This document shows, piece after piece, positions 1 to 64,000 of a stretch of 64,000 nt of DNA. The translations under genes were made by a program, and so were the position numbers. This DNA comes from Nitrospiraceae bacterium (lineage in GTDB: Bacteria > Nitrospirota > Nitrospiria > Nitrospirales > Nitrospiraceae): positions 1 to 64,000 of the forward strand of contig JABFSG010000048.1 in NCBI GenBank assembly GCA_013140715.1, in the 5' to 3' direction. The notes under the pieces are model-generated. The model was not told the origin of the DNA and did not search any database. It was given only the letters and a program-made list of their open reading frames with translations. Position 1 is the stretch's first letter; every line of letters begins with the position of its first letter.

Positions 1-1
1 T

Positions 2-751
2 ATGGGCATGAACTGGTTTAAGTATTCATCGCCACAGGCCTTCCACCCGCTGGCAGGGAAGATGATTCCCTGGTTTTCCGTTGCCGCGATCGGGTTGATC
101 GTCACGGGCCTGTACATTGGATTCTTCGTGGCGCCGACGGACTTTCAGCAAGGCGACTCCTACCGCATTATTTTTGTGCATGTGCCGGCGGCTTGGATGT
201 CGATGTTCTTGTACGTCGTCATGGCCCTGTGGGCTGGCCTTGGGTTGGGGTTGAATGCCCGTCCCTCGTTCATGATGGCGCAGGCGATCGCCCCTACCGG
301 GGCGATGTTTACCTTTCTGGCATTGCTCACCGGGGCGATGTGGGGCAAACCGACCTGGGGGGCCTGGTGGGTGTGGGATGCGCGGCTCACGTCGGAATTG
401 ATTCTGTTATTTCAATATATCGGGATCATCCTGTTGCGTGCATCGATTGACGATGTGCGGCGTGCCGATCGAGCGAGTGCGGTCTTAGCACTGGTCGGGG
501 TGGTGAATGTCCCGATCATCTATTTTTCGGTAAAATGGTGGAATACCTTGCATCAAGGCGCGTCGGTGACCATCACGGAATCGAAAATGGCCACGCCGAT
601 GGTTGCCGCGATGCTGATCATGATGCTGGGATTCTGGATGTACAGTTTTGCCGTCACACTGGCCCGCATGCGTTGCGTGATTCTCGATCGTGAGCGACAG
701 CCATCGTGGGGCAAGTCGTCCACCCTGCATGACGTGGCGGAGGCGCGCTGA
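2..751 (+). CDS. ccmC: Haem exporter/handling protein CcmC
   Basis: Inner-membrane component of the system I cytochrome c maturation pathway that presents haem to CcmE. The 249-aa product is polytopic and carries the tryptophan-rich haem-handling motif WGAWWVWDARLTS (about residues 118-130). It also has the two family histidines, H60 (in IFVHVPAAW) and H184 (in TLHQGAS). Length matches the family. The ATG lies one base from the window edge, so a slightly earlier start cannot be excluded; ccmA and ccmB presumably lie upstream. The stop overlaps the ccmD start (TGATG). Confidence 0.95.
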   Translation: MGMNWFKYSSPQAFHPLAGKMIPWFSVAAIGLIVTGLYIGFFVAPTDFQQGDSYRIIFVHVPAAWMSMFLYVVMALWAGLGLGLNARPSFMMAQAIAPTGAMFTFLALLTGAMWGKPTWGAWWVWDARLTSELILLFQYIGIILLRASIDDVRRADRASAVLALVGVVNVPIIYFSVKWWNTLHQGASVTITESKMATPMVAAMLIMMLGFWMYSFAVTLARMRCVILDRERQPSWGKSSTLHDVAEAR

Positions 752-909
752 TGCAGTGGGGGAGTGCCAGTGAGTTTTTTGCCATGGGTGGGTACGGTCT
801 CTACGTCTGGGTCTCGTTCGGTGTGACGGCCCTCTGCATGTTCGGGGAGGTGCTCGCAGTCTGGCGCCGACATGCGTCGGCGGTGGCAGAGCGTCGGGAC
901 GTGTCATAG
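751..909 (+). CDS. ccmD: CcmD, small membrane subunit of haem export
   Basis: A 52-aa protein starting on the A of the ccmC stop codon. The N-terminus MQWGSASEFFAMGGYGLYVW is the usual CcmD pattern, followed by one transmembrane helix and a basic tail (AVWRRHAS). CcmD releases holo-CcmE from the CcmABC complex. Position between ccmC and ccmE, size and topology all agree with this call. Confidence 0.88.
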   Translation: MQWGSASEFFAMGGYGLYVWVSFGVTALCMFGEVLAVWRRHASAVAERRDVS

Positions 910-924
910 GAGAAGAGGGAGACA

Positions 925-1392
925 ATGAAGCCTCGGCACAAACGGTTTGTGTTCATCGGTCTCGGGCTACTCGCACTGGCAGTGGCGTCGATGTTGATCC
1001 TGAATGCGTTTCAGAGCAATCTCGTCTTCTTTTTTACGCCAACGCAGGTGGCCAATGCCGAGGTGCCGAAAGGACGCGGGTTTCGGATCGGTGGGATGGT
1101 CGAAGACGGGAGTCTCACCCGCGAGGGGGATGGCTTGACCGTCCATTTCGTGGTGACCGATTTTGCGAAGCGCGTGCCGGTGACGTTCAAAGGAATCCTG
1201 CCGGATTTGTTCAAAGAGGGAAAGGGCGTTGTGGCCCAGGGGCAACTCGGGCCTGATGGGACATTCCTCGCAAGCGAAGTGCTGGCCAAGCACGATGAAA
1301 ACTACATGCCGCCAGAAGCCGCTGACGCGTTGGCCAAAGCCAAGGCATCCGGAGCCCAACCCAGCAATACGCTTGTCGTCAATCCACGCTAG
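925..1392 (+). CDS. ccmE: Periplasmic haem chaperone CcmE
   Basis: A 155-aa protein with an N-terminal membrane anchor (about residues 8-28) and an OB-fold periplasmic domain. The covalent haem-binding histidine is H123 in [12 protein letters not shown], the family signature. CcmE carries haem from CcmC to the CcmF/H ligase. The start is preceded by a purine-rich GAAGAGGGAGA ribosome-binding region. The gene sits 15 bp after ccmD and 8 bp before ccmF. Confidence 0.96.
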
Positions 1393-1400
1393 GAGCCACC

Positions 1401-3392
1401 ATGATTCCAGAGATCGGTCATTTTGCTTTGATTCTCGCGCTTTGTGTAGCGGTGGTGCAGGGGAGTCTTCCCATCTATGGTGCTGCAGTTGGAAACTCTG
1501 CGCTCATGTCCATAGCAAAACCGGCCGCGCGCGGGCAATTTCTCTTGGTCCTGCTGGCATTTTGTTGTCTGGGATATGCCTTCGCGGCCAAGGACTTTTC
1601 CGTGCTCTATGTCGCGGCCACTTCTAACTCTCAGCTCCCCCTTCACTATCGCCTCGCGGCCATTTGGGGCGCTCATGAGGGATCGTTACTCCTCTGGGTA
1701 TTCATTCTCACGATATGGATGGTTGCGGTCTCTTTCCTATCAGCCCATCTGCCCGAAGCGATGCGTGCCCGTATTCTTGGCGTGATGGGTTTGGTCAGCA
1801 TGGGATTTCTTCTATTCATGCTGACGGTCTCCAATCCATTCGAGCGGTTGATCCCAGCTGCATTCGATGGGCGCGATCTCAATCCCCTGTTGCAGGATCC
1901 TGGGATGGTCATACATCCACCGATGCTCTACATGGGGTATGTGGGATTCTCCGTTGCCTTCGCTTTTGCGATTGCGGCACTGTTCGGGGGAACACTGGAT
2001 GCGGCCTGGGCCCGCTGGTCACGACCCTGGACTACAGTTGCTTGGTGTTTTCTGACTATTGGCGTTGCGATGGGGAGTGGCTGGGCCTATTACGAGCTGG
2101 GTTGGGGCGGGTGGTGGTTCTGGGATCCGGTCGAAAATGCCTCCTTTATGCCTTGGTTGGCTGGAACGGCGTTGATTCACTCATTGGCAGTCACAGATAA
2201 ACGGGGCGGTTTTAAAGCCTGGAGTGTGTTGCTCGCCATTTTGGCGTTTTCCCTTAGCCTGCTCGGAACCTTTTTGGTCCGCTCCGGCGTACTGACCTCC
2301 GTGCATGCGTTTGCCACCGACCCGAAGCGGGGCTTGTTCATCCTTGTGTTCCTGGCCGTGGTGATCGGAGGCTCCCTGATGTTATACGCGTGGCGTGCGC
2401 CACGTGTGGGACTGGGTGGTGGTTTCTCTGTCATATCGCGCGAGGGGATGCTGCTGACGAATAACGTGTTACTGATTGCAGCCTTAGGGTCGGTGCTTTT
2501 GGGCACCCTGTATCCTCTATTCTTGGATGCGTTGGACCTCGGGAAAATTTCTGTAGGGCCGCCCTATTTTGACACCGTCTTTGTCCCGCTGATGACACCC
2601 GCCATCTTTTTGATGGGGATCGGCCCCCTGGCGCAGTGGAAGAAAGCCAGCCTGCCGGAACTAGCCATGCGCCTGCGTTGGGCGTTTGGGGTGAGTGTTA
2701 CAACGGCTCTGGTGCTACCGATTGTCTTGGGCCATTGGTCTCCCCTTGTCAGTCTGGGTCTCTTGTTGGCGCTCTGGATTGCGACAACGATCGCCACGGA
2801 TCTGCGTGAACGGCTGGCCCATACGGATGGAAACAGTTTCTTTGGCCGGCTGGCCTCAATGCCACGATCATATTGGGGGATGGTTGTGGCTCACTTCGGA
2901 CTCGCTTTGTTTATCACAGGCGTGACCATGGTGAAGGGCTTTGAAGTTGAGCAGGACGTCCGGATGAATGTCGGACAGACGGCTACGCTTGGCGGCTATA
3001 CTTTCCGGTTTGACGGAACCCAACAGTATAAGGGACCGAACTATGTCGCGGCGCGTGGAACAATTCACGTGAGCCAGGACGGGCACGATGTGACGGTCAT
3101 GTATCCGGAAAAACGACGATATACTGTGCAGAATCAGACCATGACCGAAGCGGCTATTTCTCCCGGGCTGTTGCGCGATCTCTATGTGTCATTAGGTGAA
3201 CCGCTCGATGACGGAGCTTGGAGCGTACGGCTCTATCACAAGCCCTTTATCGATTGGATCTGGGGCGGGTGTTTAATCATGGCAATGGGCGGTGTCTTGG
3301 CCATCAGCGATCGCCGATACCGGCTTGCGTGGCGGCGTAAAGATGTCGAGGTGCCTGCCACGACACAGATGGCTCGGCAGACAGTCTCATGA
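1401..3392 (+). CDS. ccmF: Cytochrome c haem lyase subunit CcmF
   Basis: A 663-aa polytopic inner-membrane protein with the haem-handling WWD motif (WGGWWFWDPVENASFMPW, about residues 235-252). Family blocks HPPMLYMGYVG and LLGTFLVRSGVL are also present. A periplasmic loop near the C-terminus (about residues 515-610) precedes the last helix. It is the core of the CcmF/G/H ligase that attaches haem to CxxCH motifs. The stop overlaps the ccmG ATG (ATGA). Full family length; no frameshift seen. Confidence 0.96.
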   Translation: MIPEIGHFALILALCVAVVQGSLPIYGAAVGNSALMSIAKPAARGQFLLVLLAFCCLGYAFAAKDFSVLYVAATSNSQLPLHYRLAAIWGAHEGSLLLWVFILTIWMVAVSFLSAHLPEAMRARILGVMGLVSMGFLLFMLTVSNPFERLIPAAFDGRDLNPLLQDPGMVIHPPMLYMGYVGFSVAFAFAIAALFGGTLDAAWARWSRPWTTVAWCFLTIGVAMGSGWAYYELGWGGWWFWDPVENASFMPWLAGTALIHSLAVTDKRGGFKAWSVLLAILAFSLSLLGTFLVRSGVLTSVHAFATDPKRGLFILVFLAVVIGGSLMLYAWRAPRVGLGGGFSVISREGMLLTNNVLLIAALGSVLLGTLYPLFLDALDLGKISVGPPYFDTVFVPLMTPAIFLMGIGPLAQWKKASLPELAMRLRWAFGVSVTTALVLPIVLGHWSPLVSLGLLLALWIATTIATDLRERLAHTDGNSFFGRLASMPRSYWGMVVAHFGLALFITGVTMVKGFEVEQDVRMNVGQTATLGGYTFRFDGTQQYKGPNYVAARGTIHVSQDGHDVTVMYPEKRRYTVQNQTMTEAAISPGLLRDLYVSLGEPLDDGAWSVRLYHKPFIDWIWGGCLIMAMGGVLAISDRRYRLAWRRKDVEVPATTQMARQTVS

Positions 3393-3916
3393 ATCGGTTT
3401 CTCATCCCGCTCGGGATCTTTGTCGTCGTGGTCGGTTTCCTTGGTGTCGGCCTGACGCTCAACCCGCGTGAATTGCCGTCGCCTTTAGTGGGAAAGCCGG
3501 CGCCTGAATTTTCGCTCCCGCAACTCCATGATCAGCAGAAAGTGTTGTCGACGAACGATTTGAAGGGCCAGGTATGGCTACTCAATTTCTGGGCTTCCTG
3601 GTGTGGCGGTTGTAAGACAGAGCATCCTGTCCTCATCCAGCTTGCACAATCAGGCGTCGTGCCGATCTACGGCATGGATTATAAGGACCGAAGGGAAGAA
3701 GCGTTGGCCTGGTTGAAAGAGTGGGGTAATCCCTATCCGATCGTCGCGATGGATGAGTCGGGGCGTGCCGGCATCAATTATGGTGTCTATGGCGTGCCGG
3801 AAACCTACGTAATCGATAAGGCGGGGGTTATTCGCTATAAACAGATTGGTCCGTTACGCGAGGATATTTTGCAAACGAAAATTTTGCCGCTGATCAGGGA
3901 GTTGCAGAATCAATGA
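3389..3916 (+). CDS. ccmG: Thiol:disulfide oxidoreductase CcmG/DsbE
   Basis: A 175-aa membrane-anchored thioredoxin-fold protein with one N-terminal helix (residues 5-24) and active site WASWCGGCK (C72, C75). It keeps apocytochrome CxxCH cysteines reduced. The cis-Pro region GVPETYVID and the acidic GMDYKD segment of CcmG are visible. It overlaps ccmF and ccmH by 4 bp on each side, so translation is probably coupled. Confidence 0.95.
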   Translation: MNRFLIPLGIFVVVVGFLGVGLTLNPRELPSPLVGKPAPEFSLPQLHDQQKVLSTNDLKGQVWLLNFWASWCGGCKTEHPVLIQLAQSGVVPIYGMDYKDRREEALAWLKEWGNPYPIVAMDESGRAGINYGVYGVPETYVIDKAGVIRYKQIGPLREDILQTKILPLIRELQNQ

Positions 3917-4380
3917 GGTGGCTGTACTTAGTAGTCGTCCTTCTCTTCCCGGGTCTTGCTGCGGCGGCTTATGAAGCCAGCCCGCTTGCTGAGAACCCTC
4001 AGGTTGAAGCGCGGTTAAAAGCTCTCGCTGTAGAGCTTCGCTGCCTGGTTTGCCAGAACCAGACGCTGGCCGATTCGAACGCGCCATTGGCCGAAGACCT
4101 GCGCCGAGAAGTTCGTGAAATGATCGTTAAAGATATGAGCGACAAGGAGATTATTGATTTTCTCGTCACACGGTATGGAGATTTTGTCTTATATCGTCCT
4201 CCTCTCAAGACCTCAACCACCTTGCTCTGGGTGGGACCCTTCCTCCTGCTGATCGGAGGCGCGACGGCATTGGTATTTGCGCTACGCAGGAGACAGAGAA
4301 AGTTGACCGAGGTGTCATTGTCGGAAGCAGAGCATAACCGTGTTGCACAAATGCTCTCCGAAGGAGCGAATCGCCCTTGA
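3913..4380 (+). CDS. ccmH: Cytochrome c biogenesis protein CcmH (NrfF-type)
   Basis: A 155-aa protein with a signal sequence (residues 1-19), the LRCLVCQNQ redox motif (C44, C47), the three-helix CcmH domain, a membrane helix (about residues 103-122) and a short basic tail. It works with CcmG to reduce and present apocytochrome c. It matches the N-terminal half of E. coli CcmH; the TPR half is the separate ccmI downstream. Confidence 0.95.
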   Translation: MRWLYLVVVLLFPGLAAAAYEASPLAENPQVEARLKALAVELRCLVCQNQTLADSNAPLAEDLRREVREMIVKDMSDKEIIDFLVTRYGDFVLYRPPLKTSTTLLWVGPFLLLIGGATALVFALRRRQRKLTEVSLSEAEHNRVAQMLSEGANRP

Positions 4381-6053
4381 CCATTCTATTCTGGATTATC
4401 GCATCGACGATGACCGTGCTTGTCCTCGGTCTTCTGTTGTGGCCACTGCTAAGCCGTAAGGCGGTCATTGCAAAAGGAGAGGAAGAAAAGACTCTGTCTA
4501 TTTACCGACAGCAGTTCGCAGAATTAGGGCAGGACCGCGCAAATGGTGTGCTGACCGACGAACTGTACCAACAAGCACGACGTGAGCTTGAACGTCGTTT
4601 GTTGGAAGAGACTGGGACGACGGAGCCGACACCTAAAATAGCTCGGCAGCAACTGCATGCCAGGCCGGTGGCGATTGCCATCGCCATCATTGTCCCGACA
4701 GTCAGTGGGTTACTCTATTGGCAAATTGGGAATCCGCTCGCGATGACAGAGCCGTCTGCTGCCTCGCTGTCTGCGCAAGGGGGAGCAGAGGACGGGAGTC
4801 CGTTCTCCGATGGGCTTGGTCCGTTGATCGAACGGCTCAAACAGAAAATGGAGCAGAATCCGAATGATGGTACGGGCTGGGCATTGCTCGCTCGTTCATA
4901 TATGGGAATGGGGCGCCATGCCGAAGCCGCACTGGCTTACGAAAACGCCACAAAACTGATCCCAGATGATGCCCAGCTACTTGCCGATTATGCAGATGCC
5001 ATGGGGGTCTTGCATGGTCGTAAGCTGGAAGGAAGGCCTGAGGCTTTGATCCAACAGGCGCTGAAGATCGATCCTCGCAATGTGAAGGCACTGATGTTGG
5101 CCGGGACCGTAGCGTTCAACCGAAAGGATTTCGGGCGTGCCGCTAAGGATTGGGAGCTGGCTCGTGTGAATCTCCCCGTGGATGTAGATCCTGAGATGAT
5201 GCAGCAATTGGTGGCTGCGATCGAAGAGGCCAAGAGCCACCTTGGGGGCGGCCGAGAGATGGTGCGTATGGATACGGAACCGGCAGCGCCAGCTCAGCCA
5301 GCCAAACAGTCCGGACAGCCGCGTGCAATTAGAGGCACGATCACCATGGCACCGAGCCTCGCCGGCAAGGGGGCTCCGACGGACACGTTGTTTGTGTTTG
5401 CCCGCCAGATGAATGGGCCGCCGATGCCTGTGGCGATTGTGCGTGCAACAAAAAAAGATTTGCCCTTTACATTCCAACTCGATGACTCGACCAGCCCGAT
5501 GCCTTCCAGGAAACTTTCCAGCGCAGGCCCTGTGGTGATTGTTGCCCGTCTATCGAAGTCTGGCCAGGCCATGCCCCAGGGTGGAGATCTAGAGGGGACC
5601 AGTCAGCCGATAGAATCCGGAGGGGAGGGGATTACAATTGTCATCGATCACGAGAGGATGGATAAGGAATCTGCAGCACCGGCTCCGCAAGCCAGCCAAA
5701 TGGCGCAGCCTCGTGCGATCAGAGGTACGGTGACTATGTCGCCGAGTCTGGCCGGCAAAGCCTCCGCGACAGATACGTTGTTTGTCTTTGCCCGTGAGAT
5801 GAGTGGGCCACCGATGCCTGTGGCGATCGTGCGTGCAACAAAAAAAGATTTGCCTTTTACATTCCAACTCGATGACTCGACCAGCCCGATGCCTTCCAGG
5901 AAACTTTCCAGCGCAGGCCCTGTGGTGATTGTTGCCCGTCTATCGAAGTCTGGTCAGGCCATGCCCCAGAGTGGAGATTTAGAGGGGACCAGTCAGCCGA
6001 TACAATCTGGAATGGATGGGATTAACATCGTTATCGATCGTGAAAGACCTTGA
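4377..6053 (+). CDS. ccmI: CcmI/CycH apocytochrome c chaperone with a duplicated C-terminal domain
   Basis: A 558-aa protein starting at TTG in a TTGA overlap with ccmH, with AAGGAG at 4361-4366. Order: membrane helix (about 5-22), the CcmI N-terminal region (IYRQQFAEL...), second helix (about 97-115), and TPR repeats (about 150-300). Two copies of the CcmI C-terminal beta domain follow, at about 315-422 and 445-557 (each RAIRG...PSLAGK...DTLFVFAR...LSKSGQAMPQ...DLEGTSQP). CcmI normally has one such domain. At DNA level the copies are offset by 390 bp and almost identical over about 5440-5610 against 5830-6000, which suggests recent duplication or gene conversion. CcmI binds apocytochromes and delivers them to the ligase. 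Confidence 0.93.
   Translation: MTILFWIIASTMTVLVLGLLLWPLLSRKAVIAKGEEEKTLSIYRQQFAELGQDRANGVLTDELYQQARRELERRLLEETGTTEPTPKIARQQLHARPVAIAIAIIVPTVSGLLYWQIGNPLAMTEPSAASLSAQGGAEDGSPFSDGLGPLIERLKQKMEQNPNDGTGWALLARSYMGMGRHAEAALAYENATKLIPDDAQLLADYADAMGVLHGRKLEGRPEALIQQALKIDPRNVKALMLAGTVAFNRKDFGRAAKDWELARVNLPVDVDPEMMQQLVAAIEEAKSHLGGGREMVRMDTEPAAPAQPAKQSGQPRAIRGTITMAPSLAGKGAPTDTLFVFARQMNGPPMPVAIVRATKKDLPFTFQLDDSTSPMPSRKLSSAGPVVIVARLSKSGQAMPQGGDLEGTSQPIESGGEGITIVIDHERMDKESAAPAPQASQMAQPRAIRGTVTMSPSLAGKASATDTLFVFAREMSGPPMPVAIVRATKKDLPFTFQLDDSTSPMPSRKLSSAGPVVIVARLSKSGQAMPQSGDLEGTSQPIQSGMDGINIVIDRERP
5436..6005 (+). repeat. In-frame tandem duplication (390-bp period) inside ccmI
   Basis: The segment around 5436-5615 recurs at about 5826-6005 with only a few base differences. 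Landmarks such as GCGTGCAACAAAAAAAGATT at 5441-5460 and 5831-5850 are exactly 390 bp (130 codons) apart. The flanking parts of each unit are more diverged. A third, more diverged copy lies in the next gene (about 6500-6710). Confidence 0.9.
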
Positions 6054-6183
6054 TACTGAGAAGTCCACTAGTTGTGCCTTCTATTCCCTGTACGTTACGA
6101 TAATTCCTATCCGCTGATCCAGCACGTATCAGTCGAGTGCTCTGCGTATTGCGGTAAGCGATACGATTTTTGAGCAAGTCCAC

Positions 6184-6215
6184 TTGACATCCTCCAATAT
6201 ATGCTGAGATATATG
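6184..6215 (+). promoter_or_regulatory. Candidate promoter for the secreted CcmI-domain gene; resembles the haoA promoter
   Basis: A perfect TTGACA (6184-6189) is followed by AATATATGCTGAGATATATGCGCG. The same arrangement, TTGACATC...AATATATGCTGCGATATAC.ATGCGCG, lies upstream of haoA at 6884-6920. The -10 here is less clear: AGATAT after 17 bp or TATATG after 20 bp. The shared block suggests that both genes are expressed together. Confidence 0.5.
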
Positions 6216-6286
6216 CGCGCTGTTCGCTAAAGGATACGTTCACTCAAGACGATAATGCTGTGTCTTAACATACGGGGAGTACGCTC

Positions 6287-6742
6287 ATGGTCGACAAATT
6301 TTGGCTGGGATGTGGTTTTGTGGTTTGCGGTGCCTTGTTCGCTGCGGCAGTGCCAGTATATGCAGAAGCTCCTGCATCCGCCAGGCTAGTCGGACAGTCG
6401 CTTGCGATTAGCGGCAAGGTTACGATAGCGCCGAGCCTGGCTGGGAAGGGGTCTGCGACAGACACATTGTTTGTGTTTGCCCGCGAGGCGAATGGCCCAC
6501 CAATGCCAGTAGCCATTGTGCGGGCGACAAGAAAGGATCTGCCCTTCACATTTCGGCTTGATGATTCGAATAGTATGATGCCCTCCAGAAAACTTTCCGA
6601 TGTGGGGACGGTTGTAATTGTGGCTCGTCTGTCCAAGTCCGGCCAAGCCATGCCGCAAAGTGGAGATCTCGAGGGAACAAGTCAGCCGGTGATGCCGGGA
6701 GCGGATGGGATCACTATCCTCATTGATCGTGAGAGACCCTAG
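6287..6742 (+). CDS. Secreted stand-alone CcmI C-terminal domain protein
   Basis: A 151-aa protein with a signal peptide (residues 1-26, cleavage near VYA/EAP) followed only by the CcmI C-terminal beta domain (about 35-150: SGKVTIAPSLAGKG...DTLFVFAREANGPPMP...DLEGTSQP). There are no TPRs and no membrane anchor after cleavage. Its first 21 residues closely match those of HaoA (M-x-x-KFWL-x-CG-x-VVCG), so the two genes share promoter region and signal sequence. It lies between ccmI and haoA. Family knowledge suggests apocytochrome binding; a dedicated periplasmic chaperone for HAO or its partner cytochromes is inference. The RBS is GGGGAG (6274-6279). Confidence 0.8.
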   Translation: MVDKFWLGCGFVVCGALFAAAVPVYAEAPASARLVGQSLAISGKVTIAPSLAGKGSATDTLFVFAREANGPPMPVAIVRATRKDLPFTFRLDDSNSMMPSRKLSDVGTVVIVARLSKSGQAMPQSGDLEGTSQPVMPGADGITILIDRERP

Positions 6743-6883
6743 CGACGAAAAAAATATAGACGTTCTCTTTTTCATCTGATGTCCGGTTACTTCTCGCAAA
6801 GCTTGGTTATGAATTCTGATGGCCGAAAATTTGCATATTTCGAAAATAGATGCATATTTTTTCTACTAAACCCACTTAATATA

Positions 6884-6912
6884 TTGACATCGAATATATG
6901 CTGCGATATACA
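6884..6912 (+). promoter_or_regulatory. Candidate sigma-70-type promoter of the hao operon
   Basis: TTGACA (6884-6889), a 17-bp spacer and TATACA (6907-6912) give a near-consensus promoter. It leaves a leader of about 125 nt before haoA. An A+T-rich stretch lies just upstream (6820-6880). The 300-bp gap 6743-7042 holds nothing else recognised. Confidence 0.6.
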
Positions 6913-7042
6913 TGCGCGGCACGCTAATTAGTAACCGCTAATAAACCATTGTAAGTCTAAATGCACGCAGATGCGAAGGCAGGATCATTAGAAAACGGTT
7001 TGACAAAGAAGTCGGGTAATTATCATCAGTAGGAGGGGTAAT

Positions 7043-8752
7043 ATGACCAATAAATTCTGGTTGCGATGTGGGGTGGTGGTCTGCGGCCTGTTGCTGGCAG
7101 CTACGGCGCAAGCCAACTTCCCCAGCGTCCCCAAGGAAACCTACGACGCGCTGAAGTTGGATCGGTCTGCCGATCCGAAGCAGTTGCATGAGGCCTTGGT
7201 GAAGCGGTATCTGGATCCGGCCCAAGGGGCGGGCAAAGGGAAGTATGCGGAGTATTGGGAGCCGCTCCCTTTCAGTAAGTACCTCGATCCCCTCTCGTTC
7301 TACAAGCCGCCCACCACAGTGAAAGATGTCGCAACGCGCGAACAGTGCGTGAAGTGCCACACCGATGAATCGCCGGGTTGGGTGACGCTGTGGAAGAAGA
7401 GCAGTCACGCCAATCTGGACAAGATTCGCAAGCTCACCCCGAAAGACGATACCTTCTACAAGAAGGCGAAGTTGGAGGAAATCGAGACGAACTTGCGCTC
7501 GCTGGGCAAGCTCGGGGCAAAAGAGAACTTGAAGGAAGTCGGCTGTATCGATTGTCACGTCGACATCAATACCAAGAAGGCGGCCGATCACCGGGCCGAC
7601 CTCCGGATGCCCACCGCCGATGTCTGCGGCAACTGCCATCTGCAGGAATTTGCCGAGCGTGAGTCGGAGCGGGACACGATTACCTGGCCGAAGGATCAGT
7701 GGCCCAAGGGGCGTCCCTCTCATGCGCTGGACTATCGCGCCAACGTGGAAGTGGAAGTTTACGCCGGAATGTCGCAGCGGGAAATCGCCGACGGCTGCAC
7801 GTTGTGTCACACGCAGCAGAACAAGTGCGACAACTGTCACACGCGGCATGAATTCTCGGTGGCCAACTCGCGCAAGCCAGAAGCCTGCGGCACCTGTCAC
7901 AGCGGCGCCGACCATAACAACTGGGAAGCCTACAATGGCTCGCAGCATGGTCTCGGCTACCAGGAAGATAAGAAGAACTGGAACTTCAATGTGCAGCTGA
8001 AGGATGCGGTGGCCAAGGGCGGACAGAGCTATCCAACCTGCCAGAGCTGCCACATGGAGTATCAGGGGAAGTACACGCATAACGTCGTGCGGAAAGTCCG
8101 CTGGGCGAACTATCCTTTCGTGCCAGGGATTCGCGAGAACATTAAGACCGATTGGGCGGACAAACGCTTGGATGCCTGGGTGAAGACCTGTACGGGCTGC
8201 CATTCGGAGCGCTTTGCCCGTGCCTATCTAGAGTTCATGGATAACGGCACCAACTCCGGCATCGATAAGTACGATGAAGCGCATAATGTTCTCCATAAGC
8301 AGTTCGAAGACGGTCTGTTAACCGGACAGAAGACGAACCGCCCGGCTCCGCCGAAGCCCGTGCCGGATGGCTTCGAGCAGTTCTTCCAGATCTATTGGTC
8401 GAAGGGGAATAACCCCTCCGCGATGGAGCTGAAGTTGTTCGAAATGGCGGAAGATCATCTCGTGCAGCTGCACGTGAGTCTGGCCCATCAATACCCAGGG
8501 TTCACCTATACGGTGGGCTGGGCCGCGATGAACCGGGCGTATGTGGAGATCATGGATGAAGACACGCAGATGAAGGAGCGCATGGCGCTGGCCGAGCGAG
8601 TCGCCAAGCTGGAGAAGACAAGGACGAGCAGTCTGTTGGACTTCGACAGCACGGACGGCAAGATCACCCTTGGGAGCGTGGGCGGCGGCATGTTGTTCGC
8701 CGGGACCCTGGCCCTGGCTGGCTGGAGCCGACGCAAGAAGAACAGACCGTAA
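7043..8752 (+). CDS. haoA: Octaheme hydroxylamine oxidoreductase
   Basis: A 569-aa periplasmic multihaem cytochrome with a signal peptide (residues 1-24) and eight CxxCH motifs (CVKCH, CIDCH, CGNCH, CTLCH, CDNCH, CGTCH, CQSCH, CTGCH). By family order the fourth haem (CTLCH) would be the P460 catalytic haem. The C-terminal block [13 protein letters not shown]...NRAYVEIMD holds the candidate cross-linking tyrosine (Y489, at the place expected from Nitrosomonas HAO). A C-terminal hydrophobic helix (about 545-562) with a basic tail suggests a membrane anchor. It oxidises hydroxylamine and passes electrons to c554/cM552. The RBS is AGGAGGGG. First gene of a four-gene operon. Confidence 0.95.
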
Positions 8753-8774
8753 CCAGTCGAGGCGCAGCGCAGAT

Positions 8775-9800
8775 ATGGACGATGCGCTGACGCGACCGCA
8801 CAACAGAATCCTCCCGTCATTAGGAATAATCCTCGTGGCGGGAGGTTTTCTTATGCTCGGATGGTTTGTGTACGTCTGGCTAAGCCCAGCACAGATTCCT
8901 TATCATTATAAATTGGCAGAAAATGGAGGCGTTGAAAAATTCAGCAAGCTAGGACTTGAAGCATGGCCCGATCTGAGTATCAGTAGGCAAGAAGTTGTTG
9001 TCGAAGGTGTGGATCAGCCGGTAGCTGTCGCCTACCTCGCTAGTCGTGGCAATGGTAAGCCGGTCATGCTCAATTGGGAGAACCGCACCGGCGAACCGAT
9101 GGTTTTCGTCGACGGCAAGCTCTCCGAATTGACGACATTGGCAACAGCGATTGCCAAGCATCTCCCGAAGGGTGCTCCAATCCTTGCTTGGTGGGATACC
9201 TCGCGTCAAATTCAGCTGCTGACAGGATATGAGACGACCTTCGTTTCGCACCTTGGCGAACCTCTCATCCTTCCGGCCCTTTGGCGCCCGCATATCGGAG
9301 GCATAGAGAAATACGAAGGTGAGTTTTGGAACTCCAGGCCAAGCGCAGAAGAGAGCAAAAAGTTTCAACGCTTTGCGGATGCCTTGGTCGCGGATGTAAA
9401 TGAAGGCTCCCAGATCCTGAGGGAACTGACAGGCGATCGAGAGGGCTATCTCGCGGTACACATCTCGGACCTCTATAAAATTGGCTTGATGCGTCCGGAC
9501 CGAATCGGAGTCGCCTATAAGGATTTTCCCTTGAGAGGCGGCGACGTGCATGGCCTCAGCGGGATGGTAAAGCGTTGGTTGACGGATAATAACTACAAAA
9601 CCCACACAGTCCATGGCATTTCTGAAAACTATGTGCGTGCATATTTTCTTACAGATGATAAGAGTGCGAACACGCTTCTTGCTCAGATGCTGCCCTTAAC
9701 CACGTCGCAGCCTATGGATTTGAAGGCGGTTCAGCTCGTATATCAACAGGGAGGTTTTTGGGTTTATAAAATTCCACCGGTGCAGCCGTCGAATGGCTAA
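8775..9800 (+). CDS. haoB: HaoB, hydroxylamine oxidoreductase-associated protein
   Basis: A 341-aa protein with one N-terminal membrane helix (about residues 13-33, LGIILVAGGFLMLGWFVYVW) and a large periplasmic domain without CxxCH motifs. It follows haoA by 22 bp, the position of haoB in ammonia oxidisers, and precedes the c554 gene. The role of HaoB is not firmly known. The open frame extends 35 codons upstream into haoA, but ATG 8775 is the sensible start. Confidence 0.85.
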   Translation: MDDALTRPHNRILPSLGIILVAGGFLMLGWFVYVWLSPAQIPYHYKLAENGGVEKFSKLGLEAWPDLSISRQEVVVEGVDQPVAVAYLASRGNGKPVMLNWENRTGEPMVFVDGKLSELTTLATAIAKHLPKGAPILAWWDTSRQIQLLTGYETTFVSHLGEPLILPALWRPHIGGIEKYEGEFWNSRPSAEESKKFQRFADALVADVNEGSQILRELTGDREGYLAVHISDLYKIGLMRPDRIGVAYKDFPLRGGDVHGLSGMVKRWLTDNNYKTHTVHGISENYVRAYFLTDDKSANTLLAQMLPLTTSQPMDLKAVQLVYQQGGFWVYKIPPVQPSNG

Positions 9801-9923
9801 GTTATTTCGATAGAAAATCGGGTGGCCCGTTCTTGTAATTCATACGATCTCACGTTAAAGTGTTTCGGCAATCAGGTTCGAGAGTACGATGGCGTATTGT
9901 TTTTTGTGATGAAAGGAGGCCCT

Positions 9924-10643
9924 GTGAATTATCGTATCGCATTTGCCCTTGCTGCCGCTGTGACATTAGTCGCCATAGCTGGAAGCGCTTCTGCTGAGAC
10001 CCCATTTGAAGGTCGTAAGAAATGCAGTTCCTGCCACAAGAGTGAAGCTGATTCATGGGTTAAAACTGCCCATGCGAAAGCAGTCGATTCGCTCAAGGCT
10101 GATAGGAACAAGGAAAAGAACGCAGCCATGGTCAAGGCGAAACTTGATCCAAAGAAGGATTACACGAAGGACAAGGATTGCATTGGTTGTCACGTGACCG
10201 GGTTCGGGTCGGAAGGTGGATATGAAGTGACAGAGCCGGATAAGTTCCTCGCTGGTGTCGGTTGTGAATCCTGCCATGGAGCGGGCACCGATTATCGCAA
10301 GATCCATCGCAAGGGTGGCGAGGCCTTCGAGAAGTCTAAAAAGGTTACGGCTCGCGCCTCCCTCGAGGAAGCAGGGCAAGATTTCGCATTTGTAGAGAAA
10401 TGCAACGCCTGTCACCTGAACTACGAGGGCTCGCCTTGGAAGGGCGCAAAGAAGCCCTATACTCCGTTCACTCCTACGGTTGACAAGAAGTATGCGTTCG
10501 ACTTTGAGAAGTCTGTGCGTAACAACAAGGCGATGCATGAGCACTACAAACTGGTGGGTACGTTTGATGGTCCACCTACCCCGAAGTTCCATGAAGAGTT
10601 CCAAAAGGATGCCAAGCCGGCCGAGATAGGCAAGGAGGAGTAA
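9924..10643 (+). CDS. cycA: Tetraheme cytochrome c554-type electron acceptor of HAO
   Basis: A 239-aa protein with a signal peptide (cleavage near ASA/ETPF) and four CxxCH motifs (CSSCH, CIGCH, CESCH, CNACH) in the c554 arrangement. It takes electrons from HAO in the periplasm. GTG 9924 is chosen because AAAGGAGG at 9912-9919 sits just ahead of it; an in-frame ATG at 9909 would lie upstream of that site. The stop overlaps the next ATG (TAATG). Confidence 0.92.
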   Translation: MNYRIAFALAAAVTLVAIAGSASAETPFEGRKKCSSCHKSEADSWVKTAHAKAVDSLKADRNKEKNAAMVKAKLDPKKDYTKDKDCIGCHVTGFGSEGGYEVTEPDKFLAGVGCESCHGAGTDYRKIHRKGGEAFEKSKKVTARASLEEAGQDFAFVEKCNACHLNYEGSPWKGAKKPYTPFTPTVDKKYAFDFEKSVRNNKAMHEHYKLVGTFDGPPTPKFHEEFQKDAKPAEIGKEE

Positions 10644-11239
10644 TGGCAGAGTGGGGTAGGGTGTCGATCGGTGCCCTGATTCTTGGCGCAGCGATTGGCG
10701 TCGGAACGATTGCGGTGGTATTCGGCGGTGAAGCAGCTATATCCAGGACCGATTTCTGTGTGAGCTGCCATTCCGAGACGTATCCGTATGAGGAACTAAA
10801 GAAATCCTCACACTACGGTGCACTCGGTGCTGATCCTGGATGTAAGGACTGCCATGTTCCGCAGGGTTTTAAAAACTTCCATCTGGCGTTGTGGACCCAT
10901 GTGATGGATGGAGTGCCGTTTCTGATAGAAGAGTTCACCGTTGACTACTCGACAATTGAGAAGTTCAATGAGCGACGGCCTGAGGCGGCCTATAGGGCGC
11001 GCATGAAGTTGAAGGGCTGGGACAGCATGACCTGCCGGGAATGCCACAAGAATACCAAGCCTCCCGGAGCATCGGCCAAAGCTATGCACAAGAAGATGGA
11101 AACGGAGGGTGCAACCTGCATCGATTGCCACCAGAATCTTGTGCATAAAAAAGTTCCTGAAACGGATCTCAATGCCAGTTTAAAGCAGGGCAAGAATGTG
11201 CCGAAAGAAGAGCCAAAAGAGAAAAAAGAAGAGGAGTGA
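10643..11239 (+). CDS. cycB: NapC/NirT-family tetraheme cytochrome (cM552 type)
   Basis: A 198-aa protein with one N-terminal membrane helix (about residues 7-27) and four CxxCH motifs (CVSCH, CKDCH, CRECH, CIDCH), the layout of NapC/NirT quinone-interacting cytochromes. By analogy with ammonia oxidisers it passes electrons from c554 to the quinone pool. The tail is Lys/Glu-rich (PKEEPKEKKEEE). It overlaps cycA by one base, with AAGGAGGA as RBS. Confidence 0.92.
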   Translation: MAEWGRVSIGALILGAAIGVGTIAVVFGGEAAISRTDFCVSCHSETYPYEELKKSSHYGALGADPGCKDCHVPQGFKNFHLALWTHVMDGVPFLIEEFTVDYSTIEKFNERRPEAAYRARMKLKGWDSMTCRECHKNTKPPGASAKAMHKKMETEGATCIDCHQNLVHKKVPETDLNASLKQGKNVPKEEPKEKKEEE

Positions 11240-11280
11240 CCTGCTTTATTTCTTTGGTTCTGGAACGACTGTAGCGACGA

Positions 11281-11311
11281 ATGCCGGCATAGATCGTATC
11301 TATGCCGGCAT
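11281..11311 (+). terminator. Hairpin terminator after the hao operon
   Basis: A perfect 14-bp stem (ATGCCGGCATAGAT / ATCTATGCCGGCAT) with a 3-nt loop lies 42 bp after the cycB stop. The T-run that follows is short (CGTTCTAT), so termination may be partial. The rest of the gap 11240-11615 shows no gene I can support. Confidence 0.7.
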
Positions 11312-11615
11312 CGTTCTATAATCGGGGCCATATGCAAGTCGTGAGAGCTCCAGTGCCTGACTTGCGACATTCGATGAGCCATCGCCCAGGTATCTATTCA
11401 AGTCACCTTCCGGCCTGGCTCATGTTTCAGTTATCAGTCCTTTGTACGAGGCTGGAAGACGGCCTAAGTTGAATTGACGGGAGATGATCGACGGATGAGA
11501 TCTCGGACGTCGTTCAGTGGTGAGAAGCTGGCATGAGGATGAGGGGCATACAACTCCTCTTGCCTCTCTGTATGATCGGACAATCGCGCATAAGCCGCAG
11601 TCCCATGAGGGGTTG

Positions 11616-12467
11616 ATGCTCTCATTCGTACGTTCCATAGCACCAAGCATATTGCGCCATTTCCCACAAGAGGACGTCGCGCACCCGCATAGGACTAGGG
11701 ATTATGTCATCGCAGGCTATACGTTCTTTGCCGTTGCAGTCTGTTTGACGTTGGAAGCCAATGCGAGTCTAGAACGGCAATATTTCCTGGGGGGCATTGC
11801 GTTCGTCTCTCTTCTTGTGATGTTACTCGGTGAAAATAAAGAAGCGCGAACGCAGGTACTCGTGGCAGTCGCATTTGCTACGTGGGGCGAACACTTCGCT
11901 TCGATCTATATGGGTGGGTATACCTATCGGTTTGAGAATGTGCCGGCCTATGTGCCGCCAGGCCACGGTATGGTGTACCTCACAGCCATTGCGATGGCAC
12001 GCTCCGGGCTTTTTCAACGGTACGCCAGAGGAATCACGGCATTCGTCATCGTAGTGTGCGGCATATGGTCCATCTGGGGAATCAGCGGATATCCGGAACA
12101 GGCCGATGCGTTGGGCGCGTTAATGTTTACGATTTTCCTGGGTTTCCTGTTTCTTGGGCGATCGCCCATGGTGTATCTTGCGGCCTTCTTTATCACGACT
12201 TGGCTGGAGATCATCGGCACAGCAGTAGGGGCGTGGAAATGGGCGAGCATAGACCCCGTGCTTGGATTGTCCCAGGCCAACCCGCCAAGCGGTGTGACGT
12301 TCTGGTATTGCATTGTCGATTCGGTTGCCATGGGCGGTGCAGTGCTCGTATTGAGCGGCCTGAAATATGCCAGCAGGTGGTATAGACCGGTTGGTTCTAC
12401 TCCTACATGGGCCGGGCGATGGTCGGCTCTGTTAGGTCTTCGGAAGCATACGAGCGAGGATATTTAG
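11616..12467 (+). CDS. Polytopic membrane protein, function unknown
   Basis: A 283-aa protein with about eight hydrophobic segments between residues 30 and 260. Conserved-looking polar/aromatic stretches lie between helices (WGEHFASIYMGGYTYRF, VPPGHGMVYLTA, SQANPPSGVTFWYC). I do not recognise the family. ATG 11616 follows GAGGGG; a longer frame from 11517 has no good RBS and a polar N-terminus. It lies alone after the hao terminator, so a link to nitrification is not shown. Confidence 0.72.
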   Translation: MLSFVRSIAPSILRHFPQEDVAHPHRTRDYVIAGYTFFAVAVCLTLEANASLERQYFLGGIAFVSLLVMLLGENKEARTQVLVAVAFATWGEHFASIYMGGYTYRFENVPAYVPPGHGMVYLTAIAMARSGLFQRYARGITAFVIVVCGIWSIWGISGYPEQADALGALMFTIFLGFLFLGRSPMVYLAAFFITTWLEIIGTAVGAWKWASIDPVLGLSQANPPSGVTFWYCIVDSVAMGGAVLVLSGLKYASRWYRPVGSTPTWAGRWSALLGLRKHTSEDI

Positions 12468-12758
12468 GCGCAGATACTTCTCACGTTACAGGCCATCAGT
12501 ACCTCGTTGAAGAATCCCGATCTTGCCGTCGAGCCACTCGACAAAACCTAGTTCCACTTTCACCTGGACGATGTCGGGCTACCGGTTCCCACTCACATAG
12601 CTGTATCCGAGCGGCACATAGGCTGTGCCGGCTGGTATTGACGCCAGACACTCCACTGGCCGTACTGACCGAAACCTACCTTGGCCTACGGGCTAAGCGA
12701 TGGGGCTGATATTGCCAGCCTGCCGATGATACGGATCGTGTTCGCCATTATTACGAAT
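12468..12758. other. Intergenic stretch without a supportable gene
   Basis: One frame reads for about 28 codons as a protein-like piece (HFHLDDVGLPVPTHIAV...) before a stop, so this may be a decayed gene. Nothing firm can be named. Confidence 0.3.
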
Positions 12759-13301
12759 CTATGCGAGGGGAGCTGGCTGACCGGGCGAGGTAGCGGGAGA
12801 GGCTGTGACCGTCGAGACTTCCTCTGAACAGGGGCTTTCTAAGCCGTTATAGGCGCTGACCGAAAAGTAGTAGAGGGTATTCGGATCAAGGTTGGTAATC
12901 GTGGCTGACGGGGAATCGACATACATGGAGCTTTCGTAGGTGCAGCTACCTGGTTGCCCCGGTGATTGCCGACCGTAATGGACGAAATAGGCGATGACTG
13001 AGGGGTCCTGAACCGGCTGCCATTCGAGAGACGCGGTGGCTCCTGCCAAGGTCGCTGTTGACCCGCTGCCGGTCTGTTCTTCTGGCGCGCACCCTGTCAG
13101 CAGGGGAATTATCGTAAGGAGAAGCACGGTAGTGACGGAGGCAAGACGCGACGGTATGCGAGGGGTCTTTAAGGCGCTGATCCGCGGAAAAAACCGCTGC
13201 TTGGTGGATGCGGTCAAGCTCTGCTCCATAAGGAGCGATAAGGTTTTGTTGATGGATGTTCCGGCTACTTCGTGCTTGCGGTCGAACAAGAAGTTAAACA
13301 T
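12759..13301 (-). CDS. Fibronectin type III domain lipoprotein
   Basis: A protein of up to 180 aa whose hydrophobic segment ends in a lipobox (IIPLLTGC, Cys about residue 70). One FnIII-like beta-sandwich follows (about 85-165: ASLEWQPVQDPSVIAYFVHYG...ITNLDPNTLYYFSVSAYN). The long polar N-terminus suggests the true start is an internal codon, for example the Met at about residue 26. Probably anchored to a periplasm-facing membrane leaflet; ligand unknown. No partner gene nearby. Confidence 0.7.
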   Translation of the reverse strand: MFNFLFDRKHEVAGTSINKTLSLLMEQSLTASTKQRFFPRISALKTPRIPSRLASVTTVLLLTIIPLLTGCAPEEQTGSGSTATLAGATASLEWQPVQDPSVIAYFVHYGRQSPGQPGSCTYESSMYVDSPSATITNLDPNTLYYFSVSAYNGLESPCSEEVSTVTASPATSPGQPAPLA

Positions 13302-13699
13302 GCTTGATAGCAGAGCAAGGCATGTGCCATGGCATGATGGTGTAACCTATTAATCTATCTACAGAGTTCGATAGTGGCGCAACGGTGTGGATATGTTGAA
13401 TCTGTACAGTCTGAAGGGGTGCTCATACAGGCGCATTCGGCTCCCAGAGCGCTTTTACGCCCATTCATCTCCATCCCCCAACCATGAGGGCCTATAAATG
13501 AGCGTGGAACCAAATCAGCAAGGGGTTGGGATAGGTGGGAGCTCGACTGGGTAACGCGGGAATGTTTCTGTTTCCTAAGAAGTGGGCCTGTGGAATCCGC
13601 AGTCGTATGACAGAGTGAGTGAGATGTGAGTTAAGCGAAGTACGCGAGATTGTCGGTCGATGCTCGGATTAGGAGGTTGGGTTTGTCCATCTTTCCCTC
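13302..13699. other. 398-bp gap with no recognised gene
   Basis: It separates the convergent-side lipoprotein from the end of the TSUP gene. I see no RNA gene, strong terminator or coding pattern. Confidence 0.4.
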
Positions 13700-14533
13700 T
13701 CATGGCACGGTCCTGTCCCTGAAAAAACGATACAGCAAGTAGGCATTGACCATCATTATGATGGCGAAAATGGTATATGTGGTGAAGGTGTTGGCCAGAT
13801 TCAATTCAGTGAGTACTCTGGACAATCCGAACGAGACGATCAAGGCGTCGAAGGCCATGCAGATCCGCCTGAACATTTCAGGGTCCATCCAACGAATAAG
13901 AAAGCTTCCGAGCGGAATTCCTAAAAGCACGCTGGGGACGATATACAGAATGACCTCCATACTGGCCGAACTGTAGAGTCCGATGAAATAGTAGGCGATT
14001 CCCGTCATGACCGCTTCCCCCACTCGAATGACGCCTAGCGCAGCCCGGAAATCCTGTTTGACATATCCTTGATTGTTGAAGAGAACCGCAAGGGGAGGGC
14101 CTGAGATGGTGGTGACGGAGTAGAGGGTTCCGATTCCCACTCCGAAGGGGATCGCGATGGCCTTTTCTGCTTTGATAGGCTTTCTGATACCGGCTGCTTG
14201 AAGCAGAATCAATGGCAAGAGCATGATGTAGGTCACAAACTTTACCCAGGATGGATGAACGAGGGAGAGGATATAACTGCCGATCCCGACTCCGATCACG
14301 AGGCCTATCAGGATGGGCGCTACACGCCACCAAATGTTCGGGACGCTCTTGCGGTTGATGAAGAGGACGTATCCATTGATGACCAATTCAACGAGCACTA
14401 ACGCCGGATTCAGAATACGATTCGTATAAAACAGCAGTGCGACGGGAACGGTGATTGAAGAAAAACCGTATCCCAAGGCGCCGTTGACTGTGGCCGCGAC
14501 GAACGTGATCAGCACGAGTACGACGACATCCAT
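13700..14533 (-). CDS. TSUP (TauE/SafE) family permease
   Basis: A 277-aa protein with seven to eight membrane helices and the TSUP pattern: N-terminal GALGYGFSSITVP, a second repeat GVGIGTLYSVTTISGPPLAVLFNNQG, and PSVLLGIPLGSFLIR. The family moves sulfite, sulfoacetate and other sulfonates or organic anions. It starts 2 bp after the Rrf2 regulator gene, so the two are probably one operon, which favours a sulfur-related substrate (inference). Confidence 0.85.
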   Translation of the reverse strand: MDVVVLVLITFVAATVNGALGYGFSSITVPVALLFYTNRILNPALVLVELVINGYVLFINRKSVPNIWWRVAPILIGLVIGVGIGSYILSLVHPSWVKFVTYIMLLPLILLQAAGIRKPIKAEKAIAIPFGVGIGTLYSVTTISGPPLAVLFNNQGYVKQDFRAALGVIRVGEAVMTGIAYYFIGLYSSASMEVILYIVPSVLLGIPLGSFLIRWMDPEMFRRICMAFDALIVSFGLSRVLTELNLANTFTTYTIFAIIMMVNAYLLYRFFRDRTVP

Positions 14534-14535
14534 GA

Positions 14536-14970
14536 TTATCCTTTGCGATGGCTGGAAACGAAGTCGTCGAGTGTATAGTGGTCCAGGATATCGGCGATGG
14601 CATCACGAACCGTACCCATCACATGCTGTACCGGACATTGAGCATGTTTAGCATAGGGGCAGTCTAGGCACTTTTGGTAGGCCGTCTTGCTCACGCATCC
14701 GATGGGAGCAAGTGGGCCATCCAAGATGCGAATCACCTGGCCGAGGGTGATCTCTCCCGGAGGTTTAAGTAGTGCGTAGCCGCCTTTCACTCCACGACGG
14801 CTCGTGACGAGTCCGGCGCGCTTGAGGGCGAGAAGGATCTGTTCCAGGAACTCTACCGGGATATGTTGGCGTTCTGCGATATGGTGTCGTTGTAGTGTCG
14901 CCTTGCCATGGAAGAGCGTGAGTTCCAGTAGCGCACGAAGCCCGTACTCACTTTTCTTCGAGAGTTTCAT
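14536..14970 (-). CDS. Rrf2-family transcriptional regulator with a Cys-rich C-terminus
   Basis: A 144-aa protein with the Rrf2 winged helix (MKLSKKSEYGLRALLEL, SRRGVKGGYALLKPP). Five cysteines lie between about residues 93 and 118 (GCVSKTAYQKCLDCPYAKHAQCPVQ). IscR-type members bind Fe-S clusters with three Cys here, so a cluster or redox sensor is plausible. First gene of the pair with the TSUP permease, so probably its regulator. Confidence 0.88.
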   Translation of the reverse strand: MKLSKKSEYGLRALLELTLFHGKATLQRHHIAERQHIPVEFLEQILLALKRAGLVTSRRGVKGGYALLKPPGEITLGQVIRILDGPLAPIGCVSKTAYQKCLDCPYAKHAQCPVQHVMGTVRDAIADILDHYTLDDFVSSHRKG

Positions 14971-15249
14971 TCTGAGGTCTGGTTAATCACAAGTATGTTT
15001 ATCAACAATTTTGAAAATAGAGGATCAGCTCCGGTTTCGTCAAGAGTGAATTTGAAAAATATGAATAAAGCAATTCAAAGGATTTGGTTCTAATCAATCA
15101 TTCGTTCGTGCCTCTATAATCTCCGCAAGTCATTGATCATAGAGGGGTTATACCTTGACAGCTTCTGCGCGTCCTGTTAGTTTCTCAGCTTGTCCCACTG
15201 CTTCTAGCGGAGAATTCTTCAGCTCCCCATATCAACGACAGGACTATTC

Positions 15250-16191
15250 GTGACATTTCAAGATCTCATCCTCACGTTGCACCACTATTGGGCCGAGCAA
15301 GGGTGCGTCATTCATCAGCCCTATGATCTCGAGATGGGGGCAGGCACTTTTCACCCGGCTACGTTTCTCCGATCCCTGGGTCCTGAGCCATGGCGGGCGG
15401 CCTATCCCCAACCATGCAGACGCCCCACAGATGGACGATACGGAGAAAATCCGAACCGCATGCAACACTACTATCAGTATCAGGTTGTCCTAAAGCCGGC
15501 GCCCGATGACATCCAAGCGTTATATCTGGAGAGTCTGGCTCAATTGGGGATTAACCCGAAGCAGCACGACATCCGATTCATTCAGGATGATTGGGAGTCT
15601 CCCACGTTAGGCGCTTGGGGTCTTGGTTGGGAGGTGCGTCTCGATGGGATGGAAATTACCCAGTTCACCTACTTCCAAGAGATCGGCGGCATAGAACTGA
15701 ATCCGATTACCGTCGAGATTACCTATGGGACGGAACGGATTGCCATGTATCTGCAACAGGTGAATAGCGTCTTCGATCTGGCGTGGAACGATTCAATCGC
15801 TTACCGAGACATCCATCACGAATCCGAAGTTCAATTTTCGACCTATAATTTCGAAGAGGGCGATGTGGCGATGCTCATGGCTACATTCCAATCCTTCGAA
15901 GGAGAATGTAAGAGGTTGTTGGCCAAAACCGAGAAACGATTAACACTGCCGGCCTACGAGTTCTGCATCAAGTCTTCGCATCTCTTTAATCTACTGGATG
16001 CCCGGGGTGCGATCAGCGTGGCGGAACGAACAGGCTATATAGCGAGAGTGCGCGCTCTTGCACGCCAATGTGCCGGGCGTTATCTCGAAGAGCGGGCGGC
16101 GATGGGGCATCCATTGCTCAATCGTGTAATGGGGCCTGGCAGAGCAAAGTTGTCTGGCTCACGTTCAAAAACTGTCACGAGTCGGTCTTAA
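15250..16191 (+). CDS. glyQ: Glycine--tRNA ligase alpha subunit
   Basis: A 313-aa catalytic subunit of the bacterial alpha2beta2 glycyl-tRNA synthetase, with typical blocks [43 protein letters not shown] and [20 protein letters not shown]. It starts at GTG 15250. The tail after about residue 290 is short and basic. It pairs with glyS 15 bp downstream. A TATAAT at 15115-15120 may belong to its promoter, though no clear -35 is seen. Confidence 0.96.
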
Positions 16192-16206
16192 CACACAGAA
16201 GGATCC

Positions 16207-18399
16207 ATGCCAAAGGCTCAGAAACCTCGACGTTCCGTTCTTGCTACAAAGAAGGGCAGGCGTCCTTCTCCGGTAACCGCCGCTGAGTTGTTGCTTGAGA
16301 TCGGCGTCGAAGAACTTCCCTACCAGTTCATTGTTCCTGCCTTGGCTTCGCTCAAAGATTCTGCTGAGCAGCTGTTGAAAGACCAACGTCTCACGTTTCA
16401 AGCCGTCCGTACCCTGGGAACTCCACGAAGATTGACCCTAGTGGTTGATGGCCTCGCGACCCAGCAAACCTCTATGGTCAAGGAAGCGATGGGGCCTTCA
16501 AAAACGGTGGCATTCGATCAAATCGGTCAACCGACTAGAGCGGCGACGGGATTTGCTGCAGGGCAAGGAGTTGCCGTCCAAGAGTTACAGATTCGGCAGA
16601 CTCCGAAAGGGGAGTATCTTTTTGCTGTGAAGCAGGAACTCGGGCGGCCTGCCAGCGTGGTTTTGAAAGAACTTCTTCCGCAGTTGATCACAAAACTTTC
16701 TTTTCCAAAAGCGATGAAGTGGAATCACACTGGCGCGCGGTTCGCTCGGCCGATACGGTGGCTGGTGGCGCTGTATGGAGGGGCCACGCTTCCCATCGAA
16801 GCAGCGGGGCTTACTGCTGGGAACCGGACGGAAGGCCACCGTGTGTTGGGGAGTGCAAGAGGGGTGACAGTTCGAGACTACGAGTCCTATCTGAAGGGGC
16901 TTGAACGTCACGGGGTCATTGCCGATCCTCAGCATCGGCGGCGTATGATCGAAGATCAGATTGACCTGATTTGCAAGAAGACGAATTTCCGCCTGAACGT
17001 CGATGCCGATCTGTTCAATCAGGCGGTTTATACGACCGAATGCCCCAATGCCATTATTGGATCTTTCAAGGAGGCTTACTTAGAGGTGCCGCAAGAGATT
17101 TTGATCACCTCCATGAAAGAGCATCAAGGGTTTTTCTCCTTGATGCACAGGGATACGGGCAAACTTGTGGCGTATTTCATTGCCGTGGCCAACAATCAGG
17201 TGAAAGATATGACCCTCATTCGTGAGGGTAACGAGCGGGTGTTGGCTGCACGGCTGGCTGATGCGAAATTCTTTTTCGACGAAGACCGTAAGGTGAGACT
17301 GGAAGCACGTGTGAAGAAGCTTGCTGGGGTCACGTTCCATCAAAAACTTGGCACGATGGCGCAGAAGCAAGAACGGCTTGTAAGGCTGGTTGCAACCATC
17401 GCGCCGTTACTCCACAGATCAGAGAATGATGACGCCATCAACCAATGTCGTAAGGCAGCTCGTTTGTGTAAGACTGATCTTCTGACCGGTGTTGTCGGTG
17501 AGTTCCCGGAGCTGCAGGGCATCATGGGGGGGGAATATGCTGCTCATGACGGCGAGTCTGTCGTTGTGAGTCAAGCGATCAGAGAGCAGTATCTTCCACG
17601 CGCGATTGAAGGAGAATTGCCTAGGACGGTCGCGGGACAAGTGTTGTCGCTTGCCGATCGGCTGGATTCTATTGCAGCTTTCTTTCATGTGGGGTTGGTT
17701 CCGACAGGCTCTGAAGATCCCTTTGCGCTTCGTCGGCATGCGACAGCGGTCGTCCGTATTATTCTTGAAGGCAGTCTGAGATTGGATTTGAATGCCTGCA
17801 TCGATCACGCAAGAAAGATTGTGATCGCCGATGGATTCAAGGGTGTAGCAGGGTTCGAGCAAGAAGGGCATCGACGCGTCGTAGAATTCATCTTTGAGCG
17901 AGTCCGACATTATGCCCGTGTCGTTTATTCGTTGCGAGACGATGTTATCGAAGCGGTGCTCAAGCCAGCCCATGACAAGGCGCTGGATCTCGTTGATCTT
18001 GCCTCGAGAATGAAGGCGCTCGAATCCGTGACAGCGAAATCGGAATTTGATCCCTTGATCGTCGGCTTCAAGCGTGCGCATCGGCTCGTGGAGAAAGAGC
18101 AATGGGACCGTAAGCCGGTCGACCCAGCAGGGTTCGACCATTCTGCAGAATCTGCCCTCTACCAGGCCACATCGGAAGAACGGGATAAGATGCTGTCCGC
18201 GATGAATCGGGGGGACTATGGCCAGGCTTTGGAAGGGCTGGTGCGTCTGAAGCCCGTGATCGATGCGTTCTTTACCGCCGTCATGGTCAATGCGGAGGAT
18301 CCGATCGTCCGCAGTAACCGGTTGTCGTTGCTCAAGCAAGTGGATGATTTGTTTATGTCATTCGCCGACTTCTCGCAGATTGTGGTACAAGGAGGATAG
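16207..18399 (+). CDS. glyS: Glycine--tRNA ligase beta subunit
   Basis: A 730-aa tRNA-recognition subunit. Landmarks: LLLEIGVEELPYQFI near the N-terminus (after about 25 extra basic residues), KAMKWNHTGARFARPIRWLVAL, TTECPNAIIGSF, and the C-terminal FFTAVMVNAEDPIVRSNRLSLL anticodon-binding end. Length is normal apart from the N-terminal extension. ATG 16207 follows AGAAGGATCC. Confidence 0.96.
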   Translation: MPKAQKPRRSVLATKKGRRPSPVTAAELLLEIGVEELPYQFIVPALASLKDSAEQLLKDQRLTFQAVRTLGTPRRLTLVVDGLATQQTSMVKEAMGPSKTVAFDQIGQPTRAATGFAAGQGVAVQELQIRQTPKGEYLFAVKQELGRPASVVLKELLPQLITKLSFPKAMKWNHTGARFARPIRWLVALYGGATLPIEAAGLTAGNRTEGHRVLGSARGVTVRDYESYLKGLERHGVIADPQHRRRMIEDQIDLICKKTNFRLNVDADLFNQAVYTTECPNAIIGSFKEAYLEVPQEILITSMKEHQGFFSLMHRDTGKLVAYFIAVANNQVKDMTLIREGNERVLAARLADAKFFFDEDRKVRLEARVKKLAGVTFHQKLGTMAQKQERLVRLVATIAPLLHRSENDDAINQCRKAARLCKTDLLTGVVGEFPELQGIMGGEYAAHDGESVVVSQAIREQYLPRAIEGELPRTVAGQVLSLADRLDSIAAFFHVGLVPTGSEDPFALRRHATAVVRIILEGSLRLDLNACIDHARKIVIADGFKGVAGFEQEGHRRVVEFIFERVRHYARVVYSLRDDVIEAVLKPAHDKALDLVDLASRMKALESVTAKSEFDPLIVGFKRAHRLVEKEQWDRKPVDPAGFDHSAESALYQATSEERDKMLSAMNRGDYGQALEGLVRLKPVIDAFFTAVMVNAEDPIVRSNRLSLLKQVDDLFMSFADFSQIVVQGG

Positions 18400-18410
18400 A
18401 GAATAGCTGA

Positions 18411-18491
18411 TCCGGTGAGTCCCCCGTGCTCGCGTAACGCGCGGCCTCAGAAGTCCCTCGTTGGACGCGCGCAATAGGGGACTCATCCGGA
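18411..18491. repeat. Long imperfect inverted repeat downstream of glyS
   Basis: Left arm TCCGGTGAGTCCCC (18411-18424) pairs with GGGGACTCATCCGGA (18477-18491) with a single bulge. Inside, GCGCG-rich pieces (ACGCGCGG and GGACGCGCGC) can pair again. The structure fills the gap between glyS and the next gene. It may be a terminator, an mRNA 3'-end stabiliser or a dispersed palindrome; no T-run follows. Confidence 0.55.
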
Positions 18492-18528
18492 CCACCTATC
18501 GAGTGAGACAAGACGATCGGGTGTGGAG

Positions 18529-19020
18529 ATGGATCAATCATTGTCAGACGATCAGCGTCGGGTGAGGAAAGTCCGTCGGTTCACTATCTGCGTGTCTCTT
18601 GCTCTGATCCTGTTCTGTAACGCGATTGTTCTGGTTGGGTTATGGGCCAGCGGGATTAACCTCGATGAACTGGCAGCGCCCCCCGATGTCTTCAACTCCA
18701 AACAAGATATTTGTCTCAGACTCGGTTGGCAGACCGTTATGGGAGCGGCGGAGCCGGTGCGCCTCTGTACGGAATGGATCAATCTCTCCGACAAGTCCGG
18801 CAAGACCCATCAGATTCAATCGGGGATCACGCTTCGATATGGACCGGACGGGCAGTATTATGCGGATCGGGGAGTGCATGCCGACTACCGGCTGCTTTTC
18901 ATGGTGCTGATTCTCGTGGCAGTCATTGGCTGTGGATTGGTGGCGAAGTGGTATCTCGTTGGACGGTATCGGCTGCATCTCGAATCCGTTGCCGGCCATG
19001 GAGCATCAGTCGCCCATTGA
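18529..19020 (+). CDS. Small two-helix membrane protein, function unknown
   Basis: A 163-aa protein with helices at about residues 18-40 and 122-145 flanking an extracytoplasmic loop. The loop has two cysteines (ICLRLGW, VRLCTEW) that could form a disulfide. No family recognised. It lies between glyS and ppdK on the same strand, 34 bp before ppdK. ATG 18529 follows GTGGAG; a GTG two codons earlier is equally possible. Confidence 0.62.
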   Translation: MDQSLSDDQRRVRKVRRFTICVSLALILFCNAIVLVGLWASGINLDELAAPPDVFNSKQDICLRLGWQTVMGAAEPVRLCTEWINLSDKSGKTHQIQSGITLRYGPDGQYYADRGVHADYRLLFMVLILVAVIGCGLVAKWYLVGRYRLHLESVAGHGASVAH

Positions 19021-19054
19021 ATTGAACTGACGTCAACGCGAAGGAGAATGCGGC

Positions 19055-21889
19055 GTGGCTAAGAAATATGTGTACTACTTCGGCGACGGTGTGGCCGAAG
19101 GGACTTCCAACATGAAAGAGCTTCTCGGTGGGAAGGGGGCCGGGCTTGCCGAAATGACGAATCTCGGTATCTCCGTTCCGCCCGGCTTTACGATTTCAAC
19201 TGAGGCCTGCGTCGAGTATTACAAGAATGGGAAACAGTATCCTCCCGGCATGTGGGATGCCGCGCTGAAATCGCTCAAGCGAGTCGAGCGGTCGATGGGT
19301 ATGGGGTTCGGCGATCCCGAGCGGCCACTGTTAGTCTCGGTTCGGTCCGGTGCCAGGGCTTCGATGCCCGGTATGATGGATACGGTCTTGAACGTCGGTC
19401 TCACAACCAAGACGGTCGAGGGGCTCGCGGCAAAAACGCGCAACGATCGATTTGCTCAGGACAGCTATCGCCGCTTTGTGGCTATGTATGGCAGCATTGT
19501 CATGGGCGTGCCGCGCGAACATTTCGAAGCGATCCTCAAGCATAAGAAGGCCGAGGTCGGCGTATTGCACGAGACCCATCTTGATGCCCGGCGTCTCCGT
19601 GAATTGGTCGCCAGCTTTAAGACACTCATCAAGGAAGAAACCAAGAAAGAGTTCCCCGATGAGCCGCTCGAGCAGCTTCGCTTAGCGGTCAATGCCGTCT
19701 TTTCCTCCTGGTTTGGGGCGCGCGCTGTCACCTACCGGCGTCTCTATGGAATTCCAGATTCCTGGGGCACGGCGATCAACGTGGTCGCGATGGTCTTCGG
19801 AAACATGGGAGAGACGAGTGGAACCGGTGTGGCATTCACGCGCGATCCGGCTTCCGGCGACAAAAACTTTTTCGGTGAGTGTTTGATGAATGCCCAAGGC
19901 GAGGATGTCGTCGCCGGCATCAGGACTCCGCTTCCAGTGACGGCGCTCGCGAAGAATGTACCGGAGGCCTACAAGGAATTGGAGCATACCTACAAGAGAC
20001 TCGAAAAACATTATCGGGACATGCTCGATTTGGAATTTACGATCCAAGAGGGCAAGCTCTATATGTTGCAAACCAGGGTCGGCAAGCGGACCGGCATCGC
20101 CGCAGTGAAGATTGCGGTCGACATGGTGAGAGAGCGTTTGATCTCGAAGGAGGAAGCAGTCCAGAGGATCGGGCCTGAGCAATTGGCGCAATATCTCTAC
20201 CCGATTTTCGACACGAAGGAAGAGGCAAAATCCAATCCGTTGGGGAAAGGGCTTCCGGCCGGTCCTGGCGCAGCAGCGGGGAAGATCGCTCTCACTCCGG
20301 ATCGGGCTGTGGCGATGAAAGAATCCGGTATCCGTGTGGTGTTGGTCAGGCAGGAAACGAGTCCTGACGATATTCATGGGATGAATGCTGCAGAGGGGTT
20401 TCTGACGGCGCGGGGTGGGATGACGTCTCACGCGGCGGTGGTAGCCAGGCAGATGGGTAAGGTCTGTGTGGCCGGCTGCGATGCAGTAGAAGTGCTGGAT
20501 GGCCAGTCCGTTCGCATCGGGGCCAAGGTATTCCGCGAGGGAGACTACCTATCGATCAACGGTTCGACCGGCAATGTGTACGAGGGGGATCTTCCCGTCG
20601 TCGAATCTGAAATCATTCAAGTCATTCAAGGTAAGTTGGATGCGAGCAAGTCCGATAAGTACCAGCGGTTTGCGTTGATTCTCTCGTGGGCCGACCGCGT
20701 GCGGAGGTTGCGCGTCCGCGCCAATGCAGATGTGCCGGATCAGGCGAACATCGCGCGTGGTTTCGGTGCGGAAGGAATCGGCCTCTGTCGGACGGAGCAT
20801 ATGTTTTTCGCCGAGGATCGCATCCCGATTATGCAGAAGATGATCTTGGCGCGGACGAAAGAGGAGCGGGAAAAATTTCTCGATCAGCTCTTGCCTCTGC
20901 AAAAGCTTGATTTTATCGGACTCTATCATGAGATGGCCGGCTACCCGGTCACCATTCGTCTGCTCGATCCTCCGTTGCACGAATTTTTGCCGAAGCGTGA
21001 AGAGTTGATGGTGGAGATCGCGCAGCTGGAGCTGACTGGGCGTGACGGAGCCAAGCTGCAAGAAAAACGTCGATTGTTGGCTCGAGTCGAAGAACTCCAT
21101 GAGTTTAATCCGATGCTTGGATCACGCGGGTGCCGGCTTGGGATTACGATGCCGGAGATTACCCGTATGCAAGCACGGGCGATCATGGAAGCTGCATGCG
21201 AGCTGGCCAAGGAAGGGAAGACCATCGTCCCGGAGATCATGATCCCGCTGGTGGGGATGGTGTCGGAAATGAAAGCGCAGAAAGATTTGATCCGCGAGGT
21301 GGCGCAGGAGACCATGAAGCAGTACAACGTGAAGCTCTCCTATCTTGTCGGTACGATGATTGAGTTGCCTCGTGCCGCCGTGACGGCAGATCGCATTGCG
21401 ACAGAGGCGGAGTTTTTTTCGTTCGGAACGAACGACCTTACACAAACCACGTTCGGATTTTCTCGCGACGATGCGGCGAAGTTCATCGATTTTTACCGGA
21501 CGGCCAACATTATGGAAGCGGATCCCTTTGCGGTGCTCGATCGAGAAGGGGTAGGGGCTTTGATGAAGCAGGCCATCGCCGGCGGCAGGAAAACCCGTCC
21601 TGGGATTAAGCTCGGTATTTGCGGTGAGCACGGCGGCGATCCCAGTTCCGTCCAGTTCTGTCATGAGCTCGGATTGGACTACGTGAGTTGTTCGCCCTAT
21701 CGTATTCCGATTGCGCGGCTCGCGGCAGCCCATGCCGCGTTGGCTGAAGCTGGGTCGAGCCGTTCCTTTCCAAGGCTCAAAGCGTCACGATCTCGTGCGA
21801 AGCTGAAGCAAGCGACGACGAAGACTACGAAGACGAAGTCGGCTCAGTCGCCTCGCAGCCGATCGCGCGTCACGCGCAAGAAACGGTGA
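19055..21889 (+). CDS. ppdK: Pyruvate, phosphate dikinase
   Basis: A 944-aa enzyme interconverting pyruvate + ATP + Pi and PEP + AMP + PPi. N-terminal ATP-grasp domain (KELLGGKGAGLAEM, VRSGARASMPGMMDT), phosphohistidine domain with catalytic His459 (GGMTSHAAVVAR), and C-terminal TIM barrel (FGAEGIGLCRTEHMFF, GSRGCRLG, FFSFGTNDLTQTTFGFSRDD, GICGEHGGDPSSV). In autotrophs with a reductive TCA cycle it supplies PEP. Start GTG with AAGGAG. The last about 45 residues are a Ser/Lys/Arg-rich tail (KTTKTKSAQSPRSRSRVTRKKR type) beyond the normal end. Confidence 0.97.
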   Translation: MAKKYVYYFGDGVAEGTSNMKELLGGKGAGLAEMTNLGISVPPGFTISTEACVEYYKNGKQYPPGMWDAALKSLKRVERSMGMGFGDPERPLLVSVRSGARASMPGMMDTVLNVGLTTKTVEGLAAKTRNDRFAQDSYRRFVAMYGSIVMGVPREHFEAILKHKKAEVGVLHETHLDARRLRELVASFKTLIKEETKKEFPDEPLEQLRLAVNAVFSSWFGARAVTYRRLYGIPDSWGTAINVVAMVFGNMGETSGTGVAFTRDPASGDKNFFGECLMNAQGEDVVAGIRTPLPVTALAKNVPEAYKELEHTYKRLEKHYRDMLDLEFTIQEGKLYMLQTRVGKRTGIAAVKIAVDMVRERLISKEEAVQRIGPEQLAQYLYPIFDTKEEAKSNPLGKGLPAGPGAAAGKIALTPDRAVAMKESGIRVVLVRQETSPDDIHGMNAAEGFLTARGGMTSHAAVVARQMGKVCVAGCDAVEVLDGQSVRIGAKVFREGDYLSINGSTGNVYEGDLPVVESEIIQVIQGKLDASKSDKYQRFALILSWADRVRRLRVRANADVPDQANIARGFGAEGIGLCRTEHMFFAEDRIPIMQKMILARTKEEREKFLDQLLPLQKLDFIGLYHEMAGYPVTIRLLDPPLHEFLPKREELMVEIAQLELTGRDGAKLQEKRRLLARVEELHEFNPMLGSRGCRLGITMPEITRMQARAIMEAACELAKEGKTIVPEIMIPLVGMVSEMKAQKDLIREVAQETMKQYNVKLSYLVGTMIELPRAAVTADRIATEAEFFSFGTNDLTQTTFGFSRDDAAKFIDFYRTANIMEADPFAVLDREGVGALMKQAIAGGRKTRPGIKLGICGEHGGDPSSVQFCHELGLDYVSCSPYRIPIARLAAAHAALAEAGSSRSFPRLKASRSRAKLKQATTKTTKTKSAQSPRSRSRVTRKKR

Positions 21890-23004
21890 CTGCCACTACA
21901 CCGCACCTCCGCTTTATGACCCTGGCCCTTCGCCTCGCAGCGAAGGGCCGGGGTAAGACCAGCCCGAATCCGATGGTCGGCGCCCTCGTCGTCAAGAACG
22001 GATGCATCATTGGCCGTGGTTATCATCACGGTCCTGGGCAACCCCATGCAGAAATTCTTGCGCTCAATCAAGCAGGGTCGCGCGCCAAGGGCGCGACCCT
22101 CTATGTCACGCTCGAACCCTGTTGCCATCTCCTCAAACGAACTCCCCCCTGTGTGCCGGCAGTGGTGGAATCCGGCGTGCGGCAGGTGGTGGTGGCCATG
22201 GCCGATCCCAATAAGATGGTCAAAGGACAGGGGATTGCCGCCTTACGCAGGGCCGGGATCACTGTGACGTCGGGAGTCGAACAAGACAAGGCCGCAGAGC
22301 TGAATCGCGCGTATCTCCACTGGGTGACGACCGGACGACCCTACGTGATTCTGAAAGCCGGAATGACATTGGATGGAAAGGTGGCGACAGCGAAGGGGGA
22401 ATCCAGATGGATCACCGGTCCGCTCGCTCGACAAGATGCGCATCGACTCAGGAGTTGGGTGGATGCAGTGGTCGTCGGGGTCGGTACAGTCCTCAAGGAT
22501 AATCCCACGCTGACGGCGCGATTGTCCGATCGCCCACTCAAGCTGGCGTCACGGCAACCGTTACGTGTTGTGCTCGATAGCAAGCTCAGGACGCGATCGA
22601 CAGCAGCGGTCTGTACCAAGCAGGGATGGGCGAAGACGTTGATCGTGACCACGAGCCGTACATCTCAGTCACGCCGTCGTCCATTTGAACAGGCAGGAGT
22701 GGAACTGGCCACTCTCCCTCTGAAGACTGGACATGTTTCCTTTCCTGCTCTGCTGACGATGCTGGGCAAGCGTGGCATCACCTCTCTGCTCATTGAGGGG
22801 GGCAGCACAGTGAATGCCTCGGCGTTACGAGAGAAACTCGTGAACCATGTCGTGCTGTATCTGGCTCCTATTCTAATGGGAGGGCAGGATGCCAAGGCGG
22901 TAATCGGTGGCCACAGCCCAAAGCTCTTGGCCCAGGCGCTGACCTTACGGCATGTCAGAGTTCGGCGCATCGGAAAAGATCTGGTTGTGGAGGGTGATCT
23001 GTGA
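21886..23004 (+). CDS. ribD: Bifunctional riboflavin biosynthesis deaminase/reductase
   Basis: A 372-aa protein with an N-terminal zinc deaminase domain (MTLALRLAAKGRGKTSPNPMVGA, QPHAEILAL, TLEPCCHLLKRTPPC) and a C-terminal reductase domain (RPYVILKAGMTLDGKVAT, RQPLRVVLDS, LLIEGGSTVNAS). It catalyses two successive steps from the GTP cyclohydrolase II product. GTG start in a GTGA overlap with ppdK. ribE follows 3.4 kb downstream in the same packed run. Confidence 0.96.
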   Translation: MTATTPHLRFMTLALRLAAKGRGKTSPNPMVGALVVKNGCIIGRGYHHGPGQPHAEILALNQAGSRAKGATLYVTLEPCCHLLKRTPPCVPAVVESGVRQVVVAMADPNKMVKGQGIAALRRAGITVTSGVEQDKAAELNRAYLHWVTTGRPYVILKAGMTLDGKVATAKGESRWITGPLARQDAHRLRSWVDAVVVGVGTVLKDNPTLTARLSDRPLKLASRQPLRVVLDSKLRTRSTAAVCTKQGWAKTLIVTTSRTSQSRRRPFEQAGVELATLPLKTGHVSFPALLTMLGKRGITSLLIEGGSTVNASALREKLVNHVVLYLAPILMGGQDAKAVIGGHSPKLLAQALTLRHVRVRRIGKDLVVEGDL

Positions 23005-24287
23005 CGAGATTCCTCCTCTGCGCTGTGCTTGTCGTGATCTTTATGGGGCTCACTGGTTATGAAACGGATGCGACCGTTGGAGTTCCCTCTGCTGAGCTAA
23101 AGACACAGGTTTTCCGCTACCTGGATAGCACGGATAAGGACGAACCAGCTCGCACATTATTATCCATCCTCTCAGATCCAAATGCGACGATCGATCGGGT
23201 GGTACGGATCATTCAAACCGAGCGGGACTATGCCCTGCAGCCGACAGGGACTATTCCAGACGAGCGAGTCGATGTGCGGGGACGTGGTTATCATCTGGCG
23301 CTCTCCGTTCCCCAGACCTATCAGCCGACGAAGGAGTATGGATTGGTGGTCTGCTTGCATGGCGCGGGATTTACCGGCGAGGCCTACTTGGAACGCTGGC
23401 AGGCTCGATTGGGGGGAGACTATGTCTTGGCCTGTCCGACTGTTCCGATGGGCGCATGGTTTACGAGGGGTGCGGAGGAGTTGGTGTTGGCGACGATTCG
23501 TTCCGTGCAACAGCGTTATCACATCGATCCCGACCGGATCTTTCTCACCGGCATGTCCAACGGCGGGATCGGCACCTGGGTTATCGGTATGCACGATGCG
23601 CCGCTGTTTGCCGGCATCGCACCGATGGCCAGCGGTCTCGACAACGTGCTGATGCCGTTCCTGGCCAACCTGCGCTCTACGCCGATCTATATCATCCACG
23701 GAGCCAAGGACGAGGTCATGCCGGTGGAACTCAGCCGCTCAATTATAAAAGAATTGACCAGGCTAGGTTATTCTTTTGTCTATCGAGAGCATGATCGTGA
23801 GCATCCCATGGCAGGAGGCCATTATTTCCCCAAGGAGGAATTGCCTGAGTTGGTCAACTGGTTCAATGCTCAACGGCGTAATCCTTTTCCGACAACCGTG
23901 ACGGTGGTGCGAGAAGCGAGCCACTTTCAACCGTTTGGATGGGTACGCATCGATGCGACTGACGCCATTGCCGCCTTCTCCGAAGATCTGGTCGGTAAGC
24001 GAGACGATCTGATCAAGCGCCGGGAATATGCGCGGTTGAACGTTTCCATCGTGGCGCCGAACCGCATCGAAGTCCAAGCCGACCGGGTCCGACGCTATAG
24101 CCTCTTTCTGAACGACCAGCTCATCGATTCGTCCAAACCGCTTGTCGTGCTCACCAATGGGCAGGTGTCCTTCGAAGGCCCCGTGACGTCATCGCTTGAG
24201 ACGTTGCTGCGGCAGGCGCGTGTGCGACAGGACTTTCGCCAACTCTTCCCCATCCATCTCGCCATCCAGGTTCGAGCGCAACCGTGA
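23001..24287 (+). CDS. Secreted alpha/beta-hydrolase (PHB depolymerase/esterase type)
   Basis: A 428-aa protein with an N-terminal signal (about 1-25). The alpha/beta-hydrolase domain (about 90-290) has VVCLHGAGFTGE before the oxyanion loop and the nucleophile elbow GMSNGGIGTW. Acid/His candidates are in IIHGAKDEVMP and HPMAGGHYFP. The C-terminal about 130 residues are beta-rich and unassigned. It overlaps ribD and the next gene by 4 bp. Substrate unknown; esterase or peptidase-like hydrolase is a family-level inference. Confidence 0.8.
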   Translation: MTRFLLCAVLVVIFMGLTGYETDATVGVPSAELKTQVFRYLDSTDKDEPARTLLSILSDPNATIDRVVRIIQTERDYALQPTGTIPDERVDVRGRGYHLALSVPQTYQPTKEYGLVVCLHGAGFTGEAYLERWQARLGGDYVLACPTVPMGAWFTRGAEELVLATIRSVQQRYHIDPDRIFLTGMSNGGIGTWVIGMHDAPLFAGIAPMASGLDNVLMPFLANLRSTPIYIIHGAKDEVMPVELSRSIIKELTRLGYSFVYREHDREHPMAGGHYFPKEELPELVNWFNAQRRNPFPTTVTVVREASHFQPFGWVRIDATDAIAAFSEDLVGKRDDLIKRREYARLNVSIVAPNRIEVQADRVRRYSLFLNDQLIDSSKPLVVLTNGQVSFEGPVTSSLETLLRQARVRQDFRQLFPIHLAIQVRAQP

Positions 24288-25102
24288 TGGTCTCCGGATC
24301 GCTGGGTTCGCGGAGGGCAGGCCCGCGATCGTTGCTCGTCGTGATTGGGTTGAGTGCGACGATCTATGCAGGCTTGGCCCATTCGGAGACCTGCTTGTTG
24401 TCCTCTCAGCAGGCAGGGACAACCTTTCCAGTCGAACAGATTGAAACACGCTGGAGCTGCTCTCTGCAGTCGATCATCAGCGACTACACCACGGCCAACA
24501 AGATCGGGCCGATACAGGTGCTACTTCCCGAATCGGACTATCGCTTTCTTTTAGACCGGCCGCCGATGGCCGCTACCTTGATCAATCGGCTTGATCTCAG
24601 CCCCTACAAGTCTGAAGCGAGGGGGCCTGGTCGCTTTTGGGTCAACGATGGTGAGGGCACAGAGGGGATGGTCGAGCTCGTCTATCGGGATTCCACCAAT
24701 CGGATTTACTATGTGGAGGGAACCCACACGAGCACCTTGTTGCCGGATATTGATGGGAAGGCGGTAGTGTTTGTGAAAATGAGTCCGGGACAGGATGGGC
24801 AGGGCACCGAGGCAGTCGAAACGACGTTGGTGGCCTACGCGAAATTGAACAGCCATCTGCTGGCGGGGTTGGTGTCGTTCATCAGGCCGCTCCTCGATCG
24901 GACCATCGCACGGAAGCTGACGAAAGGCGTCACGGTCGTCAACCGCCTGGGACAAGAAATGCGGCAACACCCCGATCGGGTTCTTTTTGAAGCGACCGTC
25001 TCCCCATCGTTACCGTCCGAAGAAGTGGCCTTCTTGAAGCAGGCCTTGGAGAACCTTGGTCAGTCCAGCAACAGGATCCCGTCCAGGGCGTTTTCACCAT
25101 GA
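24284..25102 (+). CDS. Secreted protein of unknown function
   Basis: A 272-aa protein with a hydrophobic N-terminal segment (about 20-38) ending before ETCLL, then a soluble domain with no recognised motif (VLLPESDYRFLLDRPP, GRFWVNDGEGTEGMVELVYRD, SHLLAGLVSFIRPLLDRTIARKLTKGV). The C-terminal third resembles lipid- or START-like folds only loosely. It overlaps the esterase and MFS genes by 4 bp, so the three are probably co-translated. Start is GTG 24284 or ATG 24287. Confidence 0.68.
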   Translation: MMVSGSLGSRRAGPRSLLVVIGLSATIYAGLAHSETCLLSSQQAGTTFPVEQIETRWSCSLQSIISDYTTANKIGPIQVLLPESDYRFLLDRPPMAATLINRLDLSPYKSEARGPGRFWVNDGEGTEGMVELVYRDSTNRIYYVEGTHTSTLLPDIDGKAVVFVKMSPGQDGQGTEAVETTLVAYAKLNSHLLAGLVSFIRPLLDRTIARKLTKGVTVVNRLGQEMRQHPDRVLFEATVSPSLPSEEVAFLKQALENLGQSSNRIPSRAFSP

Positions 25103-26268
25103 CGACTTCTCGCAGCTTCACCCTCCTCTGTACCGTCGGCGTGTTTTGTTTTATCAGCTACAACATGGTCCGGATGCCGGTGTTGTCGCTGTTCGCAGAG
25201 TCATTGGGGGCCAGCCCTGAACGTATTGGGCTCATTGTATCGGTGTCCACACTCACCGGCGTGTTTCTTAAACTTCCGTCCGGCGCTCTGTCCGATATCT
25301 ATGGACGACGGTTCCTGCTGCAGATCGGTGTGGTGGCGTTCGGGCTCCCGCCGTTTCTGTATCCCTGGGTGACCGACCTAGATGTATTGACCGGTTTGCG
25401 TTTCTTCCATGGACTGGCGACCGCCATCTTCGCGCCGAGCGCGTTGGCGACCGTCGCCGATCTCTATCGAGAACGGCGAGGCGCCGCGCTCGGCACCTAC
25501 ACGGCCTCGACACAATCCGGTGCGTTGCTCGGGCCATTCATCGGCGGCTATTTGATCTATGCGTCGGGATTCTCCTCCGCCTTCGTCACTGCCGGTCTAT
25601 TCGGCTGTGTTGCCATTGCGATTTTCTACAGCCTGCGCCTCACACCGCCTCCTCCTCGTATTCAGGAGAAGGGGATGGCTCCGCTCATGGCAGAAATGTG
25701 GAAGGGCTTCAGGGTGGTGGCCAAAAATCGCAAGGTCCTTATTACCAGCTCCACTGACGCAGCCAAGATGATTGCAAACGGGGCCTTGATGGCCTTCCTC
25801 CCGCTCTACGGGGTCTCGGTGGGATTGAATCCGGGAGAAGTCGGATTGCTATTTACGGTTCAGGCCCTCACGTCGCTCGTCTCCAAGCCGATCATGGGCC
25901 GGGTATCTGATGGGGTAGGGCGTCAGCCGCTCATCATCATCGGTCTTGTGATCTGCGCAGCGACCTTCGTCTGTATTCCTCAGGTGTCGATGTTTTGGCT
26001 GTTATTGATGCTCTCGGCCGGCTTCGGATTTGGCGAAGCAGTCGTCTCCTCCTCCTCCTCCGCGCTGGTTGCGGATAGTTCCGAGTTCAAAACGCTCGGG
26101 GCCGGGATGGGCATGCAGGGGACGATCGGAGACATCGGCCATGCCAGCGGGCCGCTCCTGGCGGGGGTTCTGATCGCACAGCTGGACTATGCCAATGCCT
26201 TTGCTATTATCGCAGGCCTGCAACTCATCGCAGCGTTGCTGTTCTGGATGACGATGAGACGTGCGTAG
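25099..26268 (+). CDS. MFS transporter
   Basis: A 389-aa protein with 12 predicted helices. The cytoplasmic loop 2-3 motif is GALSDIYGRRFLLQ and the second-half equivalent is MGRVSDGVGRQPL, both typical of major facilitator drug/metabolite exporters. ATGA overlap with the upstream gene. Substrate is not evident; lying inside the rib run, a flavin- or hydrolase-product-related substrate is possible but unproven. Confidence 0.85.
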   Translation: MTTSRSFTLLCTVGVFCFISYNMVRMPVLSLFAESLGASPERIGLIVSVSTLTGVFLKLPSGALSDIYGRRFLLQIGVVAFGLPPFLYPWVTDLDVLTGLRFFHGLATAIFAPSALATVADLYRERRGAALGTYTASTQSGALLGPFIGGYLIYASGFSSAFVTAGLFGCVAIAIFYSLRLTPPPPRIQEKGMAPLMAEMWKGFRVVAKNRKVLITSSTDAAKMIANGALMAFLPLYGVSVGLNPGEVGLLFTVQALTSLVSKPIMGRVSDGVGRQPLIIIGLVICAATFVCIPQVSMFWLLLMLSAGFGFGEAVVSSSSSALVADSSEFKTLGAGMGMQGTIGDIGHASGPLLAGVLIAQLDYANAFAIIAGLQLIAALLFWMTMRRA

Positions 26269-26294
26269 GCTCGGTGCTATATAATGGACCGTTG

Positions 26295-26408
26295 ATGAAG
26301 ACCATCGCGACTGAGAATATCGTCATCGGTGTGCTGGCCAGCATCGGTGTGCTCGTGCTGCTCGTCATGTTTGGCTATATTGTGAGACAGATTATGAGGA
26401 AAGAATAG
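26295..26408 (+). CDS. 37-aa single-helix membrane microprotein
   Basis: Reads MKTIATENIVIGVLASIGVL then a hydrophobic stretch and a basic end (RQIMRKE). It has one membrane helix at about residues 9-31. It lies in the 142-bp gap between the MFS gene and ribE and ends 2 bp before the ribE GTG, so it may be coupled to ribE translation. There is no strong RBS (GACCGTTG). Function unknown. Confidence 0.5.
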   Translation: MKTIATENIVIGVLASIGVLVLLVMFGYIVRQIMRKE

Positions 26409-26410
26409 TC

Positions 26411-27070
26411 GTGTTTACCGGCATCGTTGAAGAACTTGGCGCCATCGTTTCAATCGATAAGACCCTGGCTGGAACGAGGATGGTAGTCTTAGCCTCAGCC
26501 GTGCTGGCCGATCTCAAAATCGGGGATAGCATTAGCGTCAACGGCACTTGTTTGACCGTGGTGAACAGGGCCGAATACAACTTTTCCGTGGAGGTCTCTC
26601 CCGAAACACTGTCCGTGACCACCCTCGGGCAACTCACGGCCGGTGCACCGCTGAATCTTGAACGGGCGATGAAGCTCAATGAACGGCTCGGCGGGCACCT
26701 CGTGGCCGGCCACGTGGACGGCATTGGTGCGATTCGCAGCCGCCAACAAGATGGGAATGCCATTCTCTTCACAATAGAGGCCACGCCTGAAATTCTGCGC
26801 CACTGTATCGTGAAGGGGTCTGTCACCGTTGACGGTATCAGTCTGACGATCAACCAGGTAACCGATCGTGGTTTCACCGTCTCGATTATTCCCCATACGG
26901 CCAAAGTGACCACGCTGGGTCTCAAACAAGTCGGCGAGCAGGTCAATCTTGAGTCAGACCTGATTGGGAAATACGTCGAACGGCTGCTTCAAGAACGGGG
27001 ACAGCTGCCAGCCAAACCGGCTCCAGTTATTGACAAGGACTATCTCAAAAAACACGGCCTCCTCTCGTAG
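26411..27070 (+). CDS. ribE: Riboflavin synthase alpha chain
   Basis: A 219-aa protein that dismutates two lumazine molecules to riboflavin. It has two tandem lumazine-binding beta barrels (MFTGIVEELGAI..., NGTCLTVV, and GHLVAGHVDGIG..., VDGISLTIN). GTG start. Last gene of the ribD-to-ribE run; a dispersed repeat begins at its stop codon. Confidence 0.96.
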   Translation: MFTGIVEELGAIVSIDKTLAGTRMVVLASAVLADLKIGDSISVNGTCLTVVNRAEYNFSVEVSPETLSVTTLGQLTAGAPLNLERAMKLNERLGGHLVAGHVDGIGAIRSRQQDGNAILFTIEATPEILRHCIVKGSVTVDGISLTINQVTDRGFTVSIIPHTAKVTTLGLKQVGEQVNLESDLIGKYVERLLQERGQLPAKPAPVIDKDYLKKHGLLS

Positions 27071-27190
27071 AATGCTGAAAAAGCCCGTCAGATTCGTTCT
27101 CAGCTCGTCGAAATCCTCAACGTACCCCAAGGGTACGCCTCCGGTTTCGACTCGCCTGCGGCCTTGCTGACAGACTGTTTGAGCCTTCTA
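27070..27190. repeat. Dispersed MITE-like repeat, copy 1
   Basis: Reads AATGCTGAAAAAGCCCGTCAG...CAACGTACCCCAAGGGTACGCC...GCGGCCTTGCTGACAGACTGTTTGAGCC. It is a diverged relative of the 124-bp element at 39473-39596, sharing ends, order of blocks and a central GTAC-containing palindrome. It begins at the ribE stop, so it may also act as a 3'-end structure. Confidence 0.75.
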
Positions 27191-27267
27191 CGTGGATTCT
27201 TCCGTTGTTCCTTCCAGAAATACAGGCAATATCCACCGATCAACTTCTAAAGTAGATAGGGTCTCGG

Positions 27268-28023
27268 ATGGCGGATAAGGCTACTACATCAAAACGTCTC
27301 ACTGTGGATCGATTGCTTTCGAAGCGAGGGATTGCCTCTCGTGGCACGAGCCAGGAATGGATTCGCGCAGGGCGGGTTCGGATCAATGGTCGAGTCATCC
27401 ACGATCCGGCCACGTGGGTCTTGTGGCCGAAGGATTCGGTTTCGATCGACGACCAGCCGATTCAAGATTCGGTCAAACGATTTGCCCTCTTTCATAAACC
27501 CAAAGGGGTGATCACGACGCGCAGTGACGAAAAGGGTCGCAAGACGATTTTCGATGTACTGCCGGAAGACTTGGGGTACATGCATGCCGTCGGGCGGCTC
27601 GACCAGGCGACCAGTGGTCTCCTCCTGCTTACCAACGACTCGGCACTGTCCAGCGCTCTTACCGATCCGGTTAGTAAAGTGATGAGGACTTACCTGGTTT
27701 CTGTGCGAGGAGAATTTACTGAGGCTCGGGCAGCAGAGGGCGTAGCAGGAGTATTTGAGGGGGGAGAGAGACTTCAGTGCCACAGTGTGAAGATTCAGAA
27801 GAGTTCCGGACGAGAATCACATCTGGAAGTGGTACTGACCCAAGGGAAAAACCGTGAAATTCGCAGGCTGTTTCAGACATTGGGGCATGAAGTGACCAGG
27901 CTCAGGCGTATTCAGTATGGTCCTTTCAAACTGGAAGATCTTCCCTCCGGTGCATGGCGCGAAATCCCGATCGAGGACGTGAGGAAAGCACTCCGACAGT
28001 CCAACTTGTCGATCGAGTGTTGA
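27268..28023 (+). CDS. RsuA/RluB-family 16S/23S rRNA pseudouridine synthase
   Basis: A 251-aa protein with an N-terminal S4 RNA-binding domain ([13 protein letters not shown]...[12 protein letters not shown]) and a pseudouridine synthase domain with the catalytic-Asp block [18 protein letters not shown]. The C-terminal [28 protein letters not shown] is also diagnostic. It modifies a uridine in rRNA; RluB is more likely than RsuA from general layout, but the target is uncertain. Confidence 0.92.
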
Positions 28024-28046
28024 TTAGGTTTGTCTGGTACCGGGAC

Positions 28047-28466
28047 TCAGCTTTGAGTATCTGGCTCTGGCTCAGATTTCTTTCTTTTCCCCACAATAGT
28101 TTTCTTCTCCCGGATAGGAAGCAGACTGCGTAGGGACCCATTCGGTTTATTCTGATAACGAGCGACAAACATGTCGCCTGCTGGGCGGGCGTGATCTTCG
28201 GCTTCTTCTCTTGTCGGGAAACGCTGTTCCCCGACCTGCCACCACACATTCCCGCTCATGCTCTCACCCAACAAATTCGTCACTGAAACTCTCAGCGCCT
28301 TTGCCAGTCTCACCAACGTGCTCAATGTCGGGTCGTACTGTCCCAGCTCCAATCTCGTCACGAACGTACCCGAGAGGCCTACGTTTACAGCAAGCTGCTC
28401 TTGCGTGAGACCACGGCTGGTTCGGACCCGCTGAAGTTGTTTCCCGAGACGTTGAGCTGCGCGCAT
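28047..28466 (-). CDS. XRE-family helix-turn-helix regulator
   Basis: A 139-aa protein with a Cro/CI-type HTH at about residues 8-62 (LGKQLQRVRTSRGLTQEQLAVNVGLSGTFVTRLELGQ...TLVRLAKALRVSVTNLL). A short, basic C-terminal part (about 75-139) includes RFPTREEAEDHARPAGDMFVARY. Target unknown. It ends close to the pseudouridine synthase gene on the other strand (convergent). Confidence 0.85.
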   Translation of the reverse strand: MRAAQRLGKQLQRVRTSRGLTQEQLAVNVGLSGTFVTRLELGQYDPTLSTLVRLAKALRVSVTNLLGESMSGNVWWQVGEQRFPTREEAEDHARPAGDMFVARYQNKPNGSLRSLLPIREKKTIVGKRKKSEPEPDTQS

Positions 28467-28498
28467 GGCACCTTAAAAATGGCGAAGGTTCACGCTTG

Positions 28499-29026
28499 CT
28501 ACGAATCCTGCTTGCGGAGATGATACCCCGCCCGCTCCAACGCACGGTGAACGGCATTTATGACTGCGGGACTGTCGTTGTAGGGCATCACAGTGACTTC
28601 CCGTGCGACACGGAGAGAGGTCAGGATTGGTTCTGCTTCCGGGCCGGCCAGCACATCGCAGATTTCATACAACCCGCCCGCTCCCTCCTCCAATACATTG
28701 TGATCCACAAGGATGTCCTGAATCGTTGCCAGTATTGCGGTAGTCGGTGTCGGCATGAGTAGCGAGGCAAGGGCGCCATGATCGAGTCTAAGCTTGGCAG
28801 CGATAGGAAGGGGTTCCCCACCGCGCTGTCGCTGGGCGGCAGGCAGAAGAATCTTCTCTTCCATGCCGATATGCCGAAGAAGCCCTGCGCGGAATTGGGT
28901 ATACGCCTGGTCATCGATCGTGCCGGAGTGAGCCACAGCTGCTTGCAATAATTCATCAAGCCGCCGGTGGTCTTCGACAAGAAACTCCGTGAGCATTCCC
29001 GCTTTCCCTTTCTCTGGTTGCTCCAT
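28499..29026 (-). CDS. Hemerythrin HHE domain protein
   Basis: A 175-aa four-helix-bundle protein with iron-ligand pattern VEDHRRLDEL, LLRHIGMEEKILLPA, LRLDHGALASLL and LVDHNVLEEGA. HHE proteins bind oxygen, NO or iron. The last 40 residues hold a DUF2249-like or linker segment (VTVMPYNDSPAVINAVHRALE). RBS GGAGTAGGG. Possible role in nitric oxide handling is inference from the nitrifier setting. Confidence 0.85.
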   Translation of the reverse strand: MEQPEKGKAGMLTEFLVEDHRRLDELLQAAVAHSGTIDDQAYTQFRAGLLRHIGMEEKILLPAAQRQRGGEPLPIAAKLRLDHGALASLLMPTPTTAILATIQDILVDHNVLEEGAGGLYEICDVLAGPEAEPILTSLRVAREVTVMPYNDSPAVINAVHRALERAGYHLRKQDS

Positions 29027-29251
29027 AACCCTACTCCAAGGCTGGTCTATGGCACATTCTGGCCATCATGATATAGATCTTCTGTCGGGATCGCCAGCGA
29101 TCCTTTTGGGTTCTCCGGTTCATCAGACAATCAGTATCTGCCTTCCATCAGGCCGTTTGGAGCAGTTCCTGTTGCCAGGAGATTCTAGTTGAATACCACC
29201 ATGAAGTTAGCTATAAGACGGCGGTTTACAATCAGTATGGGGGGCTGGAGA

Positions 29252-30013
29252 ATGGCGGAAAGTAACTTGTGTGAAAAACGTGGAAGCGGTTCAAGACTCA
29301 AATGTTTATTGATTGGTATGGCGGCATGGGGCCTGGTGGCTGGGATCGGGTCGGAAGCTCTCGCTGACGGCTCGACCCTGTCGAATGACTTCCGTCTGTG
29401 GTCGCCGGTCTTTCTGACTGTTCCACTCTCGACGTCTTTTATCGGTTATGCGGAGGTAAACCCGCGATTGGGGGAAGATGTATCGAACCTCAATCAACTG
29501 ATTCTACGCACAGCCATCGGGTATAAACTGAACGATCATTGGTCTGTGTGGCAGGGATACGCATGGAATACAGTCTATCAGCCTGAATTTAACGATGAAC
29601 ACCGCGTATATCAGCAGTTGTCGTATAAAGAAACCTTTCCACTCATAAAAATTATGAGCCGTTCCAGGCTGGAAGAACGATGGATAGACCATACGGGTGG
29701 CACTGCTTTTCGCGCTCGAACGATGTTGCGCGTGGATGTGCCGCTGCCAAAGATGATCCCAAACACATCGTTCGTGGTTTTCGATGAGATTTTCTTCAAC
29801 TTGAATGGGATCAGCAATGGGTCCAGCGGCCAGCGTTTCGGCCCTGAGGCAGGATTCGACCAAAACAGATTCTTCGTCGGCTTTAATTACGAGTTTATGA
29901 AACAGTTCAATGTGGATTTAGGCTATCAAATGCAGATAATCAACACTCGCAGAGATCAGCTCGTCAATCAAATCAACAACACCATCATGATAAATCTCTT
30001 TATTAACTTGTAG
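29252..30013 (+). CDS. DUF2490-type outer-membrane beta-barrel protein
   Basis: A 253-aa protein with a signal peptide (cleavage near SEALA/DGS) then alternating beta strands (DFRLWSPVFLTVPLST, WSVWQGYAWNTVYQPEF, RLEERWIDHTGGTAFRAR, RFFVGFNYEFMKQFNVDLGYQMQ) and an aromatic/aliphatic end typical of outer-membrane insertion. Function of the family is unknown. ATG 29252 follows CTGGAG; the frame extends to TTG 29189. Confidence 0.78.
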   Translation: MAESNLCEKRGSGSRLKCLLIGMAAWGLVAGIGSEALADGSTLSNDFRLWSPVFLTVPLSTSFIGYAEVNPRLGEDVSNLNQLILRTAIGYKLNDHWSVWQGYAWNTVYQPEFNDEHRVYQQLSYKETFPLIKIMSRSRLEERWIDHTGGTAFRARTMLRVDVPLPKMIPNTSFVVFDEIFFNLNGISNGSSGQRFGPEAGFDQNRFFVGFNYEFMKQFNVDLGYQMQIINTRRDQLVNQINNTIMINLFINL

Positions 30014-30093
30014 CATCACTGGCTTCTGGAGGGGGTCTTTAACGTCCAGGCTACCACTCGCACCCGATACCTGTGTTTGCCACGGTCTAGAAA

Positions 30094-30825
30094 CTATCGG
30101 GGAGTGCCCAAGATCGCTCGAAAGACCGCAGCGAGATCCTGCAGTGCCTGCTCCCCGTTACCGGCATAGACCGAGCCATGCATCGTCGCCAAGGTCTTCG
30201 GCTGCAACGCTGCTAGCCGTGCCAGTGTTGTATCGGTCAGGGGGCCATAGGGCAAATAATTCGCCAACGGGCCTTGCTGATACTCCATGAGAACTTCACG
30301 AGAGCGGCCTACCACGTCCGACTGCGTCACCGGTTCCACATTACCGGCTTGATGGAAGAGATCCGAACACAAGAGTGTTCGTTGCGTCTCTTCAAACAAT
30401 AGCCCTGCGTCCCAGCAGTGTGGCACGTGGGGTGTCGCTAAAAATCTGAAGCGGTATTTGCCTGTCTGCAGCACCTCGCCGTCCGTCATCCCTTTTGCCG
30501 GCCGTATCGCGAGACAATCATCGACATTCACGAGCTTACCTACCAGACTGCAGACCGCCGTGGAATGCCTGGCCAGCTCCTGCCATTCCGGTAACGAACC
30601 GCACTCGTCTGCCTCAAAATGGCTGAACCCGATCCATCGCAACGTCTGGAGATCAATGAGCGCAGCCACGGCTTCTTTCACTGCCGGAAACAGCACACGA
30701 GGGCCGGTGTGGAATAAGAGCGGCTCGTCATCGCGCACCAAGAACTGATTGAATTGCAGATTGTATGGTTCGAGAAATGTCGTGATGCGGAACAGGTCCG
30801 GAGCGACTTCGGTAATCTGCGCCAT
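30094..30825 (-). CDS. MBL-fold (flavodiiron/ODP-like) protein
   Basis: A 243-aa metallo-beta-lactamase-fold protein of the oxygen-binding diiron type without a flavodoxin domain. Ligand pattern: HFEADECG (H-x-E-x-D), a later His in [11 protein letters not shown], Asp in LLCSDLFHQ and His in [11 protein letters not shown] relatives reduce O2 or NO. ATG 30825 follows TGGAGA; the frame extends 12 codons further. Monocistronic. Confidence 0.83.
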
Positions 30826-30984
30826 AGATTCTCCACTAAAGATGAGGCAGGCATCGCACATACTCTGTGATCGAGCTTCACCCAGAGCAGGACATTGCCG
30901 TCTCTTCTGTTTTGTCGATGAAAGGCATGGTTATGCAATCTTGATCAGCGCAGATTGCCCAGTTCGCGGCATGTCGAGCCTTCA

Positions 30985-31956
30985 TCACCAGGCATAGGCT
31001 TCCGGAGCAGATCCACCAGGGCCTGGGAAGATGTCGTCGAGCCGCTTCAGGGTGTCCTGGCTTAAGGTGAGGCTCAGGACGCGCATCGTGCCGTTCAACT
31101 GCTCCATTGTGCGAGGTCCGATAATTGGCGACGTGACGGCCCTTTGGTGCAGCAACCAGGCAAGCGCCACATCGGCCTGGCGTTCGCCGAGTTGTCTGCA
31201 TAATGAGTCATAGGCTTCCAGCTTGGGGCGGTGTTGCTCGATTTCTTTTTTCAAATCCTCGCTGGCGCGTCGACCGACCTTCGCCGGTTCCAATGCTCCG
31301 GCCAGCAGCCCACGCGCGAGTGGGCTCCAGGGGATCAGGCCGATGCCATAGGCCTCGCAGGCCGGAATCACTTCTAACTCGGCTGTCCGCTCGTTCAAAT
31401 TGTAGAGACTCTGTTCGGATACGAGTCCAAGGAAGTGGCGGCTGCGCGACAGTTCTTGGGCTTGGGTTAGGTGCCAGCCGGCAAAATTACTACTGCCGAC
31501 ATACAGAATCTTGCCTTCCCGGACCAGCTGTTCCATCGCCTGCCAGATTTCCTCCCACCTTGTCTCCCGATCGACGTGGTGCATCTGGTACAGGTCGATA
31601 CAGTCCGTCTGAAGGCGCCGCAGGCTCTCCTCGCAGGCCCGCTTGATGTGGAGGGCAGACAAGCGAGACTGATTGGGCCATTCGCCCATTCTGCCGAACA
31701 CCTTTGTGGCCAAGACGACCTTGTTCCGCCGCCCGCCTCCCTGCGCAAACCAGCGGCCGACAATTTGTTCCGTCCACCCTTCGCCTACCTTCCAGCCATA
31801 GACGTTCGCCGTGTCGAAAAAGTTGATGCCCAACTCCAGCGCCCGATCCATGATCGCGAAACTCTCTGCCTCATTGGTCTCCGGCCCGAAGTTCATCGTG
31901 CCCAGACAGAGCCTGCTGACTTTCACTCCCGAACGACCGAGATGAACGTATTGCAT
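30985..31956 (-). CDS. Aldo/keto reductase
   Basis: A 323-aa (alpha/beta)8 NAD(P)H-dependent oxidoreductase with FDTANVYGWKVGEGWTE (catalytic Asp/Tyr), LATKVFG (Lys) and DLYQMHHVDRETRWEEIW (His). GLIPWSPLARGLLAG and SPIIGPRTMEQL mark the cofactor end. It resembles YajO/Tas-like general stress members; substrate unknown. ATG 31956 is preferred over GTG 31962. Confidence 0.9.
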   Translation of the reverse strand: MQYVHLGRSGVKVSRLCLGTMNFGPETNEAESFAIMDRALELGINFFDTANVYGWKVGEGWTEQIVGRWFAQGGGRRNKVVLATKVFGRMGEWPNQSRLSALHIKRACEESLRRLQTDCIDLYQMHHVDRETRWEEIWQAMEQLVREGKILYVGSSNFAGWHLTQAQELSRSRHFLGLVSEQSLYNLNERTAELEVIPACEAYGIGLIPWSPLARGLLAGALEPAKVGRRASEDLKKEIEQHRPKLEAYDSLCRQLGERQADVALAWLLHQRAVTSPIIGPRTMEQLNGTMRVLSLTLSQDTLKRLDDIFPGPGGSAPEAYAW

Positions 31957-32019
31957 AGACACCGTCGTGAATTATGTTGTTGTGTTATTCTCTTGAGCAA
32001 TCAGGTAGATGCGCCTACA

Positions 32020-32169
32020 TCAGGGCTCTTCTTCTTCGACATACTCAATCGACTCTTTGAGCGCTGCCACAAAGGCCTGCGGCTGAGCCAGGGCATTTTC
32101 CGTCAATTGGAATTCACTGACTAACACACCGTCTTTGTCGACAAGCATCAAACGGTAGCCTTCTTTCAC
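32020..32169 (-). CDS. Small acidic protein, function unknown
   Basis: A 49-aa protein (VKEGYRLMLVDKDGVLVSEF... to IEYVEEEEP) starting at GTG 32169 behind a strong AGAAGGAG. It looks like a single beta-alpha unit with an acidic tail. No known family recognised; a longer frame reaches 32214 but skips the RBS. Confidence 0.55.
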   Translation of the reverse strand: MKEGYRLMLVDKDGVLVSEFQLTENALAQPQAFVAALKESIEYVEEEEP

Positions 32170-32299
32170 AGCAGCTCCTTCTTTCTTCCCATGCGACGCA
32201 TGGATAGGAAACATGACTCATCGAACAGTCTAGTCGGCGAAAGTTCAGATAGGTAAAATGTCCCCACTGCGTTGTTCCCTATGACTGAAGGAGGCGCCT

Positions 32300-32875
32300 A
32301 TGGCAGTTGCCTCGATGATGCTCTCGTTTGGAACTACAGCTCCTCCGTTTGTCTTGCACGATGTCGTAACCGGACAAGTGTACTCGCTTGACTCATTTGT
32401 TGGAAAGGCTGCTTTACTGGTCATGTTCCTCTGCCGCCATTGTCCCTACGTCGAGCATGTTCAGGACGGGCTTGCCAGAATCGGACAGGATTATCAGGAG
32501 ACAGGCCTTGGCATCATCGGTATCAGCAGCAACGATCCGGCACAGTATCCGGATGACGCTCCGGAACGGCTCAAGGACATGGCCCAACAGCTCAAGTTTC
32601 GTTTTCCCCTGTGCTTCGACGACAGCCAAAAAGTCGCCAAGGCCTACAAGGCCGCCTGCACACCGGACTTCTATCTCTTTGACGCCCAACGGCGACTGGT
32701 CTACCGGGGGCAGTTCGACGACAGTCGTCCTGGTGGCAACAGGCCGGTCACCGGCCGCGATCTTCGTGCGGCGATCGATGCAGTACTCGCCGGCACAGCA
32801 GTCGATTCCAACCAAAAAGCCAGTATCGGCTGTAGCATCAAATGGAAGCCCGGCAACGCTCCATCCTATGCCTAG
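32300..32875 (+). CDS. Thioredoxin-like (AhpC/TSA-redoxin) protein
   Basis: A 191-aa cytosolic thioredoxin-fold protein. Active-site motif FLCRHCPYVEHV (CxxC, about residues 45-48), then GIISSNDP-type and FDDSQKVAKAYKAACTPDFYLFD (cis-Pro). This is the 'thioredoxin family protein' group related to peroxiredoxins, with a resolving Cys-like CTPDFYLFD. Probable thiol peroxidase or reductase; partner unknown. RBS AAGGAGG. Confidence 0.86.
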   Translation: MAVASMMLSFGTTAPPFVLHDVVTGQVYSLDSFVGKAALLVMFLCRHCPYVEHVQDGLARIGQDYQETGLGIIGISSNDPAQYPDDAPERLKDMAQQLKFRFPLCFDDSQKVAKAYKAACTPDFYLFDAQRRLVYRGQFDDSRPGGNRPVTGRDLRAAIDAVLAGTAVDSNQKASIGCSIKWKPGNAPSYA

Positions 32876-32915
32876 TAGGAAAGTAGAGTCTCAAGAAAGA
32901 TAGAGAGTCCCTGTT

Positions 32916-33134
32916 TCATGTCTCAGTGGCTTGATGATGGGAGTTTTGCACGTAGGATACGGAGGTTTTGAGAGTGCGGATAAGCGGTTGGCCGCATGCA
33001 TTGCAGGTATAACGTTCCGTTGAACGTTTCAGGTCAAGCCCCTGCCACCTCAGGGATCGACCTGCCAAGGTCAGGTCACGATGGGTGCAGGGTGAGCGGT
33101 CCACCGACTGGTTCACTCTAATGCGTATCTTCAT
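32916..33134 (-). CDS. Possible small zinc-ribbon-like protein
   Basis: A 72-aa frame with Cys at about residue 16 and CNAC at about residues 44-47 (RYTCNACGQPLIRTL). It could bind a metal, but the RBS is weak and no family is recognised. It may be a chance frame. Confidence 0.3.
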   Translation of the reverse strand: MKIRIRVNQSVDRSPCTHRDLTLAGRSLRWQGLDLKRSTERYTCNACGQPLIRTLKTSVSYVQNSHHQATET

Positions 33135-33458
33135 CGGTGCCCGTTCATGCGGGCAAGGTTAACAAATCCCCATGCTCCTTTTCCACTCTCTAGAGAGATA
33201 CCCGAGCGTATTCGCACATCACGATTGAAGGGGCATCCCTGGCCTACAGATGTATCTGGCTGAATACACTCAGTATTTTAAGGTATGAACACCAATCTAC
33301 AGTCCACCGTTGGCGTTATGTTTCACGATGGGAGCATGCCTATCTGGTCGGCTTGCTCTGCTTGATTTGTCCGCTTGGCAGAGCCTGAGTATTAAAAAGA
33401 CTTGAGTGGCTGGGCGACTGAGTCGCATATCGGGAAGTTTCGGAGGGAGGAGGAGGAT
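33135..33458. other. 324-bp gap, no recognised gene
   Basis: Lies between the possible zinc-ribbon frame and the cytochrome c gene. I see no RNA gene or repeat; it presumably holds the promoter of one neighbour. Confidence 0.4.
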
Positions 33459-33857
33459 CTATTGAATGCCTGCTTGCCGTTGGAGCCAGCGCACATATTT
33501 CACAATCTGATCGACATCTCCTGGAGTCACGCTCTCGATCTTCGGCATATTGCCGAATTGCCAGTGGTGCGCCTGGACACCGTTGGCCGCAGCCCGTTGG
33601 AAGGCCTGATCGCCGTGATGGTTCGGTTCGTAGACCTTATGCACCAACGGAGGTCCGTGGTCGGTTCCCGCTGCTTGTTTCCCATGGCAGGCAGCACAGT
33701 TCGTGTTGAACGTCGTTTCGCCCGTTTGGAACTCGGTCGGCACAGGACCACTGCTCACGACTGCTTGTGTCGGTTGCGAGGAATCGCAGGCCACAAGGAG
33801 GCCGAGCCCCAGCAAACATACTCCGAGCTTGAATCCTGGCGTCATCTGGTTTGTCAT
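33459..33857 (-). CDS. Lipid-anchored class I cytochrome c
   Basis: A 132-aa protein with a lipobox (LGLGLLVAC, Cys about residue 20) and one haem site CAACH (about residues 56-60). A distal Met candidate lies in FGNMPKIESVTPGDVDQIVKYVRWLQ, the usual c-type ending. It likely shuttles electrons at the outer face of the inner membrane. ATG 33857 is chosen by the lipoprotein signal; the frame runs 54 codons further upstream without sense. Confidence 0.88.
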   Translation of the reverse strand: MTNQMTPGFKLGVCLLGLGLLVACDSSQPTQAVVSSGPVPTEFQTGETTFNTNCAACHGKQAAGTDHGPPLVHKVYEPNHHGDQAFQRAAANGVQAHHWQFGNMPKIESVTPGDVDQIVKYVRWLQRQAGIQ

Positions 33858-33952
33858 AGAATCAATATCACTGTCTGGACCATTCGTGAATCGTGAGCGA
33901 AAAAAACTTCTAGCCAGTCTCGTATTTCTGGCACATCTCGTGAGCCACGGAC

Positions 33953-34645
33953 TTATATCGCATATGCGATGGGATCTACAACCCCGGCCTTCGCAAATCC
34001 CTCCAGCCGGATCAGGCAACTATCGCACCTCCCGCAAGCCTGCTCTCCCACCGGGTCGTAACAACTATGGGTCAGATGAAACGGGACCTGTCGTTCGATT
34101 CCCTGCCGGATGATGTCCGCCTTCGTCATCATCAGTAAGGGGGCTTTAACATGGAGGGAATTTCCCTCCGCGCCGGCCTTCGTGCCTTCCTTCACTGCCG
34201 CTTCAAATGCGCGAATGAATTCAGGTCGGCAATCGGGATACCCGGAATAATCGAGCACGTTCGCGCCAAAATAGATGGTAGACGCTCCTACGGCCTCTGC
34301 ATGTGCCGCCGCAATCGAAAGAAAGATGAGGTTTCGCCCAGGCACATAGGTAACGGGAATGTCCTGGCTGCGTTCTTTGCCCGCTCGGTCCTTTGGTACG
34401 GCAGTCGGGCCGGTGAGAGCCGACCCGCCGATGGCACGAAGATCCAGATTCATCACCAGATGATTGGCCACGCCTAAGGAAGCAGCAACCAATCTGGCCC
34501 GCTCCACCTCTCTCGCATGACGCTGCCCGTAGGCCAGCGTGAGGAAGAAGAGCTCGTACCCCTCCTGCTTGGCGAGAGCCGCTGTGACGGTAGAGTCTAG
34601 TCCTCCGCTTGCCAAGACGACTGCTCGATGACAGGTTGGCTTCAT
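33953..34645 (-). CDS. queC: 7-cyano-7-deazaguanine synthase QueC
   Basis: A 230-aa enzyme converting 7-carboxy-7-deazaguanine to preQ0 in queuosine synthesis. ATP pyrophosphatase loop LASGGLDSTV near the N-terminus and the C-terminal zinc site SCYDPVGEQACGRCDSC are intact. ATG 34645 follows GGGAGTGG. The other que genes are not in the window. Confidence 0.95.
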   Translation of the reverse strand: MKPTCHRAVVLASGGLDSTVTAALAKQEGYELFFLTLAYGQRHAREVERARLVAASLGVANHLVMNLDLRAIGGSALTGPTAVPKDRAGKERSQDIPVTYVPGRNLIFLSIAAAHAEAVGASTIYFGANVLDYSGYPDCRPEFIRAFEAAVKEGTKAGAEGNSLHVKAPLLMMTKADIIRQGIERQVPFHLTHSCYDPVGEQACGRCDSCLIRLEGFAKAGVVDPIAYAI

Positions 34646-34791
34646 CGCGCCCACTCCCGCAACTGACGTAGCGTACCAAGCGTCGTCATGGAACGCGAGT
34701 CTTGCCTGCCAAGGCAAGAGACGGGAGCATTATTCTAAATGGGATGCGGACCATGTGTGGCAGGGGAGAAGCTGGTTGTGCGGGTGAGCGC

Positions 34792-35358
34792 CTAGTCGCG
34801 GTCTTCTTCTCGCTCGATTTTTTCCAGTAGTTCTTCTTTCGACTGGCATTCGACGCAGAGTTTTGCAAATGGGACGGCATCCAATCTCCGCTCGCTGATC
34901 TCGACACCGCACTCCGCGCAGATACCATAGGTGCCTTCGTTGAGCCTCGTCAATGCTTCGTCGATGGCCTGCCTGCGGCGGTTGCGCATTTCCATTAAAG
35001 AAATGCCCAGCTCGCGATCCAGATCCATGAGGGCTTGATCGCCGACGTCGCGTGCAGATTCAAGCCGCCGTTGTTTATCTTCAATGAGGGACTGGCCGAG
35101 GCTTCCTTCAATCTCCTTGATAATCTCCTGGCGTTTCCGCATCAGCATCTGATGGAGAACTTGGCGGCGGCGTTCCCGGTCTTCTCGTTCTTTCGCCGAT
35201 TCTTTCGGTCTTGCAGCCAGGGGAGAGACTGCCATGCTGACGGGTTTTGGAGCAACCACAACTGGAGCCTGTTTTGGTTTACTCTCTGGCTTTGCGAGCT
35301 TGGCCCGCACCTTGGCCTTCGCCACCGGCTTCTTTTTGGCGGGCGTTTTTGTTGCCAT
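34792..35358 (-). CDS. DksA/TraR-family zinc-finger protein with basic N-terminal extension
   Basis: A 188-aa protein. The first about 75 residues are Lys/Pro/Ala-rich (TKTPAKKKPVAKAKVRAKLAK). A coiled coil (about 85-145) and the TraR zinc finger (ICAECGVEI...LCVECQSK) follow. DksA proteins act in the RNA polymerase secondary channel with ppGpp. It is longer than typical DksA (about 150 aa) because of the N-terminal tail. The frame continues upstream antisense to apt, which is a shadow. Confidence 0.86.
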   Translation of the reverse strand: MATKTPAKKKPVAKAKVRAKLAKPESKPKQAPVVVAPKPVSMAVSPLAARPKESAKEREDRERRRQVLHQMLMRKRQEIIKEIEGSLGQSLIEDKQRRLESARDVGDQALMDLDRELGISLMEMRNRRRQAIDEALTRLNEGTYGICAECGVEISERRLDAVPFAKLCVECQSKEELLEKIEREEDRD

Positions 35359-35467
35359 GACGAATCCTACTCCTGGGGTGAACATCGAATAGCCGAAAAA
35401 AGTTCGGCATTCATAGCACGGGGCTATGATCTTTGACAAGAGGTTGTGGGTAAAAAGTTGAGAGCCC

Positions 35468-35992
35468 CTAGGGATAGAGGATAGTCGAATGGATGGGGTG
35501 GCCGGCCAATTTCTCGCGACCTTTAAGACCTTGGAGTTCCACGAGAAAGTCGAGCCCCGCGATCTCGCCTCCCAACTGCCGAACGAGGGATACCGTCGCG
35601 GCTGCTGTGCCCCCTGTCGCGAGCAAGTCATCCACGATGAGTACGCGTTCTCCGATCGCAATCGCATCGCGGTGGATGGCCAGGGAGTTCGAACCGTACT
35701 CGAGGCTGTACTTGACTTCAAAACTATCGGCGGGCAGTTTGCCGGGCTTCCGGACTGGAACGAATCCGGCGTTCAACCGGTCCGCCAGCATCCCTCCGAA
35801 AATGAACCCGCGAGATTCAATGCCGATGACTTTGGCGATTTTCTGTCCCTGATAGTAGGCAGTTAATTCATCGGCGATCGAAGACAGTGCATGGGCGTCT
35901 TTGAGCAGGGTGGTGATGTCGTAGAAAAGAATGCCGGGCTTGGGAAAGTCGGGGACTTCGCGGATAAGGGCGTGATAATTGATCGTGGTCAT
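35468..35992 (-). CDS. apt: Adenine phosphoribosyltransferase
   Basis: A 174-aa purine salvage enzyme (adenine + PRPP to AMP). Family landmarks: [45 protein letters not shown], and PRPP loop [17 protein letters not shown]. It starts 3 bp after the sigma factor gene, so the two are probably one transcript. Confidence 0.96.
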
Positions 35993-35995
35993 CGA

Positions 35996-36964
35996 TCAGA
36001 GCAGGTCGGATTGTGTCATGGTTCTGCGTTCAATGGTATGGCGCAATCGCGCCAAAGCGGCCATTTCAATCTGCCGGACCCGCTCGCGGGTCAACCCCAT
36101 CTCCCGGCCGATTTCTTCCAACGTCTTGGCCTCACTCCCATCGAGCCCAAACCTTGACATAATAACCGTTTGCTCCTTCTCCGGCAACTCCTGCACCCAC
36201 TCCATCATTTCCGCCCGCCGCATCACCCCCTCGGCCGTGTCGGCAGGTGAGATGCACGTAGGATCTTCGATCACATCGCGTAAGAACGTATCTCCGCCCT
36301 CGTTGATCGGACTGTCCAATGAACAGACTGTGCGGACCACTTGCCTGAGATCCAGCACCGTCTCGTCCGTCGTCTTCATCCGTACAGCCACTTCCGCCGC
36401 GGTCGGTTCTCGTCCAAGTTCCTGGACGAGCTGCTCTGCCTTGCCGAGGTAGCGATTCAGCCGCTCGACTACGTGCACCGGCAACCGCACGAGCTTGCCC
36501 TGATTGATGATGGCCCGTTCGATGTATTGCCGGATCCACCAGGACGCATAGGTGCTGAAGCGAAACCCCCGCTTATAGTTGAATTTTTCGACGGCTTTGA
36601 TCAGCCCAAGATTGCCCTCCTCGATGACATCAGAGAAGGGAAACCCTCGATGCATATACCGTTTCCCGATACTGATGACCAGGCGGAGATTCGATTCAAT
36701 CATCTGTTGGCGCGCCTGCTCGTCCCCCGCCATGACCCGCTTGCCCAGCTGCTGTTCTTGCTTGAACGTGAGTAGGGTCGAGTGACGGATCTCGCGCAGG
36801 TAGCACTTGAGAGTATCTAATCCTTCCGAGCGGCGGCTCGGCTTTTCTTCTCCGGCGAGGGACTCATCCAGCCCCGGGGACAAGGCGATGTCCTCATCGT
36901 CATGGTCGACGACATGTCGGCGCGCCTCGCCTAGATCGTGCAATTCGTCGCCTCCTCGCGCCAT
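35996..36964 (-). CDS. RpoD/RpoS-type RNA polymerase sigma factor
   Basis: A 322-aa group 1/2-like sigma-70 protein. Region 1.2 (DTLKCYLREIRHSTLLTFKQEQQLGKRV), region 2 (NLRLVISIGKRYMHRG, EEGNLGLIKAVEKFNYKRGFRFSTYASWWIRQYIERAI), region 3, and region 4 (LTRERVRQIEMAALARLR). The acidic N-terminus is short and lacks the long 1.1 region, so it is more like RpoS/alternative sigma than housekeeping RpoD. ATG 36964 follows AAGGA. Upstream gene: acylphosphatase. Confidence 0.92.
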   Translation of the reverse strand: MARGGDELHDLGEARRHVVDHDDEDIALSPGLDESLAGEEKPSRRSEGLDTLKCYLREIRHSTLLTFKQEQQLGKRVMAGDEQARQQMIESNLRLVISIGKRYMHRGFPFSDVIEEGNLGLIKAVEKFNYKRGFRFSTYASWWIRQYIERAIINQGKLVRLPVHVVERLNRYLGKAEQLVQELGREPTAAEVAVRMKTTDETVLDLRQVVRTVCSLDSPINEGGDTFLRDVIEDPTCISPADTAEGVMRRAEMMEWVQELPEKEQTVIMSRFGLDGSEAKTLEEIGREMGLTRERVRQIEMAALARLRHTIERRTMTQSDLL

Positions 36965-36972
36965 ACGTTCCT

Positions 36973-37290
36973 TCAGTACCACACTTGAAAATCTGAAAAT
37001 CGCCCTGTTGCCTGGCTCCACTCTACTTCAACGGCTGTCACTCGTGAGGCAGGAGGCCCGGTCTTCGCGTCTTCAATCAGAATCAGGATCTGGTCTTTAG
37101 GGCCCTCAACCTCAAGCTCGACTCGGCCATCACCCAGGTTCCTGACGCCTCCGAAGAGGCCTCGCTGCGATGCGACGCGAGCAGCAAACGCTCGATACCC
37201 GACACCTTGGACTTTCCCCTTCACCAGCAGCCTCGCCCGGCGTTCTGTCGGTTCAATCGGCTCGGCCATACGCTCAGACAAATCCTGCAT
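36973..37290 (-). CDS. acyP: Acylphosphatase
   Basis: A 105-aa protein with the catalytic pattern KGKVQGVGYRAFAARVA (Arg) and GGVRNLGDGRVELEVEG (Asn). It hydrolyses acyl phosphates. An internal Met (37269) could be the true start. It sits 8 bp before the sigma factor gene. Confidence 0.9.
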   Translation of the reverse strand: MQDLSERMAEPIEPTERRARLLVKGKVQGVGYRAFAARVASQRGLFGGVRNLGDGRVELEVEGPKDQILILIEDAKTGPPASRVTAVEVEWSQATGRFSDFQVWY

Positions 37291-37580
37291 TGTAACGATG
37301 CCTATTCAACGAACGGATGATCTCATACCTCCAGAGAGGCGTCACGTGTTTTGCGTTTCCGCGCGAGAGCGTTTTGTGCAACGGCGCTGGGAAGAAAAAC
37401 GGAAACGTGAGAGGGCATTCGATGCATTCCAGCATGGCACAACGACTGCAACGGGCTTGTACGGGAACTTTAAGTGGAGGCAGTGTTCGCGAGGTGGAAT
37501 TACAGAGGGGCGATACACAGGGGAGGTTGATCCAGATGCCTCAATAGAAGAATTCGGTTCCAGGCCAAGCGAGCTTGTTT

Positions 37581-37657
<77 letters not shown>

Positions 37658-37695
37658 ACAAAATCAAGAGAGCCAGAACGCGAGGAGGGATTGTC

Positions 37696-38799
37696 TTACA
37701 TCAAGGGATCAAAACGCAAGCCGTGGGCATCGGCTACTCCTTGAAATGTAACCTTTCCCCCTGACAGGTTCACGCCTTTTGCCAATCCGGGATCCGACCG
37801 CACGGCCTTTTCTACTCCCAGTGTGGCTAGACGCAGAAGATATGGAAGCGTGGCGTTCATCAGTGCGTTGGTGGATGTACGGGGCACGATCCCCGGCATG
37901 TTCGACACGCAATAATGGAGCACGCCATCGACGGTATAGACCGGATCAGAATGCGTAGTGGGCTTCGTGGTCTCCACGCAGCCCCCTTGATCCACTGCCA
38001 CATCTACAATTACAGAACCAGGCTTCATCCTCGTAACCAACTGACGGGACACAAGCTTGGGCGCAAGGGCCCCGGGAACCAACACCGCTCCGATCACGAG
38101 ATCTGCTGCAAGTACAGCCTCCTCAATAGCCGCTGTCGTTGAAGCCAACGTAACAATCCGCCCATGATATTGATCATCCAAATAGCGTAATCGTTCCAGA
38201 TCCAGATTGATCACCGTCACCTGGGCTCCCATGCCGACCGCGATGCGTGTTGCTGCACTCCCGACTACGCCAGCGCCAAGCACCACTACCCGCGCCGGCT
38301 CAACACCTGGCACTCCCCCCAGCAGCAGGCCGCGCCCTCCCTGCGTCTTTTCGAGATAGCGCGCCCCGATCTGCACCGACATCCGTCCAGCGATTTCACT
38401 CATCGGCTTGAGCATCGGTAACGTACCGTCTTTGGCTTCGATCGTCTCACGGGCAATGGCGGTGATTCTGGTATCCAAGAGCGTTTTTGTGAGTTCCGGC
38501 AAGGAGGCCAAATGGAGATAGGTAAAGAGAGTCTGGTCTGGACGGAACAAGGGGCATTCAGACAGTAGCGGTTCCTTCACCTTCACAATGAGCGTTGCTT
38601 TCTGAAACAGCTGCTCTTTTGATTCTGCTACAGTGGCGCCGGCGTTCCGGTAATCCCCATCTGAATAGCCACTGCCGGCTCCAGCCGATGGTTCGACCCA
38701 GATATCGTGGCCGGCCTGACGCAACGTCCGCACTCCATCGGGCGTGATACTGACGCGATACTCGTGATCCTTGATCTCTTTGGGGATTCCGATGACCAT
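37696..38799 (-). CDS. ald: Alanine dehydrogenase
   Basis: A 367-aa NAD-dependent enzyme interconverting alanine and pyruvate + ammonia. Landmarks: [27 protein letters not shown], the Rossmann segment [27 protein letters not shown] and [19 protein letters not shown] 38799 follows GGAGG. It could assimilate ammonia or recycle alanine. Confidence 0.95.
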
Positions 38800-38851
38800 G
38801 GTCGCTCCCTCCTCGCGCAATCTATTCCGGTATTACTCTCTCCATTCTATA

Positions 38852-38877
38852 GCAGGACGCTGAAAAAGTCCGCCAGT
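38852..38877. repeat. Truncated end of the dispersed MITE-like repeat
   Basis: GCAGGACGCTGAAAAAGTCCGCCAG matches the left end of the 39473 element with one base change, then diverges. Only the end is present. Confidence 0.65.
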
Positions 38878-38910
38878 GGCAGAAACCGTGGCGCGTGATG
38901 CGTGCGAGTC

Positions 38911-38977
38911 GGTTTGTTTCTCTTGTTCATTTGGTTTGTTTGGTTGGGCGAACCTAACCAAATGAACACAACAAACC
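38911..38977. repeat. Nested inverted repeat (GTTCATTTGGTT/AACCAAATGAAC)
   Basis: Perfect 12-bp arms at 38925-38936 and 38956-38967, extended by GGTTTGTT (38911-38918) and AACAAACC (38970-38977). An inner GGTT...AACC caps the loop. It lies between the divergent ald and zinc-ribbon genes. No T-run; role unknown. Confidence 0.7.
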
Positions 38978-39089
38978 AGATGAACCAGATCAACCCCTCT
39001 CGCCTGTCTTGCAGTCAGGTGGACAGTGCGCGCAGGCCTGTTGTAAGATTCGTCCGTTCTTCATCTCACGAGCGACAGAGGGAGGTTCT

Positions 39090-39473
39090 ATGGATTCAAC
39101 GTCTGGGTCCTGCAATGCTTGCGGCGCCACTGGCATCGCGCTCATGAAGTTATCGCTCGGGAAGGACTTCTTTGGCCGGGCTTACGACCGACTGTCTCCC
39201 TCGACCGATCAAAGTCCGAAATGGTACTGCGAAGGCTGCTCGATGCAGAAAAATCTCCAACGGGACTTTCGGGATATTGTGGGGGAATTCGACAAACTGA
39301 CAGCCTGCCAAGGTTCTATTCTGTCTACTCAGGAAGAATTTCAACGGGCTTCGTTACGATTGCGGGAGATTGCGACGATTCTTTCCGGAGTGGCTGGGCA
39401 CTCCCCATTCCTGACCGCAGCCGATGTGACCCAACTGATCGGGCGTATGCAGATCACCACGATGCAGGCCTAG
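39090..39473 (+). CDS. Small protein with two CxxC knuckles, function unknown
   Basis: A 127-aa protein with SCNACGATG (Cys 8, 11) and WYCEGCSMQ (about residues 49-52) that together could hold one zinc. A helical C-terminal part (RDIVGEFDKLTACQGSILSTQEEFQRASLRLREIATIL) looks like a coiled coil. ATG 39090 follows GGGAGG. No named family recognised. The stop codon abuts the repeat element. Confidence 0.68.
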   Translation: MDSTSGSCNACGATGIALMKLSLGKDFFGRAYDRLSPSTDQSPKWYCEGCSMQKNLQRDFRDIVGEFDKLTACQGSILSTQEEFQRASLRLREIATILSGVAGHSPFLTAADVTQLIGRMQITTMQA

Positions 39474-39596
39474 CAGGATGCTGAAAAAGTCCGCCAGCTT
39501 CGTTCTCGTTTCGCTCAGAGGTTCAACGTACCGAAGTGTACGCCTCACCTCTTCGCTCGCTGCGGCCTTGCTGGACAGACTTTTTGAGCATCCTGC
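39473..39596. repeat. Dispersed MITE-like repeat, copy 2 (124 bp, 19-bp TIRs)
   Basis: GCAGGATGCTGAAAAAGTC (39473-39491) and GACTTTTTGAGCATCCTGC (39578-39596) are terminal inverted repeats with one mismatch. The centre has CAACGTACCGAAGTGTACGCCTC. Same element as 27070-27190 (diverged) and 38852-38877 (end only). It starts at the last base of the preceding stop codon and encodes nothing evident. Confidence 0.85.
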
Positions 39597-39692
39597 TTGG
39601 TGTTCTCCTCTCGTCTCAGACGTGCGGATCGATGAAGTCCTGGCGTGGCCACATAATTTTTCCAGAGCCTGCTAGACAAACAGGAACCATTC

Positions 39693-40043
39693 ATGTCGAC
39701 ATTCACCAGGCATATTTTTGTCTGCACAAATCAGCGGAGCCCCGACGATCCCCGCGGGAGCTGCTCTAAGCTTGGTTCCGAAGCGCTCCATGCCTGCTTT
39801 AAACAGGAAGCGAAACGGCTGGACTTGAAGGACATCGTTCGCGCCAACAAAGCCGGGTGCCTTGATCATTGTGCGCAAGGGCCAAGCGTCGTGATTTATC
39901 CCGAAGGCGTGTGGTACCAAGTTAAAACAGAAGCCGACGTGACGGAAATCATGGAGCGCCACGTCGTCAAGGGCGAGGTTGTGACCCGTCTCGTGATGCC
40001 CGATCACCCTGTTCCCGCGACCGTCCCTCCGCTCACATCGTAG
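39693..40043 (+). CDS. Thioredoxin-like [2Fe-2S] ferredoxin
   Basis: A 116-aa protein with four cysteines in the thioredoxin-like ferredoxin spacing: FVCTNQR (C11), GSCSKLG (C24), AGCLDHCAQGPSVVIYPEG (C56, C60). This matches the family found with Shethna-type and NuoE-like proteins. Electron carrier; partner unknown. First of three clustered genes (39693-40772). Confidence 0.9.
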   Translation: MSTFTRHIFVCTNQRSPDDPRGSCSKLGSEALHACFKQEAKRLDLKDIVRANKAGCLDHCAQGPSVVIYPEGVWYQVKTEADVTEIMERHVVKGEVVTRLVMPDHPVPATVPPLTS

Positions 40044-40065
40044 CGCCGCAGCAACAAGGATCGTC

Positions 40066-40479
40066 ATGGCCGTTGAAGAAAAGTGGAAAGCCAACCTGGA
40101 AAAGGTGGCCTTCATGAAACAGTTTCCTGGGTTACTCGGAGCCTGGGATTCGTTGGCGGGAAAAACCGTCGAAGCTGTCATCCCTCTCAAGGGGAGGCAG
40201 GGTACTGCGGTGCTGGTATGCACTGATGGTACCTTTATGGTCGTGTCCCCGATGGCGCCGGAACCCTCTGAGTTGGGGGAGGCCTTGGCAGCGGCGCGGG
40301 AGGTTCTTGAGCCTGCCCATCAGGAGGCCTATATAGAGTATGACCGATTGGTCAAGAAGGACAGAGACGCTCTCAAGTCAGCCAGGGTCGAGAAGATTCT
40401 CGGGGCGATTCACAACAATCTGGAGCAGCATCCGGAATTGAAAGATCGGTTGAAAGAGCTTGTGAAGGAGTGGAAGTGA
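40066..40479 (+). CDS. Conserved-looking small protein between ferredoxin genes
   Basis: A 137-aa soluble protein: an N-terminal alpha/beta part (VEAVIPLKGRQGTAVLVCTDGTFMVVSPM) and a C-terminal helical part (LEPAHQEAYIEYDRLVKKDRDALKSARVEKIL). No family recognised. It is 22 bp after the 2Fe-2S gene and overlaps the 4Fe-4S gene, so it probably belongs to their function. Confidence 0.65.
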   Translation: MAVEEKWKANLEKVAFMKQFPGLLGAWDSLAGKTVEAVIPLKGRQGTAVLVCTDGTFMVVSPMAPEPSELGEALAAAREVLEPAHQEAYIEYDRLVKKDRDALKSARVEKILGAIHNNLEQHPELKDRLKELVKEWK

Positions 40480-40772
40480 GCAGCCTCCCGGATAGAAACA
40501 TGTTCGAGATCTTTTCTCAAGGTCTCTTTGAAGGAGTCAAACCCATGATGGTCATTCGCGATCACCTCGTCCGTCATCCAGACCGTTGCACCCATCAAGC
40601 CATTTGTGTTCCGATCTGCCCGACCGGTGCTTGGCTCTCGACCCCACCCTACAAGTTCGATCCTTCCCGCTGTCTGGAAAGCTGTCGCCTCTGCCTGGAT
40701 GCCTGCCCTTCACAGGCGATCTATGGAGTGTTCAAGAAGGGAGAGAAGATGCTGGAGCCGCAAAAAAAATAG
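40476..40772 (+). CDS. Ferredoxin-like protein with 4Fe-4S cysteines
   Basis: A 98-aa protein with two Cys clusters: CTHQAICVPICPTG and CLESCRLCLDACPSQAI. The second fits a CxxCxxCxxxCP 4Fe-4S site; the first is less regular. GTG 40476 overlaps the upstream stop (GTGA) with AAGGAG at 40465-40470; ATG 40500 is an alternative. It ends the three-gene cluster. Confidence 0.8.
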   Translation: MSSLPDRNMFEIFSQGLFEGVKPMMVIRDHLVRHPDRCTHQAICVPICPTGAWLSTPPYKFDPSRCLESCRLCLDACPSQAIYGVFKKGEKMLEPQKK

Positions 40773-40777
40773 GTCGG

Positions 40778-40955
40778 GTGTGTCAGGGCCTGTCGCTTCC
40801 TCGCCTCCAGAGCGCGCAAGCCTGCTCTGTGGGGCGGAAACCTTCTGGAATTCCCTCGCAGACTCGGTCAGTTCCAGCTTTCCTTCCCCACAGAGCAGGC
40901 TTGCGAATCTCGCTCTTGCGACGAAAGTCCGCGCCAAGGCCCTGAAACACCCTGT
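40778..40955. repeat. Large inverted-repeat element (20-bp perfect inner arms)
   Basis: CGCAAGCCTGCTCTGTGGGG (40814-40833) is exactly complementary to 40886-40905. The 52-nt loop is GC-balanced. Outer pieces GTGTCAGGGCCT and AGGCCCTGAAACAC pair as well, giving a nested structure of about 175 bp. No gene seen in 40773-41104. It could be a non-autonomous mobile element or a structured RNA. Confidence 0.75.
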
Positions 40956-41104
40956 GTGAGAGAGCGAAAGATCGGATCGTATCTGCTCGGCGAGTGCGGT
41001 GACCCAAGCCGCACCTAGGCTGCGACGTTGGCTCATCAACCCAACCGAAGGTTTGCGGCAGACCGGAAGGGCAAAGAGTGAGGATGCGGTAGAGGACCAG
41101 ACCA

Positions 41105-42166
41105 TTAAGGACGCGGAATCCACACATGGTTCACTGGATTTGCGTCTTCCATGACGCCCTGCGGAACCTGCATTGGATTAGCAGTCAGGATTACATACTG
41201 ATGAGAAATTAAACGAGGCTTAGTCAATATCGCGGACGGATCACGGCCAATACTAACTGTGTAGGGAGGAGGTAAAGAGCGAGGGCCGACGAATAACTGC
41301 ACATAGCAGGTAATGACTCCACCACCTCGTTCTACGGCAAGAATGTGCGTCCACTTAGTGGGCCTCATACCTCGTCTGAAATTTTCAACAAACTGGTCGT
41401 CACGTTGCTGTACAAACCGGGAAATCTCCCCGCCATTCCAGATGAAGTCCTTGATTCCATCGAACTCGCGTTCATGACCAGTGAGCTCTGGAAACATCTT
41501 GAGTGTGTAATGAAAAGCGATCTTCGCCACGGCTCGAAAATATGGAGCTGCGGCGTGGGTGTTCACGACAAGCTGTATCTTCTGAGGAGGAAATTCTGTC
41601 GTTGTCCAGTTTGCTGGAGGTTGAAAACCCAGCGATCGAATTAAGTCTTCGACCCACGAAATTTCTTCGGGCAAAGCAATGGCGTGAACCGGTTTGGCAT
41701 TTTCAATCCCATGCGCTCGAAGATACTGCCTGAGCATTTCCGGATTTTCCCGCATACTGTCCAAGAGAGGCACTGGCTGAGCGTCAGCCAATGAGTGCTC
41801 AAACACTATTTGTCGAAGTGGGAAAACGTCTTCGCTTCCAGCCTGAATCTCCCAGAGCAAATCATACCGCCAACCTGGAGCTCTCCCGACCATTAGCAAA
41901 GGGTCCACTCTCGCAGCTCGCTTGTAAAAGGGATTGGGAGGCAGGCCGTTCTTTCCTCGGACGCCAATGAGCCAACGAAAGAAGACTGTAGGACCGGCAC
42001 GACCAAACTGAGTCTCTACTCTCCTGCCTAGCTCATTATTGCAGTTCTCACAGATGCGATCATTTAGTAACTCCATTCCAGAAAAACGACCGATCGCCTC
42101 GGGCAGATAATGTTCGGGTGAGAAGTTTTTACTGTGTGGGCCAGGATAAATGCATTGTCTAGCCAT
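41105..42166 (-). CDS. HNH-endonuclease-like protein (HNH_5-type zinc motif)
   Basis: A 353-aa protein. The N-terminus CIYPG...SPEHYLPEAIGRF...LNDRICENCNNELG resembles the zinc/HNH site of HNH_5 endonucleases (Cys, His, CxxCN). The remaining about 290 residues are unassigned. Its gene is isolated, its composition is a little less GC-rich than the neighbours, and it sits beside the inverted-repeat element, which suggests an accessory insertion. Nuclease activity is not shown. Confidence 0.6.
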   Translation of the reverse strand: MARQCIYPGPHSKNFSPEHYLPEAIGRFSGMELLNDRICENCNNELGRRVETQFGRAGPTVFFRWLIGVRGKNGLPPNPFYKRAARVDPLLMVGRAPGWRYDLLWEIQAGSEDVFPLRQIVFEHSLADAQPVPLLDSMRENPEMLRQYLRAHGIENAKPVHAIALPEEISWVEDLIRSLGFQPPANWTTTEFPPQKIQLVVNTHAAAPYFRAVAKIAFHYTLKMFPELTGHEREFDGIKDFIWNGGEISRFVQQRDDQFVENFRRGMRPTKWTHILAVERGGGVITCYVQLFVGPRSLPPPYTVSIGRDPSAILTKPRLISHQYVILTANPMQVPQGVMEDANPVNHVWIPRP

Positions 42167-42185
42167 TGAAAATCCGAGAGCCTGT

Positions 42186-43232
42186 TTAGATAATCTGTTT
42201 CCGCAATCGGCCCCAGTAGGCTGTTCCCACGTAGCCGCAGGCGAAGGTGCCGGTGGTGAGTGCCATGATTTGGTAGACCTTGCTGCGAGGGATTTTCACT
42301 TTTACGGCGGGGTTCAGGAGATTGGGGGAATTCATGACGAGCTTCAGCGATTCTCCTGCAGAGAGGATCGGCCACATGCAGGAGAGCCGGAGGCGTGTTT
42401 CGTGTCTTGGAATTGCCATGGCATACATCCACCCTTGATCGAGATGCGCGATGGCCATACGAACGAGTTTGCTCAGCACTGGCCGAAAGCGCGAAAGATT
42501 TTCTTGATTCAGCAGATCGCGCGGTTTGAGTCCCGCTTCGGCCAGCATGGGCGTCGGCACATAGCAGCGGCCTTTCTGGAGGTCGTGTGCGATATCTTTG
42601 ACGATGTTCGTGAGCTGCAGCCCCTTCCCAAATCTCACGCCGACCTCCGACATCTCCCGTACCTTCCATGCAGCCAAGGCCTTCCGGTGCGCACACATGA
42701 GATCCGTCCAGAATTCGCCGACGCAACCGGCCACGTAATAGGTATAGCGGTCCAGATCGTCAAGCGTCTTCAGCGCAACCAGATCTTCGGCCGATTGTCC
42801 TGGGAAGACGGCGAGATCCATCTCCATCCCCTGTGTGAGCGTGGTCATGAGCCGTTGTATGCGGCGGCGATCGTCCGGTGAAAACTCTTGGAGCAATCTA
42901 AAACAGTCCTCCAGTCGTTCAAGGAGTACGCGCTCGGACGAATCTTTCTGGAGCGGCCCCATGGCTCGTTGGATGTCAGTGATCTGTCTCCAGGAGATCT
43001 GATCACTGACGAACTGCCCCTTGAGCTGGCCGAGGAAATCCAATCGGCGTGGCCGATCGATCAATTCTGTATCGGCAATCGTATCGGCAGCCCGAGCGAA
43101 GAGGTAGGCCAAGCTCACCTGATCGCGCACACCTGCTGGAACTACGGCCAATGTTGTGTAGAAGAGACGGGAGACTTGCTTGAGAAGATCGTTGAGTAAT
43201 TCCTGCCTGGTGGACTCTATATTCGTAGCCAC
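42186..43232 (-). CDS. Squalene/phytoene synthase-family enzyme
   Basis: A 348-aa prenyltransferase condensing two isoprenyl diphosphates, most likely squalene synthase. First Asp-rich motif YLFARAADTIADT (about 43-55), YTYYVAGCVGEFWTDL, second motif FGKGLQLTNIVKDIAHD. The C-terminus carries a hydrophobic end like eukaryotic-type squalene synthases. It starts at GTG 43232. It could feed hopanoid or sterol-like lipid synthesis; no other pathway gene is nearby. Confidence 0.86.
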   Translation of the reverse strand: MATNIESTRQELLNDLLKQVSRLFYTTLAVVPAGVRDQVSLAYLFARAADTIADTELIDRPRRLDFLGQLKGQFVSDQISWRQITDIQRAMGPLQKDSSERVLLERLEDCFRLLQEFSPDDRRRIQRLMTTLTQGMEMDLAVFPGQSAEDLVALKTLDDLDRYTYYVAGCVGEFWTDLMCAHRKALAAWKVREMSEVGVRFGKGLQLTNIVKDIAHDLQKGRCYVPTPMLAEAGLKPRDLLNQENLSRFRPVLSKLVRMAIAHLDQGWMYAMAIPRHETRLRLSCMWPILSAGESLKLVMNSPNLLNPAVKVKIPRSKVYQIMALTTGTFACGYVGTAYWGRLRKQII

Positions 43233-43234
43233 AC

Positions 43235-43660
43235 CTATCGCACTTCCAGCTTCCCTTCCATCCCTTTGTCGCGATGGCTGGGCAACGGCCAGAGCCGTTT
43301 ATCGCAGTAGATGGAAAATGTGCCTGGATGAGCCGGTGTAAATGTTATGATGAATGTCTTACCGGCGCTCACATCCTGCTCGATCGATAGACTTCCCGCC
43401 GGGTCCTTGATGATGAAATTGTGCGGGATCATCATGGTCACACTGGTCAATGTTAGTTCAACCGGCTTTCCAGCTTCGACAATGATGTGGTTTGGGGCAT
43501 ATGAGTAGCTATCGAGTGTGATGGTGGTTCGCTGCACCCCATCTGCTGCTACGGGAATTACCGCAGCATGGTCTGATTGAAGGGGCTCCGCTGCAACAGC
43601 GATTACCGCGCCGACGGAGGTCACCAAACAGACAGCCGCCCACATGTAGAGCCATCGCAT
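43235..43660 (-). CDS. Secreted cupredoxin-domain protein
   Basis: A 141-aa protein with a signal peptide (cleavage near VAA/EPLQ) and a cupredoxin fold. Copper ligands: His in MIPHNF, Cys and His in SIYCDKRLWPLPSHRDKGM, Met in the last motif. The 'C-x(10)-H-x(4)-M' spacing is like nitrosocyanin/plastocyanin-type ends. ATG 43660 follows GGAAGGTG; the frame extends five codons. It may carry electrons or sequester copper. It lies 3 bp before the squalene synthase gene. Confidence 0.82.
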   Translation of the reverse strand: MRWLYMWAAVCLVTSVGAVIAVAAEPLQSDHAAVIPVAADGVQRTTITLDSYSYAPNHIIVEAGKPVELTLTSVTMMIPHNFIIKDPAGSLSIEQDVSAGKTFIITFTPAHPGTFSIYCDKRLWPLPSHRDKGMEGKLEVR

Positions 43661-43894
43661 CGGCACCTTCCGCATGAGTCAGTTCTACCAGGAAGAACGA
43701 GAATCGGTCAACTTTCCTCAGGAGTTTCAGTGACTTCGAAAGACTTGACCTTGGCATTTCAGGAGTTATTTCTTCACGCATGATTGTCATTGGATCTCGA
43801 TTGAGATGCATTTCACCGAGTCGCTTAGTATAATCACTGTCATGAACGGCTTGTCCGATAACGGGGCAAGAGCCTGGTCGCGAAGGAGGTCTCG

Positions 43895-44782
43895 ATGAAG
43901 TGGATGAAAGGCATGTTTCTACTGTTGGCCGCCAATATTCTGATCATGGTGACACTCTCCCTCACCGTGCCGATCCTCATTAACGTCGTTCTGCCTATGT
44001 TCGGGATCGATTTACGAGGGGCAGTAGATCTCAGTTCGCTTGTCTGGGCTCTCGCCTTCGGCTTCGGTGGTGCGTTTATCAGTTTGGCATTTTCCAAACA
44101 GATGGCTCGGGCCATGTTGGACTGTCGCCAGATTACCCAACCTCGATCGCAAGCTGAACAGGTTATTTACGGCACTGTCCAAGAAATCGCGCAACGGCTC
44201 AAAATTACGATGCCGGAGGTATGGATCTACGACTCCCCTGATCCCAACGCGTTCGCGACCGGTCCCAGCAAGAATAATTCAATGGTGGCTGTTTCGACCG
44301 GGTTGTTGAGCAACTTACAAGAACAAGAAGTACGAGCCGTGCTTGCCCACGAAATGGGGCATGTATACAACGGAGACATGTTCGCGACCACCGTGCTGGC
44401 AGGGCTGATGAACACCTTTGTATACTACATTGCGATGTGGGTGCGTCGGTTCTTTGCGGAGCGTGATCAAGCGATGCTTGGCTTTGGCTTGTCGATCGTG
44501 ATTCAGATCGTCGTCAGTATTATGGCTTCGGTCCTGATCTGCTGGTTCTCACGGCAGCGTGAATATGGCGCGGATGCCTTTTCCGCCAAGGTATACGGCA
44601 AGGATTCGATGATCTCGGCCCTTCGCGCGATCGATCGATGGGTCAGTCGTTCGCAGGTCGAGTATTCCGGACAGGATGCGCTTGCGACGATGAAGATCTC
44701 CGGCAATACCTCTGGATTTATGCGTCTGTTTGCCACGCATCCACCGATGGAAGCACGCATTGAGGCCTTGGAGCGGCTCTAA
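43895..44782 (+). CDS. htpX: Membrane zinc metalloprotease HtpX
   Basis: A 295-aa M48 protease with two N-terminal helices, the HEMGH zinc motif (LAHEMGHVYNGD) and the third ligand Glu in REYGADAFSAK. Two further helices lie between. It degrades damaged membrane proteins under stress. RBS AAGGAGG; glutathione peroxidase follows 2 bp later. Confidence 0.95.
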   Translation: MKWMKGMFLLLAANILIMVTLSLTVPILINVVLPMFGIDLRGAVDLSSLVWALAFGFGGAFISLAFSKQMARAMLDCRQITQPRSQAEQVIYGTVQEIAQRLKITMPEVWIYDSPDPNAFATGPSKNNSMVAVSTGLLSNLQEQEVRAVLAHEMGHVYNGDMFATTVLAGLMNTFVYYIAMWVRRFFAERDQAMLGFGLSIVIQIVVSIMASVLICWFSRQREYGADAFSAKVYGKDSMISALRAIDRWVSRSQVEYSGQDALATMKISGNTSGFMRLFATHPPMEARIEALERL

Positions 44783-44784
44783 TC

Positions 44785-45414
44785 GTGAGGTGCTCCCTGA
44801 AATTACGTTACCTATTGTTGGGATTGTTCGCCGGTATCGGCGTGATCGCCGATGCTGGATTGAGCAACTTGCTTCAGCCGAGTGTTGCACAGGCGAAACA
44901 GGAAGGGACCGTACTCATGGCAGCACAGACACCCATGGTCTATGACTTTATACTGAACGATATCGATGGCAAGCCGGTCTCATTGAGTCAGTTCCGTGGC
45001 AAGGTACTATTATTGGTCAATACGGCCAGCTTCTGCGGTAATACGCCTCAGTATACCGACCTCGAGACGATGTATGAACAGTATCGGGAGAAAGGTTTCG
45101 AAATTCTGGCGTTCCCCGCGAACAGCTTCGGACAGCAGGAGCCGGGTACGGATGCGGAGATCAAAGGGTTTTGTTTGACCAAGTACAGCGTGAGCTTCCC
45201 TCTCTTCAGCAAGATCAGCGTGAAGGGCGAGGACAAACATCCGCTGTACCGGTATCTGACTGAGCAGAGTCCTTTTCCCGGCGAAGTGGAGTGGAACTTT
45301 CAGAAGTATTTAGTCGATCGTTCAGGAAAGGTCGCCGCCAAGTACCGTCACCGCACCAAGCCGTCGGCGCCGGAGGTCATGCAGGATGTCGAGCGAGCGC
45401 TTGCGGCCCACTGA
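44785..45414 (+). CDS. Glutathione peroxidase-family thiol peroxidase
   Basis: A 209-aa protein with a signal-like N-terminus (about 1-36), then the GPx fold. Catalytic Cys in NTASFCGNTPQY, Gln in PANSFGQQEPG, Trp in VEWNFQKYLVD. The peroxidatic residue is Cys, not Sec. Probably periplasmic and thioredoxin- or other thiol-dependent. GTG 44785. Confidence 0.92.
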   Translation: MRCSLKLRYLLLGLFAGIGVIADAGLSNLLQPSVAQAKQEGTVLMAAQTPMVYDFILNDIDGKPVSLSQFRGKVLLLVNTASFCGNTPQYTDLETMYEQYREKGFEILAFPANSFGQQEPGTDAEIKGFCLTKYSVSFPLFSKISVKGEDKHPLYRYLTEQSPFPGEVEWNFQKYLVDRSGKVAAKYRHRTKPSAPEVMQDVERALAAH

Positions 45415-45419
45415 CGCAT

Positions 45420-45704
45420 TCAAGTTTTTCGATAAAATGAAATACTCGCGCGGTATTCTTGGATAGCAGCGGCCAGGGCTTGGCTGCCTAAAGGAATGTT
45501 TGCGTCCAGAGCATCTTCAATTTTTGGATCGTCGATTTCGACGTCATAGCGGTCTTGCATGTTCGTCCTGACCGGTCCCTGCGTCACCTCGCGCGGCATG
45601 AATATCTCTTTCCAGACTTCTTTCTCGACCAGACAGACATCTCTGAATCGCTCATAGAGCAGCGTCAGCTTCTCTTGATCCGTGACTTTGATGCGTTCTC
45701 CCAT
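45420..45704 (-). CDS. Small soluble protein, function unknown
   Basis: A 94-aa protein rich in charged residues (MGERIKVTDQEKLTLLYERFRDVCLVEKEVWKEIF) with a helical end (ALAAAIQEYRASISFYRKT). The start follows GAGGAAC. It looks coding by composition and RBS; no family recognised. Confidence 0.55.
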   Translation of the reverse strand: MGERIKVTDQEKLTLLYERFRDVCLVEKEVWKEIFMPREVTQGPVRTNMQDRYDVEIDDPKIEDALDANIPLGSQALAAAIQEYRASISFYRKT

Positions 45705-45779
45705 TCTTGTTCCTCTTCTCTATTGCACCCGAAGTCCCCATGAGTGCTTCACCGTACTCGATAAGGGTGTGGCGGGTGG

Positions 45780-46415
45780 CTAATGCGGATTTGCTCCGGC
45801 CGGAGCAGAGCGTTCAACAATAGTAAATCGCATGGTACCGACTTGGTTGCCAGCATGAAAAGACTGTTGCCCGAGAGGCGTGATGAACAGTTTCACCAGA
45901 TATGCTCCAATAGGCCAGGCGTCTCCTGGTTTCTTGAGTTCCAGGAATCCATAACGCTCATGTCCCGGTACTTCCAAGGTATCTTTACCGAGTGGAGGGG
46001 ATGAGAGCGATCCCTTTTCTCCCTCTAAAAACCATTGGGCGCTGAACTGGGTAGGGTCTTCCAGAGGGGCTGACTCGAACACAATATAGATCGCGGGAAT
46101 ATCCCGATGAAACACCGATCCTGGTTCGATAGGCTTGAGTCGTGGATCTTGCGTGTACCAGCCTTTTCTCCCGAATGTATCCCACTCGATGTCATACCCC
46201 TTGGCCATCTTGATCCAGGTGAAAAGGGATTGCGGGATGCCTTTTTTTTGTTCATCGAACGACGGGCTTTGAGTGGGATCGACCTCGGTCGTGGTTTGCT
46301 CCTTCGGCACAAAAAGATCCCGGGCCTCGACGGTTTCCCAGGCACCCATGACAACGATGATGCCGGCAAATATGCCCACCAGAACCTCTTTCCCCATACA
46401 TCTGGTTTCCATCAT
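45780..46415 (-). CDS. Secreted protein of unknown function
   Basis: A 211-aa protein with a signal sequence (VLVGIFAGIIVVMGAWETVEA) and a beta-rich domain (AIYIVFESAPLEDPTQFSAQWFLEGEKG, ERYGFLELKKPGDAWPIGAYLVKLFITPLG). It has a DUF-like periplasmic look, but I do not recognise it. The longer frame starts at 46451 without RBS. Confidence 0.65.
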   Translation of the reverse strand: MMETRCMGKEVLVGIFAGIIVVMGAWETVEARDLFVPKEQTTTEVDPTQSPSFDEQKKGIPQSLFTWIKMAKGYDIEWDTFGRKGWYTQDPRLKPIEPGSVFHRDIPAIYIVFESAPLEDPTQFSAQWFLEGEKGSLSSPPLGKDTLEVPGHERYGFLELKKPGDAWPIGAYLVKLFITPLGQQSFHAGNQVGTMRFTIVERSAPAGANPH

Positions 46416-46567
46416 CGGAGTATCGCCCTCGTTGTTCACGTGCACGGTCATGGTATCGAGAGATCAACAGGGGGTCAATCACCGACTGATCAAACCGCAC
46501 ATCTATTTCTGCTCGCCCTACCGTCTATGTTAGGCTTGACCGAAGTTTCTTTTCGGCAGAGGGTCAT

Positions 46568-47971
46568 GTGCATCTGACAGAGTCAAAAGATTCACAAGAG
46601 ACTGCGGCAAACGGTTCCCTGGTGCAGAGTGCCGGCGAGCGAGGTCGTCGCTACGGTCTTCGAGATGGGGCCTGTCAGGCAGTGACGCAAGGAAGCGGGG
46701 AGCAATATCTCTCTGCTTTCGCTCTCCTGCTCCATGCAAGTCCGTTCCAATTGAGCGTGCTGTCGGCATTGCCGCAGCTGATCGGGACAGGAGCCCAACT
46801 CATTTCCGTCAAGTTATTGCGGTGGTTTCCCAATCGCAAGGCACTCATTTCTGCTGGCACGATTGGACAAGCCGTCGCCTGGATTCCCATTGTGTTGCTG
46901 CCGCTGCTGCTTCCGCAGTGGGGACCCTGGCTTGTTGTGACCGGCGCTGCTGTATATTTTGCGTGCGCCCACTTCACCGCTCCGGCTTGGAATAGTTTGA
47001 TTGCCGATTGGCTCGATCAGCATGAACGGGGTGCCTATTTCGCGCGGCGAGCCCAAATCATCGCCAGTCTCAGCTTCTTTGCTCTCTGCGGAGCCGGATG
47101 GCTGCTGAGTCTCTGGCAGGATTCTACTGCCGCTTGGTGGGGATTCATCTTGATCTTTGCCTTGGCCGGAAGCGCTCGGATCCTTTCAGCCGTGGCCCTG
47201 TCGCCCGTTCATGATGTGCACCCGACTGCCCAGCTGGAGGCCCAGCGGGGATTTCGCGAATTTTTCCGTCAGAACGCGACGAGAGATTTTCGTCGTTTTC
47301 TACTCTTCGCGGGGCTGATGCATGCAGCCGTGTTAGTTGCCGGTCCATTTTTCGTTCTCTACATGTTGCGGGACCTCCATCTATCCTATTTCGGCTATGG
47401 AGGCTGGCTGGCTGCTGGGCTTCTCGGTCAACTCTTCACGCTGCGGGCCTGGGGTCAATTCGGGGACCGCTTCGGAAACAAGGCGTTGCTATCTGTGACA
47501 GGCCTCACAGTGCCGATCTTGCCGATGCTCTACCTTGTGAGCACGCAGTTAGGCTTTCTGCTGGCAGTCAATTTTTTGGGTGGCGTCATCTGGGCCGGCT
47601 TGGCATTGGGACTGCAAAATTATGTATTCGATTCGGTCAGGCCTGAAGATCGCGCAAAAGCCATTGCGTTGTACAGCACCATCAATGCCGTGGGATGGAC
47701 GATGGGTGCTTTGATCGGGAGTTGGTTGGTGGAGCACCTTCCCGCAGGCATTGAGTGGGCGGGAATCATTCTCCAGCCTGCGTCCAATTTGCCGTTTGTA
47801 TTTTTTCTCTCAGGCGTGTTGAGGCTGCTGGTCTCGGTCGGTCTTCTTGGCAGCTTCCATGAGGCGCGTCAAGTGGAGTTGGTACCTCGGCAACAACTTC
47901 TCTGGGAATTGCCGCTTGTAAAGCCCGTCGCCCAGTTTGTCGTCTGGACCTTGCCCAAATCGAGCCGGTAG
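46568..47971 (+). CDS. MFS transporter
   Basis: A 467-aa protein with 12 helices and a GWTMGALIGSWLVEHL type helix 11 region. Motif-A-like segment RAWGQFGDRFGNKALLS lies between helices 8 and 9. The N-terminal about 30 residues are polar and may precede the real start (GTG 46568 as given). Substrate unknown. Confidence 0.82.
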   Translation: MHLTESKDSQETAANGSLVQSAGERGRRYGLRDGACQAVTQGSGEQYLSAFALLLHASPFQLSVLSALPQLIGTGAQLISVKLLRWFPNRKALISAGTIGQAVAWIPIVLLPLLLPQWGPWLVVTGAAVYFACAHFTAPAWNSLIADWLDQHERGAYFARRAQIIASLSFFALCGAGWLLSLWQDSTAAWWGFILIFALAGSARILSAVALSPVHDVHPTAQLEAQRGFREFFRQNATRDFRRFLLFAGLMHAAVLVAGPFFVLYMLRDLHLSYFGYGGWLAAGLLGQLFTLRAWGQFGDRFGNKALLSVTGLTVPILPMLYLVSTQLGFLLAVNFLGGVIWAGLALGLQNYVFDSVRPEDRAKAIALYSTINAVGWTMGALIGSWLVEHLPAGIEWAGIILQPASNLPFVFFLSGVLRLLVSVGLLGSFHEARQVELVPRQQLLWELPLVKPVAQFVVWTLPKSSR

Positions 47972-47983
47972 TGTGCGATCGCG

Positions 47984-48202
47984 CTAACGCGGTGCCGGAG
48001 GCTGGGCCGTTCTTTCTTGTTCTTCTTGTTTGAGTTTCTCGAATGCGCGATCTGCATGGCCACGCACTTGATCCGGTGTCGGCTGCGCAAGCGGTTTTGG
48101 CTGATCGCTGGAACAGGCTGTCATGGTCATGAGCAGTATCCCTGCCATCGCGTATCCGGCCATTCTTTGTCCTCGTGGCAACTCGTAGTCCCTGCAATCC
48201 AT
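47984..48202 (-). CDS. Small lipoprotein
   Basis: A 72-aa protein with a signal and lipobox (ILLMTMTACSS, Cys about residue 30) and a Pro/Gln-rich charged remainder (KPLAQPTPDQVRGHADRAFEKLKQEEQERTAQPP). ATG 48202 follows AAGGGAG. No family recognised. Confidence 0.65.
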   Translation of the reverse strand: MDCRDYELPRGQRMAGYAMAGILLMTMTACSSDQPKPLAQPTPDQVRGHADRAFEKLKQEEQERTAQPPAPR

Positions 48203-48235
48203 ACGACTCCCTTCCGATGAATGGTCGAATCTTTG

Positions 48236-48880
48236 CTATTCAAAGGCTTGCTGAAGGTCAAAGACCGTTTGTGCAATGCCTCGTTCCAGCGCGGCCCTGC
48301 TCAGCTGATGATAGTCCCATTTGTCCGACAGTAACCAGTCCCAACGCTCCTCGTCGTCCATGCGAACGGTCACCACATTGAAGTACACCACTTCTGCGCT
48401 TTCCACTCGAATAATTTTGGTCGTCAGGGTAATCGGCCGGACTTGGCTAGGCTCACGAGCGAACAGGCGATCCCGCAGCGTCGGCCCATCGATTGAATAG
48501 AGCAGAACGCTATCGACTCCCAACAGATGGCCAACCCGCACTGCACTATCTTCGGCTACAGTTCCTGTAGCCTGGAGCCGCTGTTCAGTGATGAGTGTCA
48601 GCAAATGAACGCGATCGACGACTTTGAGCGTGGGGCGTTGGCTTTTCAATCGAAACGTTGCGCCTTCCAGTCGCTGATAGGCCTCTAGAAAATCAGGATT
48701 CGAAGAGCGGGGATACAATATCGCAATTCGTTGCACATTGCCTGGAATGGCCAATGTCGGCGCAATGGTTCGAACTGAAGGGGGGTATGTAGCGGGAAGG
48801 GAACTGTTTTGGCATCCGGCCACTGTCAACGCCGTCAGGAAGACGAATCCACCTTGACTCATGACGTGCGGCCAATTCAT
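48236..48880 (-). CDS. CsgG-like lipoprotein
   Basis: A 214-aa protein with a lipobox (FLTALTVAGCQNS) and a CsgG/LpoB-like nucleotide-fold pattern (QRIAILYP..., KVVDRVHLLTLITEQRLQATG..., GVDSVLLYSIDG). Family members act in curli export or cell-wall enzyme control, but this short version could differ. RBS GGAAGGG. Confidence 0.7.
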   Translation of the reverse strand: MNWPHVMSQGGFVFLTALTVAGCQNSSLPATYPPSVRTIAPTLAIPGNVQRIAILYPRSSNPDFLEAYQRLEGATFRLKSQRPTLKVVDRVHLLTLITEQRLQATGTVAEDSAVRVGHLLGVDSVLLYSIDGPTLRDRLFAREPSQVRPITLTTKIIRVESAEVVYFNVVTVRMDDEERWDWLLSDKWDYHQLSRAALERGIAQTVFDLQQAFE

Positions 48881-49066
48881 AAGCGCCCTTCCGGAAGAGC
48901 TGAGTCTTGGTAAAACAGTCTGCTATTTTCAGTACTTCATCATACTACCCCGTCGGTGTAAAAACCACCTGACTACTTTGGGATTGCAGGCCGGTGGATC
49001 TGATTGACTGGCCTGATGCAGCGCGGTATTCTCAGTCGTTCAATTATCCGTATACCCGAGGTGTAT

Positions 49067-49513
49067 GTGTCCCTGCACGACCGTCTGACAGAAGATCTGA
49101 AGCTAGCCATGAAGGCCCGTGACCAATTGCGGATGGACGTGATCCGTATGATCAAGGCCGCCGTGATGAATAAGGAAATGGAGCTTAAGAAGGATCTCGA
49201 CGACGCTGAAATGAGCCGTGTCATGACGACCATGATCAAGCAACGCCGGGAGTCCGTCGAACAGTTTGAGAAGGGTCACCGGGCGGAATTAGCAGAAAAA
49301 GAACGACGGGAAATCGCCATCCTTGAATCCTATCTCCCCCAGGCCTTTTCTCCCGAACAGCTTGCCACCGTCGTAGATATGGTCATTCAGGAAACTGGCG
49401 CTCGATCTCTCAAAGAGATGGGCGCAGTGATGAAGGCCGTGATGGTCCGGGTCGCCGGCCAGCCGGTAGACGGAAAGCAGATCAGCGATCTCGTCCGCGC
49501 CAAGCTCCAGTAG
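49067..49513 (+). CDS. GatB/YqeY domain protein
   Basis: A 148-aa protein: SLHDRLTEDLKLAMKARDQLRMDVIRMIKAAV at the start, YLPQAFSPEQLATVV and GAVMKAVMVRVAGQPVDGKQISDLVRAKL at the end. YqeY resembles the GatB tRNA-binding tail. GTG 49067 chosen for family length; GTG 49061 and the longer frame from 49004 are possible. Confidence 0.9.
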   Translation: MSLHDRLTEDLKLAMKARDQLRMDVIRMIKAAVMNKEMELKKDLDDAEMSRVMTTMIKQRRESVEQFEKGHRAELAEKERREIAILESYLPQAFSPEQLATVVDMVIQETGARSLKEMGAVMKAVMVRVAGQPVDGKQISDLVRAKLQ

Positions 49514-49584
49514 CCCCATCGGCACCTGGTATACTGAAAGGTAATTGCTCGCACACTCTGTGTGAGCGCCTGGCAGGAATTGGC

Positions 49585-50223
49585 ATGGGCATTCTTATTG
49601 TCGACGACTCTCCAGACCAACAGGTACTCCTGCGGGCAATCCTTGGGAAAGCCGGCCATACGAATCTCCTAAGCGCGGATTCGGCCAAGGCTGCGTTTCC
49701 TATGCTCGGTATGGACGGCCTGGAGCCACCCTCCCATATCGACTTGATTTTGATGGATGTCCTCATGCCGGATCTGGATGGAGTCGAAGCCTGTCGCCAG
49801 ATCAAGAGTCGGCCGCATCTTTGCGATATCCCCATCATCATGGTCACGGCAAAAAGCGATCGCACGAATCTCCAGGCAGCTTTTGCGGCGGGAGCGATCG
49901 ACTACATTACGAAGCCGGTGAACAGTATAGAGCTATTGGCACGCGCCGCCTCCGCGCTGGCGCTGAAAAAAGAGATGGACTGCCGAAAAACGCGAGAAAG
50001 GGAACTCCGTCGAAGCAATGAAGAGCTGCAGAAAGCGTTGCGGGATGTCAAAGTCCTTAGAGGACTCATTCCCATTTGCGCATCCTGCAAAAAGATTCGC
50101 AATGACGGCGGATTCTGGCAACAGTTGGAAGAATATATCGGCGAACATTCCGAGGCCGAATTCAGCCACGGCATCTGTCAGCCCTGCGTCAAAAAGCTTT
50201 ATCCTGGAGTTTACCAGGACTAG
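49585..50223 (+). CDS. Response regulator with C-terminal four-Cys module
   Basis: A 212-aa protein: receiver domain (residues 1-120; phospho-Asp in DLILMDVLMP, Lys in YITKPVN), a coiled-coil linker (about 128-160), and a terminal block LIPICASCKKIRNDGGFWQQL...GICQPCVKKLYP with two CxxC pairs that may bind zinc. This tail is widespread in sensory proteins. It opens a four-gene signalling cluster. Confidence 0.88.
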   Translation: MGILIVDDSPDQQVLLRAILGKAGHTNLLSADSAKAAFPMLGMDGLEPPSHIDLILMDVLMPDLDGVEACRQIKSRPHLCDIPIIMVTAKSDRTNLQAAFAAGAIDYITKPVNSIELLARAASALALKKEMDCRKTRERELRRSNEELQKALRDVKVLRGLIPICASCKKIRNDGGFWQQLEEYIGEHSEAEFSHGICQPCVKKLYPGVYQD

Positions 50224-50283
50224 CTGTTAGGCTTTTCACGCGTGGCACTCATCGTATCCATGTATCCATTGGGTTGAGAACGT

Positions 50284-51291
50284 ATGGGGATTTTGATCGT
50301 TGACGATTCTGCGGATGACCGCCTCCTGCTTCAGTCGATCCTTTCGGCTGCCGGCTACGACCAGATTCTTGTCGCCGGCTCGGCCGCCGCTGCATTCCGT
50401 TTGCTTGGGCTTGATGACGGGAAGCACGGAGCAGCTTCGCGAGTCGACCTGATCCTCATGGACATTGCCATGCCGGAAATGAGCGGCATCGAAGCCTGCC
50501 GCCAGATCAAGGCAGTCGAACGATTCCGCGACACGCCCATCATGATGGTGACAGGGAAGACCGATCCTGTTGATCTCCAGCTTGCCTTTGCCGCGGGCGC
50601 GCTTGATTACATTGGGAAACCACTCAACAAGATCGAGCTCTTGACCCGTGTCCGGTCAGTCTTGCGACTGGTACACGAGATCGACCGGAGGCGGGCTCGA
50701 GAGCAGGAACTTCTCGAGGTTATGCGTCAACTCCAGGAAGCGAATCAGATGCTGCTGCGCCTGTCCTGTCTTGATGGTCTCACGGGCATTACCAACCGAC
50801 GTCAGTTTGACGACTTCTTGGACCAGGAATGGCGCCGCGCCGTCCGCGAATTGACCCCGCTCTCCCTGATCATGCTCGACATCGACCGATTCAAATCCTA
50901 CAACGATGCGCTCGGGCATACGTCGGGCGACGAATGTCTCCGTCAGGTTGCTGCGGCGATTTCCGGAGCCGTCAACAGACCGGGGGACCTTGTCGCCCGG
51001 TATGGCGGCGACGAATTCGTGGTCGTGCTTCCCGGTACCAGCGCAGATGGGGCGTCGCAGGTAGCAGAAACACTTCGGCAACGAATTGAAGCCCTCGGCA
51101 TCACACATTCCGACGGTGGCTGCACCACCAGCAGCGTCGGCTTTGCCAGCACGATCCCCAGTAGGAACAGTTCCCCCATCGATTTGATCAAGGCAGCGGA
51201 TCAGGCGTTGTATCAAGCCAAGCAAGAAGGCCGTAATCGGGCTAAACAGGCCGGCACCCTCTCTCTTGTCCCGCGCTCCCACGAGGACTGA
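50284..51291 (+). CDS. REC-GGDEF diguanylate cyclase response regulator
   Basis: A 335-aa protein: receiver (about 1-122; [21 protein letters not shown]), coiled coil, then GGDEF domain (about 165-330) with [18 protein letters not shown] and an intact [13 protein letters not shown]. Predicted to make cyclic di-GMP upon phosphorylation. It lies 60 bp after the first regulator; the two receivers are close relatives, suggesting duplication. Confidence 0.93.
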
Positions 51292-51449
51292 TCTTCTCCT
51301 CACCATGGCCACGTCATTGCCTCGACGAGATGTGCTGATGTCGATGGGCGCGACGTTTACCGTAGCTCTCTCTGCCTCAGTCTCTTCATTTTCATTTCGA
51401 GTCTCTCCACAAGATGTGCGGGCGATAGTCAGAGAAGGAGGGTGCGGTC

Positions 51450-54104
51450 GTGGCTAAGAAAGCGCCATCGATTCGAGTGAACCGCACGGCCAAGCGACAG
51501 CTGCCTCCCCCAGCTGTTCGTCGTTCGCTCGATACACAACCCCAATATCTGTCGGGCACTTTCGAAAACATTACCAAGCGCAAACAGGCGAAGGAGGCAC
51601 TGGAATTATTCCGAATGTTGCTCGATCAAGCCGACGACTCCATCGAGATCATTGATCCTGTCACCGGTCGTTTTTTAGACTCTAATGAGAAGGCCTTTTC
51701 CAGTCTCGGCTATACCCGCGAAGAACATCGGTTGCTGACCGTTCCGGATATTGATCCGACTGTCACGGCGCCGATCTTTGCACAATACATGGCGCAGATA
51801 CGAGAAAGGGGACCGGTGACGCTGGAAAGCCTCCATCGTCGGAAGGACGGCTCGACCTTTCCCGTTGAGGTGAATGCCCGCCTGGTCCGGTTTGATAGAG
51901 AATACCTCCTGGCTATCGTCCGTGACATCACGGACCGTAAGCGGGTTGCCAGTCAAGAAGCGTTGCGCGTCGGCCTACTTGAATCACACCAGGCCGCGCT
52001 GCTCGAATTGGTTCGGAGTGAAGCGATTATTTCAGGCGACTTGCAACGAGCCTATCAGTCCATTACCGAGTCAGCCTGCCGTGTGCTGGCGGTCGAACGC
52101 GCCAGCGTCTGGCTGTTTCTGGAAGACCGATCGGCCATCCGGTTGCAGGATTTGTATGAGGCCCTTACCCATCAGCACAGCACAGGAGCCGTTCTCCAGG
52201 CTTCCCAATTCCCGGTTTACTTTCAGGCGTTAGAACAGGAAACGCATGCTCTTGCCGCCCACGATGCCCATTCCGATCCCCGGACCTGTGAATTTTCATC
52301 GACATACCTTACGCCGATCGGGATCGGTGCGATGCTCGATGCGCCGATCAGGCACAAGGGGAAGGTGGTGGGCGTCTTGTGTCATGAATATCTAGGCGCG
52401 CGTCGCACATGGACTCCTGATGAAATGGCGGTTGCGGCGTCGTTTGCCACGATGGTGACCCTCGCGATGGAAGCCATGGAACGGGGAGAGTCAGAGTGCG
52501 AGATGCGCCAGGCAAAAGAAAAGGCGGAAATTGCGAGTGCAGCCAAAAATGAATTTCTCGCCAGCGTGAGTCACGAAATCCGCACGCCAATGAATGCAAT
52601 CATTGGGATGGCGGATTTGCTATGGGAAACGGATCTGACTCCCGATCAACGGAAATACCTCCGCATTTTCCGTCGTGCCGGCGGAAATCTCTTGAACCTG
52701 ATCAACGACATTCTTGATCTGTCGAAAGTCGAGGTCGGCCATGTGGAGTTGGAATTAACTGACTTCGATTTGAGCGACTTGGTTGAAAAAGCCATCGAGA
52801 TTCTTGCCATGCGGGCTAATGAAAAGGGCCTCGAACTGGCCTGCTATCTTTCGCCTGACGTTCACCGAGCCTTGATTGGAGATCCCAACCGACTCCACCA
52901 GATCCTCATCAACCTGATCAGCAACGCGATCAAATTTACCGACAAGGGGTCTGTCACGGTATGGATTGCGCCGGATCCGGATCTTTCTAAGCCCGGAGCT
53001 ATTCGATTCTCTGTCAGCGATACAGGGATCGGCATTCCGCCGGACAAGCTCGCGGTCATTTTTGAAAGCTTCACGCAGGCCCATGCCTCAACGACGCGTA
53101 AGTATGGGGGAACCGGTTTAGGCTTGACTATTTCAAGGCAATTGGCCGAGCTCATGAACGGACGGATCTGGGTGGAGAGTACTCTCGGAGAGGGCAGCAC
53201 GTTTCATTGCTCTGTACAGCTCGCCGTGCAATCTTGTCCGATCGCTGTTCACGACAACGCACGGGTCAATTTAAAAGGGGTCGGAACTCTTGTGGTTGAT
53301 GACCATGCCACCAACCGCCTAATCCTTCGTGAAATCCTGGCCGCCTTAGGGGCGGAGGTGACAGAAGCTGCGTCCGGCCGAGCAGCCATCGAAAAATGGG
53401 GGCAAGCCTCTCTGTCGGCGCGACCCTACGAGCTTGTGATTCTCGACTGCCGCATGCCGGGTATGGATGGGTTTGAAGTCGTCGAAGAAATAAGACGGGC
53501 TGGCCTTTCTCAGGACCCGACGATCGTGATGCTGGCATCCGACCATTGGGCCGACGACATCGCCCGCACCTATGATATGGGGTTGGGCGGTTACTTGATC
53601 AAACCCATCAGGGAGTCGGATCTACTCCAAACTATCAGCATCGCCCTCGACCGCTCTAAGGGCATCCAGCATTCGGCCGGTTTAGCGCCAGTGGTTCCTA
53701 CACCTTCTACCGAGGTCAGAGCCCTTCGCATCCTATTGGTAGAAGATTCCCTGGACAATCAGGTGTTGGTCCGTTCCTATTTAAAGCAAACTCCCTATCG
53801 ACTTGATATCGCGGATCACGGAGCCATTGCGTTGGAACTGTTCAAGAATGGCTACTACGATCTCATTCTGATGGATATGCAGATGCCGGTGATGGATGGC
53901 TATGAAGCGACCAAAACGATACGGCTCTGGGAGAGAGAACATGATCTTCCGCCCACTCAGGTGATTGCCCTAACTGCCTTGGCATTGAAAGAAGACGGAG
54001 TCAAGATTCTCGATGCGGGCTGTAATGCCCATATGACCAAACCGATCAAGAAGCATACTCTCCTGGAAGTCCTCCAGGCTTGCAAAGGACGGCATATCTC
54101 ATGA
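51450..54104 (+). CDS. Hybrid sensor histidine kinase (PAS-GAF-HisKA-HATPase-REC-REC)
   Basis: An 884-aa protein: PAS (about 48-165), GAF (about 190-345), HisKA with H375 (SVSHEIRTPMNAIIG), HATPase (LINLISNAIKFT, DTGIGIPPDK, GGTGLGLTISRQLAELM), first receiver (about 605-730; LDCRMPGMDGF) and second receiver (about 757-880; D809 in LILMDMQMPVMDGYEA). No membrane helix, so a cytosolic signal is likely. GTG start after GGAGG. It overlaps the HPt gene by 4 bp. Confidence 0.93.
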   Translation: MAKKAPSIRVNRTAKRQLPPPAVRRSLDTQPQYLSGTFENITKRKQAKEALELFRMLLDQADDSIEIIDPVTGRFLDSNEKAFSSLGYTREEHRLLTVPDIDPTVTAPIFAQYMAQIRERGPVTLESLHRRKDGSTFPVEVNARLVRFDREYLLAIVRDITDRKRVASQEALRVGLLESHQAALLELVRSEAIISGDLQRAYQSITESACRVLAVERASVWLFLEDRSAIRLQDLYEALTHQHSTGAVLQASQFPVYFQALEQETHALAAHDAHSDPRTCEFSSTYLTPIGIGAMLDAPIRHKGKVVGVLCHEYLGARRTWTPDEMAVAASFATMVTLAMEAMERGESECEMRQAKEKAEIASAAKNEFLASVSHEIRTPMNAIIGMADLLWETDLTPDQRKYLRIFRRAGGNLLNLINDILDLSKVEVGHVELELTDFDLSDLVEKAIEILAMRANEKGLELACYLSPDVHRALIGDPNRLHQILINLISNAIKFTDKGSVTVWIAPDPDLSKPGAIRFSVSDTGIGIPPDKLAVIFESFTQAHASTTRKYGGTGLGLTISRQLAELMNGRIWVESTLGEGSTFHCSVQLAVQSCPIAVHDNARVNLKGVGTLVVDDHATNRLILREILAALGAEVTEAASGRAAIEKWGQASLSARPYELVILDCRMPGMDGFEVVEEIRRAGLSQDPTIVMLASDHWADDIARTYDMGLGGYLIKPIRESDLLQTISIALDRSKGIQHSAGLAPVVPTPSTEVRALRILLVEDSLDNQVLVRSYLKQTPYRLDIADHGAIALELFKNGYYDLILMDMQMPVMDGYEATKTIRLWEREHDLPPTQVIALTALALKEDGVKILDAGCNAHMTKPIKKHTLLEVLQACKGRHIS

Positions 54105-54430
54105 GCACAGGACCGAACAGGCCTGCCGAAAACGTGATCACCGTGTATATCGATGAAGGTCTTGAAGAAATCGTCCCAGGATTTTTAGCGAATCGCCGAC
54201 GTGATGTGCAGACGCTGGAAACAGCATTGGAACAAGATGATTTCAATACAATTGGTGTCATTGGTCACCGTATGAGGGGAGATGGCGGAGGCTATGGGTT
54301 CGATGCTATCAGTGAGATAGGGGAAGGCATGGAGCAAGCGGCTGCGCGACAAGATAAAGTGGCGATCCGACGGCATCTCAGCAAGCTCGAGGATTTTCTT
54401 GCTCGCCTCACAGTGGTATACCGGAGGTAA
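54101..54430 (+). CDS. Histidine phosphotransfer (HPt) protein
   Basis: A 109-aa protein with HPt pattern: IDEGLEEIVPGFLANRRRDVQTLETAL, phospho-His in IGHRMRGDGGGYGFDAI. It overlaps the hybrid kinase gene (ATGA), so it is the natural partner in the phosphorelay. The frame extends 7 codons upstream inside the kinase. Confidence 0.88.
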   Translation: MSTGPNRPAENVITVYIDEGLEEIVPGFLANRRRDVQTLETALEQDDFNTIGVIGHRMRGDGGGYGFDAISEIGEGMEQAAARQDKVAIRRHLSKLEDFLARLTVVYRR

Positions 54431-54685
54431 GTGCTTAAGAATACAGAAAAGTTACACCATTAGCATGGACTGAAGACGAACTTAGAATTCCCGTTTCGTT
54501 TCCGGCAGTTCAGTCTCAAAGCGTCTAGCTTGGTGATATGAAGTACGGTCTCCTTCAAAAATTAGGTGTTTATTCTAGTTGCCTTGAGCAGGCGCTTATG
54601 GTATTTTGCTGTGCCGTTACTGAAAATGATCAATTCGGATGACATCATAATCGAAGCCACTGTTTATTCAACCTAGGAGGTTATC
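54431..54685. promoter_or_regulatory. Non-coding gap upstream of the microprotein
   Basis: Lower-GC stretch between the HPt gene and the 31-aa gene. No clear terminator or promoter was picked out. Confidence 0.3.
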
Positions 54686-54781
54686 ATGGATATGGGTCTT
54701 CCTTTTCTCGGTTTGTTCTGCATAATCGGTGCGTTTGCGGTGGGTGCTGGCCTGATTCTGTTGTGGCCATACGACAAATAG
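54686..54781 (+). CDS. 31-aa single-helix membrane microprotein
   Basis: Starts MDMGLPFLGLFCIIGAFAVG and ends WPYDK. One membrane helix with a short polar end, behind an optimal AGGAGG (54675-54680, 5 bp before ATG). It resembles in style the small subunits of terminal oxidases, but no such genes are adjacent. The strong RBS in an otherwise empty 1.1-kb gap supports expression. Confidence 0.62.
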   Translation: MDMGLPFLGLFCIIGAFAVGAGLILLWPYDK

Positions 54782-54851
54782 AGCGCGCGCCGTTCTTTTG
54801 CGGTTCGGTGTAGTGAACTGTACGTCGTTTATGCTGCTGGTGGACGTGGAC

Positions 54852-54876
54852 TTTACCACTTTATGATAGTGGTAAA
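54852..54876. repeat. 9-bp hairpin TTTACCACT/AGTGGTAAA
   Basis: A perfect 9-bp stem with a 7-nt loop (TTATGAT) 71 bp after the microprotein stop. Possibly a weak terminator or an operator; no T-run follows. Confidence 0.45.
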
Positions 54877-55536
54877 TGCTATGTGTATTAGATTAGGTAT
54901 TAGCGTCAGTAGGTCGGTCATACCCTGGAACTCACCGATTGGCTGCCCCGTGTTTATAGAGCCAGGTGTGTTCCATGGTGGGCCGGTTTGTGCTGTGATT
55001 TATCATTGCCGCTCAACCCTCTGACTCGTTAGATTACATCTACCAGTCACGCATCGCGCCGATTAGACTAGCGCCAATACTTGACGCGGGTCTCAATTCC
55101 AAGTGAGTGCAGGGCATCCACGATTCATAGCGGCCAACTTCCATACACAGCCACTCATTACAGAATTGTAATCTACAGCCATAGGTCTGTATCCGCTAGA
55201 CGCCAGGGCTATTCCATATTTTGTAAGACTGTCCTTTACGGCAACTCCCCACAAACCTGATCTAGTCCAGTGAGCTGACAGATCCTTCCAGGTTTCTGGC
55301 CCTGCCAGACTTGTACGGAGAGCTTCATGCGGTAGCATCCTTTTTTTATCGAGGGATGTAGCGGGATCTGCTTGGTTGGGTGAGCGTCTCGTGGCCTTCG
55401 GGGAGTTGGTGGGAAAGAGGGCAGCCTCACTCACAGGCGGATGTCGTTGAGCAATTTGTGAATTCAGAAATCTGCGGGGTTATGAGAGGTTATCGCGCTG
55501 GTGGCGTGGCAAAATAAGTTTGGTGGAGGGCACGCG
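54877..55536. other. 660-bp gap without supportable gene
   Basis: A 113-codon minus-strand frame (55093-55434) exists but has no RBS, no domain and odd composition, so I do not call it. No RNA gene recognised. Confidence 0.4.
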
Positions 55537-55878
55537 TCATGAACCGCTCTGCTGTTTGCCGAAATACTCTTGCCGACTGACGGCCACGTCGGTGACGAGT
55601 ATCACGCCGGAGTGGCGTTCGAAGAGCGGCCGAACTCCTGCCAGGATAGGCTCCACTTTTTCTTCCGGGACGACGGTCATGATCATCTCGAGGCTTTCCT
55701 GCTCGCTGAACATGAAATGTGCTTCATGCACGCCGTCATGGCCTTTTCCTGAAACATTGCCGATGATCGTATAGCCGGTCGCGTTGACCTGGTCCAGCAG
55801 CTCGGTCACAAACGCCCGGTGCTCTCCCGCCACGATCACACGAATCTCTTTCATCGGATGCAACGTCAATGCGCCCAT
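55537..55878 (-). CDS. P-II-like regulatory protein of the dab operon
   Basis: A 113-aa protein with a ferredoxin-like P-II fold: MKEIRVIVAGEHRAFVTELLDQVNATGYTIIGNVSGKGHDG, then EEKVEPILAGVRPLFERHSGVILVTDVAVSR. It lacks the classic T-loop tyrosine and so is a P-II-like (SbtB/CPII-type) protein. The start follows AAAGGAG (55886-55892). It lies 38 bp downstream of dabA on the same strand, so it probably senses a nucleotide and adjusts the DabA/DabB transporter (inference). Confidence 0.8.
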   Translation of the reverse strand: MGALTLHPMKEIRVIVAGEHRAFVTELLDQVNATGYTIIGNVSGKGHDGVHEAHFMFSEQESLEMIMTVVPEEKVEPILAGVRPLFERHSGVILVTDVAVSRQEYFGKQQSGS

Positions 55879-55916
55879 TTACGAACTCCTTTCCCGGTGT
55901 GAATGTGTGCTGGTTC

Positions 55917-58900
55917 TCAATGATCGTGGATCAGAGTCCATTCGCCCGTCGGACGGTACCGATACCATACCCCATCGTTGGGGTCCAGTGCGACGAGGTG
56001 GACCCACTCGTTGTGATAGAAGTGCCGCAACACCTCATGACGCGCGATCAGCTTTTCAATCCGTTCGCGCGGCGCTTCGACGATTGTCAGCAGACGCATC
56101 GGTTCGTGGTACGGGGCGTCGCCGTTCATCACCGTCTGCCTCGCGAGTCCAAGTCGGAGATCGCTCCAGGGTCCCGACATGATGCCGATTTGCCCCACGA
56201 CGTTGTGATAGATTTTGCTGCCGCTCCCGTACACCTCGTTGTCGACCGCGGAAAAATAATGTTCCATGTTGATCCACTGCGCCACGACTTGTGGTGCGGT
56301 CAAGAGCACTTCAAGCAGCCGATTACTCGGGTCTTCGCGATAGTCGTAAGAATGTAAAAAGACGCGGCCTCCCAGGTCCAATCCTTTCGACAGCTCCCGT
56401 CGCCCGATCAGGAATGCCGTATTGCTCGACAGGCCCCACTCCGGACGCACCTGGCTCCAGTCCATACTTCTGCGATGTACATGCGCTTCTGCCTGCTTTC
56501 CCTTTAAGACCTGTTGAACGTCGGGAAACCGGCCACACCGTTCGTGACTTGTGAGCGCAGCCGCCTCTTTCAGATCTTCTTGGAGCCGAGACAAGTCCGC
56601 GTGGTGCGTCGGCGGAACGTCTTCCAGATCGAACAGCTGAACCTTGTCGGTGGTCGTGTCCATTTGGCCTGCGAGGAAGTGCGTATCCGATGGGATCTCG
56701 ATGCCTGTCTTGGTTAGTCGTTCTCTTACGCGTGGATTGTTCGCCATCATGGCCAAAACACGGGCGTTGGGTTTCCCTTCGTTGCCGCCGCAGGCGCCGC
56801 AATCGAGGGCCGATTCGTACGGATTGTTGTCCGAGGTGCTGCCGTGCGCGCAGAACAGGACGAGTCGCGCGAAGTTCTTCGTCAGTCCCATCATGCGGAG
56901 TGCCGTGTCGACCGTAAGAATCTGTTCTTCAAGGGTAAAGCCGGTTCTGGTGATCCGTTCCTTGTGCCGTGATGCGGCCCTAGCGTTAAGGGCGTATTGC
57001 CGCCGTAAGATCTCGACGAACGTGTTGACGTTCTCCACCAGGAGCCCTGCACGCTCGGCTTCTTGAATGAGCGGCGGCTCCGGGTCCCCCTGTTCCATCA
57101 GGGCGTGTTGCTGTAAGCCCTCGACAAGCGCGGGTGTCACGCGCGAGCTGCGCAGCCCGATCCTCTCGTGCAATGCCTTCCTGACGATGGCCTGTTGTTC
57201 CGCATCGAGCATCTCCGCCGTTTCGGCGGACGTCAACTTGTCCACTGTGAGGGTGGTAGCCAGTGATGGCACGAACAGATGCCGCAACCAGGCGGTCCAG
57301 CGCCGGTAGAGCGACGGCAGCAAGGTATTGCCGAAAATAGGCAGGATATAGAACCAGCCCAGCGATTCCACCATGACGTACGGCGTCACCACGTTCTCTT
57401 TCAAGTCGTGCAGGAGCGTGTGACCTGCGTGGACCCATTTGGCGCGGGCCTCATGTTTCAACACCGTCTGGTCGAGATAGGTCCTCGGGAGCTCCCGCAC
57501 CTCGTTCTTCGCACGCATGATCACTGGAAACTGTTCGGTGTCGTGTTCCTTGCCCCAGGCCCGATAGCGGATGAAGGCGGCGAAGAAGCCGGCAAAGCCG
57601 TAGGTTTCGTGTGGGCCGACCGACTCGAAATGTCGGCGGAACGGTTCGGAACGCACGTCGATGCAGTAGACCGATTGCGAGTAGGGGCGGGTTGGCGTCG
57701 CCGGTCGGGCTGCCTCATTCGCACGCGTCCGCAGCTGTCCCAACAGGCGGTCCTGGTAGCTGGCTTCGAAGGCTTTGAGCCACACCGCCCCATGGTCCGA
57801 TTCCGGAAAGGCTTCCATCCAGTCGCTCAATTGTTTTAGGTCGACGGGAGTACTCTCGTCGAGCTGTGCCGGATCGATCTCCAGCGAACGAACGAGCGAC
57901 AGTAGCCTCTTTGCGGCGCCACGGCGCGCGGCGGCTTCCTGGCGCGGGACCACGTCTGTGCGGTAGCGATCAAGTACTGTGCTCCAGCCATTGCCTTTTT
58001 GATGGGCCAGCCGATCGACCTCCTCGGCATAGAGGGCGGGCAATCGGCCCGCGACTCGCTGCCGCCGAAAATAGTATTCTTCGGCATGGGTGCGCATGTA
58101 GCCCGTGATGGTTTCGTATTTTCCATCGATGCCGAGTTCTTCCCTGCAGACTTTGTGGACGAGCTCGCGAGCATACCAAAGGCGAATGGCGAGGAACTTC
58201 ACGAGACCTGCTGGGTAGGCCTGCTGCCAGGGATAGTCGCGTTCTTCTCCGCGCCACTTGATGAACCCGGCCCAGCCAGGCAGCGCGGTCAATTGTAATG
58301 ACAGATAGTCCTGCCGGAGATCAGACGGAATTCCGAGCGCGTCCAGGTTTTCCAGAAGGGCATCTTCCGGGTGGTCGGGGAGCTGCGCAATCTTCCTTCG
58401 GCTGTCTGCAATTCCGAACAGCGACGATTCCTGCATGGCGAGCGCCTTCCAGGCGCCGTAGAGTCCCTGCTCCCGTTCCGGCATGGGCCAGGCGGCATGG
58501 CCCTCATCCAGGAACGCCTCGCACCATTTGATCAACTGATCGTTGATCTGTCGGACGATATGGGTGCCGAGCGTGTCGTCGCACCAGTGGGAAAGCGTGA
58601 GCCAACGGGCCAATGCAGCCTCGTCGCCTTTCGCGATCATGCGGATACGCTCACGCAAGTCCGGAAAGGTTATGACGGATTCAATCCGGGCCGCGATGCG
58701 GTTGATCAGGTTCTTCGAGGGATCAGGCAACTGACCGTCGAGCGGCTCGACGATCTGCGTGCAGAATCCATCCGCCAGGCAGGCGCGCAAGACTGCGCCA
58801 TGTGTGACTGTGCGCGACCCGATGACCACGCGCTTGTCGTGCACCATCGGCTTCAAGGCGTCGTCGAGATGCCGGGACTGAATCCGGCCTGACTTAAGGT

Positions 58901-59126
58901 AGTCGCGATATGACCGGCTGGGAAGATAGCCGTTGCCGCCCATGAATTGTTTACCGCGCCGGACGGTTTCTTCGAAGGGGAGGTACTCCAGGCCATGGAG
59001 CGGGTTGTGGTGTACGAAGGTCCGCATCGGCCAGTACTGGGCGATGACCTCGCCAGCGAGGCGGACCACCCCGCGCAATTCCATCCGCCTGGATTCGATG
59101 TCGATTGACCGGTCTACTTGTTCCAT
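55917..59126 (-). CDS. dabA: DabA, DUF2309 inorganic-carbon uptake subunit
   Basis: A 1069-aa protein of the carbonic-anhydrase-like DUF2309 family. Early block YWPMRTFVHHNPLHGLEYLPFEE. Zinc-site residues match those known in DabA: C488 and D490 (VYCIDVRSE), H761 and C776 (HGSTSDNN...ALDCGACGG; the same 15-residue spacing as H524/C539 of the Halothiobacillus protein). With DabB it couples CO2/bicarbonate conversion to an ion gradient. ATG 59126 overlaps the upstream gene's end by 13 bp. It is longer than typical (about 830 aa), mainly between the Asp and His parts. Confidence 0.92.
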   Translation of the reverse strand: MEQVDRSIDIESRRMELRGVVRLAGEVIAQYWPMRTFVHHNPLHGLEYLPFEETVRRGKQFMGGNGYLPSRSYRDYLKSGRIQSRHLDDALKPMVHDKRVVIGSRTVTHGAVLRACLADGFCTQIVEPLDGQLPDPSKNLINRIAARIESVITFPDLRERIRMIAKGDEAALARWLTLSHWCDDTLGTHIVRQINDQLIKWCEAFLDEGHAAWPMPEREQGLYGAWKALAMQESSLFGIADSRRKIAQLPDHPEDALLENLDALGIPSDLRQDYLSLQLTALPGWAGFIKWRGEERDYPWQQAYPAGLVKFLAIRLWYARELVHKVCREELGIDGKYETITGYMRTHAEEYYFRRQRVAGRLPALYAEEVDRLAHQKGNGWSTVLDRYRTDVVPRQEAAARRGAAKRLLSLVRSLEIDPAQLDESTPVDLKQLSDWMEAFPESDHGAVWLKAFEASYQDRLLGQLRTRANEAARPATPTRPYSQSVYCIDVRSEPFRRHFESVGPHETYGFAGFFAAFIRYRAWGKEHDTEQFPVIMRAKNEVRELPRTYLDQTVLKHEARAKWVHAGHTLLHDLKENVVTPYVMVESLGWFYILPIFGNTLLPSLYRRWTAWLRHLFVPSLATTLTVDKLTSAETAEMLDAEQQAIVRKALHERIGLRSSRVTPALVEGLQQHALMEQGDPEPPLIQEAERAGLLVENVNTFVEILRRQYALNARAASRHKERITRTGFTLEEQILTVDTALRMMGLTKNFARLVLFCAHGSTSDNNPYESALDCGACGGNEGKPNARVLAMMANNPRVRERLTKTGIEIPSDTHFLAGQMDTTTDKVQLFDLEDVPPTHHADLSRLQEDLKEAAALTSHERCGRFPDVQQVLKGKQAEAHVHRRSMDWSQVRPEWGLSSNTAFLIGRRELSKGLDLGGRVFLHSYDYREDPSNRLLEVLLTAPQVVAQWINMEHYFSAVDNEVYGSGSKIYHNVVGQIGIMSGPWSDLRLGLARQTVMNGDAPYHEPMRLLTIVEAPRERIEKLIARHEVLRHFYHNEWVHLVALDPNDGVWYRYRPTGEWTLIHDH

Positions 59127-60424
59127 GCGAACGATCCTGTGATGGTGGTGGTCGGCGGCGTGGACTTGTCGGGCTCGAACAGACTGGCTGGCAGCACGCC
59201 CAGCGCGATGAGAATCAGAACAACCATCAGAAGAGAGAAGAGTTCCGACCGGCACAGATCGTCAGAACGGAGTTCCGATCGCTGCCGGCCAAAGAGCAAC
59301 CGTTGCCCCATATTAAGGATGTACCACGACGCCGCCAGCCAGGCGATGAGCAGAACCAACAAGGCGACAGAGGATGTGAGCGGCGAGGCGAAGAGCAGAC
59401 CCATAAAGCCGGCAAAGACGCCGAAGGGCGGCAGGCCCATCGCGGCCAGCCCGAGCAGCGAGAATAGGACGGCATATTGCGGCATCACCGAGGCTAAGCC
59501 GCTGACAGATTGAGGGTCGACGTCGTCGCCGTATCTCGTGCGGATGACCTGCCAAGCGATCAAGAGGCCGCTCGTTGCCAGGCCGACGGCTCCGACCAGC
59601 ATCGCAGCTCGGGGCGTCGTCGTTTGCGTCGAGGCGGCAAACCACCAGAGCATCGAAAAAAATGAGAGGCTGCTGTACGCCAACAGCAATCGCACCCGCG
59701 ATTGGGCCAGCGCCTTCATCGCGCCATACAGAGCTCCTACCAGCGCAAAGAGACTGACGGTCCAAGCGACGATATCCGGGACCGCCAGCATGACCGTCGC
59801 AAGTCCATGCAATCCGACGGCAGGAAGCAGCAACACAATGAACGACGGCAGGCTTCCGGGCAGCCTCGTCAGCGCCGTGAGGTAGCCGTTATGAAAGGGT
59901 AGGAGCGGCAAGAGGATCGCACAGGTCAACAGAGACGCGACCGACGAAAGCGGCGGACCGCTCACGAAAGAGATCCCGACACAGAGGACAGCAAGGCCGA
60001 ATGACCCGATGCCCCACCACGAGATCGGCCAGAGGGCGGTGTGATGGCGATAGAGCAACACGATGACGGAAACAATGAGTGCCATCAGGAAGAGCTGGCC
60101 GGACACATCGCGGCCCGTGAGAGTCCCGACTCCGAGCCCCAGACAGACCAGGGTCATGATCGAGGAGCGCCGATGGTTCTCGTGGGCCGGCTGACCCAAG
60201 AGCGATGCCGTAGCAGCCAGTGGCAGCAGATAGAGCGGCAAGAGGCCTTCGGGTGGAGTCACGAGCCGGACGGAGAGCCCTATGATCGCACCGAAACTGA
60301 TGACGGACCAGATGATGGACGACAGTTTGAGACGGTCGGGATTCGACCGGATGGCCAGGCTCACGAGCGCGCCGAGTAAAGGAACGCCGGCCAGCAGCAG
60401 AGGAATAAGAGCTCCGTCCATCAT
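59114..60424 (-). CDS. NuoM/N-like antiporter-type membrane subunit of the dab cluster
   Basis: A 436-aa protein with about 13-14 helices and a diverged proton-antiporter fold. The block LLPFHNGYLTAL stands where NuoL/M/N have PFHxWLPxA. The usual Lys before LLAYSS is Arg (RVRLLLAYSSLSF). It overlaps dabB (ATGA at 60424) and dabA, so it is co-translated. Standard dab operons encode one such subunit (DabB); this is a second, degenerate one. An ion-translocating or scaffold role is inference. Confidence 0.78.
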   Translation of the reverse strand: MMDGALIPLLLAGVPLLGALVSLAIRSNPDRLKLSSIIWSVISFGAIIGLSVRLVTPPEGLLPLYLLPLAATASLLGQPAHENHRRSSIMTLVCLGLGVGTLTGRDVSGQLFLMALIVSVIVLLYRHHTALWPISWWGIGSFGLAVLCVGISFVSGPPLSSVASLLTCAILLPLLPFHNGYLTALTRLPGSLPSFIVLLLPAVGLHGLATVMLAVPDIVAWTVSLFALVGALYGAMKALAQSRVRLLLAYSSLSFFSMLWWFAASTQTTTPRAAMLVGAVGLATSGLLIAWQVIRTRYGDDVDPQSVSGLASVMPQYAVLFSLLGLAAMGLPPFGVFAGFMGLLFASPLTSSVALLVLLIAWLAASWYILNMGQRLLFGRQRSELRSDDLCRSELFSLLMVVLILIALGVLPASLFEPDKSTPPTTTITGSFAWNK

Positions 60425-62121
60425 CGGGACCACCCCTGTTTCCATTTATCGAGTCGATGGACCAGTCTCATGATGGTCTGCTCAAAGAGTTGATAGACTT
60501 CATCCGTATAGAGCCGATTCATGAACAGCACGTAGAGCCGGATGCGCAGGCCGTCGATCCAGGCCGACGTCCACATTGTGCGGCCATGGGTGCGCATGTG
60601 CAGATAGGACCAGCTGATGATCGTCAGGACTGTGGCTGTGAGGATGATCACGTCGAAAAGCCAGTCTGGAAGAGCGGCGGCCTTGAAATAGGAGGCGACT
60701 TCTTTCGGGTTGGGATAGAGAAACGACGTGAAGGACTCGACCGCGAACAGATAGACGAACACGATGAACAGAAGCGTCAGCAACATCGCCGCCGATACTT
60801 TCCACGAGGCCACGGCACGCAGGCGCGTGAGGGTCAGGATCGCTTGGGACGAGGTGATCCAGATGAAGAAGAGAAAGATGACAGTGCCCTGAGATTCCAG
60901 CAAAGGAATGCGCAGGACGCCGTGCGTGACGAGCAGGATCAGCAGGGGAATGAAGAGCGTGGTCACGAACCCAGTTAACCACGTGAGCTGAGAGAACCCT
61001 TCTTCTTCGGCCTGGTGGTCCGTATGGGGAACGTGCGGCTCCATGCGGGCTTTGTGGATGACGTTGCCACAATTCAAGAACACAGTGGCCTTGAACAGCC
61101 CGTGGGCGATCAGATGAAACACGGCAAGCGAGAATGCGCCCAAGCCGCATTCCATGATCATATAGCCCATTTGGCCAATCGTAGAGAAACCGAGCGTTTT
61201 CTTGATGTCGTTCTGTGCCAGCATCATGGAGGCGCCCAGAACCGCCGTCATGGTCCCAACCACGAAGGCGACGTGCAGAGTGGTTGAACTCATCCCAAAC
61301 AGCGGAGCCAGGCGGTTGATGAGAAAACCACCGGCGTTAATGATGCCTGCGTGTAGCAGCGCATGCACTGGTGTCGGGGCGTAGAGGGATCGCGGCAGCC
61401 AGACGTGCAGGGGAAACTGCGCCGACTTGCTCATGCCGCCGATGAAGAGCAGCAACGTCACGGCTGTCACGCCGTCGATCTCCCACCCGGGCAAAGGCGA
61501 CAACGTGACGGTCGTCTCCGTTGCTTTGGCGAATAGGTCAGGGAACTCCAAAGTTCCATAGAGGTGATGGGCGAGGACCGTGCCGGCCAGAAATGCGACG
61601 TCGCCGAGACGCAAGAGCGTAAAGGTTCTGAATGCACCGGCCAACGTTGCCGCATGGACGTGGTTATGGGCCAGCAGATAAAGCAGATAGCTGAGCAGCT
61701 GCCAGAACACAAACAGCATCATGAGATTCGCGCTCGAGATCATGCAGAGCAGCACAAAGGTCGTGAGTCCGATCAACGTCAGGTACCGTCGTTCATGAAG
61801 GTCCTGATACATGTAGCCGAGCGAATAAGTGTAGATGATGGTTCCAACGCCGGAGATCAAGACCATCATGACGGCACTTAAGCGGTCGATATAGAAACCT
61901 ATCGGAAAGGCCAGCATCGATAGTGAGGAGGGATCGTAGAAACGAATGGTCAGTGGCCCCTGTGTGGCGACGAGCCACAGGGTCACGATGGCGCCGAGAA
62001 AGGCCGCGCTGATGGGATAGGCTGCGATCTTGGCACGCCGGGTTTGCGAGCTGCGCGTGCCGATTGCGACGATGATGGCGGCCAACAGGGGTAGCAGCGA
62101 GACCAAAATTATGAGGGACAT
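60421..62121 (-). CDS. dabB: DabB, NuoL/MrpA-like ion-translocating subunit
   Basis: A 566-aa polytopic protein of the NADH-dehydrogenase 5/antiporter family: FPIGFYIDRLSAVMMVLISGVGTIIYTYS, FVFWQLLSYLLYLL, MSKSAQFPLHVWLPRSLYAPTPVHALLHAG, and MLAQNDIKKTLGFSTIGQMGYM with the conserved Lys pair. Pairs with DabA in energy-coupled inorganic carbon uptake; the same family includes MpsA. ATG 62121 follows GAGGGTGA. First gene of a four-gene minus-strand operon. Confidence 0.9.
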   Translation of the reverse strand: MSLIILVSLLPLLAAIIVAIGTRSSQTRRAKIAAYPISAAFLGAIVTLWLVATQGPLTIRFYDPSSLSMLAFPIGFYIDRLSAVMMVLISGVGTIIYTYSLGYMYQDLHERRYLTLIGLTTFVLLCMISSANLMMLFVFWQLLSYLLYLLAHNHVHAATLAGAFRTFTLLRLGDVAFLAGTVLAHHLYGTLEFPDLFAKATETTVTLSPLPGWEIDGVTAVTLLLFIGGMSKSAQFPLHVWLPRSLYAPTPVHALLHAGIINAGGFLINRLAPLFGMSSTTLHVAFVVGTMTAVLGASMMLAQNDIKKTLGFSTIGQMGYMIMECGLGAFSLAVFHLIAHGLFKATVFLNCGNVIHKARMEPHVPHTDHQAEEEGFSQLTWLTGFVTTLFIPLLILLVTHGVLRIPLLESQGTVIFLFFIWITSSQAILTLTRLRAVASWKVSAAMLLTLLFIVFVYLFAVESFTSFLYPNPKEVASYFKAAALPDWLFDVIILTATVLTIISWSYLHMRTHGRTMWTSAWIDGLRIRLYVLFMNRLYTDEVYQLFEQTIMRLVHRLDKWKQGWSR

Positions 62122-62128
62122 GCTTATC

Positions 62129-62344
62129 TCACCCTCTTCGAAACACAGAAGACGCCATGTGCAGAATCTCTGCAGCGTCGTCGATCCGTGATCGGAGGCT
62201 GTGCCGTTGGGTATCGGTGATGACAGAGCCCGCGGCTGCCTCGTGAGTTTTCATCGACTTCGTCGAGTTCGCGGAATAAAAAAAGCCAGCGGGAGCGACC
62301 TCGTCGAGGAACGCACCACACTGGCTTGTATTATTGTCGACCAC
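62129..62344 (-). CDS. Possible 71-codon leader ORF ahead of dabB
   Basis: A frame from GTG 62344 to TGA 62129, ending 7 bp before the dabB ATG. Its second half (QRHSLRSRIDDAAEILHMASSVF) looks protein-like. It reads through the leader hairpin at 62276-62327. No strong RBS. It could be a leader peptide coupled to dabB or a chance frame. Confidence 0.3.
   Translation of the reverse strand: MVDNNTSQCGAFLDEVAPAGFFYSANSTKSMKTHEAAAGSVITDTQRHSLRSRIDDAAEILHMASSVFRRG
62276..62327 (-). terminator. Intrinsic terminator in the dabB leader (candidate attenuator)
   Basis: On the minus strand AAGCCAG (62327-62321) pairs with CTGGCTT (62289-62283) directly followed by a run of seven T. The intervening part has CCTCG/CGAGG. 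It lies about 155 nt upstream of dabB, with no minus-strand gene just before it to terminate, so conditional read-through into dabB is suggested. Confidence 0.6.
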
Positions 62345-62624
62345 CGAACGGGGAGCCGACGATCTTACGTGCCTTTTATAGGGGAGTTGGGTTTACACCT
62401 GCGTGAGTTCCCAGCGATCGGTTCCGCCCGCCCTCTCTAAAAATTTAGCCTGGCGGCACCGTCTCCCACTTCAACGTGTAGCAGAATTCCGGAGGCAAAC
62501 ACAAAGAAATTTTTGGCCAAGGGGCATAGGAACATCGGGGCCGTCTCTATGGGTCCTTCGACCTATTTCCCAAGAAGCAGCCAAAAGTGGCGGTACAGAT
62601 TATAATGAAATTTGGTTCTTGTCA

Positions 62625-62654
62625 TTGCCTTGTCTGTCTCGTGGCCTCTATAAT
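62625..62654 (+). promoter_or_regulatory. Candidate promoter of the mpsC-like gene
   Basis: TTGCCT (62625-62630), 18-bp spacer, TATAAT (62649-62654); the gene begins about 60 bp later. The rest of the 596-bp gap 62122-62717 holds the dab leader and no other gene I can support. Confidence 0.45.
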
Positions 62655-62717
62655 CCGCCTCCCAAGCGGACAACTGATCGCAGCCGCACCGCAAGATGAG
62701 AATGAGCCAGAGGGGAT

Positions 62718-63074
62718 ATGCATAACGCAATCAGGCAAGCCGTCATCAAGTTTGAGCAGGACTTTATGGGGCGCGGACCCACAGATGTGCGAGCGTTCAT
62801 CATCCGGGATCTAGTGGTCGTGCGGCTGAGGGGAGTCCTCACCCAGGCTGAACGTCAGTTGGCCAAGAACGCCGATGGCATTGAAATGATTCGATGCATG
62901 CGCCAAAACCTGATTGCGCAAGGCAAAGACAATCTGTGCGGCGAAATTGCCGGCATCACCGGCCTCAAGGTTACCGGACTGTTTACGGATATTGACACGC
63001 AGTTGGGTGAGCGGATCATGGTATTTACGCTCGATCAAGACCTTGAAACGATTCAACCTTCGGGTAATCCTTGA
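62718..63074 (+). CDS. mpsC: DUF2294 (MpsC-type) protein
   Basis: A 118-aa protein with the DUF2294 pattern: EQDFMGRGPTDVRAFIIRD, VVVRLRGVLTQAERQLAKN, MRQNLIAQGKDNLCGEIAGITGLKVTGLFTDID, MVFTLDQDL. In Staphylococcus the MpsABC system pairs a NuoL-like MpsA, a DUF2309 MpsB (DabA homologue) and a DUF2294 MpsC. Finding a DUF2294 gene divergent to dabB-dabA is therefore meaningful. RBS AGAGGGG. The symbol follows family membership; function here is not shown. Confidence 0.75.
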   Translation: MHNAIRQAVIKFEQDFMGRGPTDVRAFIIRDLVVVRLRGVLTQAERQLAKNADGIEMIRCMRQNLIAQGKDNLCGEIAGITGLKVTGLFTDIDTQLGERIMVFTLDQDLETIQPSGNP

Positions 63075-63210
63075 TCCACTGTCAGCCTACCGTATGCGAT
63101 TCTCACCGGTCACGGTTCAAGAGTTCGGAGATGTAGGTATAGCAGAAGAGGGGCAGCCGATCATTCGGTTCAGAGCTCCGCGAACGGAGAGGGCCTGGGC
63201 TGCACAAAAA

Positions 63211-63393
63211 TCAGATGAGTTCATTCACGTTGGCAACCCCGGTGAATCGATCTGCAGCTAGCCAAAGTTTCTTCCGTTTCCGCAACGTCTTCACTTCGGC
63301 CGCGATGCTTTTCCGCAGCCATTCGTCAGGGATTTGTGCGATTAAGTCTCCTATTTCGCCACAAATTCGACACCAATGCTTACACCAGCTCAC
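63211..63393 (-). CDS. Possible 60-aa Cys-containing protein
   Basis: A frame from GTG 63393: CKHWCRICGEIGDLIAQIPDEW...KSIAAEVKTLRKRKKLWLAADRF. It looks protein-like with three close Cys, but RBS is lacking. It may be a remnant near a mobile element. The rest of 63075-63540 apart from the inverted repeat shows nothing firm. Confidence 0.3.
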   Translation of the reverse strand: MSWCKHWCRICGEIGDLIAQIPDEWLRKSIAAEVKTLRKRKKLWLAADRFTGVANVNELI

Positions 63394-63409
63394 ATGTAAG
63401 ATCTATAGT

Positions 63410-63513
63410 GCCTATCGGGTTGACTCCGAATGCTCCTATGGGTAGTGGTTGTTATGCCGTGGCGGGTCCCGGACTTACCACCCGGTGCATTACTGGGAGT
63501 TAACCCGATAGGC
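63410..63513. repeat. 104-bp element with 18-bp inverted ends
   Basis: GCCTATCGGGTTGACTCC (63410-63427) and GGAGTTAACCCGATAGGC (63496-63513) are inverted repeats with one mismatch, flanking 68 bp. It lies just upstream of the truncated recombinase, so it could be a small mobile element, or a recombination site of the recombinase. Confidence 0.7.
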
Positions 63514-63559
63514 GCAAGATCCGTTATTAAGATTTGCCACCGTAGAGAACCCTACTGTC

Positions 63560-64000
63560 ATGCAGATCATCGACTCTGGCGTCCATTCGTCTTTCTACAT
63601 GACGGACCAAGTGCGAAAGCTCGACAATGCGACGGACAAGGTGATGCTCAGCCTCTCGAACTTTGCAGCAGAGATGGAACGCGAGAAGGTCAGCCAGCGG
63701 ACCTATGATGCTATGTTCCGCAAAGCGAAGGCCCTGCATGTCACTGGCAACAAGGTGTTTGGTGACGATAATGTCCCTGTGTATAGCAGCGAGACAAACT
63801 CCGACGGCACACGCGCCGTCAGCACGTGGTCAGGAAGATCAGCTCCGAACAATCAAAAGTTGTTGTGAGAATATTCGAGCTATATGCATCAGGGTTTGCC
63901 TTGGCTCGAATTGCCAAAGCCTTGAACGATGATCGGATTGCCACCTCCACATGGTGGCAATCTCGGATGGTGTCCGACTGCCCTTCGAGATATTCTTCAA
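63560..64000 (+). pseudogene. Serine recombinase/resolvase remnant, 5'-truncated and frameshifted
   Basis: Frame 1 (63560-about 63770) reads VHSSFYMTDQVRKLDNATDKVMLSLSNFAAEMEREK...TYDAMFRKAKALHVTGNKVFG, the central part of large serine recombinases. The continuation (RIFELYASGFALARIAKALNDDRIA) lies in another frame near 63850-63930. A third frame gives NLGWCPTALRDIL at the edge. The N-terminal catalytic Ser region is absent. At least two frameshifts, so inactive; it runs past the window end. Confidence 0.85.

Follow-up and report, generated by a model that had tools for sequence, protein, structure and literature searches.

What does a small secreted protein encoded between the cytochrome c maturation gene ccmI and the hydroxylamine dehydrogenase gene hao do, and where did it come from? 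We addressed this question in a window of 64,000 nucleotides from a Nitrospiraceae bacterium (GCA_013140715.1, contig JABFSG010000048.1, positions 1 to 64,000), in which the small gene, here called IgS, lies on the same strand (+) as both neighbors. That HAO genes lie together with those for type I cytochrome c biosynthesis is established (PMC6311188). We found nothing in the literature on the IgS gene itself, only this co-location being noted (PMC6311188).

Domain content of IgS and its locus

We confirmed that the gene encodes a signal peptide followed by a lone Ig_CycH domain, the C-terminal domain of CcmI. A preliminary description made from the DNA letters had read the gene in the gap between ccmI and hao in this way, and the open reading frame and its one-domain Pfam result bear it out. 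Pfam PF23892 (Ig_CycH) matches residues 42-147 with an E-value of 3.3e-36, and the match is full-length (profile positions 2-108 of 108, 123.8 bits at a curated cut-off of 27). It was the sole Pfam domain found even at E-values up to 10, and the TPR domain (PF23914) was not detected. There was no NCBIfam match to IgS, so that the N-terminal membrane part of CcmI (TIGR03142), which the neighboring ccmI matches, was not found either. Residues 1-26 (MVDKFWLGCGFVVCGALFAAAVPVYA) read as a cleavable Sec signal peptide. The mature protein of 125 residues has a pI of 9.4 and contains zero Cys, His, Trp and Tyr. We looked for the marks of a c-type cytochrome or a thiol-redox Ccm protein, and the mature chain has neither a CXXCH motif nor a redox-active Cys. 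No solved structure matching IgS by sequence was found; an AlphaFold2 model of the domain predicts seven strands at a pLDDT of about 90.

Table 1. Features of the hao-linked locus, in window coordinates.
Feature	Position	Strand	Basis or remark
ccmC, ccmE, ccmF, ccmG, ccmH (hao-linked System I cluster)	2..4380	+	PF03100, PF16327, PF08534, PF03918; ccmC assigned by position and conserved orthologues
hao-linked ccmI, TPR and two tandem Ig_CycH (5325-5648, 5715-6038)	4377..6053	+	PF23914, PF23892 twice, TIGR03142
hao-type promoter element 5' of IgS, TTGACATCCTCCAATATATGCTGAGATATATGCGCGC	6184..6220	+	one of two genome-wide pattern matches
IgS	6287..6742	+	151 aa, ATG; secreted protein, single Ig_CycH domain
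IgS signal peptide, 26 residues, homologous to HAO signal peptide	6287..6364	+	BLOSUM62
IgS short linker of mature protein, variable	6365..6406	+	alignment
hao promoter element, TTGACATCGAATATATGCTGCGATATACATGCGC	6884..6917	+	other of two genome-wide pattern matches
hao (hydroxylamine dehydrogenase), with signal peptide	7043..8752	+	PF13447, E 2e-140
haoB, cytochrome c554 (cycA), cytochrome cM552 (cycB)	8760..11239	+	TIGR04392, NF043010 (just below cut-off), PF03264

The same domain is multiplied in the neighboring CcmI. The hao-linked CcmI has 1, 2 or 3 Ig_CycH copies in clade-B-type genomes and 1 in clade A, clades being assigned by grouping with two anchors, RCB ('Rifle_cladeB') inside the IgS group and RCA ('Rifle_cladeA') outside it. 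Housekeeping CcmI also has 1; in the genome studied here this second ccmI lies on another contig. Identity between the IgS domain and the Ig domains of CcmI proteins in its own genome is about 79%. The two Ig_CycH copies of the hao-linked CcmI (5268-5567 and 5658-5957) are 86% identical in DNA, and 124 out of 125 bases are identical between them at 5439-5563, a pattern as seen after gene conversion. Elsewhere in the phylum, a 693-aa frame (G216:C505:1522-2658) has three Ig_CycH matches, and multiplication of the domain is thus not confined to clade B.

Upstream region and signal peptide

What is new here is that the promoter and signal peptide of IgS are, as judged by sequence comparison, homologous to those of hao. 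The upstream regions of the two genes are homologous to each other. An 18-base core (AATATATGCTGNGATATA) has exactly two mismatch-free occurrences in the 3.58-Mb assembly, and the pattern TTGACAN{12,20}GATAYAN{2,5}GCGC matches this genome at only 2 sites, one before IgS and one before hao. A scan of 30 genomes with this pattern found the element ahead of hao in 14 clade-B-type genomes and ahead of IgS in 12, with a few matches elsewhere too; the reversed-pattern control gave 0 matches in the 30 genomes. The element, seen by conservation, was not picked up in a sigma-70 consensus scan. IgS retains it even in two genomes, G005 and G023, that carry IgS in a separate operon with the ccm genes, located downstream of cM552 and on the opposite strand. 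By this upstream hao promoter element, conserved in relatives, IgS counts as a putative member of the hao regulon. The signal peptides of IgS and HAO align with a local BLOSUM62 score of 78, whereas the highest score among 287 unrelated signal-peptide-like N-termini was 36.

The simplest reading would be that an Ig domain acquired the promoter and signal peptide of hao. Among the clade-A genomes searched, 3 out of 5 have the element, before hao only. Because hao can thus have the element where IgS is lacking, the likely direction is capture of the hao 5' region by a CcmI-type domain.

Occurrence, selection and divergent relatives

We surveyed 32 genomes of the genus to which the window belongs. 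The haoB gene was found in 12, and all 12 carry IgS. Another 14 genomes of the genus have an orthologue at this locus, truncated in one of them, and the nine that we aligned are 75-94% identical. IgS is under purifying selection: the pN/pS of its domain is 0.146, compared with 0.21 for HAO and 0.215 for CcmI, and that of its signal peptide and linker is 0.47. Given the orthologues at the same locus and the low pN/pS of the domain, IgS is not a chance open reading frame.

Some loci are irregular. Beyond the 12 haoB genomes, three more (G002, G003 and G015) have an intact or cut IgS, with hao absent, shortened or running off the end of a contig. Two of these, G002 and G003, have amoA, the ccm genes that go with hao and a whole or partial IgS but lack hao-haoB-c554-cM552, by loss or misassembly; the IgS frame of G002 runs on into the cM552 tail (L053, 8756-9327), and hao of G003 ends after about 94 codons and is followed by other sequence (L052, 9566-10617). 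In the isolate 337R_metabinner_41 the HAO frame of 683 aa is longer than all others, perhaps by an insertion (L061, 516-2564, also L128), and its best segment is only 66% identical to the HAO of the window. In the isolate ACE_NIT7, an intact hao (L103) is accompanied by a second locus on another contig, at which hao is split into several frames and adjoins a complete ccm cluster (L139, 10001-11514).

IgS was absent at 37 clade-A comammox hao loci, where the same ccm-hao layout places hao directly after ccmI, and no standalone Ig_CycH protein was found in any of the 16 clade-A whole genomes searched. The clade-A HAO is 75-80% identical to that of the window type. We therefore rejected IgS as a requirement of all comammox HAO, and HAO maturation does not depend on it in general. 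The proposal in the preliminary description of a helper specific to HAO stands in part: the common promoter, the homologous signal peptide and the presence of IgS in every hao-bearing genome of the genus agree with it and make the link with hao closer than that description could show, but clade A makes HAO without IgS.

That proposal had also been tied to the absence of the gene from nitrite-only Nitrospira without hao. We found no close IgS orthologue in any nitrite-only relative searched, only a divergent class of single-domain Ig_CycH proteins. These occur in genus members without detected hao, 13 of which carry the divergent standalone protein instead of IgS, and are widespread across the Nitrospiraceae. 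Their identity to IgS is 30-36% across the full protein and 35-42% within the domain. A secreted single-domain version had been thought undescribed, but with this class widespread in Nitrospiraceae without hao, the architecture itself is not new. In 16 of 25 genomes checked, the divergent protein was present and no CcmE scored above the cut-off, indicating that Ig_CycH can exist and work outside System I. Siroheme-synthase-like and HNH-endonuclease-like genes, recognized by eye, neighbor the divergent gene, and this neighborhood is conserved across Nitrospiraceae genera that mostly lack CcmE (L183, L184, L187, L189, L190, L191).

A tree of the Ig domains, built on 108 columns only, sets the divergent class apart from the CcmI and IgS domains by very long branches. 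Tests on this tree rejected neither IgS as one clade (p-AU 0.348) nor IgS grouped with the hao-linked CcmI (p-AU 0.101). A domain this short shows neither a single IgS origin nor descent from the neighboring ccmI, and we do not take that descent as proven.

Possible roles and known systems

We put the probability at about one half that IgS is a hao-co-regulated periplasmic accessory of HAO/cytochrome maturation that arose via domain duplication in clade B. On this reading IgS would duplicate the C-terminal Ig-like domain of CcmI in soluble form in the periplasm, presumably expressed from the hao promoter and exported by the hao signal peptide, and so produced together with HAO. Its most likely task is to offer in trans the site that the Ig domain provides at the end of CcmI. 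This site may be a surface on which the haem-ligation complex (CcmF/H/E) docks, or else the multihaem cytochrome undergoing loading, and IgS would make more such sites available during the production of octahaem HAO and its cytochrome partners. The maturation role and the binding partner, like the direction of transfer, we infer; a role in maturation or as a partner is supported by the promoter in common with hao, by selection and by the additional Ig copies in the neighboring CcmI. More tentatively, and with the balance of our judgment somewhat against it, clade-B comammox bacteria may have joined a CcmI Ig domain to the promoter and signal peptide of hao to form an HAO-dedicated accessory, raising Ig_CycH at the hao locus to 2-4 copies and exposing a hitherto unassigned function of the domain in multihaem cytochrome loading. 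We found no function of the Ig_CycH domain in the literature.

A first alternative, which we regard as unlikely, has IgS associating with mature HAO or with the HAO-c554-cM552 module as a structural subunit, in docking or in quality control, produced alongside HAO and having no role in haem attachment. A promoter and signal peptide in common with hao itself, the lack of Cys, His and a haem motif, and the occurrence of divergent relatives without System I all agree with such a partner. However, the IgS domain has stayed close in sequence to the CcmI Ig domains of its genome, and the CcmI of the cluster has multiplied the same domain, which points to a partner common with CcmI.

The preliminary description had favored a dedicated apocytochrome chaperone, for HAO in particular, which now appears improbable. 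CcmI is indeed an apocytochrome chaperone, and IgS has a promoter in common with an octahaem client; but the literature assigns the binding activity of CcmI and NrfG to their TPR repeats (PMC3884852, PMC12285233), which IgS lacks. The step from apocytochrome binding by CcmI to binding by its Ig_CycH domain is not supported in view of this point and of a second: E. coli CcmH has the TPR part without Ig_CycH, so System I of that species can do without the domain. HAO production in clade A without IgS also speaks against a dedicated chaperone.

We give a still lower probability to Ig_CycH being a pilotin-like envelope domain that binds a client helix unrelated to cytochrome maturation, its place in CcmI being just one of several uses. 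With models of both IgS and the divergent protein as queries, the pilotins AspS (5wec; Z 9.2 and 9.5) and ExsB (2yjl; Z 9.0 and 8.0) ranked first and second among the fold matches, over 98-100 aligned residues, in a search with VIA-align 2 that re-ranks Foldseek matches only and whose lists are not exhaustive of folds. Standalone relatives in genomes without System I would also fit. Yet Z-scores of 8-9 are only modestly above the next matches, and a common fold shows no function. Sequence comparison gave this reading no support: we found no match of IgS to the secretin pilotin family (AspS/ExsB/YscW, PF09619) at E-values up to 10, and kinship to E. coli YbaY had an hhalign probability of 6%. 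We treat the resemblance of the predicted models to pilotins as a lead only. Very improbable is a functionless by-product of duplication at a repeat-rich locus, which the repeated, partly homogenized Ig domains might suggest but which is disfavored by the selection data, with an intact secreted IgS conserved across the genus and its promoter retained even after rearrangement.

If the reading of IgS as a co-regulated accessory of maturation is right, the locus is a compact example of a gene newly built from the regulatory and export signals of an enzyme and a domain of a maturation factor, and tied to a key enzyme of nitrification. IgS separates Ig_CycH from the TPR part of CcmI, making the function of the domain testable alone, and its distribution suggests that the hydroxylamine step may differ biochemically between comammox clades A and B.

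Among known systems, the pilotins AspS and ExsB are the best fold matches of the models but are lipoproteins of secretion systems. The divergent proteins of nitrite-only Nitrospiraceae, for which we found no name, resemble IgS in having a signal or anchor segment and one Ig_CycH domain in about 150 aa; unlike in IgS, their N-terminal segment is modelled as a helix and may be an uncleaved anchor, and they occur in genomes that have no hao and often no System I. IgS has the C-terminal domain of CcmI/CycH over its full length, but in contrast to CcmI/CycH it is free-standing and secreted, has its own promoter and lacks the membrane and TPR parts. The chaperones CcmI and NrfG act via the TPR repeats that IgS does not have, and what they have in common with it is the tie to cytochrome c maturation; NrfG shows that an accessory can be dedicated to a single multihaem enzyme.
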